This document shows positions 1-64,000 of a stretch of DNA of 64,000 bases, piece by piece. The translations under genes and the position numbers were made by a program. The first letter of the stretch is position 1, and each line of letters starts with the position of its first letter. Under the pieces are notes generated by a model. The model was not told the origin of the DNA and ran no database searches. It saw only the letters and a list, made by a program, of their open reading frames with translations. Location of the stretch: contig NZ_CP062983.1 of assembly GCF_015500095.1 (NCBI RefSeq), positions 3,906,001 through 3,970,000 of the forward strand, written 5' to 3'. This stretch comes from Phototrophicus methaneseepsis (GTDB lineage Bacteria > Chloroflexota > Anaerolineae > Aggregatilineales > Phototrophicaceae).

Positions 1-245
1 GATTCAGCCTCAGACGTTTGCTCCGTAGGAAAGCTCTCTGTAGAAGTTTCTTCAACCGTTGCATCGACCGTCCCATTTGCTGCAGATACTGCCGGGGTTG
101 TCGTTTGCATGGTTGGATCTGTCGTCAAAGTCAGTACATCATTGCCTGTTGTACTTGAATCAGACCCTTCGTCTGGCAAAACATCTCCACAAGCAGATAA
201 CAATACCATACATAGCCATAGCAAAACGATTCGTATTGAACGCAT
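1..245 (-). CDS. Lipoprotein, N-terminal part (cut by window edge)
   Basis: On the minus strand an open frame begins with ATG at 245 and runs without a stop to the window edge, giving 81 residues. A good ribosome binding site (GAGGAGGGA) precedes the start. Residues 1-20 form a lipoprotein signal peptide: a basic start (MRSIR), a hydrophobic stretch, then the lipobox LSAC ending at Cys19. After it comes a low-complexity linker rich in Thr, Ser, Asp and Glu, typical of a tether between a lipid anchor and a folded domain. The domain that would give a function lies outside the window. It is probably anchored to the outer face of the cytoplasmic membrane. Confidence 0.75.
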   Translation of the reverse strand, partial: MRSIRIVLLWLCMVLLSACGDVLPDEGSDSSTTGNDVLTLTTDPTMQTTTPAVSAANGTVDATVEETSTESFPTEQTSEAE

Positions 246-512
246 CGTCCCTCCTCGTCTCATAGTCATTGAAAGGTAAAATAGAATAGAGATACTGAAC
301 TGTGATTGTTCACTTAAATCCAAGTCAAAATTTTTGAGAGTTAAACATAGATAAATGAGTCATTCCATGCATTAGTATAGAATATCACTTGCTGTATAGG
401 TGCAATGTCATTGGTTAAACTGGGAAATATCGTCTTAATAATTATCTTTTGAAGATCACCTTATAGAAACGTATCGAAAACAGACGCGTCATTTATCGTC
501 AGGCAATCATTT

Positions 513-2003
513 ATGGACCAATTTATAGGGATTGATATCGGGACTTCCAGTGCGAAGGTGACATTGGTAGATGTAACCACGGGTGTGATAAAAGCGACAA
601 CCCATGCAGACTACCCTGTTTATCATCCAGAACCAGGCCATGCAGAACAAAATCCAGATGATTGGTGGCATGCAGTGATCGATTGCCTGCGTCAACTACA
701 ACAAAGTTATTCTCTTAAAGAGGTGGCAGGCATAGGCCTAACAGGCCAGATGCATGGAACTGTTTTCCTGGGCGCTGATAAAAAGCCTGCTTATCCAGCC
801 ATTATCTGGGCAGATCAGCGTAGTGCACCCATATTACCTCATATTCAGGATGTCATCGGAATAGAGCCATATGTGCGCATAGCTGGCACGCGTCCTGTAG
901 CAGGATTTATGGTCAGCACGCTGGCCTGGCTGGCACAAAATCAGCCTCAGATACTTGAAAACAGCGCTTACGTTCTGCTGCCTAAAGATTATATTCGCCT
1001 CAAGCTCACAGGTACAATCGGCACAGATATTACAGATGCCTCAGCAACAGGTTTATTCGATGTCTTGCATGAGACGTGGTCCCAAGAAGTCATTAGCAAA
1101 CTAGGGCTACCAGGTGACAAACTCGCGTCCGTTTCGGCATCAGGCCAGGTCATAGGGCGAATAACGCCCCTTGCTGCTGAGGCGTGTGGACTCGCGGCAG
1201 GTATTCCTGTCATCGCTGGCTGTGCAGATCAACCTGCCCAAGCTGTGGCAAATGGCATTGTCAGCACACAAAATGTGTCATTGACTATAGGAAGTGGTGG
1301 TCAAATATTCGTCCCAACCATACTCAGCAACCGCCCTGTACCAGATGCAAGGCTGCATTTTTTTAACCATGCTGTACCTGGGTTTGCTTATGCACTTGGC
1401 GCAATCTTATCCGCTGGATTATCTCTGCATTGGCTGCGGGACCTCTTTGGCCTGGGAGATTACGCCACCTTAGCAGCTGCCGCAGAAACGACCCCACCCG
1501 GTGCGGAAGGGCTTATCTTCCTGCCCTATCTTTATGGTGAACGAACCCCTTATATGGATGCACAGGCACGCGGAGCTTTTATCGGACTGACACATCGTCA
1601 TTCCCAGGCGCACATGGCTCGCGCTGTGATAGAAGGCGTTTGCTTTGCCCTGCGCCAAACGTTGGAAATTGCCCTGAAGCAAAGACAGGATGCAAAACCA
1701 CCCACGCTAATCGGTTCTGGGGGCGCGTTGTCGCAACCGATCTGGCAAACAATTCTGACCGATATTCTAGGACAACCCTTACAAGTCTCTCAAATTCAAG
1801 AGCAGACAAGCACAGGGGCAGCTTTACTCGCCAGCATTGGCACAGGCACATTTGCCGATTTTGACCAGGCAACAGCAGCAATGAGCCGACCCAGCCAGCC
1901 CATTGAACCCAACTTCGCCCACTATGAACGCTATCAAACTCGCTATGAGCAATTCAGCAATTTATACTCAACCCTGAAAGACGACTTTCATAAGCTGGAT
2001 TAA
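513..2003 (+). CDS. xylB: Xylulokinase (FGGY family)
   Basis: A 496-residue FGGY carbohydrate kinase, close to the usual XylB length. The N-terminal phosphate motif GIDIGTSSAK (6-15) carries the conserved Asp8. The GLTGQMHG segment near residue 75, typical of xylulokinase, and the WADQR motif near 110 follow. Asp239 in AGCADQ is the likely catalytic base, and LTIGSGGQ near 257 is the second phosphate motif. The expected reaction is ATP-dependent phosphorylation of D-xylulose to xylulose 5-phosphate in the cytoplasm. No xylose isomerase is visible nearby, and the neighbours are inositol genes, so another ketose or polyol is possible. The gene ends 14 bp from a convergent dehydrogenase. Confidence 0.88.
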   Translation: MDQFIGIDIGTSSAKVTLVDVTTGVIKATTHADYPVYHPEPGHAEQNPDDWWHAVIDCLRQLQQSYSLKEVAGIGLTGQMHGTVFLGADKKPAYPAIIWADQRSAPILPHIQDVIGIEPYVRIAGTRPVAGFMVSTLAWLAQNQPQILENSAYVLLPKDYIRLKLTGTIGTDITDASATGLFDVLHETWSQEVISKLGLPGDKLASVSASGQVIGRITPLAAEACGLAAGIPVIAGCADQPAQAVANGIVSTQNVSLTIGSGGQIFVPTILSNRPVPDARLHFFNHAVPGFAYALGAILSAGLSLHWLRDLFGLGDYATLAAAAETTPPGAEGLIFLPYLYGERTPYMDAQARGAFIGLTHRHSQAHMARAVIEGVCFALRQTLEIALKQRQDAKPPTLIGSGGALSQPIWQTILTDILGQPLQVSQIQEQTSTGAALLASIGTGTFADFDQATAAMSRPSQPIEPNFAHYERYQTRYEQFSNLYSTLKDDFHKLD

Positions 2004-2017
2004 GCGTAATCTGTTGG

Positions 2018-3058
2018 TTATCTCACATCGTCCACATAGACGATGCGCCCCTCATGCTGGGAAATGGTAGCGGCCACGCTCGCCTGGAGCGCAGCACGTG
2101 CATCCTGCGGCGTGACGATGGGGGCCTTCCCCTGCCTGAGGCACTCGACGAAGTGCTCAATTTGAGCTGTGTAAGCAGGACCAAAGCGCTCCGGGAAGTG
2201 CGGCACCACATCATGATGCACACCAGCTTTATTCATGAGTAACAGCGGTGTCTCTCGTAAATAGCCAATATGCAAAGTACCTTCAGTGCCAACGATCTCG
2301 CATTGGATGTCATATCCATAAATAGCCGTCCGGCTGACTTCAACATTGCCGACAGCTTCGTTAGCAAAGCGAAGCGAGATAACAGCCGTATCCACATCTC
2401 CTACAGTTTGTAACTCCGGATAAACCAGCGATGTCGCCTCCGTATAGACGCGTGCTATATCTGACTGCATCAGCCAGCGAACCGCATCAAAATCGTGAAT
2501 GCCCATGTCAATAATGAGGCCACCGCTCATAGCCGGATTGGCATAATCCAGGCTTGTAGGAAATGGATCCCGGCCAACAGAGCGAATCATCACAGGCTGC
2601 CCAATTTCACCGGCCTCAATACGTGCCCTGGCTGCGGCATATCCCTTATCGAAGCGCCGCATAAACCCAACCTGGAACAGCACACCCGCTTTTTCTACAG
2701 CATGAATCATCTCATCTGTAGCGGCAAGCGTCAGGGCCGTCGGCTTCTCGCAAAAAATCGCCTTCCCGGCTTCTGCTGCCGCAATGACCACCTCACGATG
2801 CGTACTGGTCGGGGTTGCGACGATAACCGCATCAATATCACGCTGCTCCAACAACGCCGCCACAGTCGGATAGACGCGTACACCATTGAACTGATCTGCA
2901 AAGAGGCCTGTCACTTCCGGGCGCATATCACAGACAGCCACCAGGGAAGCACCATCAATCTGCCGAGCGACATGGGTCCCATAAACCTGGCCCATGCGCC
3001 CTAACCCGATAACAGCGACCTTAATCTTGGAATTTGTATGGGGATTTGTCGTGGACAT
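2018..3058 (-). CDS. Gfo/Idh/MocA oxidoreductase, inositol 2-dehydrogenase-like
   Basis: A 346-residue NAD(P)-dependent sugar or polyol dehydrogenase. Residues 13-40 form a Rossmann entry with the motif GLGRMG. The family EKP signature lies near residue 100 (EKPTAL), supplying the probable catalytic Lys. GFMRRFD follows near 130, and GIHDFD near 185 supplies the catalytic Asp/His region. GFMRRFD and GIHDFD resemble IolG and scyllo-inositol dehydrogenases. It is divergent from the IclR regulator and 226 bp away from it, so both may share one regulated intergenic region. A second Gfo/Idh gene (7963-8979) sits inside the iol operon. One of the two may therefore act on scyllo- or D-chiro-inositol, but substrate cannot be read from sequence. 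Confidence 0.8.
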   Translation of the reverse strand: MSTTNPHTNSKIKVAVIGLGRMGQVYGTHVARQIDGASLVAVCDMRPEVTGLFADQFNGVRVYPTVAALLEQRDIDAVIVATPTSTHREVVIAAAEAGKAIFCEKPTALTLAATDEMIHAVEKAGVLFQVGFMRRFDKGYAAARARIEAGEIGQPVMIRSVGRDPFPTSLDYANPAMSGGLIIDMGIHDFDAVRWLMQSDIARVYTEATSLVYPELQTVGDVDTAVISLRFANEAVGNVEVSRTAIYGYDIQCEIVGTEGTLHIGYLRETPLLLMNKAGVHHDVVPHFPERFGPAYTAQIEHFVECLRQGKAPIVTPQDARAALQASVAATISQHEGRIVYVDDVR

Positions 3059-3093
3059 AAGCGCTTACTCATAAGATATATTTTCAATAAGTC

Positions 3094-3110
3094 GTTCCAT
3101 TTAATAGAAT
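3094..3110. promoter_or_regulatory. Imperfect palindrome, possible IclR-type site
   Basis: The sequence TTCCATTTAATAGAA (3095-3109) is an inverted repeat with arms TTCnATT/AATnGAA around one central base and one mismatched pair. It lies about 40 bp upstream of the minus-strand dehydrogenase start. Its general form resembles operators bound by IclR-family proteins. It could be a weaker site for the neighbouring regulator, but the region is AT-rich and chance is possible. Confidence 0.3.
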
Positions 3111-3234
3111 AGTATGAAGAAATATCTTTTTTTACCACTTATTCAGGAATTGCTTGCCGACTATTGAACAGAGTAGTACACTCTGGTGGTATAAATCTCA
3201 ACAAAATATGATATTTCGTTTTTGAGCCACATAC

Positions 3235-3255
3235 TTGTTGCATATGATGCAACAA
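3235..3255. promoter_or_regulatory. Perfect palindromic operator candidate for the IclR regulator
   Basis: TTGTTGCAT and ATGCAACAA are exact reverse complements (9 bp each) separated by three bases. The site ends 29 bp before the regulator start codon. A 9+9 perfect palindrome directly upstream of an autoregulated transcription-factor gene is the expected form of an operator. It would control the regulator and, because the genes overlap, the whole iolC-B-D-G-aldolase transcript. Confidence 0.6.
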
Positions 3256-3284
3256 CTGCATAAAGAATTTGATACAGAAAAATT

Positions 3285-4079
3285 ATGAGTGAAGTTCAAT
3301 CCCTGGCCCGCGGCCTTAAGATATTGAATCAATTCATTGATTCAGATCACAGCCTGGGTATTACAGAATTAGCAAATGAACTCCATATTGATAAAAGCAC
3401 CGTCTCCCGCCTTGTGAAGACTTTTGTTAACTATGGCTATTTGCAGCCAGAAGTCGGCTCACGCCGATTCGTCCCAGGCCATCGTCTGGAAGAATTCAGT
3501 TGGTCCCTGCAAAACCAAACGCCCCTACGTGCGAAAGCAAAGCGCTACCTGAATTGGCTGGTTGAACAAACCGATGAATGCGCTCATACAGCCGTTTACA
3601 GTCAGGGCGGCACACTCGTCATTGACGATGTGGAAGGTAAAGGCGCACTGCGTGTTGTAGGCAACACAGGCCGGGTCATTCCTCTACACTGCACCGCTGT
3701 GGGCAAGGGCCTGATCGCTTTCGGCAACTATCCGTTACCAACCAAACTAAATCCATATACAGAGCGCACAATCACCCGTCCGCATGATCTCAAACAACAC
3801 CTTGAGACTATCCGGCAACAAGGCTATGCGCTCGATGATGAAGAGCATGAACCAGGGGTACGCTGTATTGCGGCCCCCGTCTATAACTATGCTGGCATTG
3901 CCATTGCGACCATTGGCATCTCCGGCCCCACAGTGCGCATTACGCCCATACGAGTTAAAGCGGTTGCTGATCTTGTTATGCGTGCAGCAAGCGGCTTATC
4001 ACAAGAACTGGGATTCGCCCCCGGTAAAAAACGGCCTTCAGATTTAAACGGAAATAATCATCATGACGAAAAAATATGA
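3285..4079 (+). CDS. IclR-family transcriptional regulator of the inositol operon
   Basis: A 264-residue regulator of normal IclR length. Residues 1-70 hold a winged helix-turn-helix (GITELANELHIDKSTVSRL near 24-42 is the recognition unit). Residues 80-250 form the ligand-binding domain, with the typical LHCTAVGKG segment near 133 and IAAPVYNYAG near 195. The gene overlaps iolC by 17 bp, so regulator and pathway are one transcript. This predicts autoregulation through the palindrome just upstream. Most Firmicute iol operons use a DeoR-type IolR instead, so this is a lineage-specific choice of regulator. The inducer is unknown, plausibly an inositol breakdown product. No strong Shine-Dalgarno precedes the ATG. 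Confidence 0.88.
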   Translation: MSEVQSLARGLKILNQFIDSDHSLGITELANELHIDKSTVSRLVKTFVNYGYLQPEVGSRRFVPGHRLEEFSWSLQNQTPLRAKAKRYLNWLVEQTDECAHTAVYSQGGTLVIDDVEGKGALRVVGNTGRVIPLHCTAVGKGLIAFGNYPLPTKLNPYTERTITRPHDLKQHLETIRQQGYALDDEEHEPGVRCIAAPVYNYAGIAIATIGISGPTVRITPIRVKAVADLVMRAASGLSQELGFAPGKKRPSDLNGNNHHDEKI

Positions 4080-5079
4080 TTTACTCTGCATGGGGCGCAG
4101 CTCCATCGACCTTTATTCAAATAATGTAGGCACCCCTTTTGTCGATATTGATAGCTTCGCCGCTTATGTCGGCGGTTCACCAACCAATATCAGCGTTGGA
4201 GCAACCCGCCTCGGCCTGGATGTCGCCCTGCTGACCGCAGTTGGAGAAGACCCTGTTGGCGATTTCATTCTGAACTTCCTGGATAAAGAAGGCGTGGCAA
4301 CAGATTATATCCCGCGCAAAAAAGAGCATCGCACAAGCGCTGTTGTCCTCGGCATCGAACCACCTGATAAATTCCCGCTGGTTTACTACCGCGATAACTG
4401 CGCCGACATCAATATCACCATTGATGATGTGCTGGCCGCACCAGTCACAGATTGCAGCGTCTTCCAATTCGCAGGAACAAATCTCAGCAAAGAGCCCAGC
4501 CGCAGCGCCACGCTTTATGCTGCCGAACTGGCTAAACGGGCTGGGGCAACAGTTGTCTTCGATGGCGATTTCCGGCCCGATCAATGGCACGATGTACGGG
4601 CATTTGGCGTCTCGGTACGCTCAGCCCTCCGGCTAATTGATGTCGTCATTGGCACAGAGGACGAAATTAATGCGGCTGTCCTGACCGATGCCGCCCAGAT
4701 GAAGCTCACGCATAGCCAGGTTTCCGATACAAAAGTCGCTGGGGATTCTCGTGATGCTATTCAGATTATGCTGGAAGCAGGCGTGAAAGCAGTCATTGAA
4801 AAAATTGGGCCAGAAGGCGCACGCGTTCATCAATCTGGAAAGCCCCCCATACACGTTCCCGGCTTCCCAGTAGAAATTTACAACATCCTCGGTGCAGGTG
4901 ATGCTTTCGGCGGCGGCTTTTTATACGGCCTCGTCAATAACTGGGGTTGGTATAAATCCGCCCGATTAGGCAATGCCTGCGGCGCTATCGTCGTGACAAA
5001 ACACGGCTGCGCCAACTTCATGCCAACAATGGATGAAGTGCTGACCTTTGCTGAATCATACGGCGGCCTGGATGAATAA
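4063..5079 (+). CDS. iolC: 5-dehydro-2-deoxygluconokinase (PfkB family)
   Basis: A 338-residue PfkB sugar kinase. The N-terminal segment GGSPTNISVGATRLG (residues 38-52) and the C-terminal GAGDAFGGGF with catalytic Asp280 are both intact. The opening MGRSSIDLYSNNVG is characteristic of IolC rather than of ribokinase. It phosphorylates 5-dehydro-2-deoxy-D-gluconate to the 6-phospho form, the step before aldol cleavage in inositol breakdown. The start ATG lies inside the end of the regulator gene (17 bp overlap), indicating coupled translation. IolB follows after 42 bp. Confidence 0.93.
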   Translation: MTKKYDLLCMGRSSIDLYSNNVGTPFVDIDSFAAYVGGSPTNISVGATRLGLDVALLTAVGEDPVGDFILNFLDKEGVATDYIPRKKEHRTSAVVLGIEPPDKFPLVYYRDNCADINITIDDVLAAPVTDCSVFQFAGTNLSKEPSRSATLYAAELAKRAGATVVFDGDFRPDQWHDVRAFGVSVRSALRLIDVVIGTEDEINAAVLTDAAQMKLTHSQVSDTKVAGDSRDAIQIMLEAGVKAVIEKIGPEGARVHQSGKPPIHVPGFPVEIYNILGAGDAFGGGFLYGLVNNWGWYKSARLGNACGAIVVTKHGCANFMPTMDEVLTFAESYGGLDE

Positions 5080-5121
5080 AGACTTCTATATTGCTCAGTT
5101 CACTTATTAAAGGAATTTTTC

Positions 5122-6006
5122 ATGAATTATACGTCGAATAATATGATCGTAAAATCTCAGGATAACGGCGGCTCAGGCATCTTTGCGAGCGTTGATGCGG
5201 CAAGTGCGGGCTGGGATTACCTGAATATGGCCGCATTACGGCTCAATAAAGGCGAAACATACAGTACCAACGTCGGCGAACACGAGCACGTCACCGTTAT
5301 TTTAGGCGGTCGCTGCCATATTCGTACAAGCACGGGAGAATATCTCGATCTGGGTAGGCGGCCTAACGTCTTCAGCGGGATGCCCTGGGCGCTCTATTTA
5401 CCGCGCAATGTCGATTTTGAGATTGAAGCACTCACCGATAACCTCGAAGTGGCCTCTTGCTGGGTCCCCACCGACGAAGATCATCCGGCTCAACTCGTCA
5501 CACCTGATATGAGCCAGGTTGAAATACGCGGCGGAGCCAACGCCACACGCCAGATTAATGGCATCCTGCCCCCTGGTTTCGATTGCCATCGGCTCGTCTG
5601 TGTGGAGGTATACACGCCCTCCGGCAACTGGTCCAGCTACCCACCACATAAACACGATGTCCATACAGAAGCCGAAGATGGCACCGTGTTAGAAGCTGAT
5701 CTGGAAGAAATCTACTTTTATAAAATAGATAATCCCAATGGTTATGCTTATCAACGCGTTTACAATGACGACCGCAGCATTGATGGCCTCATGATGGCAG
5801 AAAATCATGATGCTGTGCTCGTGCCAGAAGGCTACCATCCCGTCGTCAGCGCGCATGGCTACACCACTTATTATCTCAACTTCCTGGCCGGGTCGGCACA
5901 GTCGCTCGCCAATAGTGACGACCCTGCCTATAGCTGGGTAAAAGGCACATGGACCTATCAGGACCCACGCCTGCCGATTGTGCATCACGGCATGGAGCCA
6001 CGCTAA
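5122..6006 (+). CDS. iolB: 5-deoxy-glucuronate isomerase
   Basis: A 294-residue KduI/IolB-type double cupin. Metal-binding His and Glu residues are visible in GEHEHVTVILGG (near 53-64), in SYPPHKHDVHTEAEDG (near 172-187) followed by EEIYFYK, and in EGYHPVVSAHGYTTYYLNF near 237. It isomerises 5-deoxy-D-glucuronate to 5-dehydro-2-deoxy-D-gluconate, the substrate of IolC. The start is well supported by AAGGA eight bases before the ATG. It sits between iolC and iolD in the same direction with short gaps, as expected for one operon. Confidence 0.93.
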   Translation: MNYTSNNMIVKSQDNGGSGIFASVDAASAGWDYLNMAALRLNKGETYSTNVGEHEHVTVILGGRCHIRTSTGEYLDLGRRPNVFSGMPWALYLPRNVDFEIEALTDNLEVASCWVPTDEDHPAQLVTPDMSQVEIRGGANATRQINGILPPGFDCHRLVCVEVYTPSGNWSSYPPHKHDVHTEAEDGTVLEADLEEIYFYKIDNPNGYAYQRVYNDDRSIDGLMMAENHDAVLVPEGYHPVVSAHGYTTYYLNFLAGSAQSLANSDDPAYSWVKGTWTYQDPRLPIVHHGMEPR

Positions 6007-6056
6007 TTGATGCATAATTCGCCAAACAAAATAGAGTTTATTGAAAGAGATTCATC

Positions 6057-7922
6057 ATGAGCCAGACAATCCGCCTGACAATGGCACAGGCCTTAATCCA
6101 TTATCTATCGCAGCAGTACGTGGCCCGCGATGGCAAAGAGAACGCGTTTTTCGCCGGGGTATGGGGCATCTTCGGCCATGGGAACGTAGCAGGCATCGGC
6201 CAGGCGCTCCAACAATACGCTTCTGAAATCCGCTACTATCAGAGCCGCAATGAACAGGCACAGGTCCATGCTGCCGCAGCCTATGCCAAGCATAAGAACC
6301 GCCTGCAAACCTTCGCTTGCACGTCTTCCATCGGGCCCGGTGCCACCAATATGATTACAGGCGCGGCCCTCGCCACAGTAAACCGTCTGCCTGTCCTACT
6401 GCTGCCAGGAGACATCTTCGCTGAGCGCATCCCGGCCCCGGTGCTACAACAAATCGAATCAGAACATTCACAGGATTTCAGCGCGAATGATTGCTTTAAG
6501 CCTATCTCGCGCTACTGGGATCGCATTAATCGCCCTGAACAGCTTGTTGCCTCTCTGCCAGAAGCGATGCGTGTACTTACGTCACCGGCAGATACAGGGG
6601 CCGTCACGCTGGCGCTGCCGCAAGACGTTCAGGCAGAAGCATTCGACTACCCCACAAGCCTATTCGAAAAGCGCATCTGGACCATTCCACGCAATCGCCC
6701 AGATGCAGATCTATTGATGAAAGCCGCTGAATGGATTCGCAGCAGCAAACAGCCCATTATCGTGGCAGGTGGTGGCGTCCACTACAGCGAGGCGAACGAA
6801 GCCCTGCGCCGCTTTGTGGAGCAAACAGGGATCCCGATTGGTGAAACGCAAGCTGGCAAGGGTGCTCTCAATTACGATCATCCCCTGAACCTGGGAGCGC
6901 TCGGTGTGACAGGCACAGAAGGGGCCAATCTGCTAGCGCAAGAAGCCGATCTCATTATCGGCATTGGTACACGCTACAGTGACTTCACCAGTGCGAGCAA
7001 AACCGCCTTCCGCAACCCAGACGTCCGCTTCATCAATATCAACGTCGCAGAATTCGACGCTTACAAGCACCACGCCCTGCCCCTGGTTGGCGATGTCCGC
7101 GCCACGCTGGCGGAACTCTCGCAAGACCTGGGCGACTATCATACAACCAGCAATTATCAACAGCGCGCCAAAGCTTACAACAGAGAATGGGATGCAGAAG
7201 TCAGCCGCATCTACAATCTGGAGCATGAACCCATGCTCAGCCAGGGCGAAGTCATCGGCATGGTCAACAGCTACAGTCAACCCCAGGATGTCGTCCTATG
7301 TGCGGCTGGTAGCCTGCCAGGGGATCTGCATAAATTATGGCGGACGCGCAGCCCGCGCGGCTATCACCTGGAATACGGTTATTCCTGCATGGGCTATGAA
7401 ATCGCCGGGGGAATGGGGGTCGCTATGGCCGCGCCGGAAAGTGATGTCTACGTCATGGTTGGCGATGGCAGCTATTTGATGATGAACAGCGAGATTGTCA
7501 CTATGGTGCAGGAAGGCATCAAGGCCACCATCATCCTGATCGACAACCATGGTTTTGCCAGCATTGGCGGCCTCTCCAAGAGCGTGGGCAGTGATGGGTT
7601 CGGCACCAAATATCGTTATCGTACCGAGAGCGACCACCTTGATGGGGAAACGCTGCCCGTTGATTTCGCCAAGAACTGCGAAAGCCTGGGGGCACACGTC
7701 ATCCATGCCCACGACCGCGAAAGCCTCATGCAGGCACTCCAGGAAGCTAAAACAATTGTGAATAGACCGGTGTGCATCATCACGGAAACAGACCGCCGCC
7801 AACGTGTCGGGGGTTATGAATCCTGGTGGGATGTTCCTGTGGCGGAAGTCTCGGAAAATCCAGAGGTGCGAGACGCCCGCAAAGACTATGAATCATCAAA
7901 ATCCCAAGAACGCTTTTTTTAA
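6057..7922 (+). CDS. iolD: 3D-(3,5/4)-trihydroxycyclohexane-1,2-dione hydrolase
   Basis: A 621-residue thiamine-diphosphate enzyme of the acetolactate synthase superfamily, at IolD length. Glu66 in the segment NEQAQVHAAAAYA is the likely ThDP-activating glutamate. The ThDP/Mg motif runs from GDGS (469-472) to Asn497. It opens the inositol-derived ring to 5-deoxy-D-glucuronate, which IolB then uses. GAAAGAGA lies before the ATG. Order and spacing (50 bp after iolB, 40 bp before iolG) support one transcript. The upstream dehydratase IolE is not present in this window. Confidence 0.94.
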   Translation: MSQTIRLTMAQALIHYLSQQYVARDGKENAFFAGVWGIFGHGNVAGIGQALQQYASEIRYYQSRNEQAQVHAAAAYAKHKNRLQTFACTSSIGPGATNMITGAALATVNRLPVLLLPGDIFAERIPAPVLQQIESEHSQDFSANDCFKPISRYWDRINRPEQLVASLPEAMRVLTSPADTGAVTLALPQDVQAEAFDYPTSLFEKRIWTIPRNRPDADLLMKAAEWIRSSKQPIIVAGGGVHYSEANEALRRFVEQTGIPIGETQAGKGALNYDHPLNLGALGVTGTEGANLLAQEADLIIGIGTRYSDFTSASKTAFRNPDVRFININVAEFDAYKHHALPLVGDVRATLAELSQDLGDYHTTSNYQQRAKAYNREWDAEVSRIYNLEHEPMLSQGEVIGMVNSYSQPQDVVLCAAGSLPGDLHKLWRTRSPRGYHLEYGYSCMGYEIAGGMGVAMAAPESDVYVMVGDGSYLMMNSEIVTMVQEGIKATIILIDNHGFASIGGLSKSVGSDGFGTKYRYRTESDHLDGETLPVDFAKNCESLGAHVIHAHDRESLMQALQEAKTIVNRPVCIITETDRRQRVGGYESWWDVPVAEVSENPEVRDARKDYESSKSQERFF

Positions 7923-7962
7923 CTTCAACGACTTAACTAGGACTATTGAAAGATATTGATCA

Positions 7963-8979
7963 ATGACCGACAAATTAAGATTAGGCCTGGTTGGGACCGG
8001 GCGTATCGGCAGGTTGCACGTCGCCACATTAAAACAGCGCGTACCCCAGGCCGAGCTCATCAGCGTGACGGATGTTAACATGCAATCCGCGCAAGAATGC
8101 GCCGAGCAGTACGGCATCAAGCAGGTAGCAGCCTCCCTAGACGACATCCTCGCAGATGACACAATCGACGCTGTGGTGATCTGCTCCAGCACCGACACGC
8201 ACGCCCCTTTCATCACCCAGGCCGCTAAAGCCGGGAAGCATATCTTCTGTGAGAAGCCCATTGCTGCCAACCTGGCCGCCATTGACGCGGCCCTCGCTGC
8301 CGTCGAAGAAGCAGACGTCAAGCTTATGATCGGCTTCAACCGCCGCTTCGATAGCAATGCAGCCCGCATCAAAAGTGCCATTGACGCAGGCGAGATAGGC
8401 ATACCTCACCTGATGCATATCATCAGCCGCGACCCTGCCCCGCCCCCAATCGAATATATCAAAGTCTCCGGCGGGATCTTCTTTGATATGATGATTCATG
8501 ATTTCGACATGGCTCGGTTCTTATTGGGCGATGTGGAAGAAGTCTATGCGGCTGGCGGTGTGATGGTGGACCCTGCGATTGGCGAAGCCGGCGACATCGA
8601 TACAGCCTGCGTGACGCTTAAGTTCAAAAATGGCGCTATCGGCACCATCGACAACAGCCGCCAGGCTGTTTATGGCTACGATCAGCGGATTGAAGTCTTC
8701 GGCAGCAAAGGCGCTGCCAAGGCAGAAAATGTCTATCCCAATGCGGTGACGATCAGCACAGATCAAACGGTCCAGCAGGATAAGCCGCTGCACTTCTTCA
8801 TTGAGCGTTACGTGGCTTCTTATCAAACAGAATTGGCCGCCTTTGTGGATTCCGTGCTCCAGGGTACGCCATCGCCTGTCAGTGGGCAGGATGGACATGC
8901 CCCGGTTGTGCTGGCAATGGCTGCACTGCGCTCCTTGAAAGAAAACCGACCGATTTCCTTGAGCGAGATGGCCGTCTAG
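7963..8979 (+). CDS. iolG: Inositol 2-dehydrogenase
   Basis: A 338-residue Gfo/Idh/MocA enzyme. Residues 11-16 (GTGRIG) form the nucleotide-binding turn, Lys98 in EKP is the probable catalytic lysine, and Asp175 and His179 in FFDMMIHDFD complete the typical inositol dehydrogenase triad. It oxidises myo-inositol to 2-keto-myo-inositol with NAD. Operon position after iolD supports IolG over the other Gfo/Idh gene at 2018-3058. A GAAAGA element lies about 15 bases before the start, as before iolD. The stop codon is separated by one base from the ATG of the aldolase. Confidence 0.9.
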   Translation: MTDKLRLGLVGTGRIGRLHVATLKQRVPQAELISVTDVNMQSAQECAEQYGIKQVAASLDDILADDTIDAVVICSSTDTHAPFITQAAKAGKHIFCEKPIAANLAAIDAALAAVEEADVKLMIGFNRRFDSNAARIKSAIDAGEIGIPHLMHIISRDPAPPPIEYIKVSGGIFFDMMIHDFDMARFLLGDVEEVYAAGGVMVDPAIGEAGDIDTACVTLKFKNGAIGTIDNSRQAVYGYDQRIEVFGSKGAAKAENVYPNAVTISTDQTVQQDKPLHFFIERYVASYQTELAAFVDSVLQGTPSPVSGQDGHAPVVLAMAALRSLKENRPISLSEMAV

Positions 8980-8980
8980 C

Positions 8981-9940
8981 ATGACCACAATGGGTAAATA
9001 TCGGCATCTAAGCCGTTGCAGCACCGCTGATGGGCATTTTGTGGTCCTGGCTATTGATCACCGCGATAATCTGCTGGCATCGCTCAATCAATCTGCACCA
9101 CAGCCTGTGACAGATGAGGCATTCTCAGCATTTAAGATGGATGTGCTCAGCGGCATTTTGCCAGAGGCATCGGGCCTGCTGATTGATCCAGCCTATGGCA
9201 TTGGGCTTGGCATCAGCCGGGGCATGATACCTGCGACAACCGGCTTACTTGCCCCCATTGAAGTCACCAACTATGACATCCATCCAAGCCAGCGCCATAT
9301 CAACTTCATCGAAGGATGGTCCGTCACAAAAGCGAAACGTGCTGGCGTCGATGGGATTAAACTGCTGCTGCCCTATCATCCAGAAGCCGAGACTGCACAG
9401 GAAAAACAAGCAATTGTCAGCGAGGTTGCTCAACAGTGTGCTCAGCAGGATATCCCCTTCTTCCTGGAGCCAATCGCCTATTCATTGGACCCGGATGCAT
9501 CCCTGCCCAATGACGAACTACGCCAGATCGTCGTCGAAATGGCGCGTCTTTTCAGTGATATGGGTGTCGATGTGTTGAAGATGCAGTTCCCGGTGGATGC
9601 CAAACAAAGCCAGGATGAGGCTGAATGGCACGCTGCCTGCGAAGAATTGAACACAGCCTGCAAAGTACCATGGGCACTGCTCAGTGCGGGAGTCGATTTT
9701 GAGACGTTCAAGCAGCAAGCACGCATTGCTTGCCAGGCAGGGGCCAGTGGGGTTATCGTCGGGCGCGCCCTCTGGGCAGAAGCCGTCAAGCTCCAGGGGC
9801 AGGAACGCGCCCAATTTTTAGCAACGACAGCACCACAACGTATGCGAGAACTAGCATCAGTCTGTGCACAATATGCACATCCTTGGCAGACACACACGGC
9901 ACCACCACCAGCAGCATTCGACTGGTTTAAGTCGTACTAG
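8981..9940 (+). CDS. LacD-type class I aldolase, probable substitute for IolJ
   Basis: A 319-residue protein of the tagatose-1,6-bisphosphate aldolase / LacD-like family (DeoC/LacD superfamily). The opening VLAIDHRDNL near 22-31, DPAYG near 65-69 and the Schiff-base segment DVLKMQFP with Lys200 fit this family. It begins one base after iolG stops, so it belongs to the iol operon. In Bacillus the 6-phospho-5-dehydro-2-deoxygluconate aldolase is IolJ, a class II fructose-bisphosphate-aldolase relative. A LacD-like class I enzyme here suggests non-orthologous replacement of that step. Sulfofructose-phosphate aldolases (YihT) are also LacD relatives, so another substrate is possible. A second in-frame ATG lies at 8990. 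Confidence 0.75.
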   Translation: MTTMGKYRHLSRCSTADGHFVVLAIDHRDNLLASLNQSAPQPVTDEAFSAFKMDVLSGILPEASGLLIDPAYGIGLGISRGMIPATTGLLAPIEVTNYDIHPSQRHINFIEGWSVTKAKRAGVDGIKLLLPYHPEAETAQEKQAIVSEVAQQCAQQDIPFFLEPIAYSLDPDASLPNDELRQIVVEMARLFSDMGVDVLKMQFPVDAKQSQDEAEWHAACEELNTACKVPWALLSAGVDFETFKQQARIACQAGASGVIVGRALWAEAVKLQGQERAQFLATTAPQRMRELASVCAQYAHPWQTHTAPPPAAFDWFKSY

Positions 9941-9956
9941 CGTTTTTAAGTCGTAC
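9926..9956. repeat. 12-bp direct repeat across two convergent stop codons
   Basis: TTTAAGTCGTAC occurs at 9926-9937 and again at 9945-9956. The first copy is the end of the aldolase coding sequence. The second overlaps the stop codon and last codons of the opposing lutC gene. This looks like a small local duplication and no function is evident. Confidence 0.6.
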
Positions 9957-10608
9957 GAACGCTGCTATTCATCAGGACGACATGCACTTTACGGGGGCCA
10001 TGTGCCCCCTTAATCAAAATCTGCGCGATGTCGGCTGTCTTACTTGGCCCGGTAATGAGGAAGGTATTGCTGGCATCATGGAACGCGGGCAGACCTGCCG
10101 CTTTTTGCTGAGCAATCCACGTCTCAAAATCTGCGACGATTTGCGCCGCATCAACAACCGCAATGTGTAAATCTGGCAGCAGCGATGTCAGACGATAGCG
10201 CCCTTCACCCGATGACAACAACAAACTACCTGTCGCAGCTAATGCTGCCGCCACCCCCGTCACACCAACCCGCACATTCCCATCATTATATGCAGCGACC
10301 GTGACGCCGTTTGCCGCCAGCGCATCATGCAAACCACCCAGGGGAAGATACGTTTCTTCCCAGCTCAGGACCTTCTCGTCACCTTCTAACATTTCCAGGA
10401 TATGCGCGATGGCATCTTCATCATCTGGCGGGCAATACACGGTGCAACCCAGCAAATCCAGTTCCTGCATAAACAGAACCTGCAACTCAGCCGGGGACAT
10501 CTGCGCAGCCTGCGGGACCATATGCCGCCACTGTTCAATCGGCGGAACCTCTGTGAACGGCTTCTGAGCGGAACGGAGCTTGCTGAAGATGTGGTCACGG
10601 CTGCTCAT
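9946..10608 (-). CDS. lutC: LUD-domain protein, lactate utilization protein C-like
   Basis: A 220-residue LUD-domain (formerly DUF162) protein. The GVTGVAAALAATGSLLLSS segment near residues 113-131 and the GPSKTADIAQILIKGAHGP segment near 188-206 are the family hallmark. LutC acts with LutA and LutB in oxidation of L-lactate to pyruvate in the cytoplasm. Its ATG overlaps the lutB stop codon (ATGA at 10605-10608), so the two are translationally coupled. No LutA-like CCG-domain protein is visible in the window, so a complete LutABC enzyme cannot be shown here. The gene is convergent with the inositol-operon aldolase. Confidence 0.85.
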   Translation of the reverse strand: MSSRDHIFSKLRSAQKPFTEVPPIEQWRHMVPQAAQMSPAELQVLFMQELDLLGCTVYCPPDDEDAIAHILEMLEGDEKVLSWEETYLPLGGLHDALAANGVTVAAYNDGNVRVGVTGVAAALAATGSLLLSSGEGRYRLTSLLPDLHIAVVDAAQIVADFETWIAQQKAAGLPAFHDASNTFLITGPSKTADIAQILIKGAHGPRKVHVVLMNSSVRTT

Positions 10609-12008
10609 TGTTCACGGCCTTTCTGGCGATCTCGCCACATTTGATGGAATGACTTCGGCGCAAAATCGGGGAAGTCGCGATATTCAGTCCAGTTACCCAG
10701 CACACTTGGCAGATGATCACCTACCATGGCCTTCCCCAAACGAGCCGCACGGCCACCCATCTCAAAGCGCATTGGCGACTGCATACCAAAGGCCCAGATG
10801 CGCATGGGCGTCTTCCACTTATCATCAACTTTTTGCTGGACGAGGTCCCGCCGCAAATCCAACAACATACGCGGCAGATCAATATCAACCGGGCATACCT
10901 GCTTACAGGAGCCGCATAGACTGCTTGCATGCGGTAATGGAGACGCGTTTTCAAGGCCTGTATAGAGCGGTGTCAGCACAGCGCCAATCGGCCCACCGTA
11001 GACCCAACCATAAGAGTGACCGCCCACGCTACGATAAACCGGGCAGGCATTCTGGCAAGCGCCACAGCGGATGCAGGAGAGCGCCTCCGCATAAGTTGTT
11101 GCATAGACATCGCTGCGGCCATTATCCACGAAGATGATATAGACCTCGCGTGGGCCGTCTGCTTCACCTTCGCGGCGTGGGCCATTGATGATGTTGGTAT
11201 AAACCGTCAACTTCTGCCCTGTACCAGTGCGGGTTAGCACCTGATCAAGCGTGGCATAATCTTCGACAGTTTCAATTACTTTTTCGATGCCCACCAGCGC
11301 GATATGCACATCCGGCACCGACGTACACATACGCCCGTTGCCTTCGTTCATCACCAGGCCCAGGCTCCCTGTCTCTGCGATGACGAAGTTACCACCGGAG
11401 ATGCCGACATGCGATGCAAGGAAATCCGCCCGCAGCATCTTACGCGCAAAAGCAACCATCTCCCCTGCATCATCCGTTGGCTCCATGCCCAGTTCCCGCA
11501 CAAAAATATCGCGGATTTCCGGTTTGGTCTTATGGATCACCGGGGCCACAATGTGGCTGGGTGGTTCATGGTTGAGCTGGATAATATATTCACCCAGGTC
11601 TGTTTCTACGACACGCGCGCCAACGGCCTCCAAGGCATGATTGAGGCCAATCTCTTCAGAGAGCATGCTCTTGCTCTTGGTGACGAGCGTCGCCTGATGC
11701 GACTTCAAAATATCAATGACCAGCTTTTGGGCTTCATCGGCATCTACCGCCCACTTGACCTGAAAGCCATTCTCTTTGAGATTCTTTTCAGCCAATTCCA
11801 GGTTATCCGGCAAATTGCGGAGCGCACGCCGCTTGGCTTCTGCGGCTTGCTGGCGCATGAATTCACCATGTTCTTGTCCTTCAGAGAACATCGCCGCAGC
11901 CCGCTTATAATAGGCTCGGCGCGTCCCATCGGAGACCGCCTCTTGCAGATCCGGTTTATGCAGCGCGATGTCTGCCAGGGAGATAAAATTATTCGAAGTT
12001 ACTTGCAT
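10605..12008 (-). CDS. lutB: Iron-sulfur LUD protein, lactate utilization protein B
   Basis: A 467-residue LutB-type protein. The N-terminal two-thirds is a LUD domain with GISGGNFVIAETGSLGLV near 205-222. Two ferredoxin-like motifs follow: CIRCGACQNACP near 310-322 and CGSCKQVCPVD near 363-373, enough cysteines for two 4Fe-4S clusters. The last 90 residues are the usual DUF3390-like tail. It carries electrons in L-lactate oxidation together with LutC, which overlaps it by 4 bp. Its RNA could start at a TATACT element near 12084-12089. Genes for other organic-acid steps (methylmalonyl-CoA mutase) lie just upstream on the same strand. Confidence 0.9.
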   Translation of the reverse strand: MQVTSNNFISLADIALHKPDLQEAVSDGTRRAYYKRAAAMFSEGQEHGEFMRQQAAEAKRRALRNLPDNLELAEKNLKENGFQVKWAVDADEAQKLVIDILKSHQATLVTKSKSMLSEEIGLNHALEAVGARVVETDLGEYIIQLNHEPPSHIVAPVIHKTKPEIRDIFVRELGMEPTDDAGEMVAFARKMLRADFLASHVGISGGNFVIAETGSLGLVMNEGNGRMCTSVPDVHIALVGIEKVIETVEDYATLDQVLTRTGTGQKLTVYTNIINGPRREGEADGPREVYIIFVDNGRSDVYATTYAEALSCIRCGACQNACPVYRSVGGHSYGWVYGGPIGAVLTPLYTGLENASPLPHASSLCGSCKQVCPVDIDLPRMLLDLRRDLVQQKVDDKWKTPMRIWAFGMQSPMRFEMGGRAARLGKAMVGDHLPSVLGNWTEYRDFPDFAPKSFHQMWRDRQKGREQ

Positions 12009-12083
12009 AAAGCGCTCCGGGCATCACAATTTTTTGATGAAGGTTGAGCAATCAATTAAATAATCAATACGCTCTCGTTACCA

Positions 12084-12111
12084 AGTATAGCCCCATAATC
12101 CAGGCACACAA
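12084..12111 (-). promoter_or_regulatory. Candidate promoter for lutBC
   Basis: On the minus strand TTGTGT (12106-12111) and TATACT (12084-12089) are separated by 16 bp. The -10 matches the sigma-70 consensus at five of six positions and the -35 at three. Transcription would begin about 70 bases before lutB. The assignment rests on pattern only. Confidence 0.35.
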
Positions 12112-12195
12112 AGCGCTTGGACGTATCCCACCACAATTATTTTATTTCAGGGAATTTCGCAGTCATTCGCAGCCATTTTTCAGATGCAGCACAGC

Positions 12196-13320
12196 CTAAG
12201 TTGAATCCGGCGGCACAATCCGCAGCCAATGAGCAAGCTGCTGGGCTGCGCTGGGTACTGTCAGCCGTCCCTCACGGACCTGGTGCCTCGCTTGCTCAAG
12301 CGCAACCTGTACCCGTGCATCCTGCGAAAAAGTCGCCAGAATTTGTGCTTCAATCAGGTTTTGCAACCACGCTTGCATCTGATCTTCACGCCGCGCCATG
12401 AAGGCACCATTCTCATGCGCCATGTGGGAGAATTGCTGCACAACGTCCCATATGTGGGCAACACCTTCTCCCGTCAAGCCGGAACACGTATAAGCATGGG
12501 TGGTCCAGCCTTCTGTTGCCGGGGAGAGATAATGCAGCACACGATCGTATTCAGCCCGTGCTGCCCCCGCCGCCACACGATTATCACCATCTGCTTTGTT
12601 GATGACGACCGCATCAGCAAGTTCAACCACCCCCTTTTTGATGCCTTGCAATTCGTCACCCGCTCCGGCAATCAACACCAACAAGAAGAAATCCACCATC
12701 GAGCGCACAGCAACTTCACTTTGCCCTGTACCAACTGTCTCGACCAGGATGACATCAAAGCCTGCCGCTTCGCACAAAAATATCGTCTCCCGGCTTTTAC
12801 GGGCCACCCCACCCAGCGCACCTCCTGTCGGGCTAGGCCGGATAAAAGCCTGTGGGTGCTGTGAAAGCTGGTTCATACGCGTTTTATCGCCCAGAATGCT
12901 GCCTCGGGATGTGGTACTGGTCGGATCAACAGCCAAGACAGCAACGCGATAGCCCTGCTTAACCAGCATGAGACCCAATGTTTCGATGAGCGTGCTCTTA
13001 CCTGCCCCCGGCACCCCCGTGATACCCACACGCAACGCACCGCCCGTATGGGGCATCAATGCTTTTAACACTGCCTGCGCCTGCTCAAAATGCACGAGAG
13101 CATTACTTTCAATCAACGTGATCGCCCGTGCCAGCACAGCCCGATCATGTGCTAACACACCCTGGACGTAATCTTCAACGTTCATTTTTTGCCGACGAGT
13201 GGGCACCTTAGGAGGCACAGATTGTGGCTTCTGCCCTGGGACAACGCGCGAAGCATATTCAGGCCCTGCCCCCGGTGGCGTCCATTCCGGCTTCTTGTGG
13301 TTCTGCTTCTCATCAGGCAT
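12196..13320 (-). CDS. meaB: Methylmalonyl-CoA mutase-associated GTPase MeaB
   Basis: A 374-residue G3E-family P-loop GTPase (MeaB/ArgK). The P-loop GVPGAGKSTLIE lies near residues 99-110, the Mg-binding DPTSTTSRGSILGDKTRM stretch near 135-152, ETVGTGQSE near 193-201 (Walker B and switch region), and NKAD near 239 gives guanine specificity. MeaB protects and reloads the cobalamin of methylmalonyl-CoA mutase. It lies 124 bp downstream of the mutase large subunit on the same strand, the classic arrangement. The first 55 residues are Pro- and Lys-rich and probably disordered, longer than in many MeaB proteins. Confidence 0.93.
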   Translation of the reverse strand: MPDEKQNHKKPEWTPPGAGPEYASRVVPGQKPQSVPPKVPTRRQKMNVEDYVQGVLAHDRAVLARAITLIESNALVHFEQAQAVLKALMPHTGGALRVGITGVPGAGKSTLIETLGLMLVKQGYRVAVLAVDPTSTTSRGSILGDKTRMNQLSQHPQAFIRPSPTGGALGGVARKSRETIFLCEAAGFDVILVETVGTGQSEVAVRSMVDFFLLVLIAGAGDELQGIKKGVVELADAVVINKADGDNRVAAGAARAEYDRVLHYLSPATEGWTTHAYTCSGLTGEGVAHIWDVVQQFSHMAHENGAFMARREDQMQAWLQNLIEAQILATFSQDARVQVALEQARHQVREGRLTVPSAAQQLAHWLRIVPPDST

Positions 13321-13444
13321 AAGGAGACTTCAACTTTACTAAACATATCAATAAGTATATCGGCTGAGACGCCTCGTCTAAAAAAATCTATTTCCGTGTT
13401 ATGGTGAGGCCAGGGCGCGACACGGTGCCACGCCCTCATCATGA

Positions 13445-15631
13445 TCATGCAAAATCAAGCAGTTGATCGTGCAGCGTCTTAAGCACCTGCTGTGCCGCAA
13501 CGGGGACCACTGTGCCAGGCCCGAAGATCGCCGCCGCGCCATGCTCCCGTAAGAAAGCATAATCCTGGGCCGGAATAACGCCGCCAATCACCACAAGGAT
13601 GTCATCTCGGCCAAGCTGTACCAGCTCTGCGACGAGCTGTGGCAGCAGAGTCTTATGCCCGCCAGCTAATGAACTGATTCCGACCACATGCACATCATTT
13701 TCCATAGCCTGCCGCGCCACTTCTGCGGGGGTCTGGAACAGCGGCCCAATATCCACGTCGAAGCCCATATCTGCAAAGGCCGTCGCAATAACCTTCGCCC
13801 CGCGATCATGCCCATCCTGGCCCATCTTCGCCACCAATATGCGAGGTCGGCGACCTTCTAATAAGGCGAAGTCATCAGCCATCTGTCGCACACGCTTGAT
13901 CTCGTCATTCTCACCAAATTCAGCACTATAGACACCCGCAATCGAGCGAATCACGGCCTTGTGCCGCCCCCATGCTGCTTCCAATGCTGAAGAAATTTCT
14001 CCCAGGCTGGCCCGCGCTCGCGCTGCCTCTACAGAGAGCGCCAGCAGATTGCCCTCGCCTGTTTCCGCACTATGCGTCAATGCCTGGAGTGCCGCCTGTG
14101 TTTGGGCTTCATCTCGCTCAGCACGCAGCTTTTGCAGCCGTGCAATCTGTGCCTCGCGCACGGCGCTGTTATCGACTTCCAGGATGTCAATTTCTGTTGC
14201 TTCATCCACACGATGCACATTCACGCCAGTGATGGCTTCCTTGCCGCTGTCGATCAGCGCCTGCCGACGTGCAGCAGCTTCCTCGATGCGCATCTTGGGC
14301 AGCCCGGTTTCCAATGCCTTTGCCATACCACCCAAATTCTCGATTTCCTGGATATGTGCCCAGGCGCGCTCAGCAAGCTGTGCTGTCAACGACTCCACAT
14401 AGTATGAACCACCCCATGGATCCACAACACGCGTAATACCTGTTTCATGCTGCAAGTAAAGCTGTGTATTACGCGCAATCCGTGCTGAAAAATCCGTGGG
14501 CAAGGCAATCGCTTCATCAAGGGCGTTGGTATGCAGCGATTGGGTATGTCCCAGTACTGCTGCCATCGCTTCAACACAGGTTCGCGCCACATTGTTGAAC
14601 GGGTCCTGCTCAGTCAGGCTCCAGCCGGAGGTCTGGCAATGGGTCCGCAGCGCCATAGACTTTTCACTCTGAGGGTTAAATTGCTTAATCATCTTGGCCC
14701 ATAACAGACGTGCAGCGCGCATCTTGGCAATTTCCATGAAGTAATTCATGCCAATGCCCCAGAAGAAAGACAGCCTCGGCGCGAAGGTATCAATATCCAG
14801 GCCCGCATGCAGACCCGCGCGCACATATTCCAACCCATCTGCCAGCGTATAAGCCAGTTCAATATCCGCAGTCGCTCCGGCTTCCTGCATATGATAGCCA
14901 GAAATGCTAATACTATTGAACTTTGGCATATTCTGGGCTGTATAGGCGAAGATGTCGCCGATGATGCGCATAGAAGGCTGCGGCGGGTAAATATAGGTGT
15001 TGCGCACCATGTATTCTTTGAGAATGTCGTTCTGGATTGTGCCCGTTAACTTTTCGGGCGGGATTCCCTGCTCTTCTGCGGCCACAATGTAAAAGGCCAT
15101 AATCGGCAGAACGGCGCCATTCATCGTCATCGAGACGGACATCTGGTCCAGCGGGATGCCTCTAAATAAGATTTCCATATCCAGCAGCGAATCAATCGCC
15201 ACGCCCGCCTTGCCAACATCTCCCTCCACACGTGGATTGTCGGAATCATAGCCGCGATGCGTCGCCAGGTCGAAAGCAACAGAAAGGCCCTTTTGCCCAC
15301 CCGCTAGGTTACGGCGGTAAAATGCGTTGCTCTCCTCCGCTGTGGAAAACCCCGCATACTGCCGGATTGTCCATGGGCGTTCGACATACATCGAAGGATA
15401 AGGTCCGCGCAAATAAGGCGGTATGCCGGACGTAAACCCAATATGCGGTAAATCGACAATGTCAGCATCGGTATAAAGTGGCTTGACGGCGATTTGCTCA
15501 AGCGTCTCCCATGTCAGCGCATCCGCAGATTGGCCCGCTTCCGCAGCAAACTGAGCCGCCCAGTATGGGGCATCCGTACCACCAAAGGCACTCTGATAAT
15601 CCATATTAGAGAAATCAGGGTTATTTGTCAT
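13445..15631 (-). CDS. mcmA: Methylmalonyl-CoA mutase large (cobalamin-binding) subunit
   Basis: A 728-residue subunit containing the substrate-binding TIM barrel (about 1-560) and a C-terminal B12 domain. The B12 motif DGHDRG near residues 605-612, with its cobalt-ligating His, and the downstream SSLAGGH segment are intact. The enzyme isomerises (R)-methylmalonyl-CoA to succinyl-CoA. The start at 15631 is chosen because the ATG overlaps the stop of the small subunit (ATGA, 15628-15631) and follows GGGGGTGAT. An upstream in-frame ATG at 15694 would overlap the partner by 66 bp and add a non-homologous stretch. Confidence 0.95.
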
Positions 15632-17628
15632 GAGATCACCCCCAATGCACTTATGTTGAGCTGCTCTTGCAGCCAGCGATTGATCGCCAAACATTCCGCC
15701 CCCAGATGGATGAAGGCATCTACGCCTGCACGTTGATACGCTTCAACATCTTCCTGAGGATACCCGGCAAGGATCACCAGCATATCCGGCTTCCCGGCTT
15801 TGATGCCCTTTGTCACGGGTTCAACCACATCCCGGTATAGATCATCTGTCGAGCAGATCACCACAGCACGCATGTCAGATTCCACAGCGGCTTTTACCGC
15901 AGCGCCAATCGTATCGAAGCCGCCATAGTCCATAACTGCAAAGCCGCCCGCTTCGAAGAAGCCACGCGTAAAATCGGCCCGCGCTTTATAAGAAATCATC
16001 GTGCCCATATTCACCAGGAAAATCCCCGGTAGTTGGCCTGTCTCCTGTTGATAGCGGCTCGCTGCATCACGTAAGTGCTGGAATGGGTCTGCTGCTCTAT
16101 AAGCAGATGAGCTCTGCATCTCATGATAGACACCCATTGCCATACTCAATTGTGAGATAGTCATCCCTTCCCGCGCAGCAGCCAGCGCCTCCTCGAAGCC
16201 ATGGAATTCCAGCAAAGGCGCGTTTGTAGGCACTTCATGCCCATTGGATGTATCAGTAGGGACTGCACTTTCCCCCACATTAGCGAACAGATTCACACCG
16301 ACCAACACATCCCGGCGGTGCGCCAGACGCTCCTCACGCTGTTGGCGCGTCTGTGCAATTTGAGTCTGGGGCGCACCTGCCGCGACCGCTCCGACAAAAC
16401 CACCTGCCGCTTCAACCTCCTGGAAGCTCGCCCAGGCGCGCTGTGCCAACTGATCCGTCAGCCATTCCACATAATAAGACCCTGCCGCCGGGTCAACCAC
16501 CTCAGTCAGATGGGCTTCGTTCTGTAAGATCACCTGCTGATTACGCGCAATGCGCTCTGAAAAAGCATCGGGTTGCTGGTAGCTAGCATCAAATGGCAAT
16601 AGTTCCAGGCTTTCGATGCCACCTACTGACGCGGCAATACCTTCCGTAGTCGTTCGCAGCATGTTCACATAAGGGTCAAGCCGGGTCTTATTCCAGCTAG
16701 CAGATTTCACATGGAGCTTAGCCGGGTATTCAGCCGCATCCATGCCGTAAGCCGATACCACCTGCGACCACAACATACGCGCGGCCCGTAGCTTCGCAAC
16801 TTCCATAAAGAAGTTTGGACCTACAGCGAACAAAAAACTCATCTGGCTGAAAATCGTATCCAGGCTGACATCGCGTGCTTGTAGGGCACGGGCGTGCTCC
16901 ACAGCAGAAGCCAACGCAAAGCCAAGTTCCTGCGCGGCATGTGCCCCGCTATCCTGATAGATATCACCACGTATCAGGATCACATCCAGTTCAGGCACAT
17001 TTTCAGCCGTCCAGGCTGCCGCCATAGCGAGTGCATCCAGCATAGGCTCAAGCGCTAGCGGTGCATCACAGATGGTTTGCAGGGCATAAATATCATCCCC
17101 TATATAGCCACGCATACCCGCTGTATCCAGCGAAGCCAGTAGCAAAGGCTGCATACCCAGGCCATTGAGATGCGTACGCACATATAGTGGTACCGTCTTC
17201 AAATCCACATCTGCAAAGGCCGCTCTGACATCCTTGGAGCGATACTGCGCCCACCAGGCTAAATCTGATGACAGATCGACCACAATAGCCGTTTGCCCGC
17301 GTGATAGCGCATCACGCAGGTTGGCGTTGTAATCAGAAGCCGTTTCGCTTGTTCGGTTTTGTTGTGCGATATACCAGGGATGCTGACGATAGCCAGAAGC
17401 CTTTACCCCACGTAAAAAGGGCACCTGCCCTGGCAGGGTATGCCGCAGGAGCAAATCATCAATATCTTGCTGGCCATAAAGAGGTCGGAGGGTGATGCCT
17501 TCATAGGTTTGCGTATTTAACGCTTCAAGGGGCTTACCCTTCAGGGATTTGAGGGTCGCATCACGCCAATCATCGTCACTTGGGACAGGGAACTCATCAA
17601 AAGTTATTGGCATGGCAATCACTTTCAT
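15628..17628 (-). CDS. mcmB: Methylmalonyl-CoA mutase small subunit
   Basis: A 666-residue homologue of the large subunit, matching the non-catalytic partner of heterodimeric mutases. The TIM-barrel region is recognisable throughout. At the place of the B12-binding DxHxxG motif the sequence is [13 protein letters not shown], so the cobalt-ligating His is missing, as expected for this subunit. It stabilises the heterodimer. It overlaps the large subunit by 4 bp and precedes meaB in the same direction. The start could be the ATG at 17628 or the one five codons later, and neither has a clear ribosome binding site. Confidence 0.93.
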
Positions 17629-17754
17629 GTCAAAGAAATACTATTTGACCTGCATCTACATTTTAACGCACGCGGTACAACAAAGCCTGTACTAAATAGC
17701 AGTATAAACGATATGCCTTTTCTCGCTGCTGTGTATCAACAAGTGCTCATAGGC

Positions 17755-18405
17755 CTATTCACTAGAAGAAGCTCGTTTTGCCAGCATAGCCTCTACAGCA
17801 TCAATGATCAGCCCATGCACAATTTCAATGGGCTGATCCCCATCAATCATTAATGTTGAATGCTGTCCATCATAGGCTGTGAACACCGTTTGATAAGCTG
17901 CATAGACCTTCTGGAGTGTACCTAAGCGTTCAAATCGTTCCACATGCGCCCGTCCCATCTGCAACCGGGCAACACATCGCTCCGGCGACACATCCACATA
18001 AATCGTCAAATCTGGCAGCGGCAGCGGTTTCGCGGTTTCAACAAACCAGGAAAGCGGCTTTGCGGCGTCAATCTGCTGATATGCCAGATAAGAAAATAAA
18101 TAGCGATCCGAGACAATCACCGTTTGATCAGTTGCCTGCTGGGCCAGGTGCGCGATGTGATGGGCTCGATCCGCCATAAAGGTAAACGCCAATGCCAACG
18201 GAGAAAGTTCCGTCTCCCCCTTAAGAGCAGCACGAGCCTGTTTACCCCATGGGCCATCTGTTGGCTCACGTGTTGCAATCGTATGATAGCCTTGGCGCTC
18301 ACACCAATCAGTGAGCAATGCGCATTGCGTCGTGGTACCCGCCCCATCCAGGCCTTCCAGGACGATAAAAGCTCCTGGTATCGTAATGTCTCTACTCATT
18401 AACAT
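17755..18405 (-). CDS. tmk: Thymidylate kinase
   Basis: A 216-residue dTMP kinase at family length. The P-loop EGLDGAGTTTQ (17-27) has Thr24 where most kinases have the Walker A lysine. I recall this variant from some other bacterial TMPKs but cannot check it here. The TREPTDGPWG segment near 46 and SDRYLFSYLAYQ near 98, with the DR(Y) motif, are intact, so the enzyme looks functional. It phosphorylates dTMP to dTDP for DNA synthesis. The start overlaps the end of the upstream paralogue by 14 bp. A second ATG two codons later is equally possible. Confidence 0.87.
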   Translation of the reverse strand: MLMSRDITIPGAFIVLEGLDGAGTTTQCALLTDWCERQGYHTIATREPTDGPWGKQARAALKGETELSPLALAFTFMADRAHHIAHLAQQATDQTVIVSDRYLFSYLAYQQIDAAKPLSWFVETAKPLPLPDLTIYVDVSPERCVARLQMGRAHVERFERLGTLQKVYAAYQTVFTAYDGQHSTLMIDGDQPIEIVHGLIIDAVEAMLAKRASSSE

Positions 18406-18913
18406 ATGCCTGTTCCAACCGTGCCTGTATCACGGACCATACCGCTTTATCACCACCCACAGTGATGACACCATCTTCTCGCCGGGCGAACTGCTGGCTG
18501 CGCAGCGGCTGCCAATCAATTGCGTCTAATAAAAGCAGATGCACGTCTGGCCGCATCACATGCTGTATTGTTGCGAAGTACCAATCATCGTAGCGCTCTG
18601 TTGGTAGATGGTTCACGCCCATCATCAGCGTATAGGAGACGCAAACCACATCATGGCCCTGTGCCAGTTCATCTGCAATCCCGCCCTCGCGCTCATACAA
18701 GTCGTATAGATCCGCCAGACCGCCATAAATTCGCTCCAACCAGGAAGCATCGCGCGCAGCAAGGCGCGTTTGTTGTACCTGACCTAACACGCCATCAGAT
18801 GGCATCTGGAATAAGGTCACATCCTCCGGCAACGTGAGGTGCTGACGCAAGCGTAATAGAGCCGCTTCAGCAGGGGTATCCATCGCCTCAATTGCGATAA
18901 AGCGCCCGCGCAT
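18392..18913 (-). CDS. Degenerate thymidylate-kinase paralogue
   Basis: A 173-residue protein that can be aligned by eye with the adjacent tmk. FIAIEAMDTPAEAALL replaces FIVLEGLDGAGTTTQ, QMPSDGVLGQ replaces REPTDGPWGK, and RPDVHLLLLDA replaces LPDLTIYVDV. The glycine-rich P-loop and the DR motif are lost (VCVSYTLMMG in place of IVSDRYLFSY), so kinase activity is unlikely. The start at 18913 follows AAAGGA. The longer frame starting at 19000 is rejected because it would run through a strong intrinsic terminator. Tandem, overlapping synteny suggests duplication and loss of catalysis, possibly leaving a regulatory or structural partner of Tmk. Confidence 0.7.
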   Translation of the reverse strand: MRGRFIAIEAMDTPAEAALLRLRQHLTLPEDVTLFQMPSDGVLGQVQQTRLAARDASWLERIYGGLADLYDLYEREGGIADELAQGHDVVCVSYTLMMGVNHLPTERYDDWYFATIQHVMRPDVHLLLLDAIDWQPLRSQQFARREDGVITVGGDKAVWSVIQARLEQAYVNE

Positions 18914-18933
18914 AGCGATGTATCCTTTGTCAC

Positions 18934-18973
18934 TTAAAAATAAAAAGCCCGAAGGAGAGTATCCATCGGGCTT
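18934..18973 (-). terminator. Intrinsic terminator after sucB
   Basis: On the minus strand AAGCCCGA (18966-18973) pairs perfectly with TCGGGCTT (18945-18952) around a 13-base loop, followed by TTTTATTTTT-type sequence. It starts 38 bp after the sucB stop codon and ends the sucAB transcript before the tmk pair. Confidence 0.92.
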
Positions 18974-19010
18974 AGCTGTTTTGCAATGTTTGAATGCCAA
19001 CGGGTCAGAA

Positions 19011-20264
19011 CTACCCTTCTAGCAAGAGTGCTTCCGGGTCTTCGATCAGCTCCTTAATCTTAACAAGGAACTGAACCGCCTCACGGCCATCAACAATGCG
19101 ATGATCGTAAGTCAGGGCTACGTACATCATCGGGCGGATGACGATTTCACCATCTATGACAACCGGACGATCCTTAATACCATGCAAGCCCAGAATGCCC
19201 ACCTGAGGGTAATTCAGGATAGGGGTACTCATCATAGAGCCGAAGATACCACCGTTGGTGATCGTGAAAGTCCCCCCCAGCAGGGCATCAATCGGCAGCG
19301 ACTTTTCCTGGATTTGTTGCACAAAGCCGCGCACCTGATCTTCAATAGCCGCGAAGCCAAGGCGATCCGCATCACGAATCACAGGGACAACAAGGCCTTC
19401 TTCAGAGCCTACCGCAATGCCAATGTCATAGTAGTTCTTGCGAATGACCTCATCGCCATCAATTTCTGCATTCAACAGCGGGAAAGCCTTCAGTGCACCA
19501 ACAACGGCCTTCACAAAGAAGGAATTCAGGCCCAGACCAACACCGAACTTCTCTTTAAACGCTTCTTTGCGCTTCTTGCGCAGGTCCATCACTGCGCCCA
19601 TGTCGATCTCATTAAAGGTCGTGAGCATAGCAGCCGTTTGTTGAGCATTGACGAGGTTACGCGCAATGGTGCGGCGGCGGCGAGACAATTTCTCGCGGAC
19701 TTCGCGCTCATGGCGATCCCCAATCACAATCGTTGGCTGTGTGCCGGCCGCCCCTGCTGATGCAGGCGTCGGCGCAGGGGCACGTGTCCCGGTTTCAGAG
19801 GGTTTGCTCACTGCCGAGAGGACATCCTGCTTGGTGACACGCTTGCCATTGCTGGGCGATACGTCAGAGAGATTGACATTATGAGCAGCGGCGGCACGCT
19901 CCGCAACTGGTGTTGCCTTCTGAGGAGTGGCTGATGCAGGCTCGCTCGGCACAGGGGCTGCTTCCGGCTGACTAGTAGCTTCTGATGCAGGAGCCTCTTC
20001 AGCCGGGGCATCTGCAGCAATGCCCTCACCATCAATCACACCTAAGACGGCGTGCGCACCGACATCATCACCTTCTTGCGCCCGGATTTCTTTCAGCGTG
20101 CCGCTGCCATCAGCGACCACTTCCAGGTTCACTTTATCTGTTTCAAGCACAACGAGGACCTGCCCCGCTTCTACAGCGTCCCCTTCGCCAACAAGCCACT
20201 CTCCGACCGTCGCCTCTACAACAGATTCACTTAATTCAGGGACTTTTACTTCTACAGTCGCCAT
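19011..20264 (-). CDS. sucB: 2-oxoglutarate dehydrogenase E2, dihydrolipoyl succinyltransferase
   Basis: A 417-residue E2 protein. A single lipoyl domain occupies residues 1-75, with lipoylated Lys44 in LETDKVN. An Ala/Pro/Glu-rich linker follows, then a short peripheral-subunit-binding domain with [12 protein letters not shown], and the catalytic acyltransferase domain from about 185. His388 and Asp392 in HRIVDG are the active-site pair. It transfers the succinyl group to CoA. The start at 20264 has AGAGGG before it and lies 16 bp after the sucA stop. An earlier in-frame ATG at 20333 would lie inside sucA. A perfect intrinsic terminator follows. Confidence 0.95.
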
Positions 20265-20280
20265 TGAAAATATGCCCTCT

Positions 20281-23076
20281 CTAAACGCCATCCCATTTAG
20301 CGTGGTCAAAGTCCCACGTAAATGTGTATTCAATAATGGTATTCTGGTTATACTGCCACACTGTCTTAGACCCTTCCGCCGGGCTGGGACTGCGGCGACG
20401 GCCCATATAATGCACGGGCTTATCCTGGATCATCTTACTCAAGCGATAGCTCATATAATCCCAGGCGCCCATGTTCTTGGGCTCTTCTTGCGCCCAAAGG
20501 ACCTGCTTTACCGTCTTACGATAACGTTCCCAGATTGCTGTCAGTTCATTGACAGGCAGCGGATAGAGTTGTTCGACGCGAACAATCGCCACTTCGGGGT
20601 ATTTTTCCCGCCATTCGCTGTTCACCAGATCATAGTAATATTTACCGGAGCAAAATACCAATCGAGTGGTCTTCTTCGGATTGGCTTGCGGGTCATCAAT
20701 GACAGGCTGCCAGCCACTTTGTGCCATCTCTGTTGCTGGCGAATAAACATTCGGGCTGCGCAGCAAGCTCTTTGGCGACATCACCACCAGCGGGAGGCGA
20801 TCATCATTCAGCAGCAGCGCCTGCCGCCGCAGCAGATGGAAATATTGCGCTGCAGTGGTGCAGCTCGCAATACGCATATTCGTCTTCGTCGCCAATGAGA
20901 GGAAGCGCTCAAGGCGTGCGCTGGAGTGATCTGGCCCAGCCCCTTCGTAACCATGTGGCAACAGCAGGACCAATGCCGGCAACTGCCCCCACTTTTCACG
21001 GGCGGAGACGATAAATTCATCAACGATATTCTGAGCGCCATTGATGAAATCGCCATACTGGGCTTCCCAGATGACCAGTGCATCTTGCTTTTGCACACTG
21101 TAGCCAAATTCAAAAGCCAGCGTCGCCTGTTCAGATAATGGGCTGTTCTGTACTTCGAAAGCAGCTTTAGCCTGTGGCAGCGCCTGCAATGGGGTCAAAG
21201 CCTCGCCTGTTTCAGCATCATGCAGCACAGCATGACGGTGGCTGAACGTACCCCGCTCCGTATCCTGCCCTGTCAATCGAATCGGCGTTCCGTCTGCGAG
21301 AATTGTCGCAAAAGCCAATTCCTCAGCCGTTGCCCAGTCCAACGTCGGTTCTTCAGGCTCATTAAAGATCAACCGACGCGAGCGAATCGTCTTCTCGAAG
21401 CGCTTGGAATAGAAGTTGAAGCCCTCTAACGTACCCGTCAGCCCATCGTTAATGGCTATCAGGGCATCGAGGTTAACCGATGTATCCGTCGCTTTGGCGC
21501 GGCCCGGTTCTGGCTTTTCCGCCTGAGCTGGCACAATCTCCTGCGCTTCCGGGTCGAAGGAATCATAAGCCTCTTGCAAGGTCGTTTCATGCTTACTCAT
21601 TATCGCATCGACGTCATCCGAGCTAACAATGCCCTGTTCAATCAGATGCTCCGCCCATAATTGACGGACAGGCGCATGAGCGCGGATTGTTTCGTACAAT
21701 TTAGGCTGGGTAAACCCAGGTTCATCCAATTCGTTATGCCCATAACGACGATACCCCACCAGATCAATGAGAATATCACGCTCGAACCGAGACTGATATG
21801 CAAACGCCAGACGGATCACTTCAATACAAGCCGCTGGGTCATCTGCGTTGACGTGAATAATCGGGATATTAAAGCCCTTTGCCAGATCACTGGCATAAAG
21901 CGTACTGCGGCCATCCTGGGGCAGCGTTGTAAAGCCAAGCAGATTGTTGGCAATGATATGCACAGTACCACCCACAGAATAACCCGGTAGGCGGGATAAG
22001 TTAAACGTCTCCGCGACGATACCCTGGCCCGGGAAAGAAGCATCACCATGAATGAGGACTTGCATTGTCTTATGTGGATCATGCTGAATGGGGCCGCGCT
22101 GGTCAGCAGTCGTACCAAGCGCACGCGCCATACCAATTGCGACAGGGTTGACAGCTTCAAGATGGCTGGGGTTCGGCGGCATATACAGCTTTAGGCCGGG
22201 GCGTTCATTGGTGAAGCCGCGATGATACTTCACATCATCAATTGTCCAGCCGACAGCATCAATTGCCTGCTGCATCTCTAATGGGTCAATAAAATCTGCG
22301 AGGATTTTCTTATAAGACTTACCCAGGACATGGGCCATCACATTCAAACGGCCACGATGGGCCATCGCAACGACCAATTCTTCGACGACTTCGTCATTCT
22401 GGGCCTGCTCAACGAGCACATCGAGCATGGGCACCATCATATCGAGCCCTTCGACCGAGAAACGATATTTCGTCGGGAACGTCTTTTGCAAGAAGTTCTC
22501 CAACACGTCAATCTGAATCAAGCGGTCGAGCAATTCGCGGGCCTGCTCCGGCTTATTTTCGAAGCGATAGCGACGCGTTTCGATTGCATCTTGTAACCAC
22601 ATACGCTCATCAGCCACATGAATATGGCCTGTTTCGTAGCCGATGCTGTCGGAATAAATCGTATGCAGCGCCTGAATCGCCTCATAGGCGTTGGCGCTGC
22701 CCTCTGCAGCAGGTCCCCCAATTAACGAAGCAGGCAGCGAACGCAGCGCGTCATCCGTGATACCATGAGCACGAACATCCAGCTTAGGATCACCTGACGG
22801 CGCAAAGCCTAGCGGGTTTAAGTGCGCGCCGAGATGCCCATACTGACGGATCGCCTGAGCGTAAGAAACAGCCCCAACCATCGCGGATACATCCACTGCG
22901 GACATATCCGCAGCCGGGGCATGACCGTTGCCATTTGTTTCATCTAAGCGAGGCGTCCACGCGTCGAACACCTGCCGCGTTAAAGGATCAACAAGATCTG
23001 GAGACTGCTTGTAAAGATCATATAATTCAAGAATGTAGCCTGCATTAGGCCCACTCAGATATGTATTGGAAATCAT
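20281..23076 (-). CDS. sucA: 2-oxoglutarate dehydrogenase E1
   Basis: A 931-residue thiamine-diphosphate dehydrogenase, the usual E1o length. The N-terminal segment resembles the family E2-binding region ([19 protein letters not shown]). [12 protein letters not shown] near 238-249, [13 protein letters not shown] near 349 and [10 protein letters not shown] near 453-462 are characteristic of OGDH. It decarboxylates 2-oxoglutarate and passes the succinyl group to SucB. It is the first gene of a two-gene operon with sucB. No lipoamide dehydrogenase (E3) is present in this window. The 222-bp upstream gap is divergent from a secreted-protein gene. Confidence 0.95.
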
Positions 23077-23125
23077 AGTTTACTGTACACCCGTAAAATG
23101 CCAATGACTCATCTATTATGATACA

Positions 23126-23156
23126 TTTATAGAGCCAGGTACACACCCGTTGTCAG
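23126..23156 (-). promoter_or_regulatory. Weak candidate promoter for sucAB
   Basis: On the minus strand CTGACA (23151-23156) precedes TATAAA (23126-23131) with a 19-bp spacer, long for sigma-70. Transcription would start some 45 bases before the sucA ATG. The elements are only moderately good and nothing else supports the call. Confidence 0.28.
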
Positions 23157-23298
23157 CATTTTAGCGGACTCTTAGGATTCTTGTGGGGGTCACCCGGCCT
23201 AAACTGGCGAGCAAAAGCAGACAAGTTGCGCTAGACTTAGCATCAGAAAGATAAACCTTTTCCTTACGATACTTAAATGTCGTCGGCAGATAGGATTT

Positions 23299-24267
23299 AT
23301 GAGACGTAGACTGAGACATATTGGCTGTATTAGCTTGCTTTTCTTGTTGATGCTCTCTCAGGTGGGCGCACAGGACAATGCAGGTGAAGCGACAAATGCG
23401 GATGAGACCCCATCCGCTACCCCTTCAGAGATGGTATCAGCGACCTCAGCGACACCCATCACTGAGGAGCCTCCTTGCCAGTTAGAAAATATCCTCACCC
23501 CAGAAAATACCTTTGCCTGGACGATTTATCCTACGACAGACGAAGCTGCCACAGACACCCTGGTAGATGCCGCTAAAGCGATCATCCAAAACTATGACAT
23601 TCCAACCACCTACATCTACACGCCACTTTTCACGGGCACACAATGGGTTCTGCAATTCCCCATAGGCAGCGAAGCAAACACCGCATCTGCATCAAGTGGT
23701 TATGTGGTCATGCAAGATAACGCGGCGTTCGTCCTACAGACACAGGTACAACAGGACCAGGCACTCGCATTCATTCGCTCCTTGCTCATCTCCGAAATTT
23801 TCGATGTACCCGTTTTAGAGAACGCTGACGGAGAGCCTCTGACGTCATACCAGAGCAACGGCATCACCTGGGAACTGCCTGCAAGCTGGCGACAGACCGG
23901 TACAGATGGCAAAGGATGGCTACGCTACCAGCCAACTGATATGCCCGATACGTTCATCGCTTTCGCTCTGTTGCACTACACACAGGACTGTCAGCGGATC
24001 AATCTAGGGAAAGCACGCCGAGATATTACATCGGCGATAGAAGGGTATAACGATCTTTGGCAGCAAAACCGGACTATCGGTGACGACAGGTGGTCGGTAC
24101 AAACGTATCACAGCCAATCTCGTAATCAGCGCATGGAGGGCCGCCTCTATTTGCACTATCAGGAGGGTACTGTCCTGGCTATTATGGCACAAACACCCAC
24201 AGGTCCATCAGCAAGTACATTCTTTCGCCAATTGACATCTCACATTGCCCTCATAATGACGCGTTAG
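23299..24267 (+). CDS. Secreted protein of unknown function
   Basis: A 322-residue protein with a clear Sec signal peptide: basic MRRRLRHIG, a hydrophobic core, and a likely cleavage after VGA near residue 25. Residues 26-55 are Thr/Ser/Glu-rich and low in complexity, then a folded region follows. Two cysteines, near residue 55 and near 220, might form a disulfide. I do not recognise a domain. The segment NGITWELPASWRQTG near 195 resembles the start of secreted beta-sandwich or PsbP-like modules, but that is weak. The gene is divergent from sucA and 49 bp upstream of glgB in the same direction, though no functional link is apparent. Confidence 0.7.
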   Translation: MRRRLRHIGCISLLFLLMLSQVGAQDNAGEATNADETPSATPSEMVSATSATPITEEPPCQLENILTPENTFAWTIYPTTDEAATDTLVDAAKAIIQNYDIPTTYIYTPLFTGTQWVLQFPIGSEANTASASSGYVVMQDNAAFVLQTQVQQDQALAFIRSLLISEIFDVPVLENADGEPLTSYQSNGITWELPASWRQTGTDGKGWLRYQPTDMPDTFIAFALLHYTQDCQRINLGKARRDITSAIEGYNDLWQQNRTIGDDRWSVQTYHSQSRNQRMEGRLYLHYQEGTVLAIMAQTPTGPSASTFFRQLTSHIALIMTR

Positions 24268-24316
24268 CCTTATTACATAGTTATCCAAGTAAAACCTCAG
24301 GTTAGGATAAGTGTAA

Positions 24317-26530
24317 ATGGTTACAAATCTTGATACAGATTTGCACGCAGATGCAATCGCTGCTTTGGTCTATGGTGATCATGGGGAACCCCGGCAAATC
24401 TTGGGTCCACACGCTGATGGCGATGACTATATGATTATCCGCACATTCCAGCCGGGAGCCACTAAGGTAAGCGTGCGCGTCGATGGCAAAAAACGCGCGA
24501 TACCCATGCAACAGATTCATGAGCAAGGGCTTTATGAAGTCCGGGTAAAAGCACCTTACCGGACCCCCTATCAGTTTGATGTCACCTACCCCAATGAGAC
24601 ATATTCTAAGTATGACCCTTACGCTTATGAGCCTCTGTTCAGCGATTACGATCTTTACCTCTTCGCAGAAGGCAAACATTTGCACATTTACAACAAGATG
24701 GGCGCACAATTGCGCGAGGTTGATGGTGTTAAGGGCGTGAACTTCGCAGTATGGGCACCCAATGCACGCCGAATCAGTCTGATCGGAGATTTCAACGGCT
24801 GGGATAAGCGGACGCACCCCATGATGCGCCATCCTGAAAGTGGCGTTTGGGAGCTGTTTATCCCAGGTGTTGAAGAAGGCGCAGCCTATAAATTTTACAT
24901 CATGTCCCACAACCAGGGATATACTGCTGAAAAATCCGATCCGTACGGTTTCCAGTCAGAATTACGGCCCAAAACGGCATCTATCGTCACAAACCTATAT
25001 GACTATACCTGGCAAGATGCATCCTGGATGGAAGAGCGTGCTGAGGTCAACCCGCTGGAGCAGCCCATGGCAATCTACGAAGTACATCTGGGGTCCTGGC
25101 GACGCAAAGAAGGCGATGAATGGCTTACCTATCGCGAACTGGCTGATCAACTGGTGACCTATGTCAAGGAGATGGGCTATACACATATTGAACTGATGCC
25201 TATCGCCGAACACCCCTTCGATGGTTCCTGGGGGTATCAGGTAACGGGTTACTATGCGCCGACGAGCCGCTTCGGCACACCACAAGATTTTATGTACTTC
25301 GTCGATCAATGCCACCAGAATGATATAGGCGTCATCGTCGATTGGGTGCCGGCACATTTTCCCAAGGATGGCTTCGCCCTCAGCTACTTCGATGGCACAC
25401 ATCTCTATTCCCACGCGGACCCGCGCCAGGGCGAACACCCGGACTGGGGCACTTATATCTTCAATTATGATCGCAATGAAGTCCGCAATTTCCTCATATC
25501 AAATGCCATCTACTGGCTAGAAGTCTTCCATATTGACGGTCTGCGCGTCGATGCTGTCTCATCGATGATCTACCTGGATTTCTCCAGAGAACACGACCAG
25601 TGGATACCCAACCAGTACGGTAGCAATGAAAATCTGGGTGCGCTGGAGTTTCTTAAAGAGGCAAATGCCGTTATCCATGCCGAGTGCCCTGGTGCTGTGA
25701 CGATTGCAGAAGAATCTACAGCATGGCCGATGGTTTCCCGCCCAACGTATATTGGCGGCCTGGGCTTTACTTTTAAATGGAACATGGGCTGGATGCACGA
25801 CACATTGTCGTACATGTCCAAGGACCCCGTTTATCGGCGTTATGAACACAACAAACTCACCTTCTCCTTGATGTACGCCTTCAGCGAGAATTTTGTGCTC
25901 TCGCTCTCTCATGATGAGGTCGTCCATGGCAAAGGATCGCTCATGGGTAAGATGCCCGGCGACTGGTGGCAGAAGTTCGCCTCACTACGGGCACTCTTTG
26001 GCTACCAATACACACATCCGGGTAAAAAGCTCAACTTCATGGGGTCGGAGTTCGGCCAATGGTCGGAATGGAGCGAAGCGCGTAGCCTGGATTGGCACTT
26101 GCTAGATTTCGATACACACCGCGATTTACAGCGCTGGACACATGATCTCAACGAGCTTTATCAACACGAGCCAGCGCTCTATCAGCAAGATTTTGAACCA
26201 GAAGGCTTTGAATGGATCGAAGCGAATGATTCTGATAACAGCGTCTTTACCTATATCCGCTATGCTCAGGATCGCAGCGACTTTTTAGTGATCGCCTGTA
26301 ACTTCACCCCCCTCCCGCGCGAAGGCTACAGGCTTGGTGTACCAGAACCAGGCTATTACCAGGAAGTGCTCAATAGTGATGCCGATACCTATGGCGGCAG
26401 CAACGTTGGGAACCAGGGTGGCGTAGACTCTGAAGAATGGCGCTGGCACCACTTCGACCATAGCATTCGCCTGACACTCCCACCGCTGAGCGTCCTCATC
26501 CTCAAAAAACAAGCCAAGAAACCAGTCTAG
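24317..26530 (+). CDS. glgB: 1,4-alpha-glucan branching enzyme
   Basis: A 737-residue GH13 branching enzyme. An N-terminal region of about 110 residues precedes a CBM48 module ([20 protein letters not shown] near 139-158). The catalytic barrel carries the nucleophile Asp412 in DGLRVDAV, the acid Glu465 in AEEST and the [11 protein letters not shown] motif near 530. It cuts alpha-1,4 chains and rejoins them as alpha-1,6 branches in glycogen. AGGATAAG lies before the start. No other glycogen gene is adjacent. A strong intrinsic terminator follows 31 bp after the stop. Confidence 0.95.
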
Positions 26531-26561
26531 TCACTCACAGCTGGGCAGACTATACTCGATG

Positions 26562-26601
26562 GCCGACTGCACCTATTCATGGACAGTCGGCATATTTTTT
26601 T
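26562..26601 (+). terminator. Intrinsic terminator after glgB
   Basis: GCCGACTG (26562-26569) pairs exactly with CAGTCGGC (26584-26591) around a 14-base loop, followed by ATATTTTTTT. It separates glgB from the M23 peptidase gene. Confidence 0.92.
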
Positions 26602-26622
26602 GAAGACCAATCAGGAGCCAAC

Positions 26623-27573
26623 ATGCCCGCTGTACAGCGCCTGCGCTGGTGGGTGCTGCTGCTAATCGGCACATTTTTTGTCCCGATGATTGCTCATGCT
26701 CAGCGCATCCCATCCCTGACGATTATTCATACCTACGAAGCAGACAATGCGATTCTCAACGTCCACTTCCGAAATTTGGAGCAAGGCCGCGTCGGCCTCA
26801 TCAGCCTGGAAGGCGGCACGATTTCAGAAGCGCAAATCAGCGCATTCGGGCAAAATACCACAGCATTCGCGGCAGAAGGTATCTATTATGCCTTTATTAG
26901 CGTGCCGCTGGATCAAGCCATCCGCACCTACGAAGCTCAGGCCCAAATTGAATATACGGATGGCGAAGAAGAAACCATCACGTTCCCCTTGAACGTCATC
27001 AGCGGCGGATTCATCCAGCAACCTGTGTCTTTGCCCGGTGCTGATGAAACGCTATTTAACCCTGAAACTGAAGCCAACGAACTGGCCTATATCTTCGAAG
27101 TCGCCGACCCTGTGACGCCGGATGCCCTATGGGGCGAGACAGGTTTTGTCGCGCCGACAGACCGAGAATTCACCTCCCCCTTTGGGGCTGTGCGCGTCTT
27201 CAATGATACCTACAACACGCTGCATACAGGGTGGGATTATGGGGCCAGCATTGGGGAATCCATGACAGCACTTGCCAGTGGGCGCGTCGCATTCGCGGGG
27301 CCGCTACCGATCCGCGGTAATTACGTGCTGATTGATCATGGTTGGGGGCTTTATACAGGCTATGCCCATCTCTCCGTGACCTTCGTCACGCAGGGGCAGA
27401 TGATCGCTCCGGGGCAAATAATCGGGCGTGTAGGGAGTACAGGCCGCAGCAGCAGCGCACATGCTCATATCGAGATGATCGCTAATGGTAATTGGGTCGA
27501 TGTAGCGGATTTTCTGGCGCTTTATCTGCCAGATCGTGACGCAGAAGCCACCGCCACGCCCGAAGATGAATAA
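26623..27573 (+). CDS. Secreted M23-family (LytM) peptidase
   Basis: A 316-residue exported protein. Residues 1-26 form a signal peptide ending near AHAQ. Residues 30-140 are a beta-rich region with no name I can give. The LytM domain is at about 185-300, with HTGWDYG supplying the first zinc ligands (His and Asp) and HAHIEM the last ones. All expected ligands are present, so it should be an active endopeptidase that cuts peptidoglycan cross-bridges outside the membrane. The start has AGGAG seven bases upstream. The gene converges on the ABC ATPase gene with a 3-bp gap. Confidence 0.88.
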   Translation: MPAVQRLRWWVLLLIGTFFVPMIAHAQRIPSLTIIHTYEADNAILNVHFRNLEQGRVGLISLEGGTISEAQISAFGQNTTAFAAEGIYYAFISVPLDQAIRTYEAQAQIEYTDGEEETITFPLNVISGGFIQQPVSLPGADETLFNPETEANELAYIFEVADPVTPDALWGETGFVAPTDREFTSPFGAVRVFNDTYNTLHTGWDYGASIGESMTALASGRVAFAGPLPIRGNYVLIDHGWGLYTGYAHLSVTFVTQGQMIAPGQIIGRVGSTGRSSSAHAHIEMIANGNWVDVADFLALYLPDRDAEATATPEDE

Positions 27574-27576
27574 GCG

Positions 27577-28287
27577 CTAGGTCTGGGCGGCACCAACGCG
27601 TTTATCAATTAGCTTTCCGTCGCGCAGTTCATAGATAAGATCCGCAGCACGCATGACGGTATCATCATGGGTGACGATCAAGAGCGTGATACCAAATGTC
27701 TCAGAGAGGCGGCGCATCGTCTCCAGGACGACTTCGCCTGTACGAGAATCAAGCTGTCCCGTCGGTTCATCTGCCAGGATAATCTTAGGCCGCGCAACCA
27801 GGGCACGTGCAATCGCGACGCGCTGCTGTTCCCCACCGCTCAGTTCATAAGGGCGGTGCCGCAGCCGCTTGGACAACCCTACCCAATCCAATGCTTCGCG
27901 TACACGCTGCTGGCGTTCGCTGCGGCTAAAGCGCATCATCCGCAGCGGAACCTCGACATTTTCCTGCGCAGTCAGCAGCGGTAGCAGGCCAAAGTTCTGG
28001 AACACGAACCCGACCTTCTCACGCCGTAGGGCTAACTTCTGTGGCCCGCTCATCGTGCTCATATCCTCGCCGTCGAAGATGACACGCCCTTCATCCGGGG
28101 TATCCAGGCCGCTCATGAGGTTAAGAAGCGTCGTCTTACCTGCCCCAGAGCGCCCTACCACTGCTGTGAGCGCGCCCGTCGGCACCTGGATTGACACATC
28201 TTGAACAGCGTGCACGGTGCTGCTGCCCACATGATACGTGCGATGCAGATGTTCTGTTTCTATGATAAAGTCCGTCATCATCATCAT
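27577..28287 (-). CDS. ABC transporter ATPase (MacB/LolD type)
   Basis: A 236-residue ATPase of the MacB/LolD/FtsE group. Walker A is [12 protein letters not shown] near residue 43, the signature [15 protein letters not shown] near 142, Walker [13 protein letters not shown] near 164, and the switch His lies in IVTHDD near 200. It would power the large FtsX-type permeases upstream. The start is ambiguous: four consecutive ATG codons (28287, 28284, 28281, 28278) follow CGAGG, and the last gives the best spacing. It is the last gene of a four-gene minus-strand unit. Confidence 0.9.
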
Positions 28288-28299
28288 CCTCGCAAGCGC

Positions 28300-29178
28300 T
28301 TATTCTGCTGTCGTTTCAGTAGGCTGCACATCCGGGTAAATCTCGATATGGTCATCTAGCAAGCGCACAATCACCCGGTCACGCATATTCAAGGCATCCA
28401 TATATTGATGCGGCAGTTGCAACCGTCCTGTACGGTCCAGGACAGCGAATTCTTCAGCGGTTAACTCGACGCCATCTTGCCCTGCACGCCGCAACACTTC
28501 GACACTGGCGCGGCCATCTCGCATCCCGACAACACGGTTCACCCGGCGCGACACATTATGATCATGCGTCACAATCACAATCGTGACGCCGTAAGCTGCG
28601 TTCAAGGTGCGCATTGTATCGAAAATATCATTAGCGGATTGGCTATCTACTTCCCCCGTTGGCTCATCAGCCAGCAAGAGTTGAGGCCGATTCGCCATCG
28701 CAATCGCCAGGGCGACGCGCTGCTGTTCCCCGCCGCTGAGGTTCTCAGGACGATGACTCAGGCGATCCCCCAGACCAACTTGCTCTAGCAGTTCGGTCGC
28801 TCGGTCACGCCGCTCAGCAGAGCCAACGCCACTAAAGGCCATCGGCATCTCGACATTTTCCAGCGCAGTCAGGTAAGGTAGCAAGTTGCGGGCCGTTTGC
28901 TGCCACACAAAGCCAACCACATCGCGCCGATAGCGCACCTGGTCGCGCTGCTTCATCTCCATAATATCCGTCTCGCCCACCGTAATACGCCCTGCAGAAG
29001 GCGAATCCAGGCCACCAAGGATATTCATCAAGGTCGATTTACCACTGCCGCTAGGCCCTACCAGGGCGATCATCTCGCCCCCTTCAATAATCAGGTCCAG
29101 GCCCTGGAGCGCCACGACTTCCAGATCAGCGATTTTATAAATTTTGACCAGATTTTCGCACACAACGAAAGGTGCCAT
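28300..29178 (-). CDS. ABC transporter ATPase with C-terminal AbrB-like domain
   Basis: A 292-residue protein. Residues 1-225 are a MacB/LolD-type ATPase with Walker A GPSGSGKSTLMN near 40, the signature [16 protein letters not shown] near 145 and Walker B LLLADEPTGEVD near 166. Residues 246-282 form a separate module whose pattern, VLDRTGRLQLP followed by DALNMRDRVIV and DDHIEIYP, matches the AbrB/SpoVT swapped-hairpin fold, normally a DNA-binding or dimerisation unit. Most MacB-type ATPases end near residue 230, so this tail is an addition. It may dimerise the ATPase or sense DNA. It lies 12 bp before the second ATPase and 47 bp after a permease. Confidence 0.87.
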   Translation of the reverse strand: MAPFVVCENLVKIYKIADLEVVALQGLDLIIEGGEMIALVGPSGSGKSTLMNILGGLDSPSAGRITVGETDIMEMKQRDQVRYRRDVVGFVWQQTARNLLPYLTALENVEMPMAFSGVGSAERRDRATELLEQVGLGDRLSHRPENLSGGEQQRVALAIAMANRPQLLLADEPTGEVDSQSANDIFDTMRTLNAAYGVTIVIVTHDHNVSRRVNRVVGMRDGRASVEVLRRAGQDGVELTAEEFAVLDRTGRLQLPHQYMDALNMRDRVIVRLLDDHIEIYPDVQPTETTAE

Positions 29179-29197
29179 AGCCCTCTCCTATCCCTAT

Positions 29198-29224
29198 TCA
29201 ACAGAACGCACTCAACAGAACGCA
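29198..29224. repeat. Tandem 13-bp direct repeat
   Basis: TCAACAGAACGCA occurs twice with a 14-bp period (29198-29210 and 29212-29224), between the stop codon of the 1,106-residue permease and the start of the AbrB-tailed ATPase. It looks like a recent slippage duplication. No regulatory role is evident. Confidence 0.7.
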
Positions 29225-29225
29225 T

Positions 29226-32200
29226 CTATTCGCCAAAGCGCATCATCGTCGCAACCTGTGCGCGCCGCAGCACACCTGCCATCAGCCACAACATCAGCAC
29301 AAAAGCGCCAATCAATATGGCACCCAACGCAGCTATAGGCAAAATAGGCACCTGTAAAGCCAATGTACCCAACAAGCCCAACAAAGGCAGCAGCAAATAC
29401 GCCAGCACGCCCCCAATAAGCAAACCAATGACCAACGATGGCACCACAAAAGCGGCCTGTTCAATCAATAACATGCGCACCACGGCACGCGTAGGCCAAC
29501 CCATCGCCAGCAAAGTCGCAAACGTCAGGCTGCGCTGTTGGATCGTCACAGCCAGGTAAAAACCAAAGTCGATCAAGCTGAGGATGAGCGACACCCAGAA
29601 GCCCGCATACAACATCCCCGTCACAGCGTTGGGCAATGGCTCGCGCTGTAATTCTGTATAACGATCCCAGGCATAGGCCACGCTGTAGACAGCATCCTGC
29701 GCATCCAACGTCGCCATCAGCGCATCCGTTGGGCGACGATCCGCCAGGTCCAGCCAGACCCGGTTCACGGTAAAAGCGTTCGTTGCATTCGCCCGCGTAT
29801 TGATGGCCTGTTGCAGCAAAGCCTGTTCCCCTATCATATAGAGTGCGTCCGCCGATAATCCCGGCCAACCACCCCATATATCGATGATTTCATAATTCAC
29901 TGTGACATTTGTATTGAAGCTCACCGCAGAAGTTGGAATATTGGGATCATACCCATAGCGCATCAAGAAAGTCGTCGCCCCACCTTCACCAACCTCAAAA
30001 GTACGCCGCACAGGGCTGCGTTGGCCGATTTCTTCTGCAAAAGCAGGCGACACAATGACAGACAGTGGACGATCAACCACCGTGCGCCACATCAACTGCG
30101 GATGCAGAAAGTTCGTCGCATAGCGTTGGATGCGGTATGAAACGCGTAAGCTGGCCTCGCCATCGTGGGCGATAGCTGTTTCTGGCCGAAGTGATGCACT
30201 CTCTAAAATCTGGCGAGACTCGCTCTCCCAACGCCAACCCTCAATCGTCGGCTCATCAAAAGACAGCAATATCGTTTCTGTGCCATCTTCACGGATAGCG
30301 CGTAGGTCATCTAAATAGACCACATGGCTGAATTCTTCATCGCCGCGCGTGCTGTTGAACTGAATCCCCAACAGCGTCCAGCCCTGAAGCGGCACATCGA
30401 AAGTAAGCCGATACGGATAAAATGCCGCCGGAGCAGCATCCTCAGCAGGCATCATTCCCTGCGTTTGACGGACGCCGTTGTCATCGAGCATCACCAGCGC
30501 AACCCGTGTTTCGATAGGCATTGCAGGATCATCGGAAGGCTCCGCATAGACAAACATCTCCAGCGAGGCGGTATCCTCAGGCATATGAATACCGCCCACA
30601 TCGCGCGCCGCGTTTGTTTGCAGCGCCACCAGATGCTGGGCGAGTTCGGCATCATAAGCCGCTACATCCGCGCTGTTAACGCCGATAAAATGCGGAGGTT
30701 GTGCCGCGTTCGCTTCCACAATCACTAACGGCAGTACCGCCTGAACATCTGGCAATGTCGCCCAGGCAACTGTTTCATCACGGGCACCAGGTGCCAACGT
30801 GACGACTGCATCCGCCCCAGTCTGTTGGAGGGCAAGGTCCCATGCGCCCAAAGTATGCGTATTGGATAAAATCAGAGAGGCCGTCCCCAATGCCAGAGTA
30901 CCGATCAAAACAAGGACCAACTGGGCATAATGGCCCGAATCACGCTCAACAGTCCATAAAGCTAACCGAGACGCCAACCCGACCTCGCCCAAGGCGCGCC
31001 CCATCAGGTTGATCAAATAAGGGAAAATGCGCATCCACAACAGAGCTAACCCTGTCAGGATGAAAGCAGGACTGAGCATGCTGAAAGGATCTGACAATAT
31101 AGCAGCACCTGCACGGCCAGAAAGCGCCTGTGTTATCAGAGAGGGTTCTTGCAGCACACGCAGCATATCAGCCCCCACAGCCAACGAGACCAGCCGTACC
31201 AAAAACAAGATACCCAGCACAATCAGGATAACATCTAGGTAAGCGCGTGCCCAGAGAGGACGCTTCGTCGGGCGGGCCGCGCCCTGCTTTAGATGTTGCA
31301 GGCTTGTTTCAGCAGCGGACCATGCAGGCAGAGTCATCACGATAACAGCCGCAGCAGAAGCCACAAGGCTAAGTGCAAAAGCATTGCTTGTGATCGGCCC
31401 CAAACGACCAGCATCCAGAATTTCAGCCTGGGGGCCAGCAAACGAGAGCAACAAGAGAATCCCCCGCGCGAGGAAAGGCCCCACAAGACAGGCCACTGTG
31501 CCCAACAACAGCATCGTCACCAACTGAATCCCTACAAGCTGCAATCGGCTAGCGCCCCGCCCCGCGAAGAGCGCCAATTCCGTCACCTGCTGCTGCAAAA
31601 TGAGGTTTGCAATCGTCGTCAGGTTATACAGCAGGAGCAGCGCCACTAGGATAGACAACAGCAAAACAGGACCCTCTGTAATAGCAAGCGCTGCCTCAAA
31701 ACTCGCGATCAAGTCTCTTAAACCCGTGACGTATTCCATGCTGGGATACGTATCCCGTATCTGTCGCTCGGATTCCGCTAGATGGCGCGATAATTCCGGG
31801 ATACGATCCGCGCTTAACAGGCCGCGATCAATCTGTGCTCGCCAGCGATATTGCGGCGCTGATGTGACGGGTAAAAAGAATTGTGTATAGACTTCCGGCG
31901 AGACGATAAAGGCAAAATCCGTCCTGAAATCAACGGGCGAAGTCGCGGTCAGCGTTGGCGCGAAGATGATCTGGTTCATCCAGAAAAGGTCTTCTGCTGG
32001 TCGTGCTGCATCGACAAGACCAACAATCGTTATCGTGTTCTCAATCCCGCCAATCTGCAAAGTAGAACCGACGCCGATCAGGTCATGGGCCGCCATACCC
32101 GGTGTTACCAACACCTCAATCGGCCCTTCATCGCCATGTGCCTCTGGTAAGCGCCCATCAATCAGCGTGAACAGCTCATCGAACGTCTGATAAGCATAAG

Positions 32201-32546
32201 GGCGGAAGCAGTTTTGCTCTGTACTCTCATCCGCGCCAGGGGCTAGGGCCGCCCCGCACAGCCAATCATTGACCGTGCTGTAATCGCGCACATCCGTGAT
32301 GTAGCGTCCAAACTGGTCGCGTAGAATCGTTGGGACGTCATCCGCCAGCGGCTGCTCATTGATTACATCAATTAGTAAGTTGCGATCATCCGCGCCTTCT
32401 ACACGGCGATCAAATTCCGCCCCGGCAATAGCCTGCACATAGAGCGGGCTTAAGGCCAGGAATGTATTTACCAGGCACATACTCACCAGCAAAACAACCA
32501 TCAGGCGGCGGGCGCGCCACATCCGCGTCAGAATAATGCGTATCAT
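29226..32546 (-). CDS. Large FtsX-family ABC permease (1,106 residues)
   Basis: A very long permease with an N-terminal anchor near residues 15-35, a large extracytoplasmic region, FtsX-type helix clusters near 290-420 and 440-590, another large outer region, and a final FtsX cluster near 985-1095. Helix-rich stretches such as LLLSILVALLLLYNLTTIANL and the closing LLGTLALQVPILPIAALGAIL match FtsX/MacB membrane domains. The duplicated layout resembles LolC/E-like and macrolide-export permeases. GAGGAGG precedes the start. It follows the 1,179-residue homologue by 15 bp, so the two may form a heterodimeric exporter or lipoprotein-release machine driven by the two downstream ATPases. Substrate is unknown. 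Confidence 0.85.
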   Translation of the reverse strand: MIRIILTRMWRARRLMVVLLVSMCLVNTFLALSPLYVQAIAGAEFDRRVEGADDRNLLIDVINEQPLADDVPTILRDQFGRYITDVRDYSTVNDWLCGAALAPGADESTEQNCFRPYAYQTFDELFTLIDGRLPEAHGDEGPIEVLVTPGMAAHDLIGVGSTLQIGGIENTITIVGLVDAARPAEDLFWMNQIIFAPTLTATSPVDFRTDFAFIVSPEVYTQFFLPVTSAPQYRWRAQIDRGLLSADRIPELSRHLAESERQIRDTYPSMEYVTGLRDLIASFEAALAITEGPVLLLSILVALLLLYNLTTIANLILQQQVTELALFAGRGASRLQLVGIQLVTMLLLGTVACLVGPFLARGILLLLSFAGPQAEILDAGRLGPITSNAFALSLVASAAAVIVMTLPAWSAAETSLQHLKQGAARPTKRPLWARAYLDVILIVLGILFLVRLVSLAVGADMLRVLQEPSLITQALSGRAGAAILSDPFSMLSPAFILTGLALLWMRIFPYLINLMGRALGEVGLASRLALWTVERDSGHYAQLVLVLIGTLALGTASLILSNTHTLGAWDLALQQTGADAVVTLAPGARDETVAWATLPDVQAVLPLVIVEANAAQPPHFIGVNSADVAAYDAELAQHLVALQTNAARDVGGIHMPEDTASLEMFVYAEPSDDPAMPIETRVALVMLDDNGVRQTQGMMPAEDAAPAAFYPYRLTFDVPLQGWTLLGIQFNSTRGDEEFSHVVYLDDLRAIREDGTETILLSFDEPTIEGWRWESESRQILESASLRPETAIAHDGEASLRVSYRIQRYATNFLHPQLMWRTVVDRPLSVIVSPAFAEEIGQRSPVRRTFEVGEGGATTFLMRYGYDPNIPTSAVSFNTNVTVNYEIIDIWGGWPGLSADALYMIGEQALLQQAINTRANATNAFTVNRVWLDLADRRPTDALMATLDAQDAVYSVAYAWDRYTELQREPLPNAVTGMLYAGFWVSLILSLIDFGFYLAVTIQQRSLTFATLLAMGWPTRAVVRMLLIEQAAFVVPSLVIGLLIGGVLAYLLLPLLGLLGTLALQVPILPIAALGAILIGAFVLMLWLMAGVLRRAQVATMMRFGE

Positions 32547-32561
32547 TGATCGCGCCTCCTC

Positions 32562-35500
32562 TTATTCATCCGGCCTGCGCAAGGCTTCCGCGCTGGCTGC
32601 TCGCTGCACCCAATATGCGCTCAATAGCAAAACAACAGCCAACACGCCTATCAAGCCCAGCAAGAAGCGTGCCAGCAACCCCATATCCAGCTTGAGGATA
32701 TAAACGGGGGTTAATGCCCCGCCTGCCGCGCTGAGCGTCAGAGGTGGTAGCACCTGTATCGTCAGGAATTGCCCGATCACAGCTCCCAGGGCCAGCGCAA
32801 TGACGAGCACAAGAGCCTGTTCACGGATCAAAATGCCCACAATCCGCGTCGTAGAGAGGCCCATTGCTCTCAACACAGCGAATTGTGCTAAGCGCGTTTG
32901 CGTCGTCAGGCTAATATAGGTAAATAAGCTGATAATGCTCAGTGTCAGGCCAACCATAAACGAGATGAACAGCAGCCCCACAATCCCCTGTGATTGGATA
33001 TCAGCCTGCTGCTGAGCCAGCACCTCATCCAATGTCATCACCTCAACAGACTGGCCCTCTGGCAGGGCAGCGAGCATAACTTCTACAAATTGCCCGCTTT
33101 CTACGCCCTCTTGCAGTCGCAGCCAGAGTTCATTTGGCGGGAACTGAACCGCAATACGCCCGGCGGTATAGTCTAATAACGCTTTATCGACCACCACGTA
33201 AGGCGTATCCTGGTACAGCGTCGGGTACATATCGACCACATCCACCACAGTGAACCAGGGCGAAAATTGATCGACCAGGAGCGTAAAGCGCTGCCCGATA
33301 TTCAACTCGTTGAGGTCGTAAAAGCTGCGACTGACATAAACAGGCAACCCGACAATTTCCTCGTCCGGCACTTCTTCGCCAGCGGGACCGCCAGCCACAT
33401 GGATTGTCGTCAATTCGGGGTAATCTAGCAGCAAGGCAAAGGCCGTCGATTCACTATCGGACCAATGAACGGTCATCGCCTGGCCCTCACCTGCCTGACC
33501 TTCTAAACTCGGTGGCAGGTATTCAGCCGCGCCTACGGTGCTCGTCACAAAGGACGCGTTGGAAAAATCCCAATCAGCGGCATTGAACCATGGCGTTTCA
33601 ACAGGTTGCCCCATATCGTCATAGAGCACCAGATTTGCCAGAGACAGCATACTGGGCGGCGATATCGAGCGACCAAACCCGCCCGTAAACCCAGGTTCGA
33701 AGGCGGTGATGCCAATCAAATTTAGCGCTTCACCCGATATTTCTGCGGGCAAATCAGCTTCAAAGTAAAGCCACCCTTCATCCGGCCACTCGACAGTAGC
33801 CCACTCAATTATTTCAGAATCCAGGCCTTCATCTGTCTCAGCATTGGCAACATATTCAGCATCTAGCTCAGCAACCAATGCATCCAACGCTGTCGTATCT
33901 GGCTCCAGCAATACTTCGAAGATCAAACCCGTCTCCGTCTGGAAGCGTGCCTGTAGGGTATAATTTGCGAGTTGGCTAGGCTGCGGGGACATTTCAATAG
34001 AATAGCTGCCAAAATCGACAAGACTAGGACGATCCAACCGCATCCAAACGCCTAAGCGGTCCGGCACAAAAGGCAGTTCTCGCCCAGCGGGTATAGCGGG
34101 CACAAGGTCTGTTTCCGAGACGTAACCATCGGCATAGTCATCCCGCCAATAGACGACATCGCTGAGCGCCTCATCATCCACAGCCAGCAAATACCCCTGC
34201 TCACGGCCACGGCGGCCTGTACTGGTGCTGACGTTCGGCAACGGAACCCGCAGCACGCTCGTCGACTCAGCAACCTGCGGTAAGCTGGTAATCGTCTGAA
34301 CAAGTGCCTGGGTAGCCGCAACCGAGTCGCGCTCCCAACTGACGCGCACATCTGCCCCAACACGATAAGAAGCTTGGTCCTGCCTGTTGCCTACTAGCGT
34401 GGATTGATAGCTAATGGCAAACCAACCCACACCAATCGCCAAGGCCAGCAAAAAAGCAATACGCCCATAATGAGTTGCATCGCGGCTCACCTGCCAGGAA
34501 GCAAGCGCCCCTTCCAGACCTGGCCTATTCTGGAAAAAGCCCGCCACAGTACGCGTCAATGGGGCGAATAAGCGCAGAAGCACACTGCTAAACGCCACGA
34601 ATAAGAGCGTCGGTGCCAGCAGCAAAAGCGGATCCGTCTGCATACCGCCGCTGCCTGTTGCCACATCCAGCGATTGACGCCCTGTAATCTGGGAGAGTGC
34701 TGCCATACCAATAATGAGCACAACCACATCCAGATAATAACGACGCCACCAGGACTGCCCCGTCGAGCGTACAGCACCACTACCGGCCTGGATCAGCGGC
34801 TGCTGCAGTGTCGGTAACAGCGTGACCATTAACACAATCCATGCCACAAAAGCGGCGACGCCTGCATACAAAACCGCCGTAGAGCTAATCGGCAGCAGCA
34901 GTGTGCGCTGTTCCAACAGCAGCGGCACCAGCCGGATCAAAATCTGCTGAGAGATAAACGGCCCAATCAAGAAAGCCAACAGACAAATAATGGCCGATTC
35001 AATCGCATAGACCATCATGATCTGGCCGCCGCGCACACCCCGGCTCTGCAACATGGCGATTTCGCGCTGGTCAGTGCGGTGTGCCAATGCGGCGATTAAC
35101 ATCAAGAAGAAAAAGACCAGCGCACCAAGCTGAATTGCCAGCAACGTAAACGGAATATTGAGTTGGCGCACCTGTTCCATATAAGCGGCCATCACAGCGG
35201 GCATATCTGTTTCGAACACGATACTGCCCTGTGTCTCCCGCAAAGGTTCAAACGCTCGGCTGATTGTCGCTTCCAGCAATTCAACCTGTGCCATACGCTC
35301 CGGCACCTGCGAGACAGGTAGTTGCGTATGATCGAACAGCAAACGCCAGCCAATTTGTAAGCTTGGCTGTGGTAAATTTAATGATGCCACCCGTATTAGA
35401 TGCTGGCGTGTTGTAAAGAAATTCGTCTCAAGCGCCGCACCCCGTCGAGCATCAAGCCGCAGTGGGCTTGGCGATGCCCAATACGCATCTTCTATGAGCG

Positions 35501-36101
35501 TCTCTTCAATCAAACCAACGACGCCAACTTCAAACGGCACGCTGGTATCCCAGCCGCGCTGGTCCAATACCAACCGATCACCCACAGCGATGCTATACTC
35601 CGCCGCATAAGCCGCTGGGATAACGACCGGGATACGATAACTCGATGCATCGTCATACCAGTCGCCTTCGGTTAGCGTGGCGAATTGTGGCAGCATATCG
35701 TAATAAGCGAGCCTCGCCTGTGCGCCTTCAATATCCGCCCCATCACGCTGTACAAACAGCGGCTGCGATTCCGCCCATTGCACTTGATGAGCCAACCAGC
35801 CATTCGCTGTCTCGCCCAAGGACGCATCAACCGCACCCTGGACGATATCGTTATTGTCATCCCAGGTTTGCGCAAGAGAATCGACATTTTCAGGGGTGAT
35901 ACTGGTACGGGAATGAATATGGATGGCTTCTGGGGGTAAAGTCTCTAGGTAATCTGCCAGACCAACCTGGATAATCGCATCTGTATAAAGGGCCGTATTG
36001 GCCCCAATTACAGCAGCGAGCATAACGCCAACAATGAGGGTCAGGAACGTGCGCCAACGCGCAAACAGACGCTTCAGCGCAAGTTTAAGGAACCACATCA
36101 T
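32562..36101 (-). CDS. Large FtsX-family ABC permease (1,179 residues)
   Basis: First gene of the exporter unit. An N-terminal helix near residues 15-40 is followed by a long outer domain, a helix cluster near 315-470 (FTLLAIQLGALVFFFLMLIA), a second near 485-580, a second large outer domain near 590-1010, and a closing FtsX cluster near 1025-1165. The outer domains contain many Asp, Glu and Trp residues and look beta-rich. The paired layout with the next permease suggests an ancient duplication. No periplasmic adaptor or outer-membrane protein is encoded nearby, consistent with a monoderm or atypical envelope. Confidence 0.85.
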   Translation of the reverse strand: MMWFLKLALKRLFARWRTFLTLIVGVMLAAVIGANTALYTDAIIQVGLADYLETLPPEAIHIHSRTSITPENVDSLAQTWDDNNDIVQGAVDASLGETANGWLAHQVQWAESQPLFVQRDGADIEGAQARLAYYDMLPQFATLTEGDWYDDASSYRIPVVIPAAYAAEYSIAVGDRLVLDQRGWDTSVPFEVGVVGLIEETLIEDAYWASPSPLRLDARRGAALETNFFTTRQHLIRVASLNLPQPSLQIGWRLLFDHTQLPVSQVPERMAQVELLEATISRAFEPLRETQGSIVFETDMPAVMAAYMEQVRQLNIPFTLLAIQLGALVFFFLMLIAALAHRTDQREIAMLQSRGVRGGQIMMVYAIESAIICLLAFLIGPFISQQILIRLVPLLLEQRTLLLPISSTAVLYAGVAAFVAWIVLMVTLLPTLQQPLIQAGSGAVRSTGQSWWRRYYLDVVVLIIGMAALSQITGRQSLDVATGSGGMQTDPLLLLAPTLLFVAFSSVLLRLFAPLTRTVAGFFQNRPGLEGALASWQVSRDATHYGRIAFLLALAIGVGWFAISYQSTLVGNRQDQASYRVGADVRVSWERDSVAATQALVQTITSLPQVAESTSVLRVPLPNVSTSTGRRGREQGYLLAVDDEALSDVVYWRDDYADGYVSETDLVPAIPAGRELPFVPDRLGVWMRLDRPSLVDFGSYSIEMSPQPSQLANYTLQARFQTETGLIFEVLLEPDTTALDALVAELDAEYVANAETDEGLDSEIIEWATVEWPDEGWLYFEADLPAEISGEALNLIGITAFEPGFTGGFGRSISPPSMLSLANLVLYDDMGQPVETPWFNAADWDFSNASFVTSTVGAAEYLPPSLEGQAGEGQAMTVHWSDSESTAFALLLDYPELTTIHVAGGPAGEEVPDEEIVGLPVYVSRSFYDLNELNIGQRFTLLVDQFSPWFTVVDVVDMYPTLYQDTPYVVVDKALLDYTAGRIAVQFPPNELWLRLQEGVESGQFVEVMLAALPEGQSVEVMTLDEVLAQQQADIQSQGIVGLLFISFMVGLTLSIISLFTYISLTTQTRLAQFAVLRAMGLSTTRIVGILIREQALVLVIALALGAVIGQFLTIQVLPPLTLSAAGGALTPVYILKLDMGLLARFLLGLIGVLAVVLLLSAYWVQRAASAEALRRPDE

Positions 36102-36485
36102 AAGGGCGAGCCTGAGATCGACGACGAAAAAGAAACATGTTAGGCAGGATCATACTTCATACTTATGAAATTTCTATGCGAAACAATTAAAGGCGGCAAA
36201 CTTAAGCTAACAAAAAAAGAATCTCATGAGGAAACTAGAAATATATCGAAAGCTTCGCAGGCTTTAAATCGTCAAAATAACGTCATTCCTCTAAAGATGA
36301 CCAAGCTAGCATCTACCCGGATGTGAGAATGAGGCGCCATGAATCATTGGACCATTCCCACATACATGCCGTGCAGAATGCTCGAGTTGGTGGCACAATA
36401 GCCGCCGTAGAAACCACATAATCCGCGCCAGGTATCGACGCATGATTGTGGTCTGATAGGGTGTAACGATAATTGGGAGGAAAGT
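36102..36485. other. Gene-free divergent intergenic region
   Basis: 384 bp between the minus-strand exporter unit and the plus-strand gnd gene. It is more AT-rich than its surroundings in its left half and must contain the promoters of both units. I see only a weak 5-bp hairpin at 36249-36265 and a GGGAGG ribosome binding site for gnd at 36476-36481. I find no convincing small gene, terminator or RNA. Confidence 0.6.
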
Positions 36486-37397
36486 ATGCAGTTAGGCATG
36501 GTTGGTCTGGGTAAAATGGGCGCAAATATGACACAGCGCCTGATAGAAGACGGGCACGAGGTCGTTGTTACCGATCTGATCCCCCTCGCCATTGAAGAAG
36601 CTGTCAAAGATGGCGCAACAGGTGCGGAAGACCTGGCAACCCTCGTTAAAAAACTGGACGCGCCGCGGGCCGTCTGGGTGATGGTGCCCGCGGGCGTACC
36701 AACCCAAAGTACAATTGATGAACTCGCTAACTTGCTGGAAGCGGGTGATATCATCATCAATGGTGGCAACTCTTATTACAAAGATGCCATCATACAGGCA
36801 GAACAACTCGGCAAGAAAGGCCTTCACCTGGTTGATGTCGGTACCAGTGGCGGTGTATGGGGCCTCAAAGAAGGCTACAGCATGATGATCGGTGGCGAAA
36901 AAGAGATCGTTGACCATCTCAGCCCCATCTTCGAGACACTCGCCCCCGCAGCCGATAAAGGTTGGGGCTATGTGGGTTCTAGCGGAGCTGGTCACTTCGT
37001 CAAAATGATCCACAATGGCATCGAATACGGTATGATGCAAGCCTATGCAGAAGGCTTCTCTATCATGAAGCAAAAACCGGAATACGACATCGACTTAGCA
37101 GAAGTCTCGCGCATCTGGCAAGATGGCAGCGTCGTCCGCTCCTGGCTACTAGACCTCATGAAAGAAGCCTTCGATGTCGACCAGGATTTTGAAGACATCG
37201 TCGGCTACGTCAATGATTCTGGCGAAGGCCGCTGGACTGTCTTTGAAGCCATTGACCTCAACGTCTCCGCTCCTGTGATCACGGAATCTCTTTTACGGCG
37301 CATTCGCAGCCGCGAAGAGGGCTATACTGATAAACTGCTCTCCGTCATGAGAAATCAATTCGGTGGGCATAAGATGATGAAAGAAGAAGATGAATGA
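36486..37397 (+). CDS. gnd: 6-phosphogluconate dehydrogenase, short decarboxylating form
   Basis: A 303-residue member of the short 6PGDH class (YqeC-like), not the 470-residue GntZ/Gnd type. Residues 5-11 (GLGKMGA) form the nucleotide turn. The second strand ends in VVVTDLIP, and an Asp at that place usually favours NAD over NADP. The substrate motifs GGNSYYKD near 95 and VDVGTSGGVWG near 117-127, and KMIHNGIEYG near 174 with the catalytic Lys, are intact. It converts 6-phosphogluconate to ribulose 5-phosphate and CO2. GGGAGG precedes the start. It overlaps zwf by 4 bp. Confidence 0.92.
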   Translation: MQLGMVGLGKMGANMTQRLIEDGHEVVVTDLIPLAIEEAVKDGATGAEDLATLVKKLDAPRAVWVMVPAGVPTQSTIDELANLLEAGDIIINGGNSYYKDAIIQAEQLGKKGLHLVDVGTSGGVWGLKEGYSMMIGGEKEIVDHLSPIFETLAPAADKGWGYVGSSGAGHFVKMIHNGIEYGMMQAYAEGFSIMKQKPEYDIDLAEVSRIWQDGSVVRSWLLDLMKEAFDVDQDFEDIVGYVNDSGEGRWTVFEAIDLNVSAPVITESLLRRIRSREEGYTDKLLSVMRNQFGGHKMMKEEDE

Positions 37398-38830
37398 CAA
37401 TCACTAGCATCATCATTTTTGGCGCATCAGGCGACCTGACGCGCCGTAAGCTCATACCAGCTCTTTTCCACCAGTACCAACGGAAGAAGCTACCGGAGCA
37501 AATCCGTATTGTTGGCGTATCACGAACAAAATACAGCCATGATGATTTCCGTGATGAACTGAAGGAACACGCCAAAGAATTTGTGAAGAAGTTGGATGAG
37601 GACAACTGGGCGGAATTCGCCAAGAATATCTACTACTGCCCTTCCGATGCGGCCAAAATTGAAGAATATGATGAATTGCAGGCGAACCTGGAAGAGATCG
37701 AAGGGGGCGAAGCAAACCGCCTCTACTATCTCTCTGTCGCGCCCTTCCTATATGCACCTATCATCCAGAACCTGGGCGAAGCGGGCATGAATAAGGAAAA
37801 TGGTGGCTGGCGACGTATCATCATTGAAAAGCCATTCGGCACAGATCTGGAATCCGCAAAGGAACTGAACAAGGTCGTTCACAATACCTTCCAGGAAGAC
37901 CAGGTCTATCGCATTGACCATTACCTGGGGAAGGAAACGGCACAGAACATTCTGTTCTTTCGCTTTGCGAACACGATCTTCGAGCCAGTGTGGAGCCGCA
38001 ACTACATTGACAACGTACAGATCACCGTGGCAGAAACCGTCGATGTCGGCACACGTGCGGATTATTACGATAAAGCCGGCGTGCTGCGCGATATGTTCCA
38101 GAACCATATTTTGCAACTGCTGATGCTGGTTGCTATGGAGCCGCCAGCGTCATTCAATGCGACAGCACTGCGAAACGAAAAGGTGAAGGTGCTGCAATCC
38201 ATCCGCCCTGTCGCCAATGGCGAAGCGATCTTCGCCCAATATGCGGATTATCGGAAAGCAAAGGGGGTTGCGGAGAAATCCGTCACACCGACATATGCTG
38301 CTGTAAAGCTGCAAATTGATAATTGGCGCTGGAAAGGCGTTCCATTCTATCTGCGCTCTGGCAAGGCCCTGAAGAACAAGGTGACGAAGATCGTTGTCGA
38401 GTTCAAATCCCCGCCACACATGCTTTTCAAGAATGCGGTTGGCAAGCCCGGTGGGCGCAACATCCTGTCGCTGTGCATTCAGCCGGATGAGGGCATCCAT
38501 TTGCAATTTGAGGCCAAGGTGCCCGGCGAGCAAGCGTTCAGGACGGCAGAACTCCAATTCCATTACAGCGATGCCTTCTCCGAGCCAACAGGCGATGCTT
38601 ACGAACGCCTGATATTGGATGCGATTGAAGGCGATGCAGCACTCTTCACCCGTAGTGATGAGATCGAAGCGGCATGGGCATTGTTCGACCCGATTATCGC
38701 TCGCTCAGAGCACAACCATGGGACGGCACCCTTCACATATCAACGTGGTAGTATGGGGCCATTGCAAGCTGACGAATTTATCGCAGAAGATGGCCGCGTC
38801 TGGCGTAAGAGCGGCTGTGTACATGAGTAA
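37394..38830 (+). CDS. zwf: Glucose-6-phosphate 1-dehydrogenase
   Basis: A 478-residue G6PDH. The Rossmann entry is IIFGASGDLTRRKLIPAL (residues 7-24). The active-site motif RIDHYLGKE spans 173-181 and the substrate Lys lies in it. It oxidises glucose 6-phosphate to 6-phosphogluconolactone with NAD(P). The gene is coupled to gnd by a 4-bp overlap and followed 8 bp later by pgl, so one transcript holds all three oxidative pentose-phosphate enzymes. The Arg pair after GDLT fits NADP use, in contrast to the apparent NAD preference of Gnd here. Confidence 0.96.
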   Translation: MTITSIIIFGASGDLTRRKLIPALFHQYQRKKLPEQIRIVGVSRTKYSHDDFRDELKEHAKEFVKKLDEDNWAEFAKNIYYCPSDAAKIEEYDELQANLEEIEGGEANRLYYLSVAPFLYAPIIQNLGEAGMNKENGGWRRIIIEKPFGTDLESAKELNKVVHNTFQEDQVYRIDHYLGKETAQNILFFRFANTIFEPVWSRNYIDNVQITVAETVDVGTRADYYDKAGVLRDMFQNHILQLLMLVAMEPPASFNATALRNEKVKVLQSIRPVANGEAIFAQYADYRKAKGVAEKSVTPTYAAVKLQIDNWRWKGVPFYLRSGKALKNKVTKIVVEFKSPPHMLFKNAVGKPGGRNILSLCIQPDEGIHLQFEAKVPGEQAFRTAELQFHYSDAFSEPTGDAYERLILDAIEGDAALFTRSDEIEAAWALFDPIIARSEHNHGTAPFTYQRGSMGPLQADEFIAEDGRVWRKSGCVHE

Positions 38831-38838
38831 GGACGCTG

Positions 38839-39579
38839 ATGCGTATTCTACGAGTTTCCAACAAGAACAGCCTGATTGAATTTGCCGCGACCCGGCTGGC
38901 GAAGATCATTATCGCCACCCTGGAGCACAACGACACATTCAGCCTGGTGCTCTCTGGCGGGTCGACACCGAAACCGATTTACGAGCGTCTGGCCCAGCCT
39001 GATCTGGCTGAACATATCAACTGGAGCAAGGTATATATCTTCTTCGGTGATGAACGCACTGTGCCACCAGACCATGCAGATAGTAATTATCGCATGGCAA
39101 ATGAAGCGCTCTTCCAACATGTGCCGCTGCCCGCAGCCAATATTTACCGCATGCATGGCGAAGACGAGCCACATCAGGCTGCAAGCGATTATGAAGCAGC
39201 CATCCGCGATTATATGGGCGAGACACAGCCAGGGTTCGATATGGTCTTGTTGGGTATGGGCGATGATGGGCATACGGCATCCCTGTTCCCAGGGACAGCC
39301 GCCCTGCACGAGCACGATAAATGGGTCATGGCAAACGAAGTGCCCCAGCATCATACCTGGCGGCTGACGATGACGGTGCCTTTGCTCAACATCTCAGAGA
39401 ATATCATGTTCCTGGTGGCAGGTAGCAGCAAGACAGACACCCTGAAAGCGGTGCTTGAAGGGCCAAAACAGCCAGACGTTTACCCATCGCAGCTCATCCA
39501 CCCAGAAAATGAGATGGTTACATGGCTAGTTGATGCAGAAGCCGGTGCCATCCTCACCCACGTGGATAAAGACATCTGA
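38839..39579 (+). CDS. pgl: 6-phosphogluconolactonase
   Basis: A 246-residue DevB-type lactonase of the glucosamine-6-phosphate isomerase superfamily. LVLSGGSTPKPIYERLA near 36-52, YIFFGDERTVPPDHADSN near 65-82 and LLGMGDDGHTASLFPG near 137-152 are diagnostic. It hydrolyses 6-phosphogluconolactone, the product of Zwf, to the substrate of Gnd. AAGGA lies before the start, 8 bp after zwf ends. A wobble-containing intrinsic terminator follows. Confidence 0.94.
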   Translation: MRILRVSNKNSLIEFAATRLAKIIIATLEHNDTFSLVLSGGSTPKPIYERLAQPDLAEHINWSKVYIFFGDERTVPPDHADSNYRMANEALFQHVPLPAANIYRMHGEDEPHQAASDYEAAIRDYMGETQPGFDMVLLGMGDDGHTASLFPGTAALHEHDKWVMANEVPQHHTWRLTMTVPLLNISENIMFLVAGSSKTDTLKAVLEGPKQPDVYPSQLIHPENEMVTWLVDAEAGAILTHVDKDI

Positions 39580-39614
39580 GTTCCGCGCAACCAAACAAAA
39601 CTTTATAGCCAATA

Positions 39615-39660
39615 CACAGCCCCTTGTCAGCTTATATAGAGACGAGGGGTTGTGCTTTTG
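39615..39660 (+). terminator. Intrinsic terminator after gnd-zwf-pgl
   Basis: CACAGCCCCTTGTC (39615-39628) pairs with GACGAGGGGTTGTG (39641-39654) over 14 positions, two of them G-U, around a 12-base loop, followed by CTTTTG. It lies 36 bp after pgl. The T run is short but the stem is long. Confidence 0.75.
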
Positions 39661-39801
39661 TAGCTGTTATAGCTGCACACGATCACCCTCCGAGCTATTC
39701 TGAGATCAGCCAGATCGCAGCGCCTTTAAACAAAGCCTTTTAAAGAACCCTATTTAAAAAATACAAAGACAAATCACATGCACCAAGCATGCCATCGGCT
39801 G

Positions 39802-39830
39802 TTTTCTAGGTCCGGGATGCCTGCTATAAT
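39802..39830 (+). promoter_or_regulatory. Extended -10 promoter of the pyr operon
   Basis: TGCTATAAT (39822-39830) matches the extended -10 consensus exactly. The -35 region 17 bp upstream (TTTTCT) is poor, as is usual for extended -10 promoters. Transcription would begin near 39837, leaving a leader of about 30 bases. That is too short for a PyrR or UTP-type attenuator, so control is likely at initiation or through the nucleotide pool. Confidence 0.7.
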
Positions 39831-39866
39831 GCACTGACTCACATTATTAAGAAATCAGGAGCAGGC

Positions 39867-40931
39867 ATGTCTGACGACTCCCTTATTATCGCAGGGCCGA
39901 GTCCGCATCGTCATACCTATACGCCCCCAAAAATCGCCGGCAGGTATGAACACAAGCATATTATCTCCGTTGATCAATTCGCTAAAGAAGACCTGGAAAT
40001 CCTCTTCGACGCCACCAAATCCATCCGCAAACGCATCCGACAGCATGATAGAGGCTTAACTGAAATCTGTGCCGGTCGCGTCATGGCATCCCTCTTTTAT
40101 GAATCCAGCACACGTACTGATATGTCCTTCCAGGCTGCCATGCGCCGCCTTGGCGGGGATGTGATCGCGGCCAGCAACGGCGTGCGATTCTCATCCGTGT
40201 ATAAAGGCGAAGACCTGGCCGATACCATCCGCGCAGCAGGCTGCTATGCAGATGTCGTCGTGCTGCGACACCCACAGGTCGGCTCCTCATACGAAGCCGC
40301 CTATTACCTGGATAAGCTCAACCAGCGTATTGATAACAAGACAGTCATCATCAGCGGTGGCGATGGCGTAGGCGAGCACCCATCGCAAGCCCTGCTAGAC
40401 CTATTCACCATCATCGACCGCAAAGGCGGCCTCGATCACCAGAGCTTGACACTCGTTGGCGACTTGAAAAATGGCCGTACCGTCCATTCATTAGCCAAGC
40501 TAGTCGCCTTCTATCGCCCTAAAGGCACACGGCTGAACTTCGTCGCTCCTACAAGCCTGAAGATGCCGGAAAACATCATCGACATGTTGCGCGATCTGAA
40601 CATCCAGATTTACGAAACAGACACGCTGGACGATGTCCTTGGCGAGAGTGATGTGCTCTACTGGACGCGCGTACAAGAAGAACGCTTCACAAATCGGGAA
40701 GAATACGACGCCATCAAAGATCACTTCGTCGTCGTGCCCGAGACCATGGAAGCCGCGCCCAAGAATATGATCTTGATGCATCCCCTACCCCGCAAGCACG
40801 AAATGGGCACCCAGGCCGATCATGACATTCTGGATGCAGACCCGCGCTCAATCTACTTTGAGCAAATGGAAAATGGCATGTTCGTACGTATGGCACTGCT
40901 CGCCAAAGTGCTGAGAGAAGCTTATGTCTAA
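39867..40931 (+). CDS. pyrB: Aspartate carbamoyltransferase
   Basis: A 354-residue carbamoyltransferase, somewhat longer than usual because of about 30 extra N-terminal residues. The carbamoyl-phosphate motif is ESSTRTDMSF (79-88). GDGVGEHPSQALLDLFTI near 165 and HPLPR (305-309) are typical of ATCase rather than ornithine carbamoyltransferase. It joins carbamoyl phosphate and aspartate, the first committed step of pyrimidine synthesis. AGGAG lies six bases before the ATG. It is the first gene of pyrBCDEF and overlaps pyrC by 8 bp. No PyrI regulatory subunit is present. Confidence 0.93.
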   Translation: MSDDSLIIAGPSPHRHTYTPPKIAGRYEHKHIISVDQFAKEDLEILFDATKSIRKRIRQHDRGLTEICAGRVMASLFYESSTRTDMSFQAAMRRLGGDVIAASNGVRFSSVYKGEDLADTIRAAGCYADVVVLRHPQVGSSYEAAYYLDKLNQRIDNKTVIISGGDGVGEHPSQALLDLFTIIDRKGGLDHQSLTLVGDLKNGRTVHSLAKLVAFYRPKGTRLNFVAPTSLKMPENIIDMLRDLNIQIYETDTLDDVLGESDVLYWTRVQEERFTNREEYDAIKDHFVVVPETMEAAPKNMILMHPLPRKHEMGTQADHDILDADPRSIYFEQMENGMFVRMALLAKVLREAYV

Positions 40932-42003
40932 GCTGGTGAAAATCCCCGGCATGGTGGACCCGCATACGCATATGCGGGACCTGGATTGGTCACATAAGGC
41001 CACCTTTGGCACGGAGACGGCTGCTGCCGTCGCAGGAGGCTATTGGGCCGTTTTCGATATGCCCAACACGCCACCTAACACCATCGACCGAGCGGCATTA
41101 GATACCAAGCTGGCTTCGATCAGCCAACAAGCCGTATGCGACTGGGGCGTTTATGCTGGGGCATCTCAGGCTGATAACACAGCAGAATATGCCGCCATGG
41201 CCGCAGATACCTGCGGCTTAAAGATATTCAACAACGCCACTACGGGGAATCTGCTGATCAGCGACCAGGGGATGCGGGCCAAGCATTACGCCGCCTGGCC
41301 CGGGACGCGCCTCATCGCTGTACACGCAGAGGGCGAAACTGTGTGCGACATCCTGGAACTGGTGCGTGAATACGGCAAGCGCACGCACTTCCTGCACATT
41401 AGCACCGCTGAAGAAATTGACTATCTGCGAGATGCCAAGGCAGAGGGGTTACCCGTCACATTAGGGGTATGCCCACATCATCTGTTTTTAAATGAAGATG
41501 ATGAAAAACAGCTTGGGCCTTATGGCAGGATGAAACCGGGCCTGAAAACGGCCAATGATGTCGCCGCATTGTGGCAGGCTATCGCCGATGGATTGGTTGA
41601 TATTGTTGAGTCAGATCACGCGCCACACACCATCACCGAGAAAGAGAGCGATACCCCGCCTTATGGCGTCCCTGGCCTGGAAACAACCCTGCCATTGATG
41701 CTCACGGCTGCCCATGAAGGGCGGCTCAGCCTGGAGCGTGTTGTTGAGCTAGTGGCAGAAGCACCACGGCGCATCTGGGGGCTAACCTGCCCACCGGAGA
41801 CCTATGCACTGGTCGACCTTGAGGCGACTTATACCATCGCTCGCAATACCCTGATTGGGGCCAGTGGATGGTCGCCTTTTGAGGGTATGACCGTCCATGG
41901 CAAAGTGATCGAAACATGGATACGTGGCAAGCAGGTCTACGATGGTGAGCAGGTGACTATTGAACCGGGCTTTGGACGCAACTTATTCGGGGATGCCTCA
42001 TGA
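40924..42003 (+). CDS. pyrC: Dihydroorotase
   Basis: A 359-residue amidohydrolase. The metal site begins DPHTHMR (12-18), and MPNTPPNT near 45-52 supplies the substrate Asn. A bridging-Lys role is less clear: the candidate is the KIFNNATTG segment near 100. HAEGE near 138, FLHISTAEE near 158 and ESDHAPHT near 230-237, with the catalytic Asp, complete the active site. It cyclises carbamoyl-aspartate to dihydroorotate. It is smaller than class I PyrC proteins of about 430 residues. It overlaps both neighbours, indicating translational coupling. Confidence 0.9.
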   Translation: MSKLVKIPGMVDPHTHMRDLDWSHKATFGTETAAAVAGGYWAVFDMPNTPPNTIDRAALDTKLASISQQAVCDWGVYAGASQADNTAEYAAMAADTCGLKIFNNATTGNLLISDQGMRAKHYAAWPGTRLIAVHAEGETVCDILELVREYGKRTHFLHISTAEEIDYLRDAKAEGLPVTLGVCPHHLFLNEDDEKQLGPYGRMKPGLKTANDVAALWQAIADGLVDIVESDHAPHTITEKESDTPPYGVPGLETTLPLMLTAAHEGRLSLERVVELVAEAPRRIWGLTCPPETYALVDLEATYTIARNTLIGASGWSPFEGMTVHGKVIETWIRGKQVYDGEQVTIEPGFGRNLFGDAS

Positions 42004-43133
42004 ACCCGGTGCGGAAAGCACTCATCAAAGTGGCAGAAGTTGGCTATGAGCAATATGCCAAGCGATATATCTTCCGTCATGATGCCCAGCAATCTCACAC
42101 AATGATGATCGACTGGCTGGAAGACATCGAGGACAAGGCCTTCTGGTTGCAAATGAGCACACTCGCGCACAGCATGCTCTATAGCAAAAAGCCCACATCC
42201 GTGGGCGGCGTCACACTGGATTATCCCCTGATGCTGGCAGCAGGGTTCGTCAAAGGGCATGGCTTCGCCGATGAAGCCCAGGCCCGGCAGGCCGTCCAGG
42301 CAGGGGTGAATATCATCCCGGGTTGGCATATCGTCCCTAGGCTGGTCGGATTGGTCGAGTTCGGTTCTTTTACACGCTATCCGCGCATCGGCAACACGGG
42401 TACGGTCATGTGGCGTGATATGCGCCACCAGTCCACACAGAACCGAGTTGGCTTACGCAACCCAGGAGCTGTAGCAGCAGCGCTCTTCCTGGGGCAGCAC
42501 AAAGATCAGTTACCGTCCCAGTTTGGCATCAACATCGCGCCGACACCCGGCCTGGACGATGAACGCGAATCGATCCAGCAGGTCATCCAGGCGATGGCGG
42601 CCTTCATCAAACAGGGCGTTGTGCCGACGTGGTTCACCCTTAACCTGAGCTGCCCTAATACAGAAGATGACCCCACAGGCAACCAGACCGAAAGCAGCGC
42701 ACGGCATATGGTCGGGGCGGTGATGCAGTTCTTAACCCAGAACCAAATCAACGTACCGCTGTGGGTCAAGATCAGCCCACAATTGGCACCCACACAATAT
42801 GCCACGCTGATGGGCGTCTTCAACAACTTAGGCGTCAAAGCCGTTATTGCGACGAACACACTGGGCCGCCCTGCCCCAGATAATCCAGAACTTACTGCCG
42901 GGCTAGGTGGAGGGTTGCTCCACTCAGAAGCGACGCGTGCCATTACCCATCTGCAGACAGCCAAGCTAGAACATGGCTACAATGTTGACATTGTTGGCTG
43001 CGGCGGCCTGCTCAATGGCGATTCTTACCGCAGCTTTACCAATCTGGGCGTGTCAGCAATGCAATACTGGTCCGCATTGATTTTCCGTGGACCATTTGCT
43101 GGCGCGATTATCGAAAGTGAACGAAAACAATGA
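42000..43133 (+). CDS. pyrD: Dihydroorotate dehydrogenase with mixed class features
   Basis: A 377-residue flavoprotein. The N-terminal 90 residues are an extra helical region starting NPVRKALIKV, similar to class 2 (quinone-linked) PyrD. The catalytic position is Cys218 in NLSCPN, as in class 1 enzymes, whereas class 2 has Ser there. The FMN-binding LGGGLLHSEATRAI segment near 304 and VGCGGLLNGDSYRSF near 334 are present. It oxidises dihydroorotate to orotate. Since no PyrK partner lies nearby, the electron acceptor (quinone, fumarate or another) cannot be told from sequence. It overlaps pyrC and pyrE by 4 bp each. Confidence 0.83.
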   Translation: MNPVRKALIKVAEVGYEQYAKRYIFRHDAQQSHTMMIDWLEDIEDKAFWLQMSTLAHSMLYSKKPTSVGGVTLDYPLMLAAGFVKGHGFADEAQARQAVQAGVNIIPGWHIVPRLVGLVEFGSFTRYPRIGNTGTVMWRDMRHQSTQNRVGLRNPGAVAAALFLGQHKDQLPSQFGINIAPTPGLDDERESIQQVIQAMAAFIKQGVVPTWFTLNLSCPNTEDDPTGNQTESSARHMVGAVMQFLTQNQINVPLWVKISPQLAPTQYATLMGVFNNLGVKAVIATNTLGRPAPDNPELTAGLGGGLLHSEATRAITHLQTAKLEHGYNVDIVGCGGLLNGDSYRSFTNLGVSAMQYWSALIFRGPFAGAIIESERKQ

Positions 43134-43780
43134 GCACAGCATTCAACCAGGACGTGGCACGAGCCTTACTTGCCATTGGCGCAGTCGGCTTTTCGCCAGA
43201 TGAGCCAATCACGTTCAAATCCGGGATTATCTCGCCCGTTTATGTCGATAACCGCCGCCTGCCCTATCATCCGGCGCAGTGGCATACGGTGATAGAAGCC
43301 TTTTCCGACTGTATCGCAGCTAATCATATCGCTTATGATGTCATTGCGGGGGTTGCAGTCGGTGGGGTACCGCACAGTTCCGCACTGGCCTATCATCTGC
43401 AACAGCCCAGTGTATTCGTGCGTAAGGAAGCCAAAGAACACGGTAAAAAGCAGCGTGTCGAAGGCGGCGAGGTTGCAGACAAGCGCGTACTGCTGGTTGA
43501 AGACCTGGTGACGACGGGCGGCAGCAGCCTGAACGGCATCGAGGCATTACGAGAAAGCGGCGCAATGGTCACAGATCTGATCGCTATTGTTAGCTACGAG
43601 TTCTCGCAATCAGCCGAGGCCTTTGCACAAGCAGGTATAACATTCCATGCTTTGACAGATTTCGCGACCATCTTGCAGATCGCAGAAGCAGATGGTCTCT
43701 TCAATGCCGAACAAGGCAACCGCATACGTGACTGGTTTAACGCCCCGGAGAGCTGGGCAGAAAGGCACGGCATCGCATGA
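43130..43780 (+). CDS. pyrE: Orotate phosphoribosyltransferase
   Basis: A 216-residue type I phosphoribosyltransferase. FKSGIISPVYVDNRRL near 28-43 binds orotate, VRKEAKEHGKKQRVEGG near 97-113 is the flexible loop, and the PRPP motif VLLVEDLVTTGGSS lies near 119-132. It joins orotate to PRPP to give OMP. It overlaps pyrD and pyrF by 4 bp each in the pyrBCDEF operon. Confidence 0.95.
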   Translation: MSTAFNQDVARALLAIGAVGFSPDEPITFKSGIISPVYVDNRRLPYHPAQWHTVIEAFSDCIAANHIAYDVIAGVAVGGVPHSSALAYHLQQPSVFVRKEAKEHGKKQRVEGGEVADKRVLLVEDLVTTGGSSLNGIEALRESGAMVTDLIAIVSYEFSQSAEAFAQAGITFHALTDFATILQIAEADGLFNAEQGNRIRDWFNAPESWAERHGIA

Positions 43781-44586
43781 ACCTGACTATGACCGCCACT
43801 GATAAGTACGACATCCGCGCACGTGAAAGCAATTCACTCGTTTGTGTCGGCCTGGATAGTGATATTTCACGATTGCCGGAGCCGTTCAAATCCGCTGATA
43901 ACCCACAGCTTGCCTTTAATCAGTACATCATCAAGCAGACGCACCCCTATACAGCAGCCTATAAGCTCAATAGTGCCTTTTACGAAGCTGCCGGGGTACA
44001 GGGTTGGGTCGCCATGGCTCAGACGGTCCGCTATCTGCACGAAAATCACCCCACGATCCTGGTGATCTGCGATGCGAAACGCGGCGATCTGGGCAACACC
44101 AGCGAAGCATATGCTCAATCGATCCTGGATAACATGGACTTTGACGCGGTCACGCTCAACCCATATCAGGGCAAAGATGCGCTTGAGCCTTTCTTATCAC
44201 GCCCAGAAAAAGGCTGTATCATCCTGTGCCGCACCTCCAACCCCGGCGCTGATGAATTCCAGGAGCTTATGGTTGAAGGCAAACCGCTCTGGCAGCATGT
44301 GGCCGCGACAATCAGCCAGAATTGGAACGAGAATGAGAACTGTATGCTGGTTATCGGCGCGACTGTGCCAGAAGTACTGGGAGACTTGCGCAAAATCGTC
44401 GGTGATATGACACTACTCATTCCAGGTGTGGGTGCCCAGGGCGGTGATGTGCCTGAGACACTGCGTCATGGGCTCAACAGTGAAGGACTCGGTCTGATCA
44501 TCAGTGCCTCGCGCAGCATTATCTTCTCCGATGATCCGGGCCAGGCCGCACATGACTTACAAGAGTTAATCAATCAATACCGATAG
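43777..44586 (+). CDS. pyrF: Orotidine 5'-phosphate decarboxylase
   Basis: A 269-residue OMP decarboxylase of the longer type found in many actinobacteria and Chloroflexi. The catalytic tetrad is in DAKRGD (99-104). LVCVGLDSD near 22-30, KLNSAFYEAAG near 65-75 and IPGVGAQGGD near 215 are typical. It decarboxylates OMP to UMP and closes the pathway. The first ATG overlaps the pyrE stop. Another in-frame ATG lies four codons later. The next gene follows after 65 bp with its own AAGGAG. Confidence 0.95.
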   Translation: MNLTMTATDKYDIRARESNSLVCVGLDSDISRLPEPFKSADNPQLAFNQYIIKQTHPYTAAYKLNSAFYEAAGVQGWVAMAQTVRYLHENHPTILVICDAKRGDLGNTSEAYAQSILDNMDFDAVTLNPYQGKDALEPFLSRPEKGCIILCRTSNPGADEFQELMVEGKPLWQHVAATISQNWNENENCMLVIGATVPEVLGDLRKIVGDMTLLIPGVGAQGGDVPETLRHGLNSEGLGLIISASRSIIFSDDPGQAAHDLQELINQYR

Positions 44587-44651
44587 AACCATCAGCAGCA
44601 CAATAATCAGCAACAACATCAATAGCAGCACACACAAAAGGAGCCTCGACG

Positions 44652-45290
44652 ATGCAAGATTGGCAACAAACCTTACTGATCATCTTCGCCCTGGGATGTG
44701 TGCTGCCGCTCATCACACTGAGCATTATGGCCGTTGCGATCTTCTGGTTTGGCAAGCGCCAACTGGAAAAATTAGTCGCCCCCAGCACAGAAGCACTCTT
44801 TGAACAGTATCAAGAGATGTACACGAAGCAGCCCGATGTTGATACGCGCGTTCACATCCAGAAGATCATCAACAAGCAGGCGTTTAAGTGTGGGTTGGTC
44901 GGCGCTGTCACGGGGGTAGGTGGCTTCATTACACTGCCAATCACCCTCCCCATTGACGTCTTTTTGTCGGTGCAAATCCAGGCCGCGATGGTCGAATTTA
45001 TCGCCAGCGCATACGGTCATCCAGAAGACCGAGATAGCCAGGTCGCCACGTATATGATTATGTCTGGCAGTGGCGAAGTCACACAGATGACCAGCCGCGT
45101 TGTCATGCGCTATGCTGTGCGGCGTTTAACGGGCAAGTTCCTATCGAAGTTCGTCCCGCTGCTGGGGGCCGTTGTTGGGTTCGCCGTGAACTACATGCTG
45201 GCCCGTTCGACAGGATGGGTCGCGATGCAGTGGTATGATCGTAAGAATACGGAACAGGCCAACGAGCTACCCCTGAGCCAACCCATCTAG
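44652..45290 (+). CDS. EcsC-like membrane protein
   Basis: A 212-residue protein. Residues 7-33 form one membrane helix (LLIIFALGCVLPLITLSIM). The central part GAVTGVGGFITLPITLPIDV near 82-101, followed by QIQAAMVEFIASAYGHPEDRD, resembles the EcsC family, in which a Gly/Pro-rich segment precedes an amphipathic helix and a YG-x-D motif. A second hydrophobic segment lies near 170-190. EcsC-domain proteins have no settled biochemical role. AAGGAG precedes the start. It may be a read-through member of the pyr transcript but shows no metabolic link. Its last 24 bases overlap the opposing P-loop kinase gene. Confidence 0.65.
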   Translation: MQDWQQTLLIIFALGCVLPLITLSIMAVAIFWFGKRQLEKLVAPSTEALFEQYQEMYTKQPDVDTRVHIQKIINKQAFKCGLVGAVTGVGGFITLPITLPIDVFLSVQIQAAMVEFIASAYGHPEDRDSQVATYMIMSGSGEVTQMTSRVVMRYAVRRLTGKFLSKFVPLLGAVVGFAVNYMLARSTGWVAMQWYDRKNTEQANELPLSQPI

Positions 45291-45824
45291 CCACTGTTTT
45301 GTCTCTCTGGGGTGATAAAAACGCAGCACGTTAAGATGTTGATGTGCTGGTTCCATGAGCGCAGTCGGGTATGTTTGATGACGGCGCTGGTGGCTCTGGA
45401 GTGCCCATAGGAACAGAGAATCCCGAGAGAAGAACTGCGGCCACAAGCGTTCGCGGTTCTCTGCAGCCCATAATTTTTCCTGGGTGAGCGTTCGGCGTAA
45501 AGTCCGCCAGAGTAAGCGCCCCATAATGAGGCGCAGAGGATAATCCAGCCAGATCAGCGTTTGAGCCTGGGGCCACACAATATCGCGGCAACTGCTGTAA
45601 TTGCCATCTAACACCCATTCTTCACAAGCGATCTCAGCTTGTACAAGCTGCCTGAGTTCGTCAGTTTCGCGCTCTACCCAATTCGGCAGCCAGTGTAGAT
45701 TATCCATCTCAACGTATTTGCTGTGCGTTAAATCGGCCAATTGGCGCGCCAGGGTCGATTTCCCTGACCCTGATGTGCCAACCACGACAATCCGCGTACC
45801 GAGAGCATCTAGCGTATTCATCAT
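45267..45824 (-). CDS. Small P-loop kinase, adenylate-kinase-like (FlaR/topology modulation type)
   Basis: A 185-residue P-loop protein. Walker A GTSGSGKSTLARQLA lies at about 16-30. The segment MDNLHWLPNW near 41-50, then WVLDGNYSSCRD near 71-82 and LIWLDYPL near 91-98, matches the FlaR-like or topology-modulation group of nucleotide-kinase relatives. The natural substrate of this group is not established. The first two codons are both ATG. It converges on the EcsC-like gene with a 24-bp overlap and lies 18 bp downstream of purB in the same direction, so it is probably the second gene of a purB transcript. Confidence 0.75.
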   Translation of the reverse strand: MMNTLDALGTRIVVVGTSGSGKSTLARQLADLTHSKYVEMDNLHWLPNWVERETDELRQLVQAEIACEEWVLDGNYSSCRDIVWPQAQTLIWLDYPLRLIMGRLLWRTLRRTLTQEKLWAAENRERLWPQFFSRDSLFLWALQSHQRRHQTYPTALMEPAHQHLNVLRFYHPRETKQWLDGLAQG

Positions 45825-45842
45825 CAGACCAGCATACTCAGG

Positions 45843-47255
45843 TTATGAGGTCCCTTGGGGCAATGCCTGGCGTATCGAGCTTACGAGATTACGGGCGCGC
45901 TCCGGTGCATCGCCTATATGCTCTGTAGCATCCAGCAGAGCACGCACTGTTTCCGGGGCCATATACTGCGTGATGCGCGCATCCGTCGCCAGCAGGTCAG
46001 CCAGATTATTGCTATCACCCTGCATAATCGCGGCCCAGGCGACCATACTGTGCTCGCGGATGACTTCATGCAAAACTTGACGATCACCGCCTGTACGAAC
46101 AGCTTCCATCAAGAGGCGCTCAGTAGCAGCGAAGACACCATAAGTATCCAGGTTGCGTTGGATAGCAGCTTCATTGATCCGTAAGCCCGTGACAAGGCGC
46201 TGCATACGTCGCAGCAATTCATCCGCCGTCAAGAAAGCATCCGGCAGGACAAGGCGACGATTACCGCTATCATCCAGCGTGCGCTCCAACATGCTATGAG
46301 CAGCATTATCCCAGGTGACGCGTGGCAATGCTGCCAGATAGCGCGCCATACTATCCATATTTTCAGCATTGATGGGGTTCCGCTTAAAAGGCATGGCAGA
46401 TGAACCAACCTGATGCCGCCCAAACGGCTCACCCCATTCGCCAATCGGTGGCGATTGCAACAAACGGAGATCAAGAGCGAATTTGTAGAGCGTCATCCCC
46501 AGACCAGCCAGAGCGTTGACCACATCCCAATCCTGGCGCCTTGGATACGTCTGATTGGCAATTTCGAATGCTTCTAAGCTGAGGTTCTGCATCACGAGGG
46601 TTTCCATCTGGCGTGGGCTGAGCGGCGTCTCGCGCAGCAGTTCCGTATAAGAAGCCGAAGTGCCAACAGCCCCTTTAATACCCTTCCCTCTGAGGCTGAC
46701 ACGTACTTGTCGCAAGGTCTGATAATCTGCCAACAAATCCTGGGCGACAAAAGCGAGACGATAGCCGATTGTGGTTGGCTCCGCGGGTTGAATATGCGTA
46801 AACGCCATACAAACATGGTCCGCTTCGCGCTCGATGAGCTCTGCTAATGCGCCAAGGGTCGCTTCAGTCTTCTGGATGATGACATCCATAGCATCACGGA
46901 TACGCAGCACATCAGCGTTATCTTCAACATCCATACTGGTGGCTCCCAGATGAATAATGCCACCACCGATTTTCGCCTGTTCCGCGAAGACGCGGATCTC
47001 TGCCATCAAATCATGATGCAGTTCCTGCTCGTACTCGTGGGCACGCTCAATATCAACGGCATCCTCATAGGTGCGCAGATCATCAAGCTGAGCAGTTGTT
47101 ACGAGGCCAGCATCATGTTGAGCAGCAGCTAGCGCCACCCAGACCTTACGCCACAAACGGCGTTTGTTCGCCAATGACCAGATATAACGCATCTCATCGG
47201 AGCCATAACGCCACGTGAAAGGACTCAAGTACGTCTCGTAGGAGAATTGGGACAT
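45843..47255 (-). CDS. purB: Adenylosuccinate lyase
   Basis: A 470-residue fumarase/aspartase-superfamily lyase. The superfamily signature GSSAMPFKRNPINAEN lies near residues 281-296, with the catalytic serine in it. GATSMDVEDNADVL near 90 and MAFTHIQPAEPTTIG near 140 are the other active-site strands, including the catalytic His. It removes fumarate from adenylosuccinate and from SAICAR in purine synthesis. The start at 47255 is chosen over a GTG at 47294 because homology begins there (MSQFSYETYLSPF). It is divergent from the cyclic-nucleotide-binding gene. Confidence 0.94.
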   Translation of the reverse strand: MSQFSYETYLSPFTWRYGSDEMRYIWSLANKRRLWRKVWVALAAAQHDAGLVTTAQLDDLRTYEDAVDIERAHEYEQELHHDLMAEIRVFAEQAKIGGGIIHLGATSMDVEDNADVLRIRDAMDVIIQKTEATLGALAELIEREADHVCMAFTHIQPAEPTTIGYRLAFVAQDLLADYQTLRQVRVSLRGKGIKGAVGTSASYTELLRETPLSPRQMETLVMQNLSLEAFEIANQTYPRRQDWDVVNALAGLGMTLYKFALDLRLLQSPPIGEWGEPFGRHQVGSSAMPFKRNPINAENMDSMARYLAALPRVTWDNAAHSMLERTLDDSGNRRLVLPDAFLTADELLRRMQRLVTGLRINEAAIQRNLDTYGVFAATERLLMEAVRTGGDRQVLHEVIREHSMVAWAAIMQGDSNNLADLLATDARITQYMAPETVRALLDATEHIGDAPERARNLVSSIRQALPQGTS

Positions 47256-47381
47256 GTTTTCTCTACTTTTTATGTCAGCAAAATGTGGAAGCACTCTATT
47301 TTTACGTCATGGTTGAGGAATAAGCCAGCCAGGATTTTCACTGATTCCAGAAGAAACTTAATTATGATTTAACCTGGTTGT

Positions 47382-47410
47382 TTGTTTTTTAACTAACAAA
47401 AGCTCATTAT
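47382..47410 (+). promoter_or_regulatory. Candidate promoter of the cyclic-nucleotide-binding gene
   Basis: TTGTTT (47382-47387) and CATTAT (47405-47410) are spaced by exactly 17 bp. The predicted start near 47417 leaves a leader of about 30 bases that contains AAGGGGGTAAGG before the ATG. Confidence 0.4.
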
Positions 47411-47447
47411 GAGGAACTCTACTCTGTAGCAAAGGGGGTAAGGTCGT

Positions 47448-47810
47448 ATGCCAGCTATAGACTATTTCAAAACAGCAGAAGATATTGAGACGTTTAACGC
47501 GGGCGACATCATTTTTGAGCAAGGCGACGAAGGCAAGGCGATGTACGTTGTGCGCTCTGGTGAAGTCACTATTTTGTATAACGATACAGAGTTAGCCACC
47601 CTGGGTGAAAATGAATTCTTCGGCGAGATGACACTCGTTGACGATACAAACCGCAGTGCTAAAGCAATGGCGAAAACGGACTGTGTCGTCGTACCTGTGG
47701 ATAAAGGGCGTTTTCTGTTCCTGGTGCACGAAACACCGACCTTTGCACTACAGGTGATGAACGTGATGTCGCAGCGGCTTCGCAAAATGCATGAGGTCCT
47801 CGGCCAATAA
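47448..47810 (+). CDS. Stand-alone cyclic nucleotide-binding domain protein
   Basis: A 120-residue protein that is almost entirely one CRP-type cyclic-nucleotide-binding domain. FNAGDIIFEQGDEGKAMYVV near 15-34 and the phosphate-binding-cassette position LGENEFFGEMTLVDDTNRSA near 52-71 (FGEM and R-S-A) are well preserved, so cAMP- or cGMP-type ligand binding is plausible. There is no DNA-binding, kinase or channel domain, so it must act through a partner. It has its own likely promoter and terminator. A strong ribosome binding site (AAGGGGG) lies 10 bases upstream. Confidence 0.85.
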   Translation: MPAIDYFKTAEDIETFNAGDIIFEQGDEGKAMYVVRSGEVTILYNDTELATLGENEFFGEMTLVDDTNRSAKAMAKTDCVVVPVDKGRFLFLVHETPTFALQVMNVMSQRLRKMHEVLGQ

Positions 47811-47813
47811 AGT

Positions 47814-47846
47814 CAAACAATCTGCCATCTGGCAGGTTGTTTTGTA
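47814..47846 (+). terminator. Intrinsic terminator after the cNMP-domain gene
   Basis: AAACAATCTGCC (47815-47826) pairs with GGCAGGTTGTTT (47831-47842), with one G-U pair and a tight ATCT loop, followed by a short T-rich run. It lies directly after the stop codon and isolates this gene from the carotenoid region. Confidence 0.78.
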
Positions 47847-47983
47847 TCAAATCGACTCATGCTATTCATTGCATTTAGTATTAACAGACATTACTTTTCA
47901 CCCAAGACTTAAAGAAAGATTATCTTACACTAGTGTGGCTGTGGCACACTGGCTTCAACGATGGATGAAGCTAAAGTCATGAC

Positions 47984-48466
47984 ATGTACGCCACTGAACG
48001 TTCTCTCCCTGAAAATGCGCGCATCTTTGAACAGCGCTCAGTCATAAAAACCACGATGGCAGCTATGGAAGCTTTCCATCAGGACCCGGCAGCCCTAAAA
48101 AAGCTCACCCCCCTGCCGATCATCGCCCAGCTTCAAGAAGACCATCGCACATCGCTGACCGCGGGTGATATACGCTTTACGCTCTGGTTCGGCCCCGTCC
48201 CGGTCCGGTGGCATGCCCAACACGAAGAAGGCCCAACACCGACTTCATTTGCTGATCGCCAGCTAGAAGGGCCGATGGCTTATTGGCGTCATGAGCATAT
48301 CTTTGAAGATGTCCCCAATGGCATCCAGCTCACAGATCGCATCACCCTCGCCCATCGGCAAGGCATTACAGGCCTGCTAACGCGCCTTTTCTTCGATGGA
48401 TTGCCGCTGCGTATCTTATTTACATATCGTCACTTACGTACACGGCTCTCACTGAGTTATGCCTGA
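47984..48466 (+). CDS. SRPBCC-fold protein
   Basis: A 160-residue protein resembling the START/Bet v1-like SRPBCC superfamily, the kind often labelled cell division inhibitor or ligand-binding protein in carotenoid and photolyase clusters. The opening FEQRSVIKTTMAAMEAFHQDP, the centre GDIRFTLWFGPVPVRWHA near 59-76, and YWRHEHIFEDVPNGIQLTDRI near 104-124 have the alternating pattern of that fold. A hydrophobic ligand is likely but unknown. It overlaps the following desaturase-like gene by 8 bp, so the two are translated together, and a photolyase follows. Confidence 0.65.
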   Translation: MYATERSLPENARIFEQRSVIKTTMAAMEAFHQDPAALKKLTPLPIIAQLQEDHRTSLTAGDIRFTLWFGPVPVRWHAQHEEGPTPTSFADRQLEGPMAYWRHEHIFEDVPNGIQLTDRITLAHRQGITGLLTRLFFDGLPLRILFTYRHLRTRLSLSYA

Positions 48467-49961
48467 TCCTAGCCCACATATTCTCATCATTGGTGCAGGA
48501 ATTGGCGGGCTGACGACCGCGGCACTGCTAGCAAAAGCAGGTTACAAAGTCACCGTGTTTGAGGCACAGACTTACCCCGGTGGCAGCGCCAGCACCTTTA
48601 CACATAAAGGCTATCGCTTTGATGCCGGAGCGACAGTTGCAGGGGGCTTCCAACAGAATGGACCCCATGATTTGGTTGGGCGACAACTCGGCATTGAGTG
48701 GCCTGTTCATCAGCATGATCCGGCATGGATTGTACATTTACCCGGCCATACAGTACCCATGTGCCAGGATAACGAAGCCGTACGAACGGCCTTCCCAGCA
48801 AGCAAACCATTCTGGCAACAACAGCAGCGTGTCGCTGACCTGGCATGGAAAATGGCTGCCCAGGGCCTCCCCTGGCCGCCACAAAGTATTGCTGAATGGA
48901 TACAACTTGCTCAAGTTGGCCTGAGTAACTTCCCCGCCGATTTACGGCTCGCGCCCTATGCATTGCAGACCGTTAGCCAATGGCTAAAGCGGCTCCATCT
49001 GCATCAGGATGCGGCTTTCGTCCGCTTTCTGGATGCTTCTTTGTTGATCTCCGCGCAGACGACAACCCCTTATGCCAATGCTCTCTATGGAGCGACAGCG
49101 CTTGATTTGACGCGGCAAGGTGTCTATCACGTCGAAGGGGGCATTGGCGCCCTTGCCAAAACACTGGCCGATACAATCCAGGCTTTGGGCGGTGAGGTGC
49201 ACTATCGTATGGTCGTCACGCGCATTGCCACAGAAAATGGGCGCGTTACGGGGGTTTATGCCAAAAGAGGCCGTCGAACCCAACAAGAGACCTTTTACCC
49301 GGCAGATTTCGTCATCGCCAATACAACGCCCTGGTCACTGGATGACTTACTACAGGACGCTTCGCCCACCCCGCTCAAGCGAGAAGTTCAACAGAGGCAA
49401 GCGACCAATGGCGCATTTGTACTGCATCTGGGGGTGCGGCAGGCTGCCCTACCCCCAGATTTAGCCGATCACCATCAGATTGTGCGCCATTTATCCGGCC
49501 CAATGGGCGAAGGTGAAACACTCTTTCTGTCAATGTCGCCCATATGGGATACTTCACGTGCACCAAGCGGCATGCGAGCTGTTACAGTCAGTACCCATAC
49601 CCATATTCAGCGCTGGTGGGACCTGCTTGCACAAGATGAAGCAGCCTATCAAGATGCCAAAGAAGCTTTCGCAGATGAGATCCTCGGCCATATTGACGCC
49701 GTGATTCCCGGATTTAAGCAGGCAGCGGAGCTCGTCCTACCGGGGACACCCATCACATATGCTTATTACACATTACGCCAGGGTGGTATGGTGGGCGGCT
49801 TCCCGCAGGTATCACTCTTCAAAGCACGTGGACCCCGTACCGGCATACCCAATTTGCGCCTCGTTGGAGACAGCATCTTCCCTGGGCAATCTACAGCCGG
49901 GGTGACACTAAGCGGGATGCGCGTTGCCGCTGATGTACAGCGTCAATTCAAGCACAGCTAG
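48459..49961 (+). CDS. FAD-dependent carotenoid desaturase, CrtD-like
   Basis: A 500-residue CrtI-superfamily oxidoreductase. The FAD dinucleotide motif is IIGAGIGGLTTAALLAKAGY (residues 9-28), followed by PGGSASTF near 41-48 and the GYRFDAGATVAGG segment. The C-terminal FAD contact LVGDSIFPGQSTAGVTLSG lies near 468-486. The stretch PGGSASTFTHKGYRFDAGAT resembles cyanobacterial carotenoid 3',4'-desaturase (CrtD) more than CrtI. In myxol-type pathways CrtD adds the terminal double bond after CruF hydroxylation. Function is inferred, and isomerase or oxygenase activity is also possible. It lies between the SRPBCC gene (8-bp overlap) and the photolyase (10-bp gap). Confidence 0.78.
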   Translation: MPDPSPHILIIGAGIGGLTTAALLAKAGYKVTVFEAQTYPGGSASTFTHKGYRFDAGATVAGGFQQNGPHDLVGRQLGIEWPVHQHDPAWIVHLPGHTVPMCQDNEAVRTAFPASKPFWQQQQRVADLAWKMAAQGLPWPPQSIAEWIQLAQVGLSNFPADLRLAPYALQTVSQWLKRLHLHQDAAFVRFLDASLLISAQTTTPYANALYGATALDLTRQGVYHVEGGIGALAKTLADTIQALGGEVHYRMVVTRIATENGRVTGVYAKRGRRTQQETFYPADFVIANTTPWSLDDLLQDASPTPLKREVQQRQATNGAFVLHLGVRQAALPPDLADHHQIVRHLSGPMGEGETLFLSMSPIWDTSRAPSGMRAVTVSTHTHIQRWWDLLAQDEAAYQDAKEAFADEILGHIDAVIPGFKQAAELVLPGTPITYAYYTLRQGGMVGGFPQVSLFKARGPRTGIPNLRLVGDSIFPGQSTAGVTLSGMRVAADVQRQFKHS

Positions 49962-49971
49962 AAAGGCCCAT

Positions 49972-51396
49972 ATGACAGAGCGTATCATTCACTGGTTCCG
50001 GCGCGATTTACGCATTCACGACAATACCGCCCTGCATAAAGCTGTTACCAGCGGCATCCCTGTTATCCCGCTCTTTATCATTGATGATACGCTCCTGCAA
50101 AGCCCGCGCGTTGGCGCGCCCCGTATGAAGTTCATGCTGCAAGCCCTGCGTTCACTGGATAAAACGCTCCAACTCTATGGGGCAAAGCTCATAGTCCGGC
50201 GTGGCAAACCGCTTGATGTCCTGCAGCAGTTCATTACAGAAACAGGTGCGACAGCGCTACATTTCAATGCGGATTATTCACCCTATGCGCAGCACCGCGA
50301 TAACGCCGTGACAAAATCACTTAAGGTCAATGTGCATAGTTATGATGACGCGCTGCTTCTACCTCCTGGCAGCGTCATGACAAAGAGTGGCGATCCCTAT
50401 AAAGTATTCACGCCATTTAAGCGCGCCTGGAACGAAAAGGAAAAGCCAGCCATTATCGAAACCGCTTTTTCACGGGCAATGTTCGATGCACACTTGGGAG
50501 AAATCCACAGCGAGCGTATCCTCTCCCTGGCTGATTTGGGCTTTGCGGCAACAATTGACATCCCAGAGGCCAGCGAGGCCCAGGCCCACCATCTGTTGGA
50601 TGCCTTTATCAGTGAAGATATTGCGTATTACGACAAGACACGCAACACGCTTGTCATCTCACCGTTTGGCAAAAATCGGCCAAAGGGCACGTCTTACCTA
50701 TCGCCCTATCTGCGATTGGGACTCCTCTCCCCCAGGCAGGCTTATTGGGCGGCACGCAATGCCTATCGCCAGACGAACAGTCAGGCGCATCAAAACGCGA
50801 TTGCAACATGGGTCAGTGAACTGACATGGCGCGAATTTTATATGCACATCCTCTATTTTTACCCGCATGTGATGCAGCGCGATTTTGTCGAAACGTATCA
50901 GTCACTGGCTTGGGAAGAAGACCCGCATGGCCTGCAAGCCTGGAAAGATGGCATGACAGGCTACCCTATTATCGACGCACCCATGCGCCAGCTTAAAGCA
51001 ATTGGGTGGATGCCTAACCGGGCGCGAATGATCGTTGCCAGCTTCCTGACGAAGGATCTGCTCATCTATTGGAAGCATGGCGATATTCACTTTATGCAGC
51101 ATCTCATCGACGGTGACCCCGCAGCGAACAATGGCGGCTGGCAGTGGGCAGCAGGCACTGGGACCGATGCACAGCCTTACTTCCGCATCTTCAACCCGGT
51201 TTCTCAGTCGGAGAAGTTCGCCACGCCGGATTATTTGCGCTATTGGCTGCCAGAACTAAAAGATGTGCCCGACGATATGCTCCACACGCCCTGGAAAATG
51301 GAAAAAGCGCCGGATGACTATCCAGCGCCTATTGTCGATCATCAAAAAGCCAGGGAGCGCACGCTCGCCGCATTCAAAGCAGCGCGGGGGGAGTGA
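49972..51396 (+). CDS. phrB: Deoxyribodipyrimidine photolyase (class I CPD type)
   Basis: A 474-residue photolyase. The antenna domain begins IIHWFRRDLRIHDNTAL. The FAD domain shows TSYLSPYLRLGLLS near 238-251, ELTWREFYMHILYF near 285-298 and the signature MPNRARMIVASFLTKDLLIYW near 347-367, followed by GDPAANNGGWQWAAGTGTD. It repairs cyclobutane pyrimidine dimers with blue light. The start at 49972 is favoured over an upstream ATG at 49924 because the fold begins there and GAAAGG precedes it. Placement at the end of a unit with a carotenoid enzyme suggests common light-stress control. It converges on the carotenoid operon. Confidence 0.93.
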   Translation: MTERIIHWFRRDLRIHDNTALHKAVTSGIPVIPLFIIDDTLLQSPRVGAPRMKFMLQALRSLDKTLQLYGAKLIVRRGKPLDVLQQFITETGATALHFNADYSPYAQHRDNAVTKSLKVNVHSYDDALLLPPGSVMTKSGDPYKVFTPFKRAWNEKEKPAIIETAFSRAMFDAHLGEIHSERILSLADLGFAATIDIPEASEAQAHHLLDAFISEDIAYYDKTRNTLVISPFGKNRPKGTSYLSPYLRLGLLSPRQAYWAARNAYRQTNSQAHQNAIATWVSELTWREFYMHILYFYPHVMQRDFVETYQSLAWEEDPHGLQAWKDGMTGYPIIDAPMRQLKAIGWMPNRARMIVASFLTKDLLIYWKHGDIHFMQHLIDGDPAANNGGWQWAAGTGTDAQPYFRIFNPVSQSEKFATPDYLRYWLPELKDVPDDMLHTPWKMEKAPDDYPAPIVDHQKARERTLAAFKAARGE

Positions 51397-51412
51397 ACTC
51401 AAGCTTTGCTAT

Positions 51413-51853
51413 TTAGTCTTTATGCCGGGGCAGGATGACGGCATGGAGCAAATCAAAGAAGAACAAGAAAGCACCTTGAACAACGATGCCATGGCCGTTC
51501 CCCTGGCGAGCATCATTATCAGAGGACGCCAAGCGACGCCCGAAGACCACATAAAGCATATCTAACCCCACGTTAAATAAGAGCAGCCAGCGCAAATTGC
51601 GCGCCTCCCTGGAAAGCACTTCCGGGGAACCAGGGTTCTCATAATCTCCTGCGCGATTATCCGCTGACGAACGTGCAAAAACAGCAATCGCTTCGTCAAT
51701 CAAGCCCCACACAATGAACTGCCCGCCTACCCCACGCCAATATTTGTTACCCAAGCGCATGAGCAAGCCTGTCATCACGCTGAAGACAGCCCAATTTTGT
51801 AACCGTCGTGAGAGCAACGTCTGGAACTGCCAGATATTCAATTTACGATTCAT
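51413..51853 (-). CDS. Four-helix membrane protein of unknown function in the carotenoid operon
   Basis: A 146-residue protein with four likely membrane segments: near 22-38 (WAVFSVMTGLLMRLG), 43-60 (GGQFIVWGLIDEAIAVFA), 88-106 (LRWLLLFNVGLDMLYVVFG) and 122-140 (VVQGAFLFFFDLLHAVIL). Charged DNRAGDYENPG and SREARN lie between helices 2 and 3. I do not recognise the family with confidence. It is the last gene of the crtI-crtB-ldh-crtYcd unit, 21 bp after the cyclase, so it probably serves the carotenoid or the membrane that holds it. The start at 51853 has AAGGA upstream. A GTG two codons earlier is less likely. Confidence 0.7.
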   Translation of the reverse strand: MNRKLNIWQFQTLLSRRLQNWAVFSVMTGLLMRLGNKYWRGVGGQFIVWGLIDEAIAVFARSSADNRAGDYENPGSPEVLSREARNLRWLLLFNVGLDMLYVVFGRRLASSDNDARQGNGHGIVVQGAFLFFFDLLHAVILPRHKD

Positions 51854-51874
51854 GACCACATCCTTAAGTCAACC

Positions 51875-52669
51875 CTAACGCATCAATCTGCGGCGCAGAT
51901 TCTTGGCACGGAACTGGCTCTCTTCCGCCAGTACAAGCGTCAGGCCAAATACGACGAGCGTGTTCGTCAGCAAGAAAAAGACAAATTCTTCAATGGGCAG
52001 CACACCTAAATAGATGCCTAATGACTGCGCCGGATCAATTGCCCAGGTACCCGCCCCAATAGCGACCATATCCGCCACAGAGAGATAAATCGTAGTCAGC
52101 AAAATAGCAGGCACGACAATACGCGCATGCCGCAGCAAAATATCACCTCCAAATAGGACCTGTATCAGCACCGGAATCAGTGCCCAGGCCAATTCCAGGG
52201 AGAAATACGTTACCGGCTTAAACGCCTGCGATACCAAGCTTATCCCCAGCAAGACAACGCTCACAAGCCAGATAACCGCTGTAATAGCTGTCATGATGCG
52301 GCGTGCGACATCATCTTCAGCTTGCAGCGGATCAAGCGGGATATAGCGCATGAGCAGCAGCGTGAACAACGCAGTCATAATCGGCTGCAAGAGGAAGAAG
52401 ATATATTCTTCTATAGGCACGTAGCCAATGATAAGGCCATTCACCAGCAGCGGGTCATACCACCAGACGCCCGTTGCCACAAGGTAATTATCCCAGGGGG
52501 TCGTATACAGGAATGCCACCACACATAGGCCCAACATAACGATCCATGGTGATATAGCGTCAAAAGCCCTGGGCATCCACTGGCCGCGCACATAATCCAC
52601 AATCGTCACAATACTGAGCACCAGCAGAGGGCTACCCAGGAAGACCGCCAGGAAAGCGAAGTACGTCAT
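51875..52669 (-). CDS. crtY: Fused CrtYcd-type lycopene cyclase
   Basis: A 264-residue integral membrane protein with about seven helices and two homologous halves, each carrying the conserved PxEE motif: PIEEY at 85-89 and PIEEF at 225-229, both followed by FFLL. This is the fused form of the actinobacterial CrtYc/CrtYd heterodimer, also seen in archaea and in fungal CarRA. It would close one or both ends of lycopene to beta-rings. With CruF and desaturase-like genes on the other strand, a monocyclic gamma-carotene type product is the natural prediction. It lies 8 bp after ldh. Confidence 0.88.
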   Translation of the reverse strand: MTYFAFLAVFLGSPLLVLSIVTIVDYVRGQWMPRAFDAISPWIVMLGLCVVAFLYTTPWDNYLVATGVWWYDPLLVNGLIIGYVPIEEYIFFLLQPIMTALFTLLLMRYIPLDPLQAEDDVARRIMTAITAVIWLVSVVLLGISLVSQAFKPVTYFSLELAWALIPVLIQVLFGGDILLRHARIVVPAILLTTIYLSVADMVAIGAGTWAIDPAQSLGIYLGVLPIEEFVFFLLTNTLVVFGLTLVLAEESQFRAKNLRRRLMR

Positions 52670-52677
52670 CGTGAGCG

Positions 52678-53634
52678 TCAGGCCCCTTCCTGCTCGATCA
52701 AATCTGTAATGAGGCCCTTGATGAGCGAAGCGCTGTGATGGAGTTGTGAGCGCTCTTCATCCGTCAGGCTAAGCGGGTTGTGTTCACCAATAACGCCATT
52801 GCCGCCGAGCATATGTGGCATCGCCACCGTGACATCTTCCACGCCAGCCACGTTGCGCTCAGGGTTACAGATTGTCAGGATCGAGCGTTGATCATGCAGG
52901 ATAATATCAACAACGCGGGCTAGTGCGCTCCCAATGCCATAGTACGTCGCGCCTTTGCCATTGATGATGTGATAGGCTGCATTGCGAACGCGATTTTCAA
53001 TCCCGGCTTTGATTTCATCATTCCAGGTGATACCCCGATCATTACAAAATTCCAGCAAGGGCACACCACCGACAGCCACCATTGACCATACCAGCACTTC
53101 ACTGTCGCCATGTTCGCCAATCACATAAGCATGCACATGGCGAGAATCCACGCCCACGTGGCGCGCTAACAATGCCCTGAAACGTGCTGTGTCCAGCATG
53201 GTGCCGCTGCCCAATACACGGTCCGGGCTAACACCCATCTGCGCTGCATAGCGGGCTGTGAGATGCGTCATAATATCGACAGGGTTCGTCGCAACAACCA
53301 GAATTGCATCCGGCGCAGCATTGAGGATAGCAGGGACGACCTGTTTAAACACGGTGGCGTTGCGGCCAAGCAACTGTAAACGCGTCTCGCCCGGCCTTTG
53401 CCCGACGCCTGCTGCGATAATCACAACTCGGCAGCCCGCCAAGTCTTCATAATCCCCTGCCGTAATCTCCAAAGGGGAGGCAAACGGCACAGCATGATAG
53501 AGATCATCCGCTTCTGCCTGCGCCCGCTCTTTATTGAGATCGACTAAGACAATTTGCCGCCCGATGCCGTTCATCACCATGGCATAGGCTGCTGTCGCGC
53601 CAACAAGCCCACTGCCAACAATGCCAATCTTCAC
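52678..53634 (-). CDS. ldh: L-lactate dehydrogenase
   Basis: A 318-residue LDH/MDH-family enzyme. The NAD motif [15 protein letters not shown] opens the protein. The loop [10 protein letters not shown] near 77-86 has Gln where malate dehydrogenases have Arg, which marks lactate specificity. [13 protein letters not shown] near 141-153 and GEHGDSE near 173-179 (catalytic His) are intact. It interconverts pyruvate and L-lactate with NAD(H). Unusually it lies inside the carotenoid operon, 21 bp after crtB and 8 bp before the lycopene cyclase, all in the same direction. Confidence 0.92.
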
Positions 53635-53655
53635 ATGTTCCCCTATCGTTCTGGT

Positions 53656-54618
53656 TTATCTAATGCTGGCTGTACGCGCCTGCCACCAGATACGTGGCAA
53701 ACGGACCAGCTTGCCCATTGTACTGACATGAGCACGCCGCGCAAACACATTATAATCATGTGCTTCGATGTCTTTTAGGACTGCTTCATAAAGGCGGGCT
53801 GCTGCCGCGATAGCAAATCGGCCATCCTTTGCCAACATCGCGATCCCAGGCAAGGATTCTGCATACAGTTGGCGGGTACGCTCAATCTGGAAAGCCATAA
53901 AGCGCCGCCACTGGTCGTTAACGTGCTTTGCCGCAATCTGTTCTTCCGTCACACCAAACCGCTTAAGCTCATCCTGCGGTAAATAGAGGCGGCCATTTTG
54001 CCAATCTTCGCCCACATCACGCAGGATATTGGTTAGCTGTAAAGCAACGCCTAACCGTACGGCATAAGGCAGCGCCTCCTCGCCTTCAAAGCCGATGATA
54101 TGCATCGCCATCAGGCCGACTGTCGATGCCACCCCATAGGAATACTCCGCTAGATCAGCAAAAGTCTCGTAACGCGCCTGGGCAATATCACGGGCACAGC
54201 CATCAATGAGCTGTTGTGCATAGCCCCGCGGAATATGGAAGCGCGTCTGGGTATCGGTCCAAGCCAAACTCACCAGCGAATTGGGGTCCGGCGTTGTCGC
54301 CATAATCGTGCTTTCCCAGGCATGCAAAGCAGATAGGCGCTGCTCGGTTGTCCGCTGAGGCTCATCAACAATATCGTCCGTAATACGGCAAAAAGCATAG
54401 AGCGCCCTCACGGCCTGCCGTTTTTCTTCTGTCAGCAAGCTGGACGCCACAAAGAACGTCCGGCTGTGCACGCGCGTCATTTGCTCACAGTAATCATAAG
54501 CTGTCGCCATGACAGATTGATCTGTCGGGTGTGTTATGTGCAGCTTCTGGCTATCGAGCGCTTCCGTCGCTGCACGGAGCAAGCGCACTTCCCAGGGTTG
54601 TGATTGCAACAGGCTCAT
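53656..54618 (-). CDS. crtB: Phytoene synthase
   Basis: A 320-residue squalene/phytoene synthase. The two Asp-rich Mg-diphosphate motifs are DDIVDE at 81-86 and NILRDVGED at 197-205. [16 protein letters not shown] near 52-67 is typical of CrtB. It condenses two geranylgeranyl diphosphates to phytoene, the first committed step. Its ATG overlaps the crtI stop codon by 4 bp. The order crtI-crtB is the common bacterial one. Confidence 0.94.
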
Positions 54619-56150
54619 AAGGTGTGCTCAACCGCTAAACGGTTTGTGAGACTGGCAGGCGCTTTAAAAGTATCTCGCGCCGGGCCGATTAAATTTTCAA
54701 CAATGATAGATGACGATAAGACGCCGGGTAATCCTGCGCCTGGATGCGTCCCCGCACCAACAAAATAGAGATTCTCGAAATCCTCTGAGCGGTTATGCGG
54801 CCGGAACCATGCGGATTGCGTCAGAATGGGTTGAACGGAAAAAGCCGATCCCATCCGGCTGTTGAGCGTATTACGGAAGTGTAGCGGGTCAATAAAGTGC
54901 TCAGCAACAATATTTGCCTGGAGATCCGGCAGATAGTTCTCTTCCAAAAATTGCATGATAGCATCACGGTACGGCTCCGCCATGACGTTCCAATCGATGC
55001 CGGAACCAAGGTGCGGGACAGGCGAGAGCACATAAAAATTCTCATGTCCTTCTGGCGCGATGGAAGCATCCGTCAGCGTAGGCATATGCAAATACAGTGA
55101 AAAGTCATCGGCCAGCTTCTTCTTCTGGAAGATATCCTCCAACAAACCTTGGTAACGATGGCCCAGGATAATATTGTGATGCGATAGACCCACATCCCGA
55201 TATTGGCGCTTGGTACCGAAGTAAATCACCATCAAAGACATGCTGTGCTTCATTAAGCGCATCTTCGTCTTGAGGTAGAGGCTTTGCTTGTTTTTGTCGA
55301 TCATATTGTGATAGACGTAGCTCACATCAGCATTCGCCACAACATGATCCGCCGGAACGAAGGTGCCATCACCCAGGCGAACGCCCGTAGCACGTTTACT
55401 ATCAATGACGATCTCGTCAATTTCCGTATCGAGATGCAGCTTGCCGCCCAACTCTTCAAAGAGCTGCACCATAGCTTTGACGACGGCTCCGGTCCCACCA
55501 ACGGCATACCAGATACCCCATTCACGCTCCAAATAATGGATCATGGCATAAATGGAGGGTGCATCAAACGGGTTGCCACCAATCAACAGCGGATGAAACG
55601 AGAAACAGCGTCGTAAGAACTCATCGCTGACGAACTGGGACACATAACGATACACGCTCAGGTAAGATTGCAGTTTGATCAGGTCCGGCGCAACCTTGAG
55701 CATATCCGTGAAGTGCAAAAACGGCTTATCAGCTAGCTCCACGAAGCCCTTCTGGAAGATAGCCTGTGTCGTCGCCATGAAGCGCTGATAGCCTTCGCGG
55801 TCAGCAGGGTTCCATTTAGAAATCTGGTCCAGGATGAAGTCTTCATCGCCGTTGTAATCAAAAGCATTTTTGTTGGCATCAAAGATACGATAGTAAGGAT
55901 CACAAGGCACCATCTGGAAATAATCTTCACGGCGTTTACCCGCGACAGCCCATAAATCATCGAACATAAAGGGCGCTGTAATCACTGTCGGCCCGCCATC
56001 AAATTGAAAGCCGTTCATCTCATAAACATATGCGCGCCCACCCGGTTTATCGCGCTTTTCAAACATCTCGACATCATGGCCTTGTGCAGCCAGGCGGATT
56101 GCTGCGCCCAGGCCACCAAACCCACTGCCGATAATTATGACTTTAGACAT
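54615..56150 (-). CDS. crtI: Phytoene desaturase
   Basis: A 511-residue bacterial CrtI. The FAD motif [20 protein letters not shown] (residues 5-24), [21 protein letters not shown] near 37-57 and the C-terminal [20 protein letters not shown] near 463-482 are all typical. It converts phytoene to lycopene in several steps without a plant-type isomerase. It is the first gene of the minus-strand crt operon and is coupled to crtB. About 278 bp separate it from the divergent hydrolase gene, the likely control region of both carotenoid blocks. Two further superfamily members lie at 48459 and 60792. Confidence 0.94.
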
Positions 56151-56428
56151 CTTGCAGATCCCTCGTGATGAATACTGGTGTATTTATCCCCTGTGCCCCA
56201 TAGCAGAGCATGAAGCACGGTTAAGAAAAAAATGAGCAAACCTAACAAAAAGTAGTCTATATTTAAATGATGAGGAACCTCTATTATGACTACGCCATCC
56301 CAATCTATATTATGGTCGCCAAATCTCAGTGTTTTAGATGACTGTTCTTAGTTTTATCTCATGAAAAGCCGCTATACTGACGACCGTTTTATAGTGCCAT
56401 CTTTGACAACAACAATGCGGTATTTCCT

Positions 56429-57268
56429 ATGTTTCCATTTGGTCCAGCATACCAGGGTGAACACTATCAACCATTCTATTGGCGGGGTACGCATGGCAGT
56501 GCATTGCTTGTGCATGGCTTCCCAGGGCACCCCGGCGATATGCGTGCAATTGCAACACATCTGCATGATAAGGGCTGGACGGTCGATGTACCGCTTTTAC
56601 CGGGATTCGGCAGCCAGATTGAGCATTTGCCGGAGTACCGCTACGAAGATTGGCTGGCAGCCACACGATCACATTTAGGCAAGCTGATTGCGAATAACCA
56701 GCGCCCGAATGTGCTGGTCGGCTACTCGATGGGTGGCGCGATTTCTATGGCAATGGCTGCTGATTTTGACATTGATGCGCTCATCCTGTTTGCCCCTTTC
56801 TGGCGGATTGAGCATATGCTGTGGCGTATGTTACCTGCTTTGAAGTGGTTTGTGCCAACCTTTAAGCCTGCCGAACTGCTCAGAATCAACCTGGATGACG
56901 AAACATTCCAGGCAGGCCTGAGAGAAATTATCCCCGGCGTGGATTTTGCCGACCCGACAACGCGCAGCAGTATGGAAAGCTTCCGTCTACCGACACATGT
57001 CATTGATCAGGTGCGCGTCGCAGGACAAAACGGCCATGCAAATGCCGCTAATATCACTGTGCCGACGCTCATCGTACAGGGGACACGCGATGACCTGGCA
57101 GAAGCCCGTCTCACTCGCAAATTAGCCGATGAACTCAGCGCGCCTGTCACCTATGTTGAAGTTGATTGCGATCATGCTTTGTTGGAAGATTCGCAAACCT
57201 GCTGGCCACAGGTTATTGAGGCCGTTGACGCATTCATCGACATGTATCATCTGGGGTCAACACGTTGA
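56429..57268 (+). CDS. Alpha/beta hydrolase
   Basis: A 279-residue serine hydrolase. ALLVHGFPGHPGD near 25-37 forms the oxyanion region, the nucleophile is Ser100 in GYSMGG, the acid is probably the Asp pair in GTRDDLAE near 218, and His lies in DCDHALLED near 248. The pattern resembles bacterial carboxylesterases and monoacylglycerol lipases. It is the first gene of the plus-strand carotenoid tailoring unit and overlaps the next gene by 4 bp. It may act on an acylated carotenoid, a membrane lipid, or something unrelated. Confidence 0.83.
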   Translation: MFPFGPAYQGEHYQPFYWRGTHGSALLVHGFPGHPGDMRAIATHLHDKGWTVDVPLLPGFGSQIEHLPEYRYEDWLAATRSHLGKLIANNQRPNVLVGYSMGGAISMAMAADFDIDALILFAPFWRIEHMLWRMLPALKWFVPTFKPAELLRINLDDETFQAGLREIIPGVDFADPTTRSSMESFRLPTHVIDQVRVAGQNGHANAANITVPTLIVQGTRDDLAEARLTRKLADELSAPVTYVEVDCDHALLEDSQTCWPQVIEAVDAFIDMYHLGSTR

Positions 57269-58263
57269 GCAGCTATTTCACACGGGCGATGAATCCGGCT
57301 TGGTATCACGGTCATCATCAAAAACCGCCCTTCTTCGAAGGTTGGTATTACAAGCTCATCAATGCGGCGGAAGATAAACGCTTTGCCATTATTCCAGGCA
57401 TTTTCCTAAGCCGAGAAAATAGTAAAACGCATTCATTTGTGCAGGTACTCAACGGCATGACGGGCGAAGCAACGTATCATCGCTTTGAGTCCTTTGAAGC
57501 CAACCGTGATGCCTTTGATGTGCATATTGATCGTAACGCCTTCAGTATGGAACGCATCAACCTGAATATCGACAACGCTCAGGGCCACGTCAATGGGGAG
57601 CTAACCTTCACGAATATGCAACCCTGGCCCGTCACATTGACCGCACCGGGTGCGATGGGCTGGTATGGTTGGCTGCCCAATATGGAATGTAATCATGGGG
57701 TTATCAGCTTCGACCATGAGATTCAGGGCTCGCTGACAATCAATGATGAAACCATCGATTTTACAGGCGGGCGTGGCTATATCGAAAAAGATTGGGGCCA
57801 ATCCTTCCCGAAGGGTTATATCTGGCTGCAAACAAACCACTTCGACTCTATCGGTACCTCGCTGACGTGCAGCATCGGGATTGTACCCAAGCCTGTCGGA
57901 GGGCCTTTCCCAGGTTTCACAGTCGGTTTGATGCACAAAGGGGCACTATATAAGTTTGGTAATTTCAATAATGCGAAAATCAGCGAGCTAGCGGTCAGTG
58001 ATACCGCTGTTGAGTGGCATCTGTATACCGCCCATCACGAACTGGTTATCCATGCCACACGAGCCGAAGGTGGCTTATTGATGGGGCCTGAACGCGACGA
58101 CATGCTGAAACGCGTTGATGAAACGATGAAAGCTGAAGTTGATGCGACACTTTATGCATTGGATGGCGTGCGTCGCCTCAAGTTGTTCCAGGGGCATGGG
58201 CGTGCAGCCGCTATGGAAGTCGTCAACGTCAATCCGCTATTAGAACTCTTGAAAATCAAATGA
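57265..58263 (+). CDS. Tocopherol cyclase / CrtC-like lipocalin-fold protein
   Basis: A 332-residue protein. FFEGWYYK near 23-30 and GRGYIEKDWGQSFPKGYIWL near 168-187, followed by QTNHF, are hallmark segments of the tocopherol-cyclase family, a lipocalin-like fold related to carotenoid 1,2-hydratase CrtC. Such proteins add or rearrange water or hydroxyl groups on terpenoid tails, or bind them. Here it lies between a hydrolase and CruF with 4-bp overlaps on both sides. A direct role in carotenoid hydration or carotenoid binding is likely. Chlorophyll or quinone genes that would favour tocopherol are not present. Confidence 0.78.
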   Translation: MSSYFTRAMNPAWYHGHHQKPPFFEGWYYKLINAAEDKRFAIIPGIFLSRENSKTHSFVQVLNGMTGEATYHRFESFEANRDAFDVHIDRNAFSMERINLNIDNAQGHVNGELTFTNMQPWPVTLTAPGAMGWYGWLPNMECNHGVISFDHEIQGSLTINDETIDFTGGRGYIEKDWGQSFPKGYIWLQTNHFDSIGTSLTCSIGIVPKPVGGPFPGFTVGLMHKGALYKFGNFNNAKISELAVSDTAVEWHLYTAHHELVIHATRAEGGLLMGPERDDMLKRVDETMKAEVDATLYALDGVRRLKLFQGHGRAAAMEVVNVNPLLELLKIK

Positions 58264-59048
58264 CCACCCTCCCCCGCTTCATCCGCAAACCACAAATACA
58301 CACAATGACTGTGTGGCAATATGGCTTGATTGCCTTATGGGCGCTTGCAATGATTACCCTGCCGATTGGCCGTTGGGTCGCAGGTGATGCGATCATCCCT
58401 GGCTGGACGACAATGGCCGCAATTTTGCAATCCGCTGCCGCATTCAGCGTTTTAGTTGCAGCCTGGGGCTGGCATCGGGCAATCAGAACGTTCTTCATCA
58501 TCGCACTCATAGGATGGGCGGCGGAATTTGTCGGGCACCAAACGGGCTTTCCTTTTGGGCACTACACATATACAGACGTCCTGCATCCTCAGATTGGCGG
58601 CGTGCCGCTGCTGATCCCGATTGCATGGTTTATGCTCATGCCCTCTGCCTGGGCGATGGCCCAATGCATCATACCTGACCGAACGACACTCAAGAGTCGC
58701 CTGGCCTTCGTTGGCGTCAGTGCACTGGCGCTCACAGTCTGGGATTTATTCCTGGATCCTCAGATGGTCGGATGGGGCTTCTGGGAGTGGGCACAACCGG
58801 GCATTTACTTCGGCATTCCGCTCCAGAATTATGCAGGCTGGTTTGCTGTGAGTGCCCTGATTACGCTTGTGGCACAGCCTCAGGACTTACCTATTCCCTC
58901 GCTCGCCCTGATTTATGGCCTCGTCTGGTTTTTGCAGATGGTAGGCTTGGGCGTGTTTTGGGGGCAAATAGGGCCAGCGCTGGTTGGCTCAGTCGCAATG
59001 GGGAGCATATTGTTAGCAGCTTATTATCGCAAACGGAATGCCCCATGA
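58260..59048 (+). CDS. cruF: CruF-like carotenoid 1',2'-hydratase (DUF422 family)
   Basis: A 262-residue membrane protein with about seven helices. FVGHQTGFPFGHYTYTDVLH near 87-106 is the most conserved part of the CruF/bisanhydrobacterioruberin-hydratase family (formerly DUF422). IPIAWFMLMPSAWAMAQ near 121 and DLFLDPQMVGWGFWEW near 162-177 with its acidic residues agree. In cyanobacteria CruF adds water at the acyclic psi end of gamma-carotene, and in haloarchaea at the bacterioruberin ends. It overlaps the neighbours on both sides by 4 bp. Confidence 0.88.
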   Translation: MTTLPRFIRKPQIHTMTVWQYGLIALWALAMITLPIGRWVAGDAIIPGWTTMAAILQSAAAFSVLVAAWGWHRAIRTFFIIALIGWAAEFVGHQTGFPFGHYTYTDVLHPQIGGVPLLIPIAWFMLMPSAWAMAQCIIPDRTTLKSRLAFVGVSALALTVWDLFLDPQMVGWGFWEWAQPGIYFGIPLQNYAGWFAVSALITLVAQPQDLPIPSLALIYGLVWFLQMVGLGVFWGQIGPALVGSVAMGSILLAAYYRKRNAP

Positions 59049-59665
59049 TCGCGCTCTGGACCCTGGCGACGTATCTCATCAGCAGTGTGCCCTTCTCGCT
59101 CCTACTTGGCTGGTTCATCATAGGGAATGACATTCGCCACTATGGGGACGGCAACCCTGGCGCAACGAATCTCTATCGCGCGACGGGCAGCCGCTTCTGG
59201 TATGTGATTGCCGTCTGCCTGGATGGGGCTAAGGGCCTGTTCCCGGTTGGTATCGCCTATTGGATCATCGGCATTCAGGATTGGGGGATTGTGCCCATTG
59301 CCCTGGCTGCCATTGCTGGGCACGCCTTCAGTATCTATCTGGGCTTTAAAGGGGGCAAAGCAGTCGCGGTCACAGGCGGCACATGGATCGGCCTGACGCT
59401 CTTTGAAATGCCCCTGGTCATTGGCGCCATGCTCAGCTATTGGTATCGCTCTATGGAAGAGAGCAACTGGGTCACTGTGATTATGATGCTCTATATGCTG
59501 GTCTATTTGCTCATCACACGTCCCGATAATGGCCCCTTTCTGCTCATCTGGCTGGGCAACTTCTTGATTGTGCTATATCGACATCGGCAAGGGCTTAACA
59601 CGGTGCCTACTATCAAAAGATGGCTGCCACTTTTGCCTAAAGACCTGCCCAAAGAAGGTATTTAG
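59045..59665 (+). CDS. plsY: PlsY-like acyl-phosphate:glycerol-3-phosphate acyltransferase
   Basis: A 206-residue membrane protein with about five helices. The three PlsY motifs are visible: SSVPFSLLLGW near 13, DGNPGATNLYRATG near 34-47 and GHAFSIYLGFKGGKAVAVTGG near 97-117. The usual reaction is acyl transfer from acyl-phosphate to glycerol 3-phosphate at the membrane. The start at 59045 is fixed by the 4-bp overlap with cruF. An open frame reaching back to 58772 lies inside cruF and is not real. Its place between CruF and a glycosyltransferase suggests that it may acylate a carotenoid glycoside instead, or as well. Confidence 0.87.
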   Translation: MIALWTLATYLISSVPFSLLLGWFIIGNDIRHYGDGNPGATNLYRATGSRFWYVIAVCLDGAKGLFPVGIAYWIIGIQDWGIVPIALAAIAGHAFSIYLGFKGGKAVAVTGGTWIGLTLFEMPLVIGAMLSYWYRSMEESNWVTVIMMLYMLVYLLITRPDNGPFLLIWLGNFLIVLYRHRQGLNTVPTIKRWLPLLPKDLPKEGI

Positions 59666-59674
59666 GCAACAATC

Positions 59675-60799
59675 ATGATCGTGCTGGTTGGATTCACGCT
59701 GTTTGCATTGCTGGTTATCACGCTGACGATGATCGCCAATGTTTTGATATTCCCACGGCTGAAAACAGCTCACAGTGATACTATGCCCCATGTGTCGATT
59801 CTCATCCCGGCGCGCAATGAAAGCGCTATTATCGCCCACACACTAAACGCCCTGCTCAACCAGACTTATCCCCATTACGACATCACAATCCTTGATGATC
59901 ATTCCGAGGATGACACAGCTTCAATTGCAGAAGCTATCGCCCATCAAGATGAGCGCTTGCGCGTCATCATCGGGCAACCGTTGCCCACAGGCTGGATGGG
60001 CAAAAGCTGGGCCTGCCATCAACTGGCACAGCAGACGACTGGTGACGTGCTGATCTTCACCGACGCAGATGTCTATTGGCAGCCAGAAGCACTGGCAAGC
60101 CTCATCGCACAGATGCAAACCACGCAAGCGGATTTACTCTCTATCTGGCCGACACAAACAACCCTCAGGTGGGCGGAACGGCTGGCAGTGCCCCTCATCG
60201 CGATGGTTATCCTGGGCTATTTACCGCTCGTTATGGTACATCGTTCGCCTTTTGCCATCTTCGGTGCAGCCAATGGACAATGTATGGCCTGGCAACGCAG
60301 CGCTTATATGCGCATTGGTGGGCATAAGGCGGTTGCCAATAATGTATTGGAAGATGTGACCCACGCGCGATTGGTCAAACAAGCCGGGCTGCGGCTGCGG
60401 ATGAGCGATGGAAATCAATTCATCGGCTGCCGGATGTACGATGGTTGGCCTGCTGTACGCGACGGCTTCGCCAAAAATATCCTGGCAGGCTACGGCAGCG
60501 CCTTTGCATTGGCATTGGCGACTGTATTCCATGTAACCGTATTTTTATCGCCATATATCTGGCTCCTATGGACCCAATGGCGGCCTTATGCTTTACTGGC
60601 CATTGCCCTTGGCATAGGGTTACGAGCGCTCTCTGCCGCGTTTACTCATCAGCGCGTGCTGGATAGCCTGCTTATGCCTGTCTCCGTATTATTGATGACG
60701 CGTATCGCCCTACAGGCTTTCTGGTGGCATTTTACGGGTGGCCCTCGTTGGAAAGGCCGCCTCATTCAACAATCCACCCAAGGTGCACACCATGGCTAA
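59675..60799 (+). CDS. GT2 glycosyltransferase, CruG/CrtQ-like
   Basis: A 374-residue membrane glycosyltransferase of family 2. A leading helix (residues 3-28) precedes the catalytic domain, with ILIPARNES near 42-50, the Asp pair DD at 74-75, the metal-binding DAD at 129-131, LED near 230 as the base, and a CRMYDGW segment in place of QxxRW. Two or three helices close the protein from about 275. Architecture and context beside CruF resemble CruG, which attaches sugar to the 2'-hydroxyl of myxol in cyanobacteria, and CrtQ of staphyloxanthin synthesis. The sugar is not predictable. It overlaps the next gene by 8 bp. Confidence 0.82.
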   Translation: MIVLVGFTLFALLVITLTMIANVLIFPRLKTAHSDTMPHVSILIPARNESAIIAHTLNALLNQTYPHYDITILDDHSEDDTASIAEAIAHQDERLRVIIGQPLPTGWMGKSWACHQLAQQTTGDVLIFTDADVYWQPEALASLIAQMQTTQADLLSIWPTQTTLRWAERLAVPLIAMVILGYLPLVMVHRSPFAIFGAANGQCMAWQRSAYMRIGGHKAVANNVLEDVTHARLVKQAGLRLRMSDGNQFIGCRMYDGWPAVRDGFAKNILAGYGSAFALALATVFHVTVFLSPYIWLLWTQWRPYALLAIALGIGLRALSAAFTHQRVLDSLLMPVSVLLMTRIALQAFWWHFTGGPRWKGRLIQQSTQGAHHG

Positions 60800-62273
60800 T
60801 TTACCGATTATCATTATTGGCGCTGGTATGGGTGGGCTTGCCGCAGCGATCCGGCTGCGGTTGGCGGGCTATGATGTGCACATCTATGAGAAGAATGCCA
60901 CCGTCGGCGGCAAAATGAGCCAGTTCAGTGCAGATGGTTTCCGGTGGGACACCGGGCCATCCGTCATAACCATGCGCCATGTCTTCGAGGAATTGTTCCA
61001 GGCAGCAAACCGCAACTTCAGCGATTACGTGACTTTGCAGCCGCTGGAACCTCTCACGCGCTATTTTTATCATGATGGTACCGTACTTGATGCTGTCAGT
61101 GATCTTCGGCGTATGGCACAGCAGATTGAGCGCATTGAGCCACGAGATGTTGAGGGGTATTTGAGCTATCTGGCGTATGCTGCGCGCATTCACCGTGTTA
61201 CCGGGCCTGTATTTATCTACGATCAGCCGCCTACCCTGGGCAGCTTTGCCCGCGTGCCAATATCCGAGTGGCTGTACGCAGACCCTTTCCGCACCATGCA
61301 GCAGGCGATTAATAGCAAGGTGCGTTCACCGTATTTACGGCAATTGCTGGGTCGCTTTGCAACGTATGTGGGCGGCAGCCCTTATGAAGCTCCGGCAACG
61401 CTGAACGTTATCGCCCATATTGAACTGACAGGCGGCGTCTGGTATGCGGTAGGCGGCGTCTATAAAATTGCTGAAGCCGTACAACGGCTTGCGCTGGAAC
61501 TGGGTGTAGAAATTTACACAAATACAGTTGTTGACCGTATCCTGGTGGAGAGTGGCACTGCAATGGGCGTCACCTTAGCCAATGGAGAAACGGCTACCGC
61601 GAAGGCCGTGCTCGCCAATGTGGACGTTACAACGACTTATGACCAACTACTAAAGCCGGATGACGCCCCAAAAAGACGCTTAAAGCAGCTCAAGGCTTAT
61701 GAACCTTCTTGCTCTGGCTTTGTGATGATGCTGGGCATTGATAAACAGCACCCACAATTGGCACATCATAATATCTTCTTCAGCGATGATTACCCGGCTG
61801 AGTTCCAGGCAATCTTTAAAAAACAGCAACCCGCAGAAAATCCAACCATCTATGTAGCAATCACATCCAAAACAGATGCCGACCATGCCCCGCCCAATTA
61901 TGAGAATTGGTTCGTCCTGGTCAATGCACCCGCCCTCTCACAAGAGATCAATTGGCGTGCGATCCAATCAGATTATCGTAACCGGATTTTGGGTATACTG
62001 GCAGGGCGTGGCTTTGATATACGCGAGAACATCATCAGCGAACATATCCTGACGCCATTGGATTTACAGGTTATGTCTGGTGCGTGGCGCGGCGCGCTCT
62101 ACGGTCCCTCTGCCAATAAAACATTCACGGCCTTTTTGCGGCCGCATAACCGCAGCCGAGATATTCAGCGACTTTACTTTGTGGGCGGCACAACCCACCC
62201 TGGGGGCGGCATCCCGATGGTGACGCTCTCCGGTAAAACAGTCGCCCAGATGATTATTGATGATATTGTGTGA
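60792..62273 (+). CDS. CrtI-type carotenoid desaturase paralogue
   Basis: A 493-residue CrtI-superfamily enzyme. The FAD motif IIIGAGMGGLAAAIRLRLAGY (residues 6-26; Gly-rich core at 9-14) and GGKMSQFSADGFRWDTGPSVI near 38-58 open the protein, and YFVGGTTHPGGGIPMVTLSG near 466-485 closes the FAD site. It differs from the CrtI at 54615 in the middle region. Context after CruF and the glycosyltransferase suggests a late desaturation, such as a 1-hydroxycarotenoid 3,4-desaturase, instead of phytoene desaturation. The start at 60792 follows AAGGTG. An earlier ATG at 60738 lies deep inside the glycosyltransferase gene. Confidence 0.82.
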   Translation: MANLPIIIIGAGMGGLAAAIRLRLAGYDVHIYEKNATVGGKMSQFSADGFRWDTGPSVITMRHVFEELFQAANRNFSDYVTLQPLEPLTRYFYHDGTVLDAVSDLRRMAQQIERIEPRDVEGYLSYLAYAARIHRVTGPVFIYDQPPTLGSFARVPISEWLYADPFRTMQQAINSKVRSPYLRQLLGRFATYVGGSPYEAPATLNVIAHIELTGGVWYAVGGVYKIAEAVQRLALELGVEIYTNTVVDRILVESGTAMGVTLANGETATAKAVLANVDVTTTYDQLLKPDDAPKRRLKQLKAYEPSCSGFVMMLGIDKQHPQLAHHNIFFSDDYPAEFQAIFKKQQPAENPTIYVAITSKTDADHAPPNYENWFVLVNAPALSQEINWRAIQSDYRNRILGILAGRGFDIRENIISEHILTPLDLQVMSGAWRGALYGPSANKTFTAFLRPHNRSRDIQRLYFVGGTTHPGGGIPMVTLSGKTVAQMIIDDIV

Positions 62274-62289
62274 ATGACTATAAGAAATA

Positions 62290-63192
62290 ATGAAAGCCTA
62301 CTACACCGACGTTTTTGTCCTGCCACTGCCAGAGGGGCATCGCTTCCCTATGGCGAAATATCATCGTCTAAGGGAACGCATCCTGGCTACAAACACGCTC
62401 CCGGCAGAAAATCTCATCATCCCAGACGCAGCCACCGACGAAGATATTCTGCGCTGTCACACCCGTGATTACCTCGAAAAAGTGAAAAACGGGACGCTCA
62501 GCCATCAAGAAGTGCTGCGGATTGGCTTCCCATGGACGCCAGAAATGGTCGAACGCTCAAGACGGTCTTCTGGTGCGACGATCTGCGCGAGTATGACCGC
62601 TCTAGAAGAAGGCGTTTCTGCCAATCTTGCAGGGGGCACGCATCATGCAGGCCGGGACTTCGGGGCGGGGTTTTCCGTGTTTTGTGATGCAGGCATCGCA
62701 GCACGGGCCTTACAAGCCAGGAAGATGGTCGAACGCGTGCTGGTTGTGGATTGTGATGTGCACCAGGGGAATGGCACAGCAGATGTCTGCCAGGGCGACC
62801 CCAGCATTTACACCTTTTCTATCCATGGGGAGAAGAACTTCCCCTTTCGTAAAATACCCGGAGACCTAGACCTCGGCTTGCCCAATGACACAGGAGATGA
62901 TCCTTATCTGGAAACGCTGGAATTCGCCCTGGAGCGGATATTAAGCGTCTTCGACCCGGACCTGGCCATTTACCAGGCAGGGGCAGATCCTTACATTGGC
63001 GACCGTTTAGGTAAGCTCGCACTCAGCAAAGAAGGCTTGGCGCGTCGTGATCGGCTGGTTATGGAGATGCTGCGAAGTGAGTCGATTCCTGTTGCTGTGA
63101 CAATGGGCGGCGGTTATGCCCCAGAGATCGAGCATATTGTGGATATTCACCTGCAAACGATCCGCATTGCCGCCCAATATGCCACAGGCTGA
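62290..63192 (+). CDS. Histone-deacetylase-family hydrolase (class IV-like)
   Basis: A 300-residue zinc deacetylase-fold protein. GGTHHAGRDFGAGFSVF near 115-131 holds the two active-site His (118 and 119). The zinc site is DCDVHQGNG (Asp156 and His158) plus the Asp in QAGADP near 240. MGGGYA near 279 carries the transition-state Tyr. The pattern is of the bacterial group close to class IV (HDAC11), which act on acyl-lysine, acyl-polyamines or other acyl amides. The gene follows the desaturase by 16 bp, so it could be the last gene of the tailoring unit, though no chemical link is obvious. Confidence 0.87.
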   Translation: MKAYYTDVFVLPLPEGHRFPMAKYHRLRERILATNTLPAENLIIPDAATDEDILRCHTRDYLEKVKNGTLSHQEVLRIGFPWTPEMVERSRRSSGATICASMTALEEGVSANLAGGTHHAGRDFGAGFSVFCDAGIAARALQARKMVERVLVVDCDVHQGNGTADVCQGDPSIYTFSIHGEKNFPFRKIPGDLDLGLPNDTGDDPYLETLEFALERILSVFDPDLAIYQAGADPYIGDRLGKLALSKEGLARRDRLVMEMLRSESIPVAVTMGGGYAPEIEHIVDIHLQTIRIAAQYATG

Positions 63193-63193
63193 A

Positions 63194-63676
63194 TTATGAC
63201 GAGGCTTCTTCCTGAGGTGCAGATGCCATCAGTAAGGTTAAATTCCCCTTCTGTACCGTTTTTCCATCCTGGTTGACGATCTTCATATCAAGCGTGACGA
63301 CCCCGCCACCCAAACGACGCGCTTCTTTTTTGTCGCTAACGACGATCTCAGCATGGATCGTATCACCAATATAGACAGGCACGCTGAACTTCATCTCTAG
63401 GCCACGGAAACCCAACACAGTCCGTTCCAGAATACCGAGCTGGTACGCCTGCCCAACGGCATAGCTAATCGTCAGCATCCCATGAGCAACACGCTGCCCC
63501 ATAAAGGAGGTTTTGCAATATTCGGCATCCGTATGCATGGGGTTAAAGTCGCCCGTCAGGGCAGCGAATTGCACAATATCCGCTTCTGTAATCGTACGTC
63601 CCCGCGTCATCATCTGGGAACCGACTTCAAATTCTTCAAAATAAAGGCCACGTGGGGGCTGGAGCTCTGCTGCCAT
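63194..63676 (-). CDS. MaoC-like (R)-specific enoyl-CoA hydratase
   Basis: A 160-residue hot-dog-fold protein. The hydratase-2 motif lies in GDFNPMHTDAEY, with catalytic Asp43 and His48, and RVAHGML near 60 follows. GRTITEADIVQF near 26 is typical of PhaJ/MaoC proteins. It hydrates trans-2-enoyl-CoA or a related acyl-CoA. The start at 63676 has AGGGAG seven bases upstream. An ATG twelve codons earlier lacks a ribosome binding site. It converges on the deacetylase gene with a 1-bp gap. Confidence 0.85.
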   Translation of the reverse strand: MAAELQPPRGLYFEEFEVGSQMMTRGRTITEADIVQFAALTGDFNPMHTDAEYCKTSFMGQRVAHGMLTISYAVGQAYQLGILERTVLGFRGLEMKFSVPVYIGDTIHAEIVVSDKKEARRLGGGVVTLDMKIVNQDGKTVQKGNLTLLMASAPQEEASS

Positions 63677-63807
63677 AATAGGTCTCCCTAATGTGGGTGA
63701 ATTCTGGTTCATCTTATCAAAAGCAAAATAAAACTGAACGCCTATCTTAACACCACAAGTCTGATGAGGATGCTACTACCGAGGAATACAGATATGGCAA
63801 AGGGCAC

Positions 63808-64000
63808 TTAATCCGCACGATGCTTTTCGATGACAGACATAAGCTGGTCAATCAGATTATTTGTTTCAAGCGGCTTCGACAAATAAGCATCGAAGCCAGC
63901 ATCATAGGCATCCTGCTCCACACTGACTGAGTGATAAGCAGTAATGGCCACAACGGGAAGATGTGCCAGGTCACTACGAGCGCGTATTCTGGATAATGTT
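63808..64000 (-). CDS. Response regulator receiver domain, C-terminal end (cut by window edge)
   Basis: The minus-strand frame entering from the window edge gives 63 residues and a TAA stop at 63808-63810. LAHLPVVAITAYHS, then AYDAGFDAYLSKPLE with the conserved Lys of the receiver fold, and a closing amphipathic helix ending RAD match the second half of a CheY-like domain. The phospho-acceptor Asp lies outside the window. The protein ends right after the receiver domain, so any other domain would be upstream (N-terminal), for example a histidine kinase as in hybrid sensors. Confidence 0.8.
   Translation of the reverse strand, partial: TLSRIRARSDLAHLPVVAITAYHSVSVEQDAYDAGFDAYLSKPLETNNLIDQLMSVIEKHRAD

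Follow-up and report, generated by a model that had tools for sequence, protein, structure and literature searches.

The PlsY-family gene between the CruF and GT2 genes of the window (the whole 64,000-nucleotide stretch of the Phototrophicus methaneseepsis genome that was analysed) probably encodes an acyl-phosphate-dependent glycoside acyltransferase, used here for carotenoid glycosides, whose acceptor has changed and which takes the place of CruD. This reading was obtained from sequence comparison and a structural model. PlsY is the dedicated enzyme of the first step of phospholipid synthesis, its pocket for glycerol-3-phosphate (G3P) has been described as highly invariable, and acyl-phosphate is made by PlsX. 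Hereafter, we call the gene at 59045..59665 the window PlsY, and the second genomic copy, at 2355585-2356166 of the contig, the own Ser35 PlsY. Residues are counted in aaPlsY numbering via alignment, in which Gly183 of the window protein corresponds to position 180. The features considered are the following.

51875..52669, minus strand, CrtYcd/CarR-type lycopene cyclase, divergent (family/profile match)
53656..54618, minus strand, CrtB-like phytoene synthase, divergent (family/profile match)
54615..56150, minus strand, CrtI-like phytoene desaturase, divergent (family/profile match)
56429..57268, plus strand, alpha/beta hydrolase that opens the seven-gene run (PF12146)
57265..58263, plus strand, tocopherol-cyclase-like protein (PF14249)
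58260..59048, plus strand, CruF-type carotenoid 1',2'-hydratase (PF04240; under the specific NCBIfam cut-offs)
59045..59665, plus strand, Asp35-type membrane acyltransferase of the PlsY family, 206 aa (PF02660, AlphaFold2 model)
59147..59149, plus strand, Asp35 codon GAC, at the aaPlsY clamp position Ser35 (alignment)
59591..59593, plus strand, Gly183 codon GGG, at the aaPlsY clamp position Asn180 (alignment)
59675..60799, plus strand, GT2 glycosyltransferase (nearest NCBIfam HpnB and CruG, both under cut-off)
60792..62273, plus strand, CrtD-like carotenoid 3,4-desaturase (TIGR02734 family)
62290..63192, plus strand, histone-deacetylase-like protein that closes the seven-gene run (PF00850)

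The genes of the run at 56429-63192 are separated by -4, -4, -4, +9, -8 and +16 bp. CruF, PlsY and GT2 are consecutive, as the original prediction had described: the ATG of PlsY overlaps the TGA of CruF by 4 bp (ATGA), the GT2 starts after a gap of 9 bp, and CrtD, when read from the ATG at 60792, overlaps the GT2 by 8 bp. The earliest possible start in the CrtD frame, the GTG at 60738, would lengthen this last overlap. The divergent block at 51875-56150, with CrtI, CrtB and the CrtYcd-type cyclase, also holds a dehydrogenase. Because the scores of CruF and GT2 are under the specific NCBIfam cut-offs, their substrates are named from family membership and gene context.

Judged from its profile match and its model, the window PlsY belongs to the PlsY family in both its descent and its predicted fold. 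It scored 114.9 bits with PF02660, of which the gathering cut-off is 24.1, and its AlphaFold2 model, with a pLDDT of 93.9, gave five matches among solved structures at E <= 0.001, each of them a PlsY. The best of these was aaPlsY 5xj5 (TM 0.78 and 0.81, 2.1 A), to which the sequence is 32% identical over 186 residues. With the NCBIfam equivalog TIGR00023 (cut-off 137.2), the window PlsY scored 99.9, seven other Asp35 copies 102.7-121.8, and two Ser35 copies 152.2 and 167.7; since the own Ser35 PlsY, with 130.1, also falls short, this cut-off was set aside as a discriminator.

In the sections cited here from the study of aaPlsY, the phosphate of G3P is clamped by Ser35, Arg45, Lys104 and Asn180, the acyl-phosphate site consists of Thr41, His92 and the Lys104-Ala107 backbone, and Asn37 has a role in catalysis (Li et al. 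2017, PMC5700162). The aligned window PlsY has Asp35, Arg45, Lys104 and a Gly at 180, so that the G3P clamp set is incomplete, and by this defining set of residues the protein would fall outside the G3P acyltransferase function. Its acyl-phosphate side is intact, with Asn37, Thr41, His92 and K-A-V-A at Lys104-Ala107, and His177 is retained. According to the same sections, the N180D mutant of aaPlsY keeps 3.3% of the activity with a 22-fold higher Km for G3P, which the authors blame on charge repulsion, the change of His177 to Phe leaves 0.3%, Asp occupies position 35 in 2.7% of 7,288 PlsY homologues, and the mutant table, as given there, has no S35D (PMC5700162). From this residue pattern, with the clamp changed and most acyl-phosphate residues kept, an enzyme is predicted that uses acyl-phosphate to acylate an acceptor without a phosphate group. 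Because Arg45 and His177 are retained and the residue at 180 is a Gly, the window PlsY may bind G3P to some extent.

The genome is a single contig of 5,631,885 bases, and a genome search placed its second PF02660 gene at 2355585-2356166. This own Ser35 PlsY keeps Ser35 and Asn180 of the clamp in the alignment and is 31% identical to the window PlsY over 144 residues. The window PlsY is thus ruled out as the only plsY of the genome, and the alternative that the original prediction had left standing, the only housekeeping PlsY drifted into the operon, is wrong. The check proposed with the original prediction was a search for a second plsY beside plsX; the gene exists, and the one copy of plsX lies elsewhere, at 3677176. 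The two PF01553 acyltransferases of the genome (1246123 and 3069779) are far from the carotenoid cluster at about 3958-3970 kb, near which the search found none. The only genome of the same family among those listed (G240, 97% complete) has only one PF02660 gene, which carries Ser35 and Asn180, and gave no CruF match and no CrtI match at 1e-100, indicating that it lacks both the pigment genes and the window-type PlsY but retains the other PlsY type.

We determined the residue at position 35 in 93 PlsY copies, consisting of the own Ser35 PlsY and 92 of the best 93 matches from 350 Chloroflexota genomes (the missing match is G082:C44, and lower-ranked matches lie outside this typed set). Ser was found in 63, Asp in 24, and Glu, Thr and Gly in 2 each. 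The second altered clamp position followed the first: Asn180 was present in all the 53 readable Ser35 copies (10 were gapped) versus none of the 25 readable Asp/Glu35 copies. A GT2 gene lay within 600 bp of 21 of the 26 Asp/Glu35 copies, of 0 of the 63 Ser35 copies and of 0 of the 4 others (Fisher 5e-16 for Asp/Glu35 versus Ser35, a p-value that is a guide only, as the rows are related). Of the five Asp/Glu35 copies lacking this neighbour, one adjoins CrtB (L004), one adjoins CrtYcd (L008) and one follows CruF at a contig end (L030); near the two Asp35 copies L201 and L203, none of GT2, CrtB, CrtYcd and CruF was seen. Among the 21 GT2-linked copies, N37 was kept in 20 and H92 in 21, T41 in 6 (Ala in 11), K104 in 12 (Arg in 8, Met in 1) and H177 in 8. 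Ser35 copies of the typed set vary as well, with T41 in 33 and K104 in 25 of the 63.

A second set was recruited with a PlsY peptide pattern that demands Asp35; 277 matches were confirmed in the genome collection, and 80 named loci from these form the recruited set. The end of the PlsY match is approximate for many of these loci, by some tens of bases, and the flanks are unequal in length because contigs end. GT2 was found within about 300 bp in 65 of the 80 loci, CruF within 3 kb in 47 and CrtD within 3 kb in 28. The first two counts indicate that the arrangement CruF-PlsY-GT2 is not due to chance. The proteins could be compared in 77 cases, L091, L113 and L156 being left out because their match extends beyond a stop codon. 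N37, H92, G102, G103 and K104 were invariant in all 77 of these proteins, T41 was present in 54 and Arg45 in 66. At position 180, 67 of them have an acidic residue (Asp or Glu), 6 have Gly, 2 Thr and 1 Ser, and one is gapped, so that Asn occurred in 0 of 76 readable cases.

In a tree of 113 rows, made by a quick method with the trait columns included, the window-type proteins formed one branch of 41 rows with an SH-aLRT support of 98. L030 was too short to be included, and the 20 recruited rows added were all labelled as GT2 group, five of them (L097, L103, L116, L124 and L140) having no GT2 within 300 bp. Outside the main branch were the two Glu35 copies with GT2, L212 and L214, and the two Asp35 copies without it, L201 and L203. 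A careful method was applied to 88 rows, 41 of them Asp/Glu35, after removal of the trait columns and thinning out of 25 near-identical or similar rows. On this tree the two labels needed 2 changes versus a mean of 29 for shuffled labels, and the starred branches force 2 label changes. As at least 2 changes are needed, Asp/Glu35 is strongly clustered yet does not make one clean clade. The window PlsY thus stands apart from ordinary PlsY, a grouping with which would have spoken against the original prediction, and the clustering survives the removal of the trait columns.

The place beside CruF is held elsewhere by another acyltransferase. In the portions of the literature cited here, CruF of Thermomicrobium roseum has at its C-terminus an acyltransferase domain, which presumably acylates the sugar attached by CruC, these two functions are divided between a separate CruF and CruD in Salinibacter (PMC2615216), and CruD of Chloroflexus is described as a carotenoid glycoside acyltransferase (PMC4155588). 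Two of our loci, L061 and L062, have CruF fused to an acyltransferase domain (PF04240 + PF01553), and a CruD profile was built, starting from two CruF-fused domains of this kind with CruF masked, which a divergent CruD may escape. CruD was sought within 3 kb of CruF in the 64 loci that were typed out of about 109 CruF matches listed for the Chloroflexota sample; CruD was found in 14, PlsY in 3, both in 0 and neither in 47. Conversely, PlsY was within 3 kb in 46 of the 47 recruited loci with CruF, and the masked profile found no CruD in the 80 recruited loci. CruD and PlsY beside CruF were therefore mutually exclusive in the loci examined (Fisher 2e-4, with related rows). The 14 genomes with linked CruD have 20 PF02660 copies, of which 16 are Ser35, 3 have Ala or Pro, and 1 has Asp35 with a different motif; no GT2 match was found near these 20 copies in the stretches examined. 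Since the window PlsY gave no PF01553 hit, it does not belong to the CruD family, and it likely stands in for the unrelated CruD without being one itself. With the GT2 partner conserved and this place occupied by CruD or PlsY in different loci, the role of a tailoring-operon acyltransferase, which had been put forward for this gene, is supported.

These observations are consistent with the following mechanism. Acyl-phosphate from the PlsX of this genome would bind in the retained PlsY pocket. Of the four residues that clamp the phosphate of G3P, two have been lost, Ser35 giving way to an acidic one; with this loss the acyl group would go to a neutral polyol. CruF would make a carotenoid hydroxyl, the neighbouring GT2 would add a sugar there, and a hydroxyl of this sugar would then replace the 1-OH of G3P as acyl acceptor, glycosylation thus coming before acylation. 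The old phosphate pocket, now acidic or small, would take in the sugar, and the product would be a fatty-acid ester of a carotenoid glycoside. In the sections cited, the chemistry of PlsY is proposed to proceed without a protein base, the acyl-phosphate itself being the proton acceptor (PMC5700162); because of this, the switch of acceptor might need only a reshaped clamp. The changed clamp and the intact acyl-phosphate site favour the proposal that a PlsY relative acylates the sugar of a carotenoid glycoside, with the donor and the product being those predicted from the retained pocket and the gene partners.

A PlsY-fold acyltransferase might also use acyl-phosphate on another neutral acceptor, such as glycerol, a diol, the carotenoid hydroxyl itself or some other lipid alcohol; the GT2 would then use its product or work alongside it. 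CruF-PlsY without GT2 found alongside occurs in five loci (L100, L103, L114, L140 and L142), 25 of the 77 recruited Asp35 loci showed no carotenoid gene in their flanks, and G072 has CruF-GT2-CrtD without PlsY between; together, these leave room for such acceptors. In addition, 5 of the 12 genomes checked have no CrtI-family gene over the cut-off (G114, G120, G192, G084 and G314, the last 58% complete), and the PlsY-GT2 pair is present in two of them, G114 and G120, indicating that the PlsY-GT2 family is broader than carotenoids. Against this explanation, the GT2 is the most constant neighbour in both the recruited and the typed Asp/Glu35 sets, and the same place in other Chloroflexota is held by CruD, to which the cited portions of the literature assign sugar acylation, and we consider another acceptor unlikely for the window PlsY.

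More generally, the Asp35-type PlsY and GT2 may form a glycosylate-and-acylate cassette, the PlsY half of which would be a group of acyl-phosphate-dependent glycolipid acyltransferases, acting on carotenoid glycosides where CruF is linked and on other lipid alcohols where carotenoid desaturases are absent; we regard the chances of this extension as even. The PlsY and GT2 combination that it concerns is common in Chloroflexota and also turns up under record titles of a few other phyla. By their titles, the recruited records are mostly Chloroflexota, with single ones from Poribacteria, WOR-3, Stahlbacteria, Neomarinimicrobiota and Coprothermobacterota.

A catalytically dead subunit of PlsY fold, anchoring or stabilising the GT2 in the membrane, would agree with the tight pairing of the two genes, and a GT2-adjacent subgroup in families f47 and f21 lacks His177 and has Ala at Thr41. 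Such a role is very improbable, given the five residues kept in all 77 recruited proteins, the intact acyl-phosphate loop of the window PlsY, and the 15 of 80 copies that have no GT2 within 300 bp (four of these lie 350 bp or less from the downstream contig end). The least probable explanation is a G3P acyltransferase, either a housekeeping PlsY that has drifted in among the pigment genes or a second such enzyme tuned to their operon: the predicted fold is that of aaPlsY, R45, K104, H92 and H177 are kept, and the own Ser35 PlsY has at 177 the Phe that leaves aaPlsY 0.3% active in the sections cited, but the window PlsY branches separately and its clamp differs at two residues that changed jointly, and in each of the 22 searched genomes with an Asp/Glu-type copy, one or more other PF02660 genes bring the total to between 2 and 6 (few of these others being typed). 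The own Ser35 PlsY shares Phe177 with all the five relatives of it that were typed, among them the only PlsY of G240 (L312, extracted in a wrong frame, is left out). Phe177 is therefore likely to be normal for the housekeeping PlsY in this lineage, and the idea that the own Ser35 PlsY is an odd copy was rejected.

Returning to the glycoside acyltransferase that we favour, the window PlsY is like aaPlsY (PDB 5xj5-5xj8) in its predicted fold, N37, T41, H92 and the GGK loop, and unlike it in having Asp and Gly for Ser35 and Asn180, a branch of its own and its own gene partners. It is like CruD in its place beside CruF, to which CruD is adjacent or fused, in its GT2 and CrtI-family neighbours and in its predicted product, whereas it is of a different family from CruD (PF01553), and the two never occurred together in the CruF loci examined. 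CrtO of staphyloxanthin synthesis is a membrane acyltransferase that acts on a glycosyl carotenoid and has a GT2 partner, and it belongs to another protein family, which is absent from the Pfam and NCBIfam hits of the window PlsY. A search of titles and the first parts of abstracts, in mostly open-access literature excluding preprints, found no work linking PlsY to carotenoid or glycolipid acylation. If our reading is correct, this would be, to our knowledge, the first case in which acyl-phosphate serves to acylate a sugar or a carotenoid glycoside, and a natural switch of acceptor in a recurring branch of PlsY whose clamp is changed and whose glycosyltransferase partner is nearly constant. 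It would also provide the acylation in those carotenoid clusters where CruD was not found, and some genes named PlsY would not be G3P acyltransferases.

Other parts of the locus also recur. A relative of the alpha/beta hydrolase (PF12146) was found in 24 of the 80 recruited loci, and in L083, a MAG titled Anaerolineaceae NAT117, the twelve genes at 51875-63712 occur in unchanged order with 47-86% identity. A scan for promoters and terminators gave 7 promoter-like sites versus 8.9 expected, and 14 terminator-like sites versus 7.0 expected.

Two genes precede CruF in the run that holds the window's PlsY, and a third is located among the carotenoid genes of the window:

56429-57268, alpha/beta hydrolase
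57265-58263, tocopherol-cyclase-like protein (PF14249), overlapping CruF by 4 bp
52678-53634, dehydrogenase of the lactate/malate type, assigned by eye

Relatives of the hydrolase were found close to PlsY in 24 of the 80 loci recruited by a PlsY peptide pattern demanding Asp35, and a possible role for the hydrolase is that of an esterase with the same pigment as its substrate. Tocopherol-cyclase-like relatives were close to PlsY in 11/80. The dehydrogenase gene lies between CrtB and the lycopene cyclase, and a relative of it was present in three of the 80 loci (L083, L085 and L096).

In L073 and L079, two loci from other genomes, the PlsY-GT2 pair is immediately preceded by a regulator gene:

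L073:7766-8800, MerR regulator with a B12-binding domain
L079:3834-4892, MerR regulator with a B12-binding domain

CrtB, CrtI and CrtYcd adjoin the regulator and the pair in both loci, and these regulators resemble light-responsive carotenoid regulators.

Position 35 of PlsY is Glu in loci L212 and L214, where GT2 adjoins PlsY. Both copies were placed outside the main Asp35 branch of the tree, and the phosphate clamp was possibly made acidic there independently of that branch. No CrtI-family gene over the cut-off was found in either genome. At L297, L298 and L299 the residue is Ala or Pro and the clamp match is poor; each of these copies is the sole PF02660 match of its genome, and all three genomes have CruF with CruD.

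In a Dehalococcoidia MAG (L087:6244-8612), GT2 genes are interleaved with two window-like PlsY genes, and the first GT2 gene is split into two pieces.
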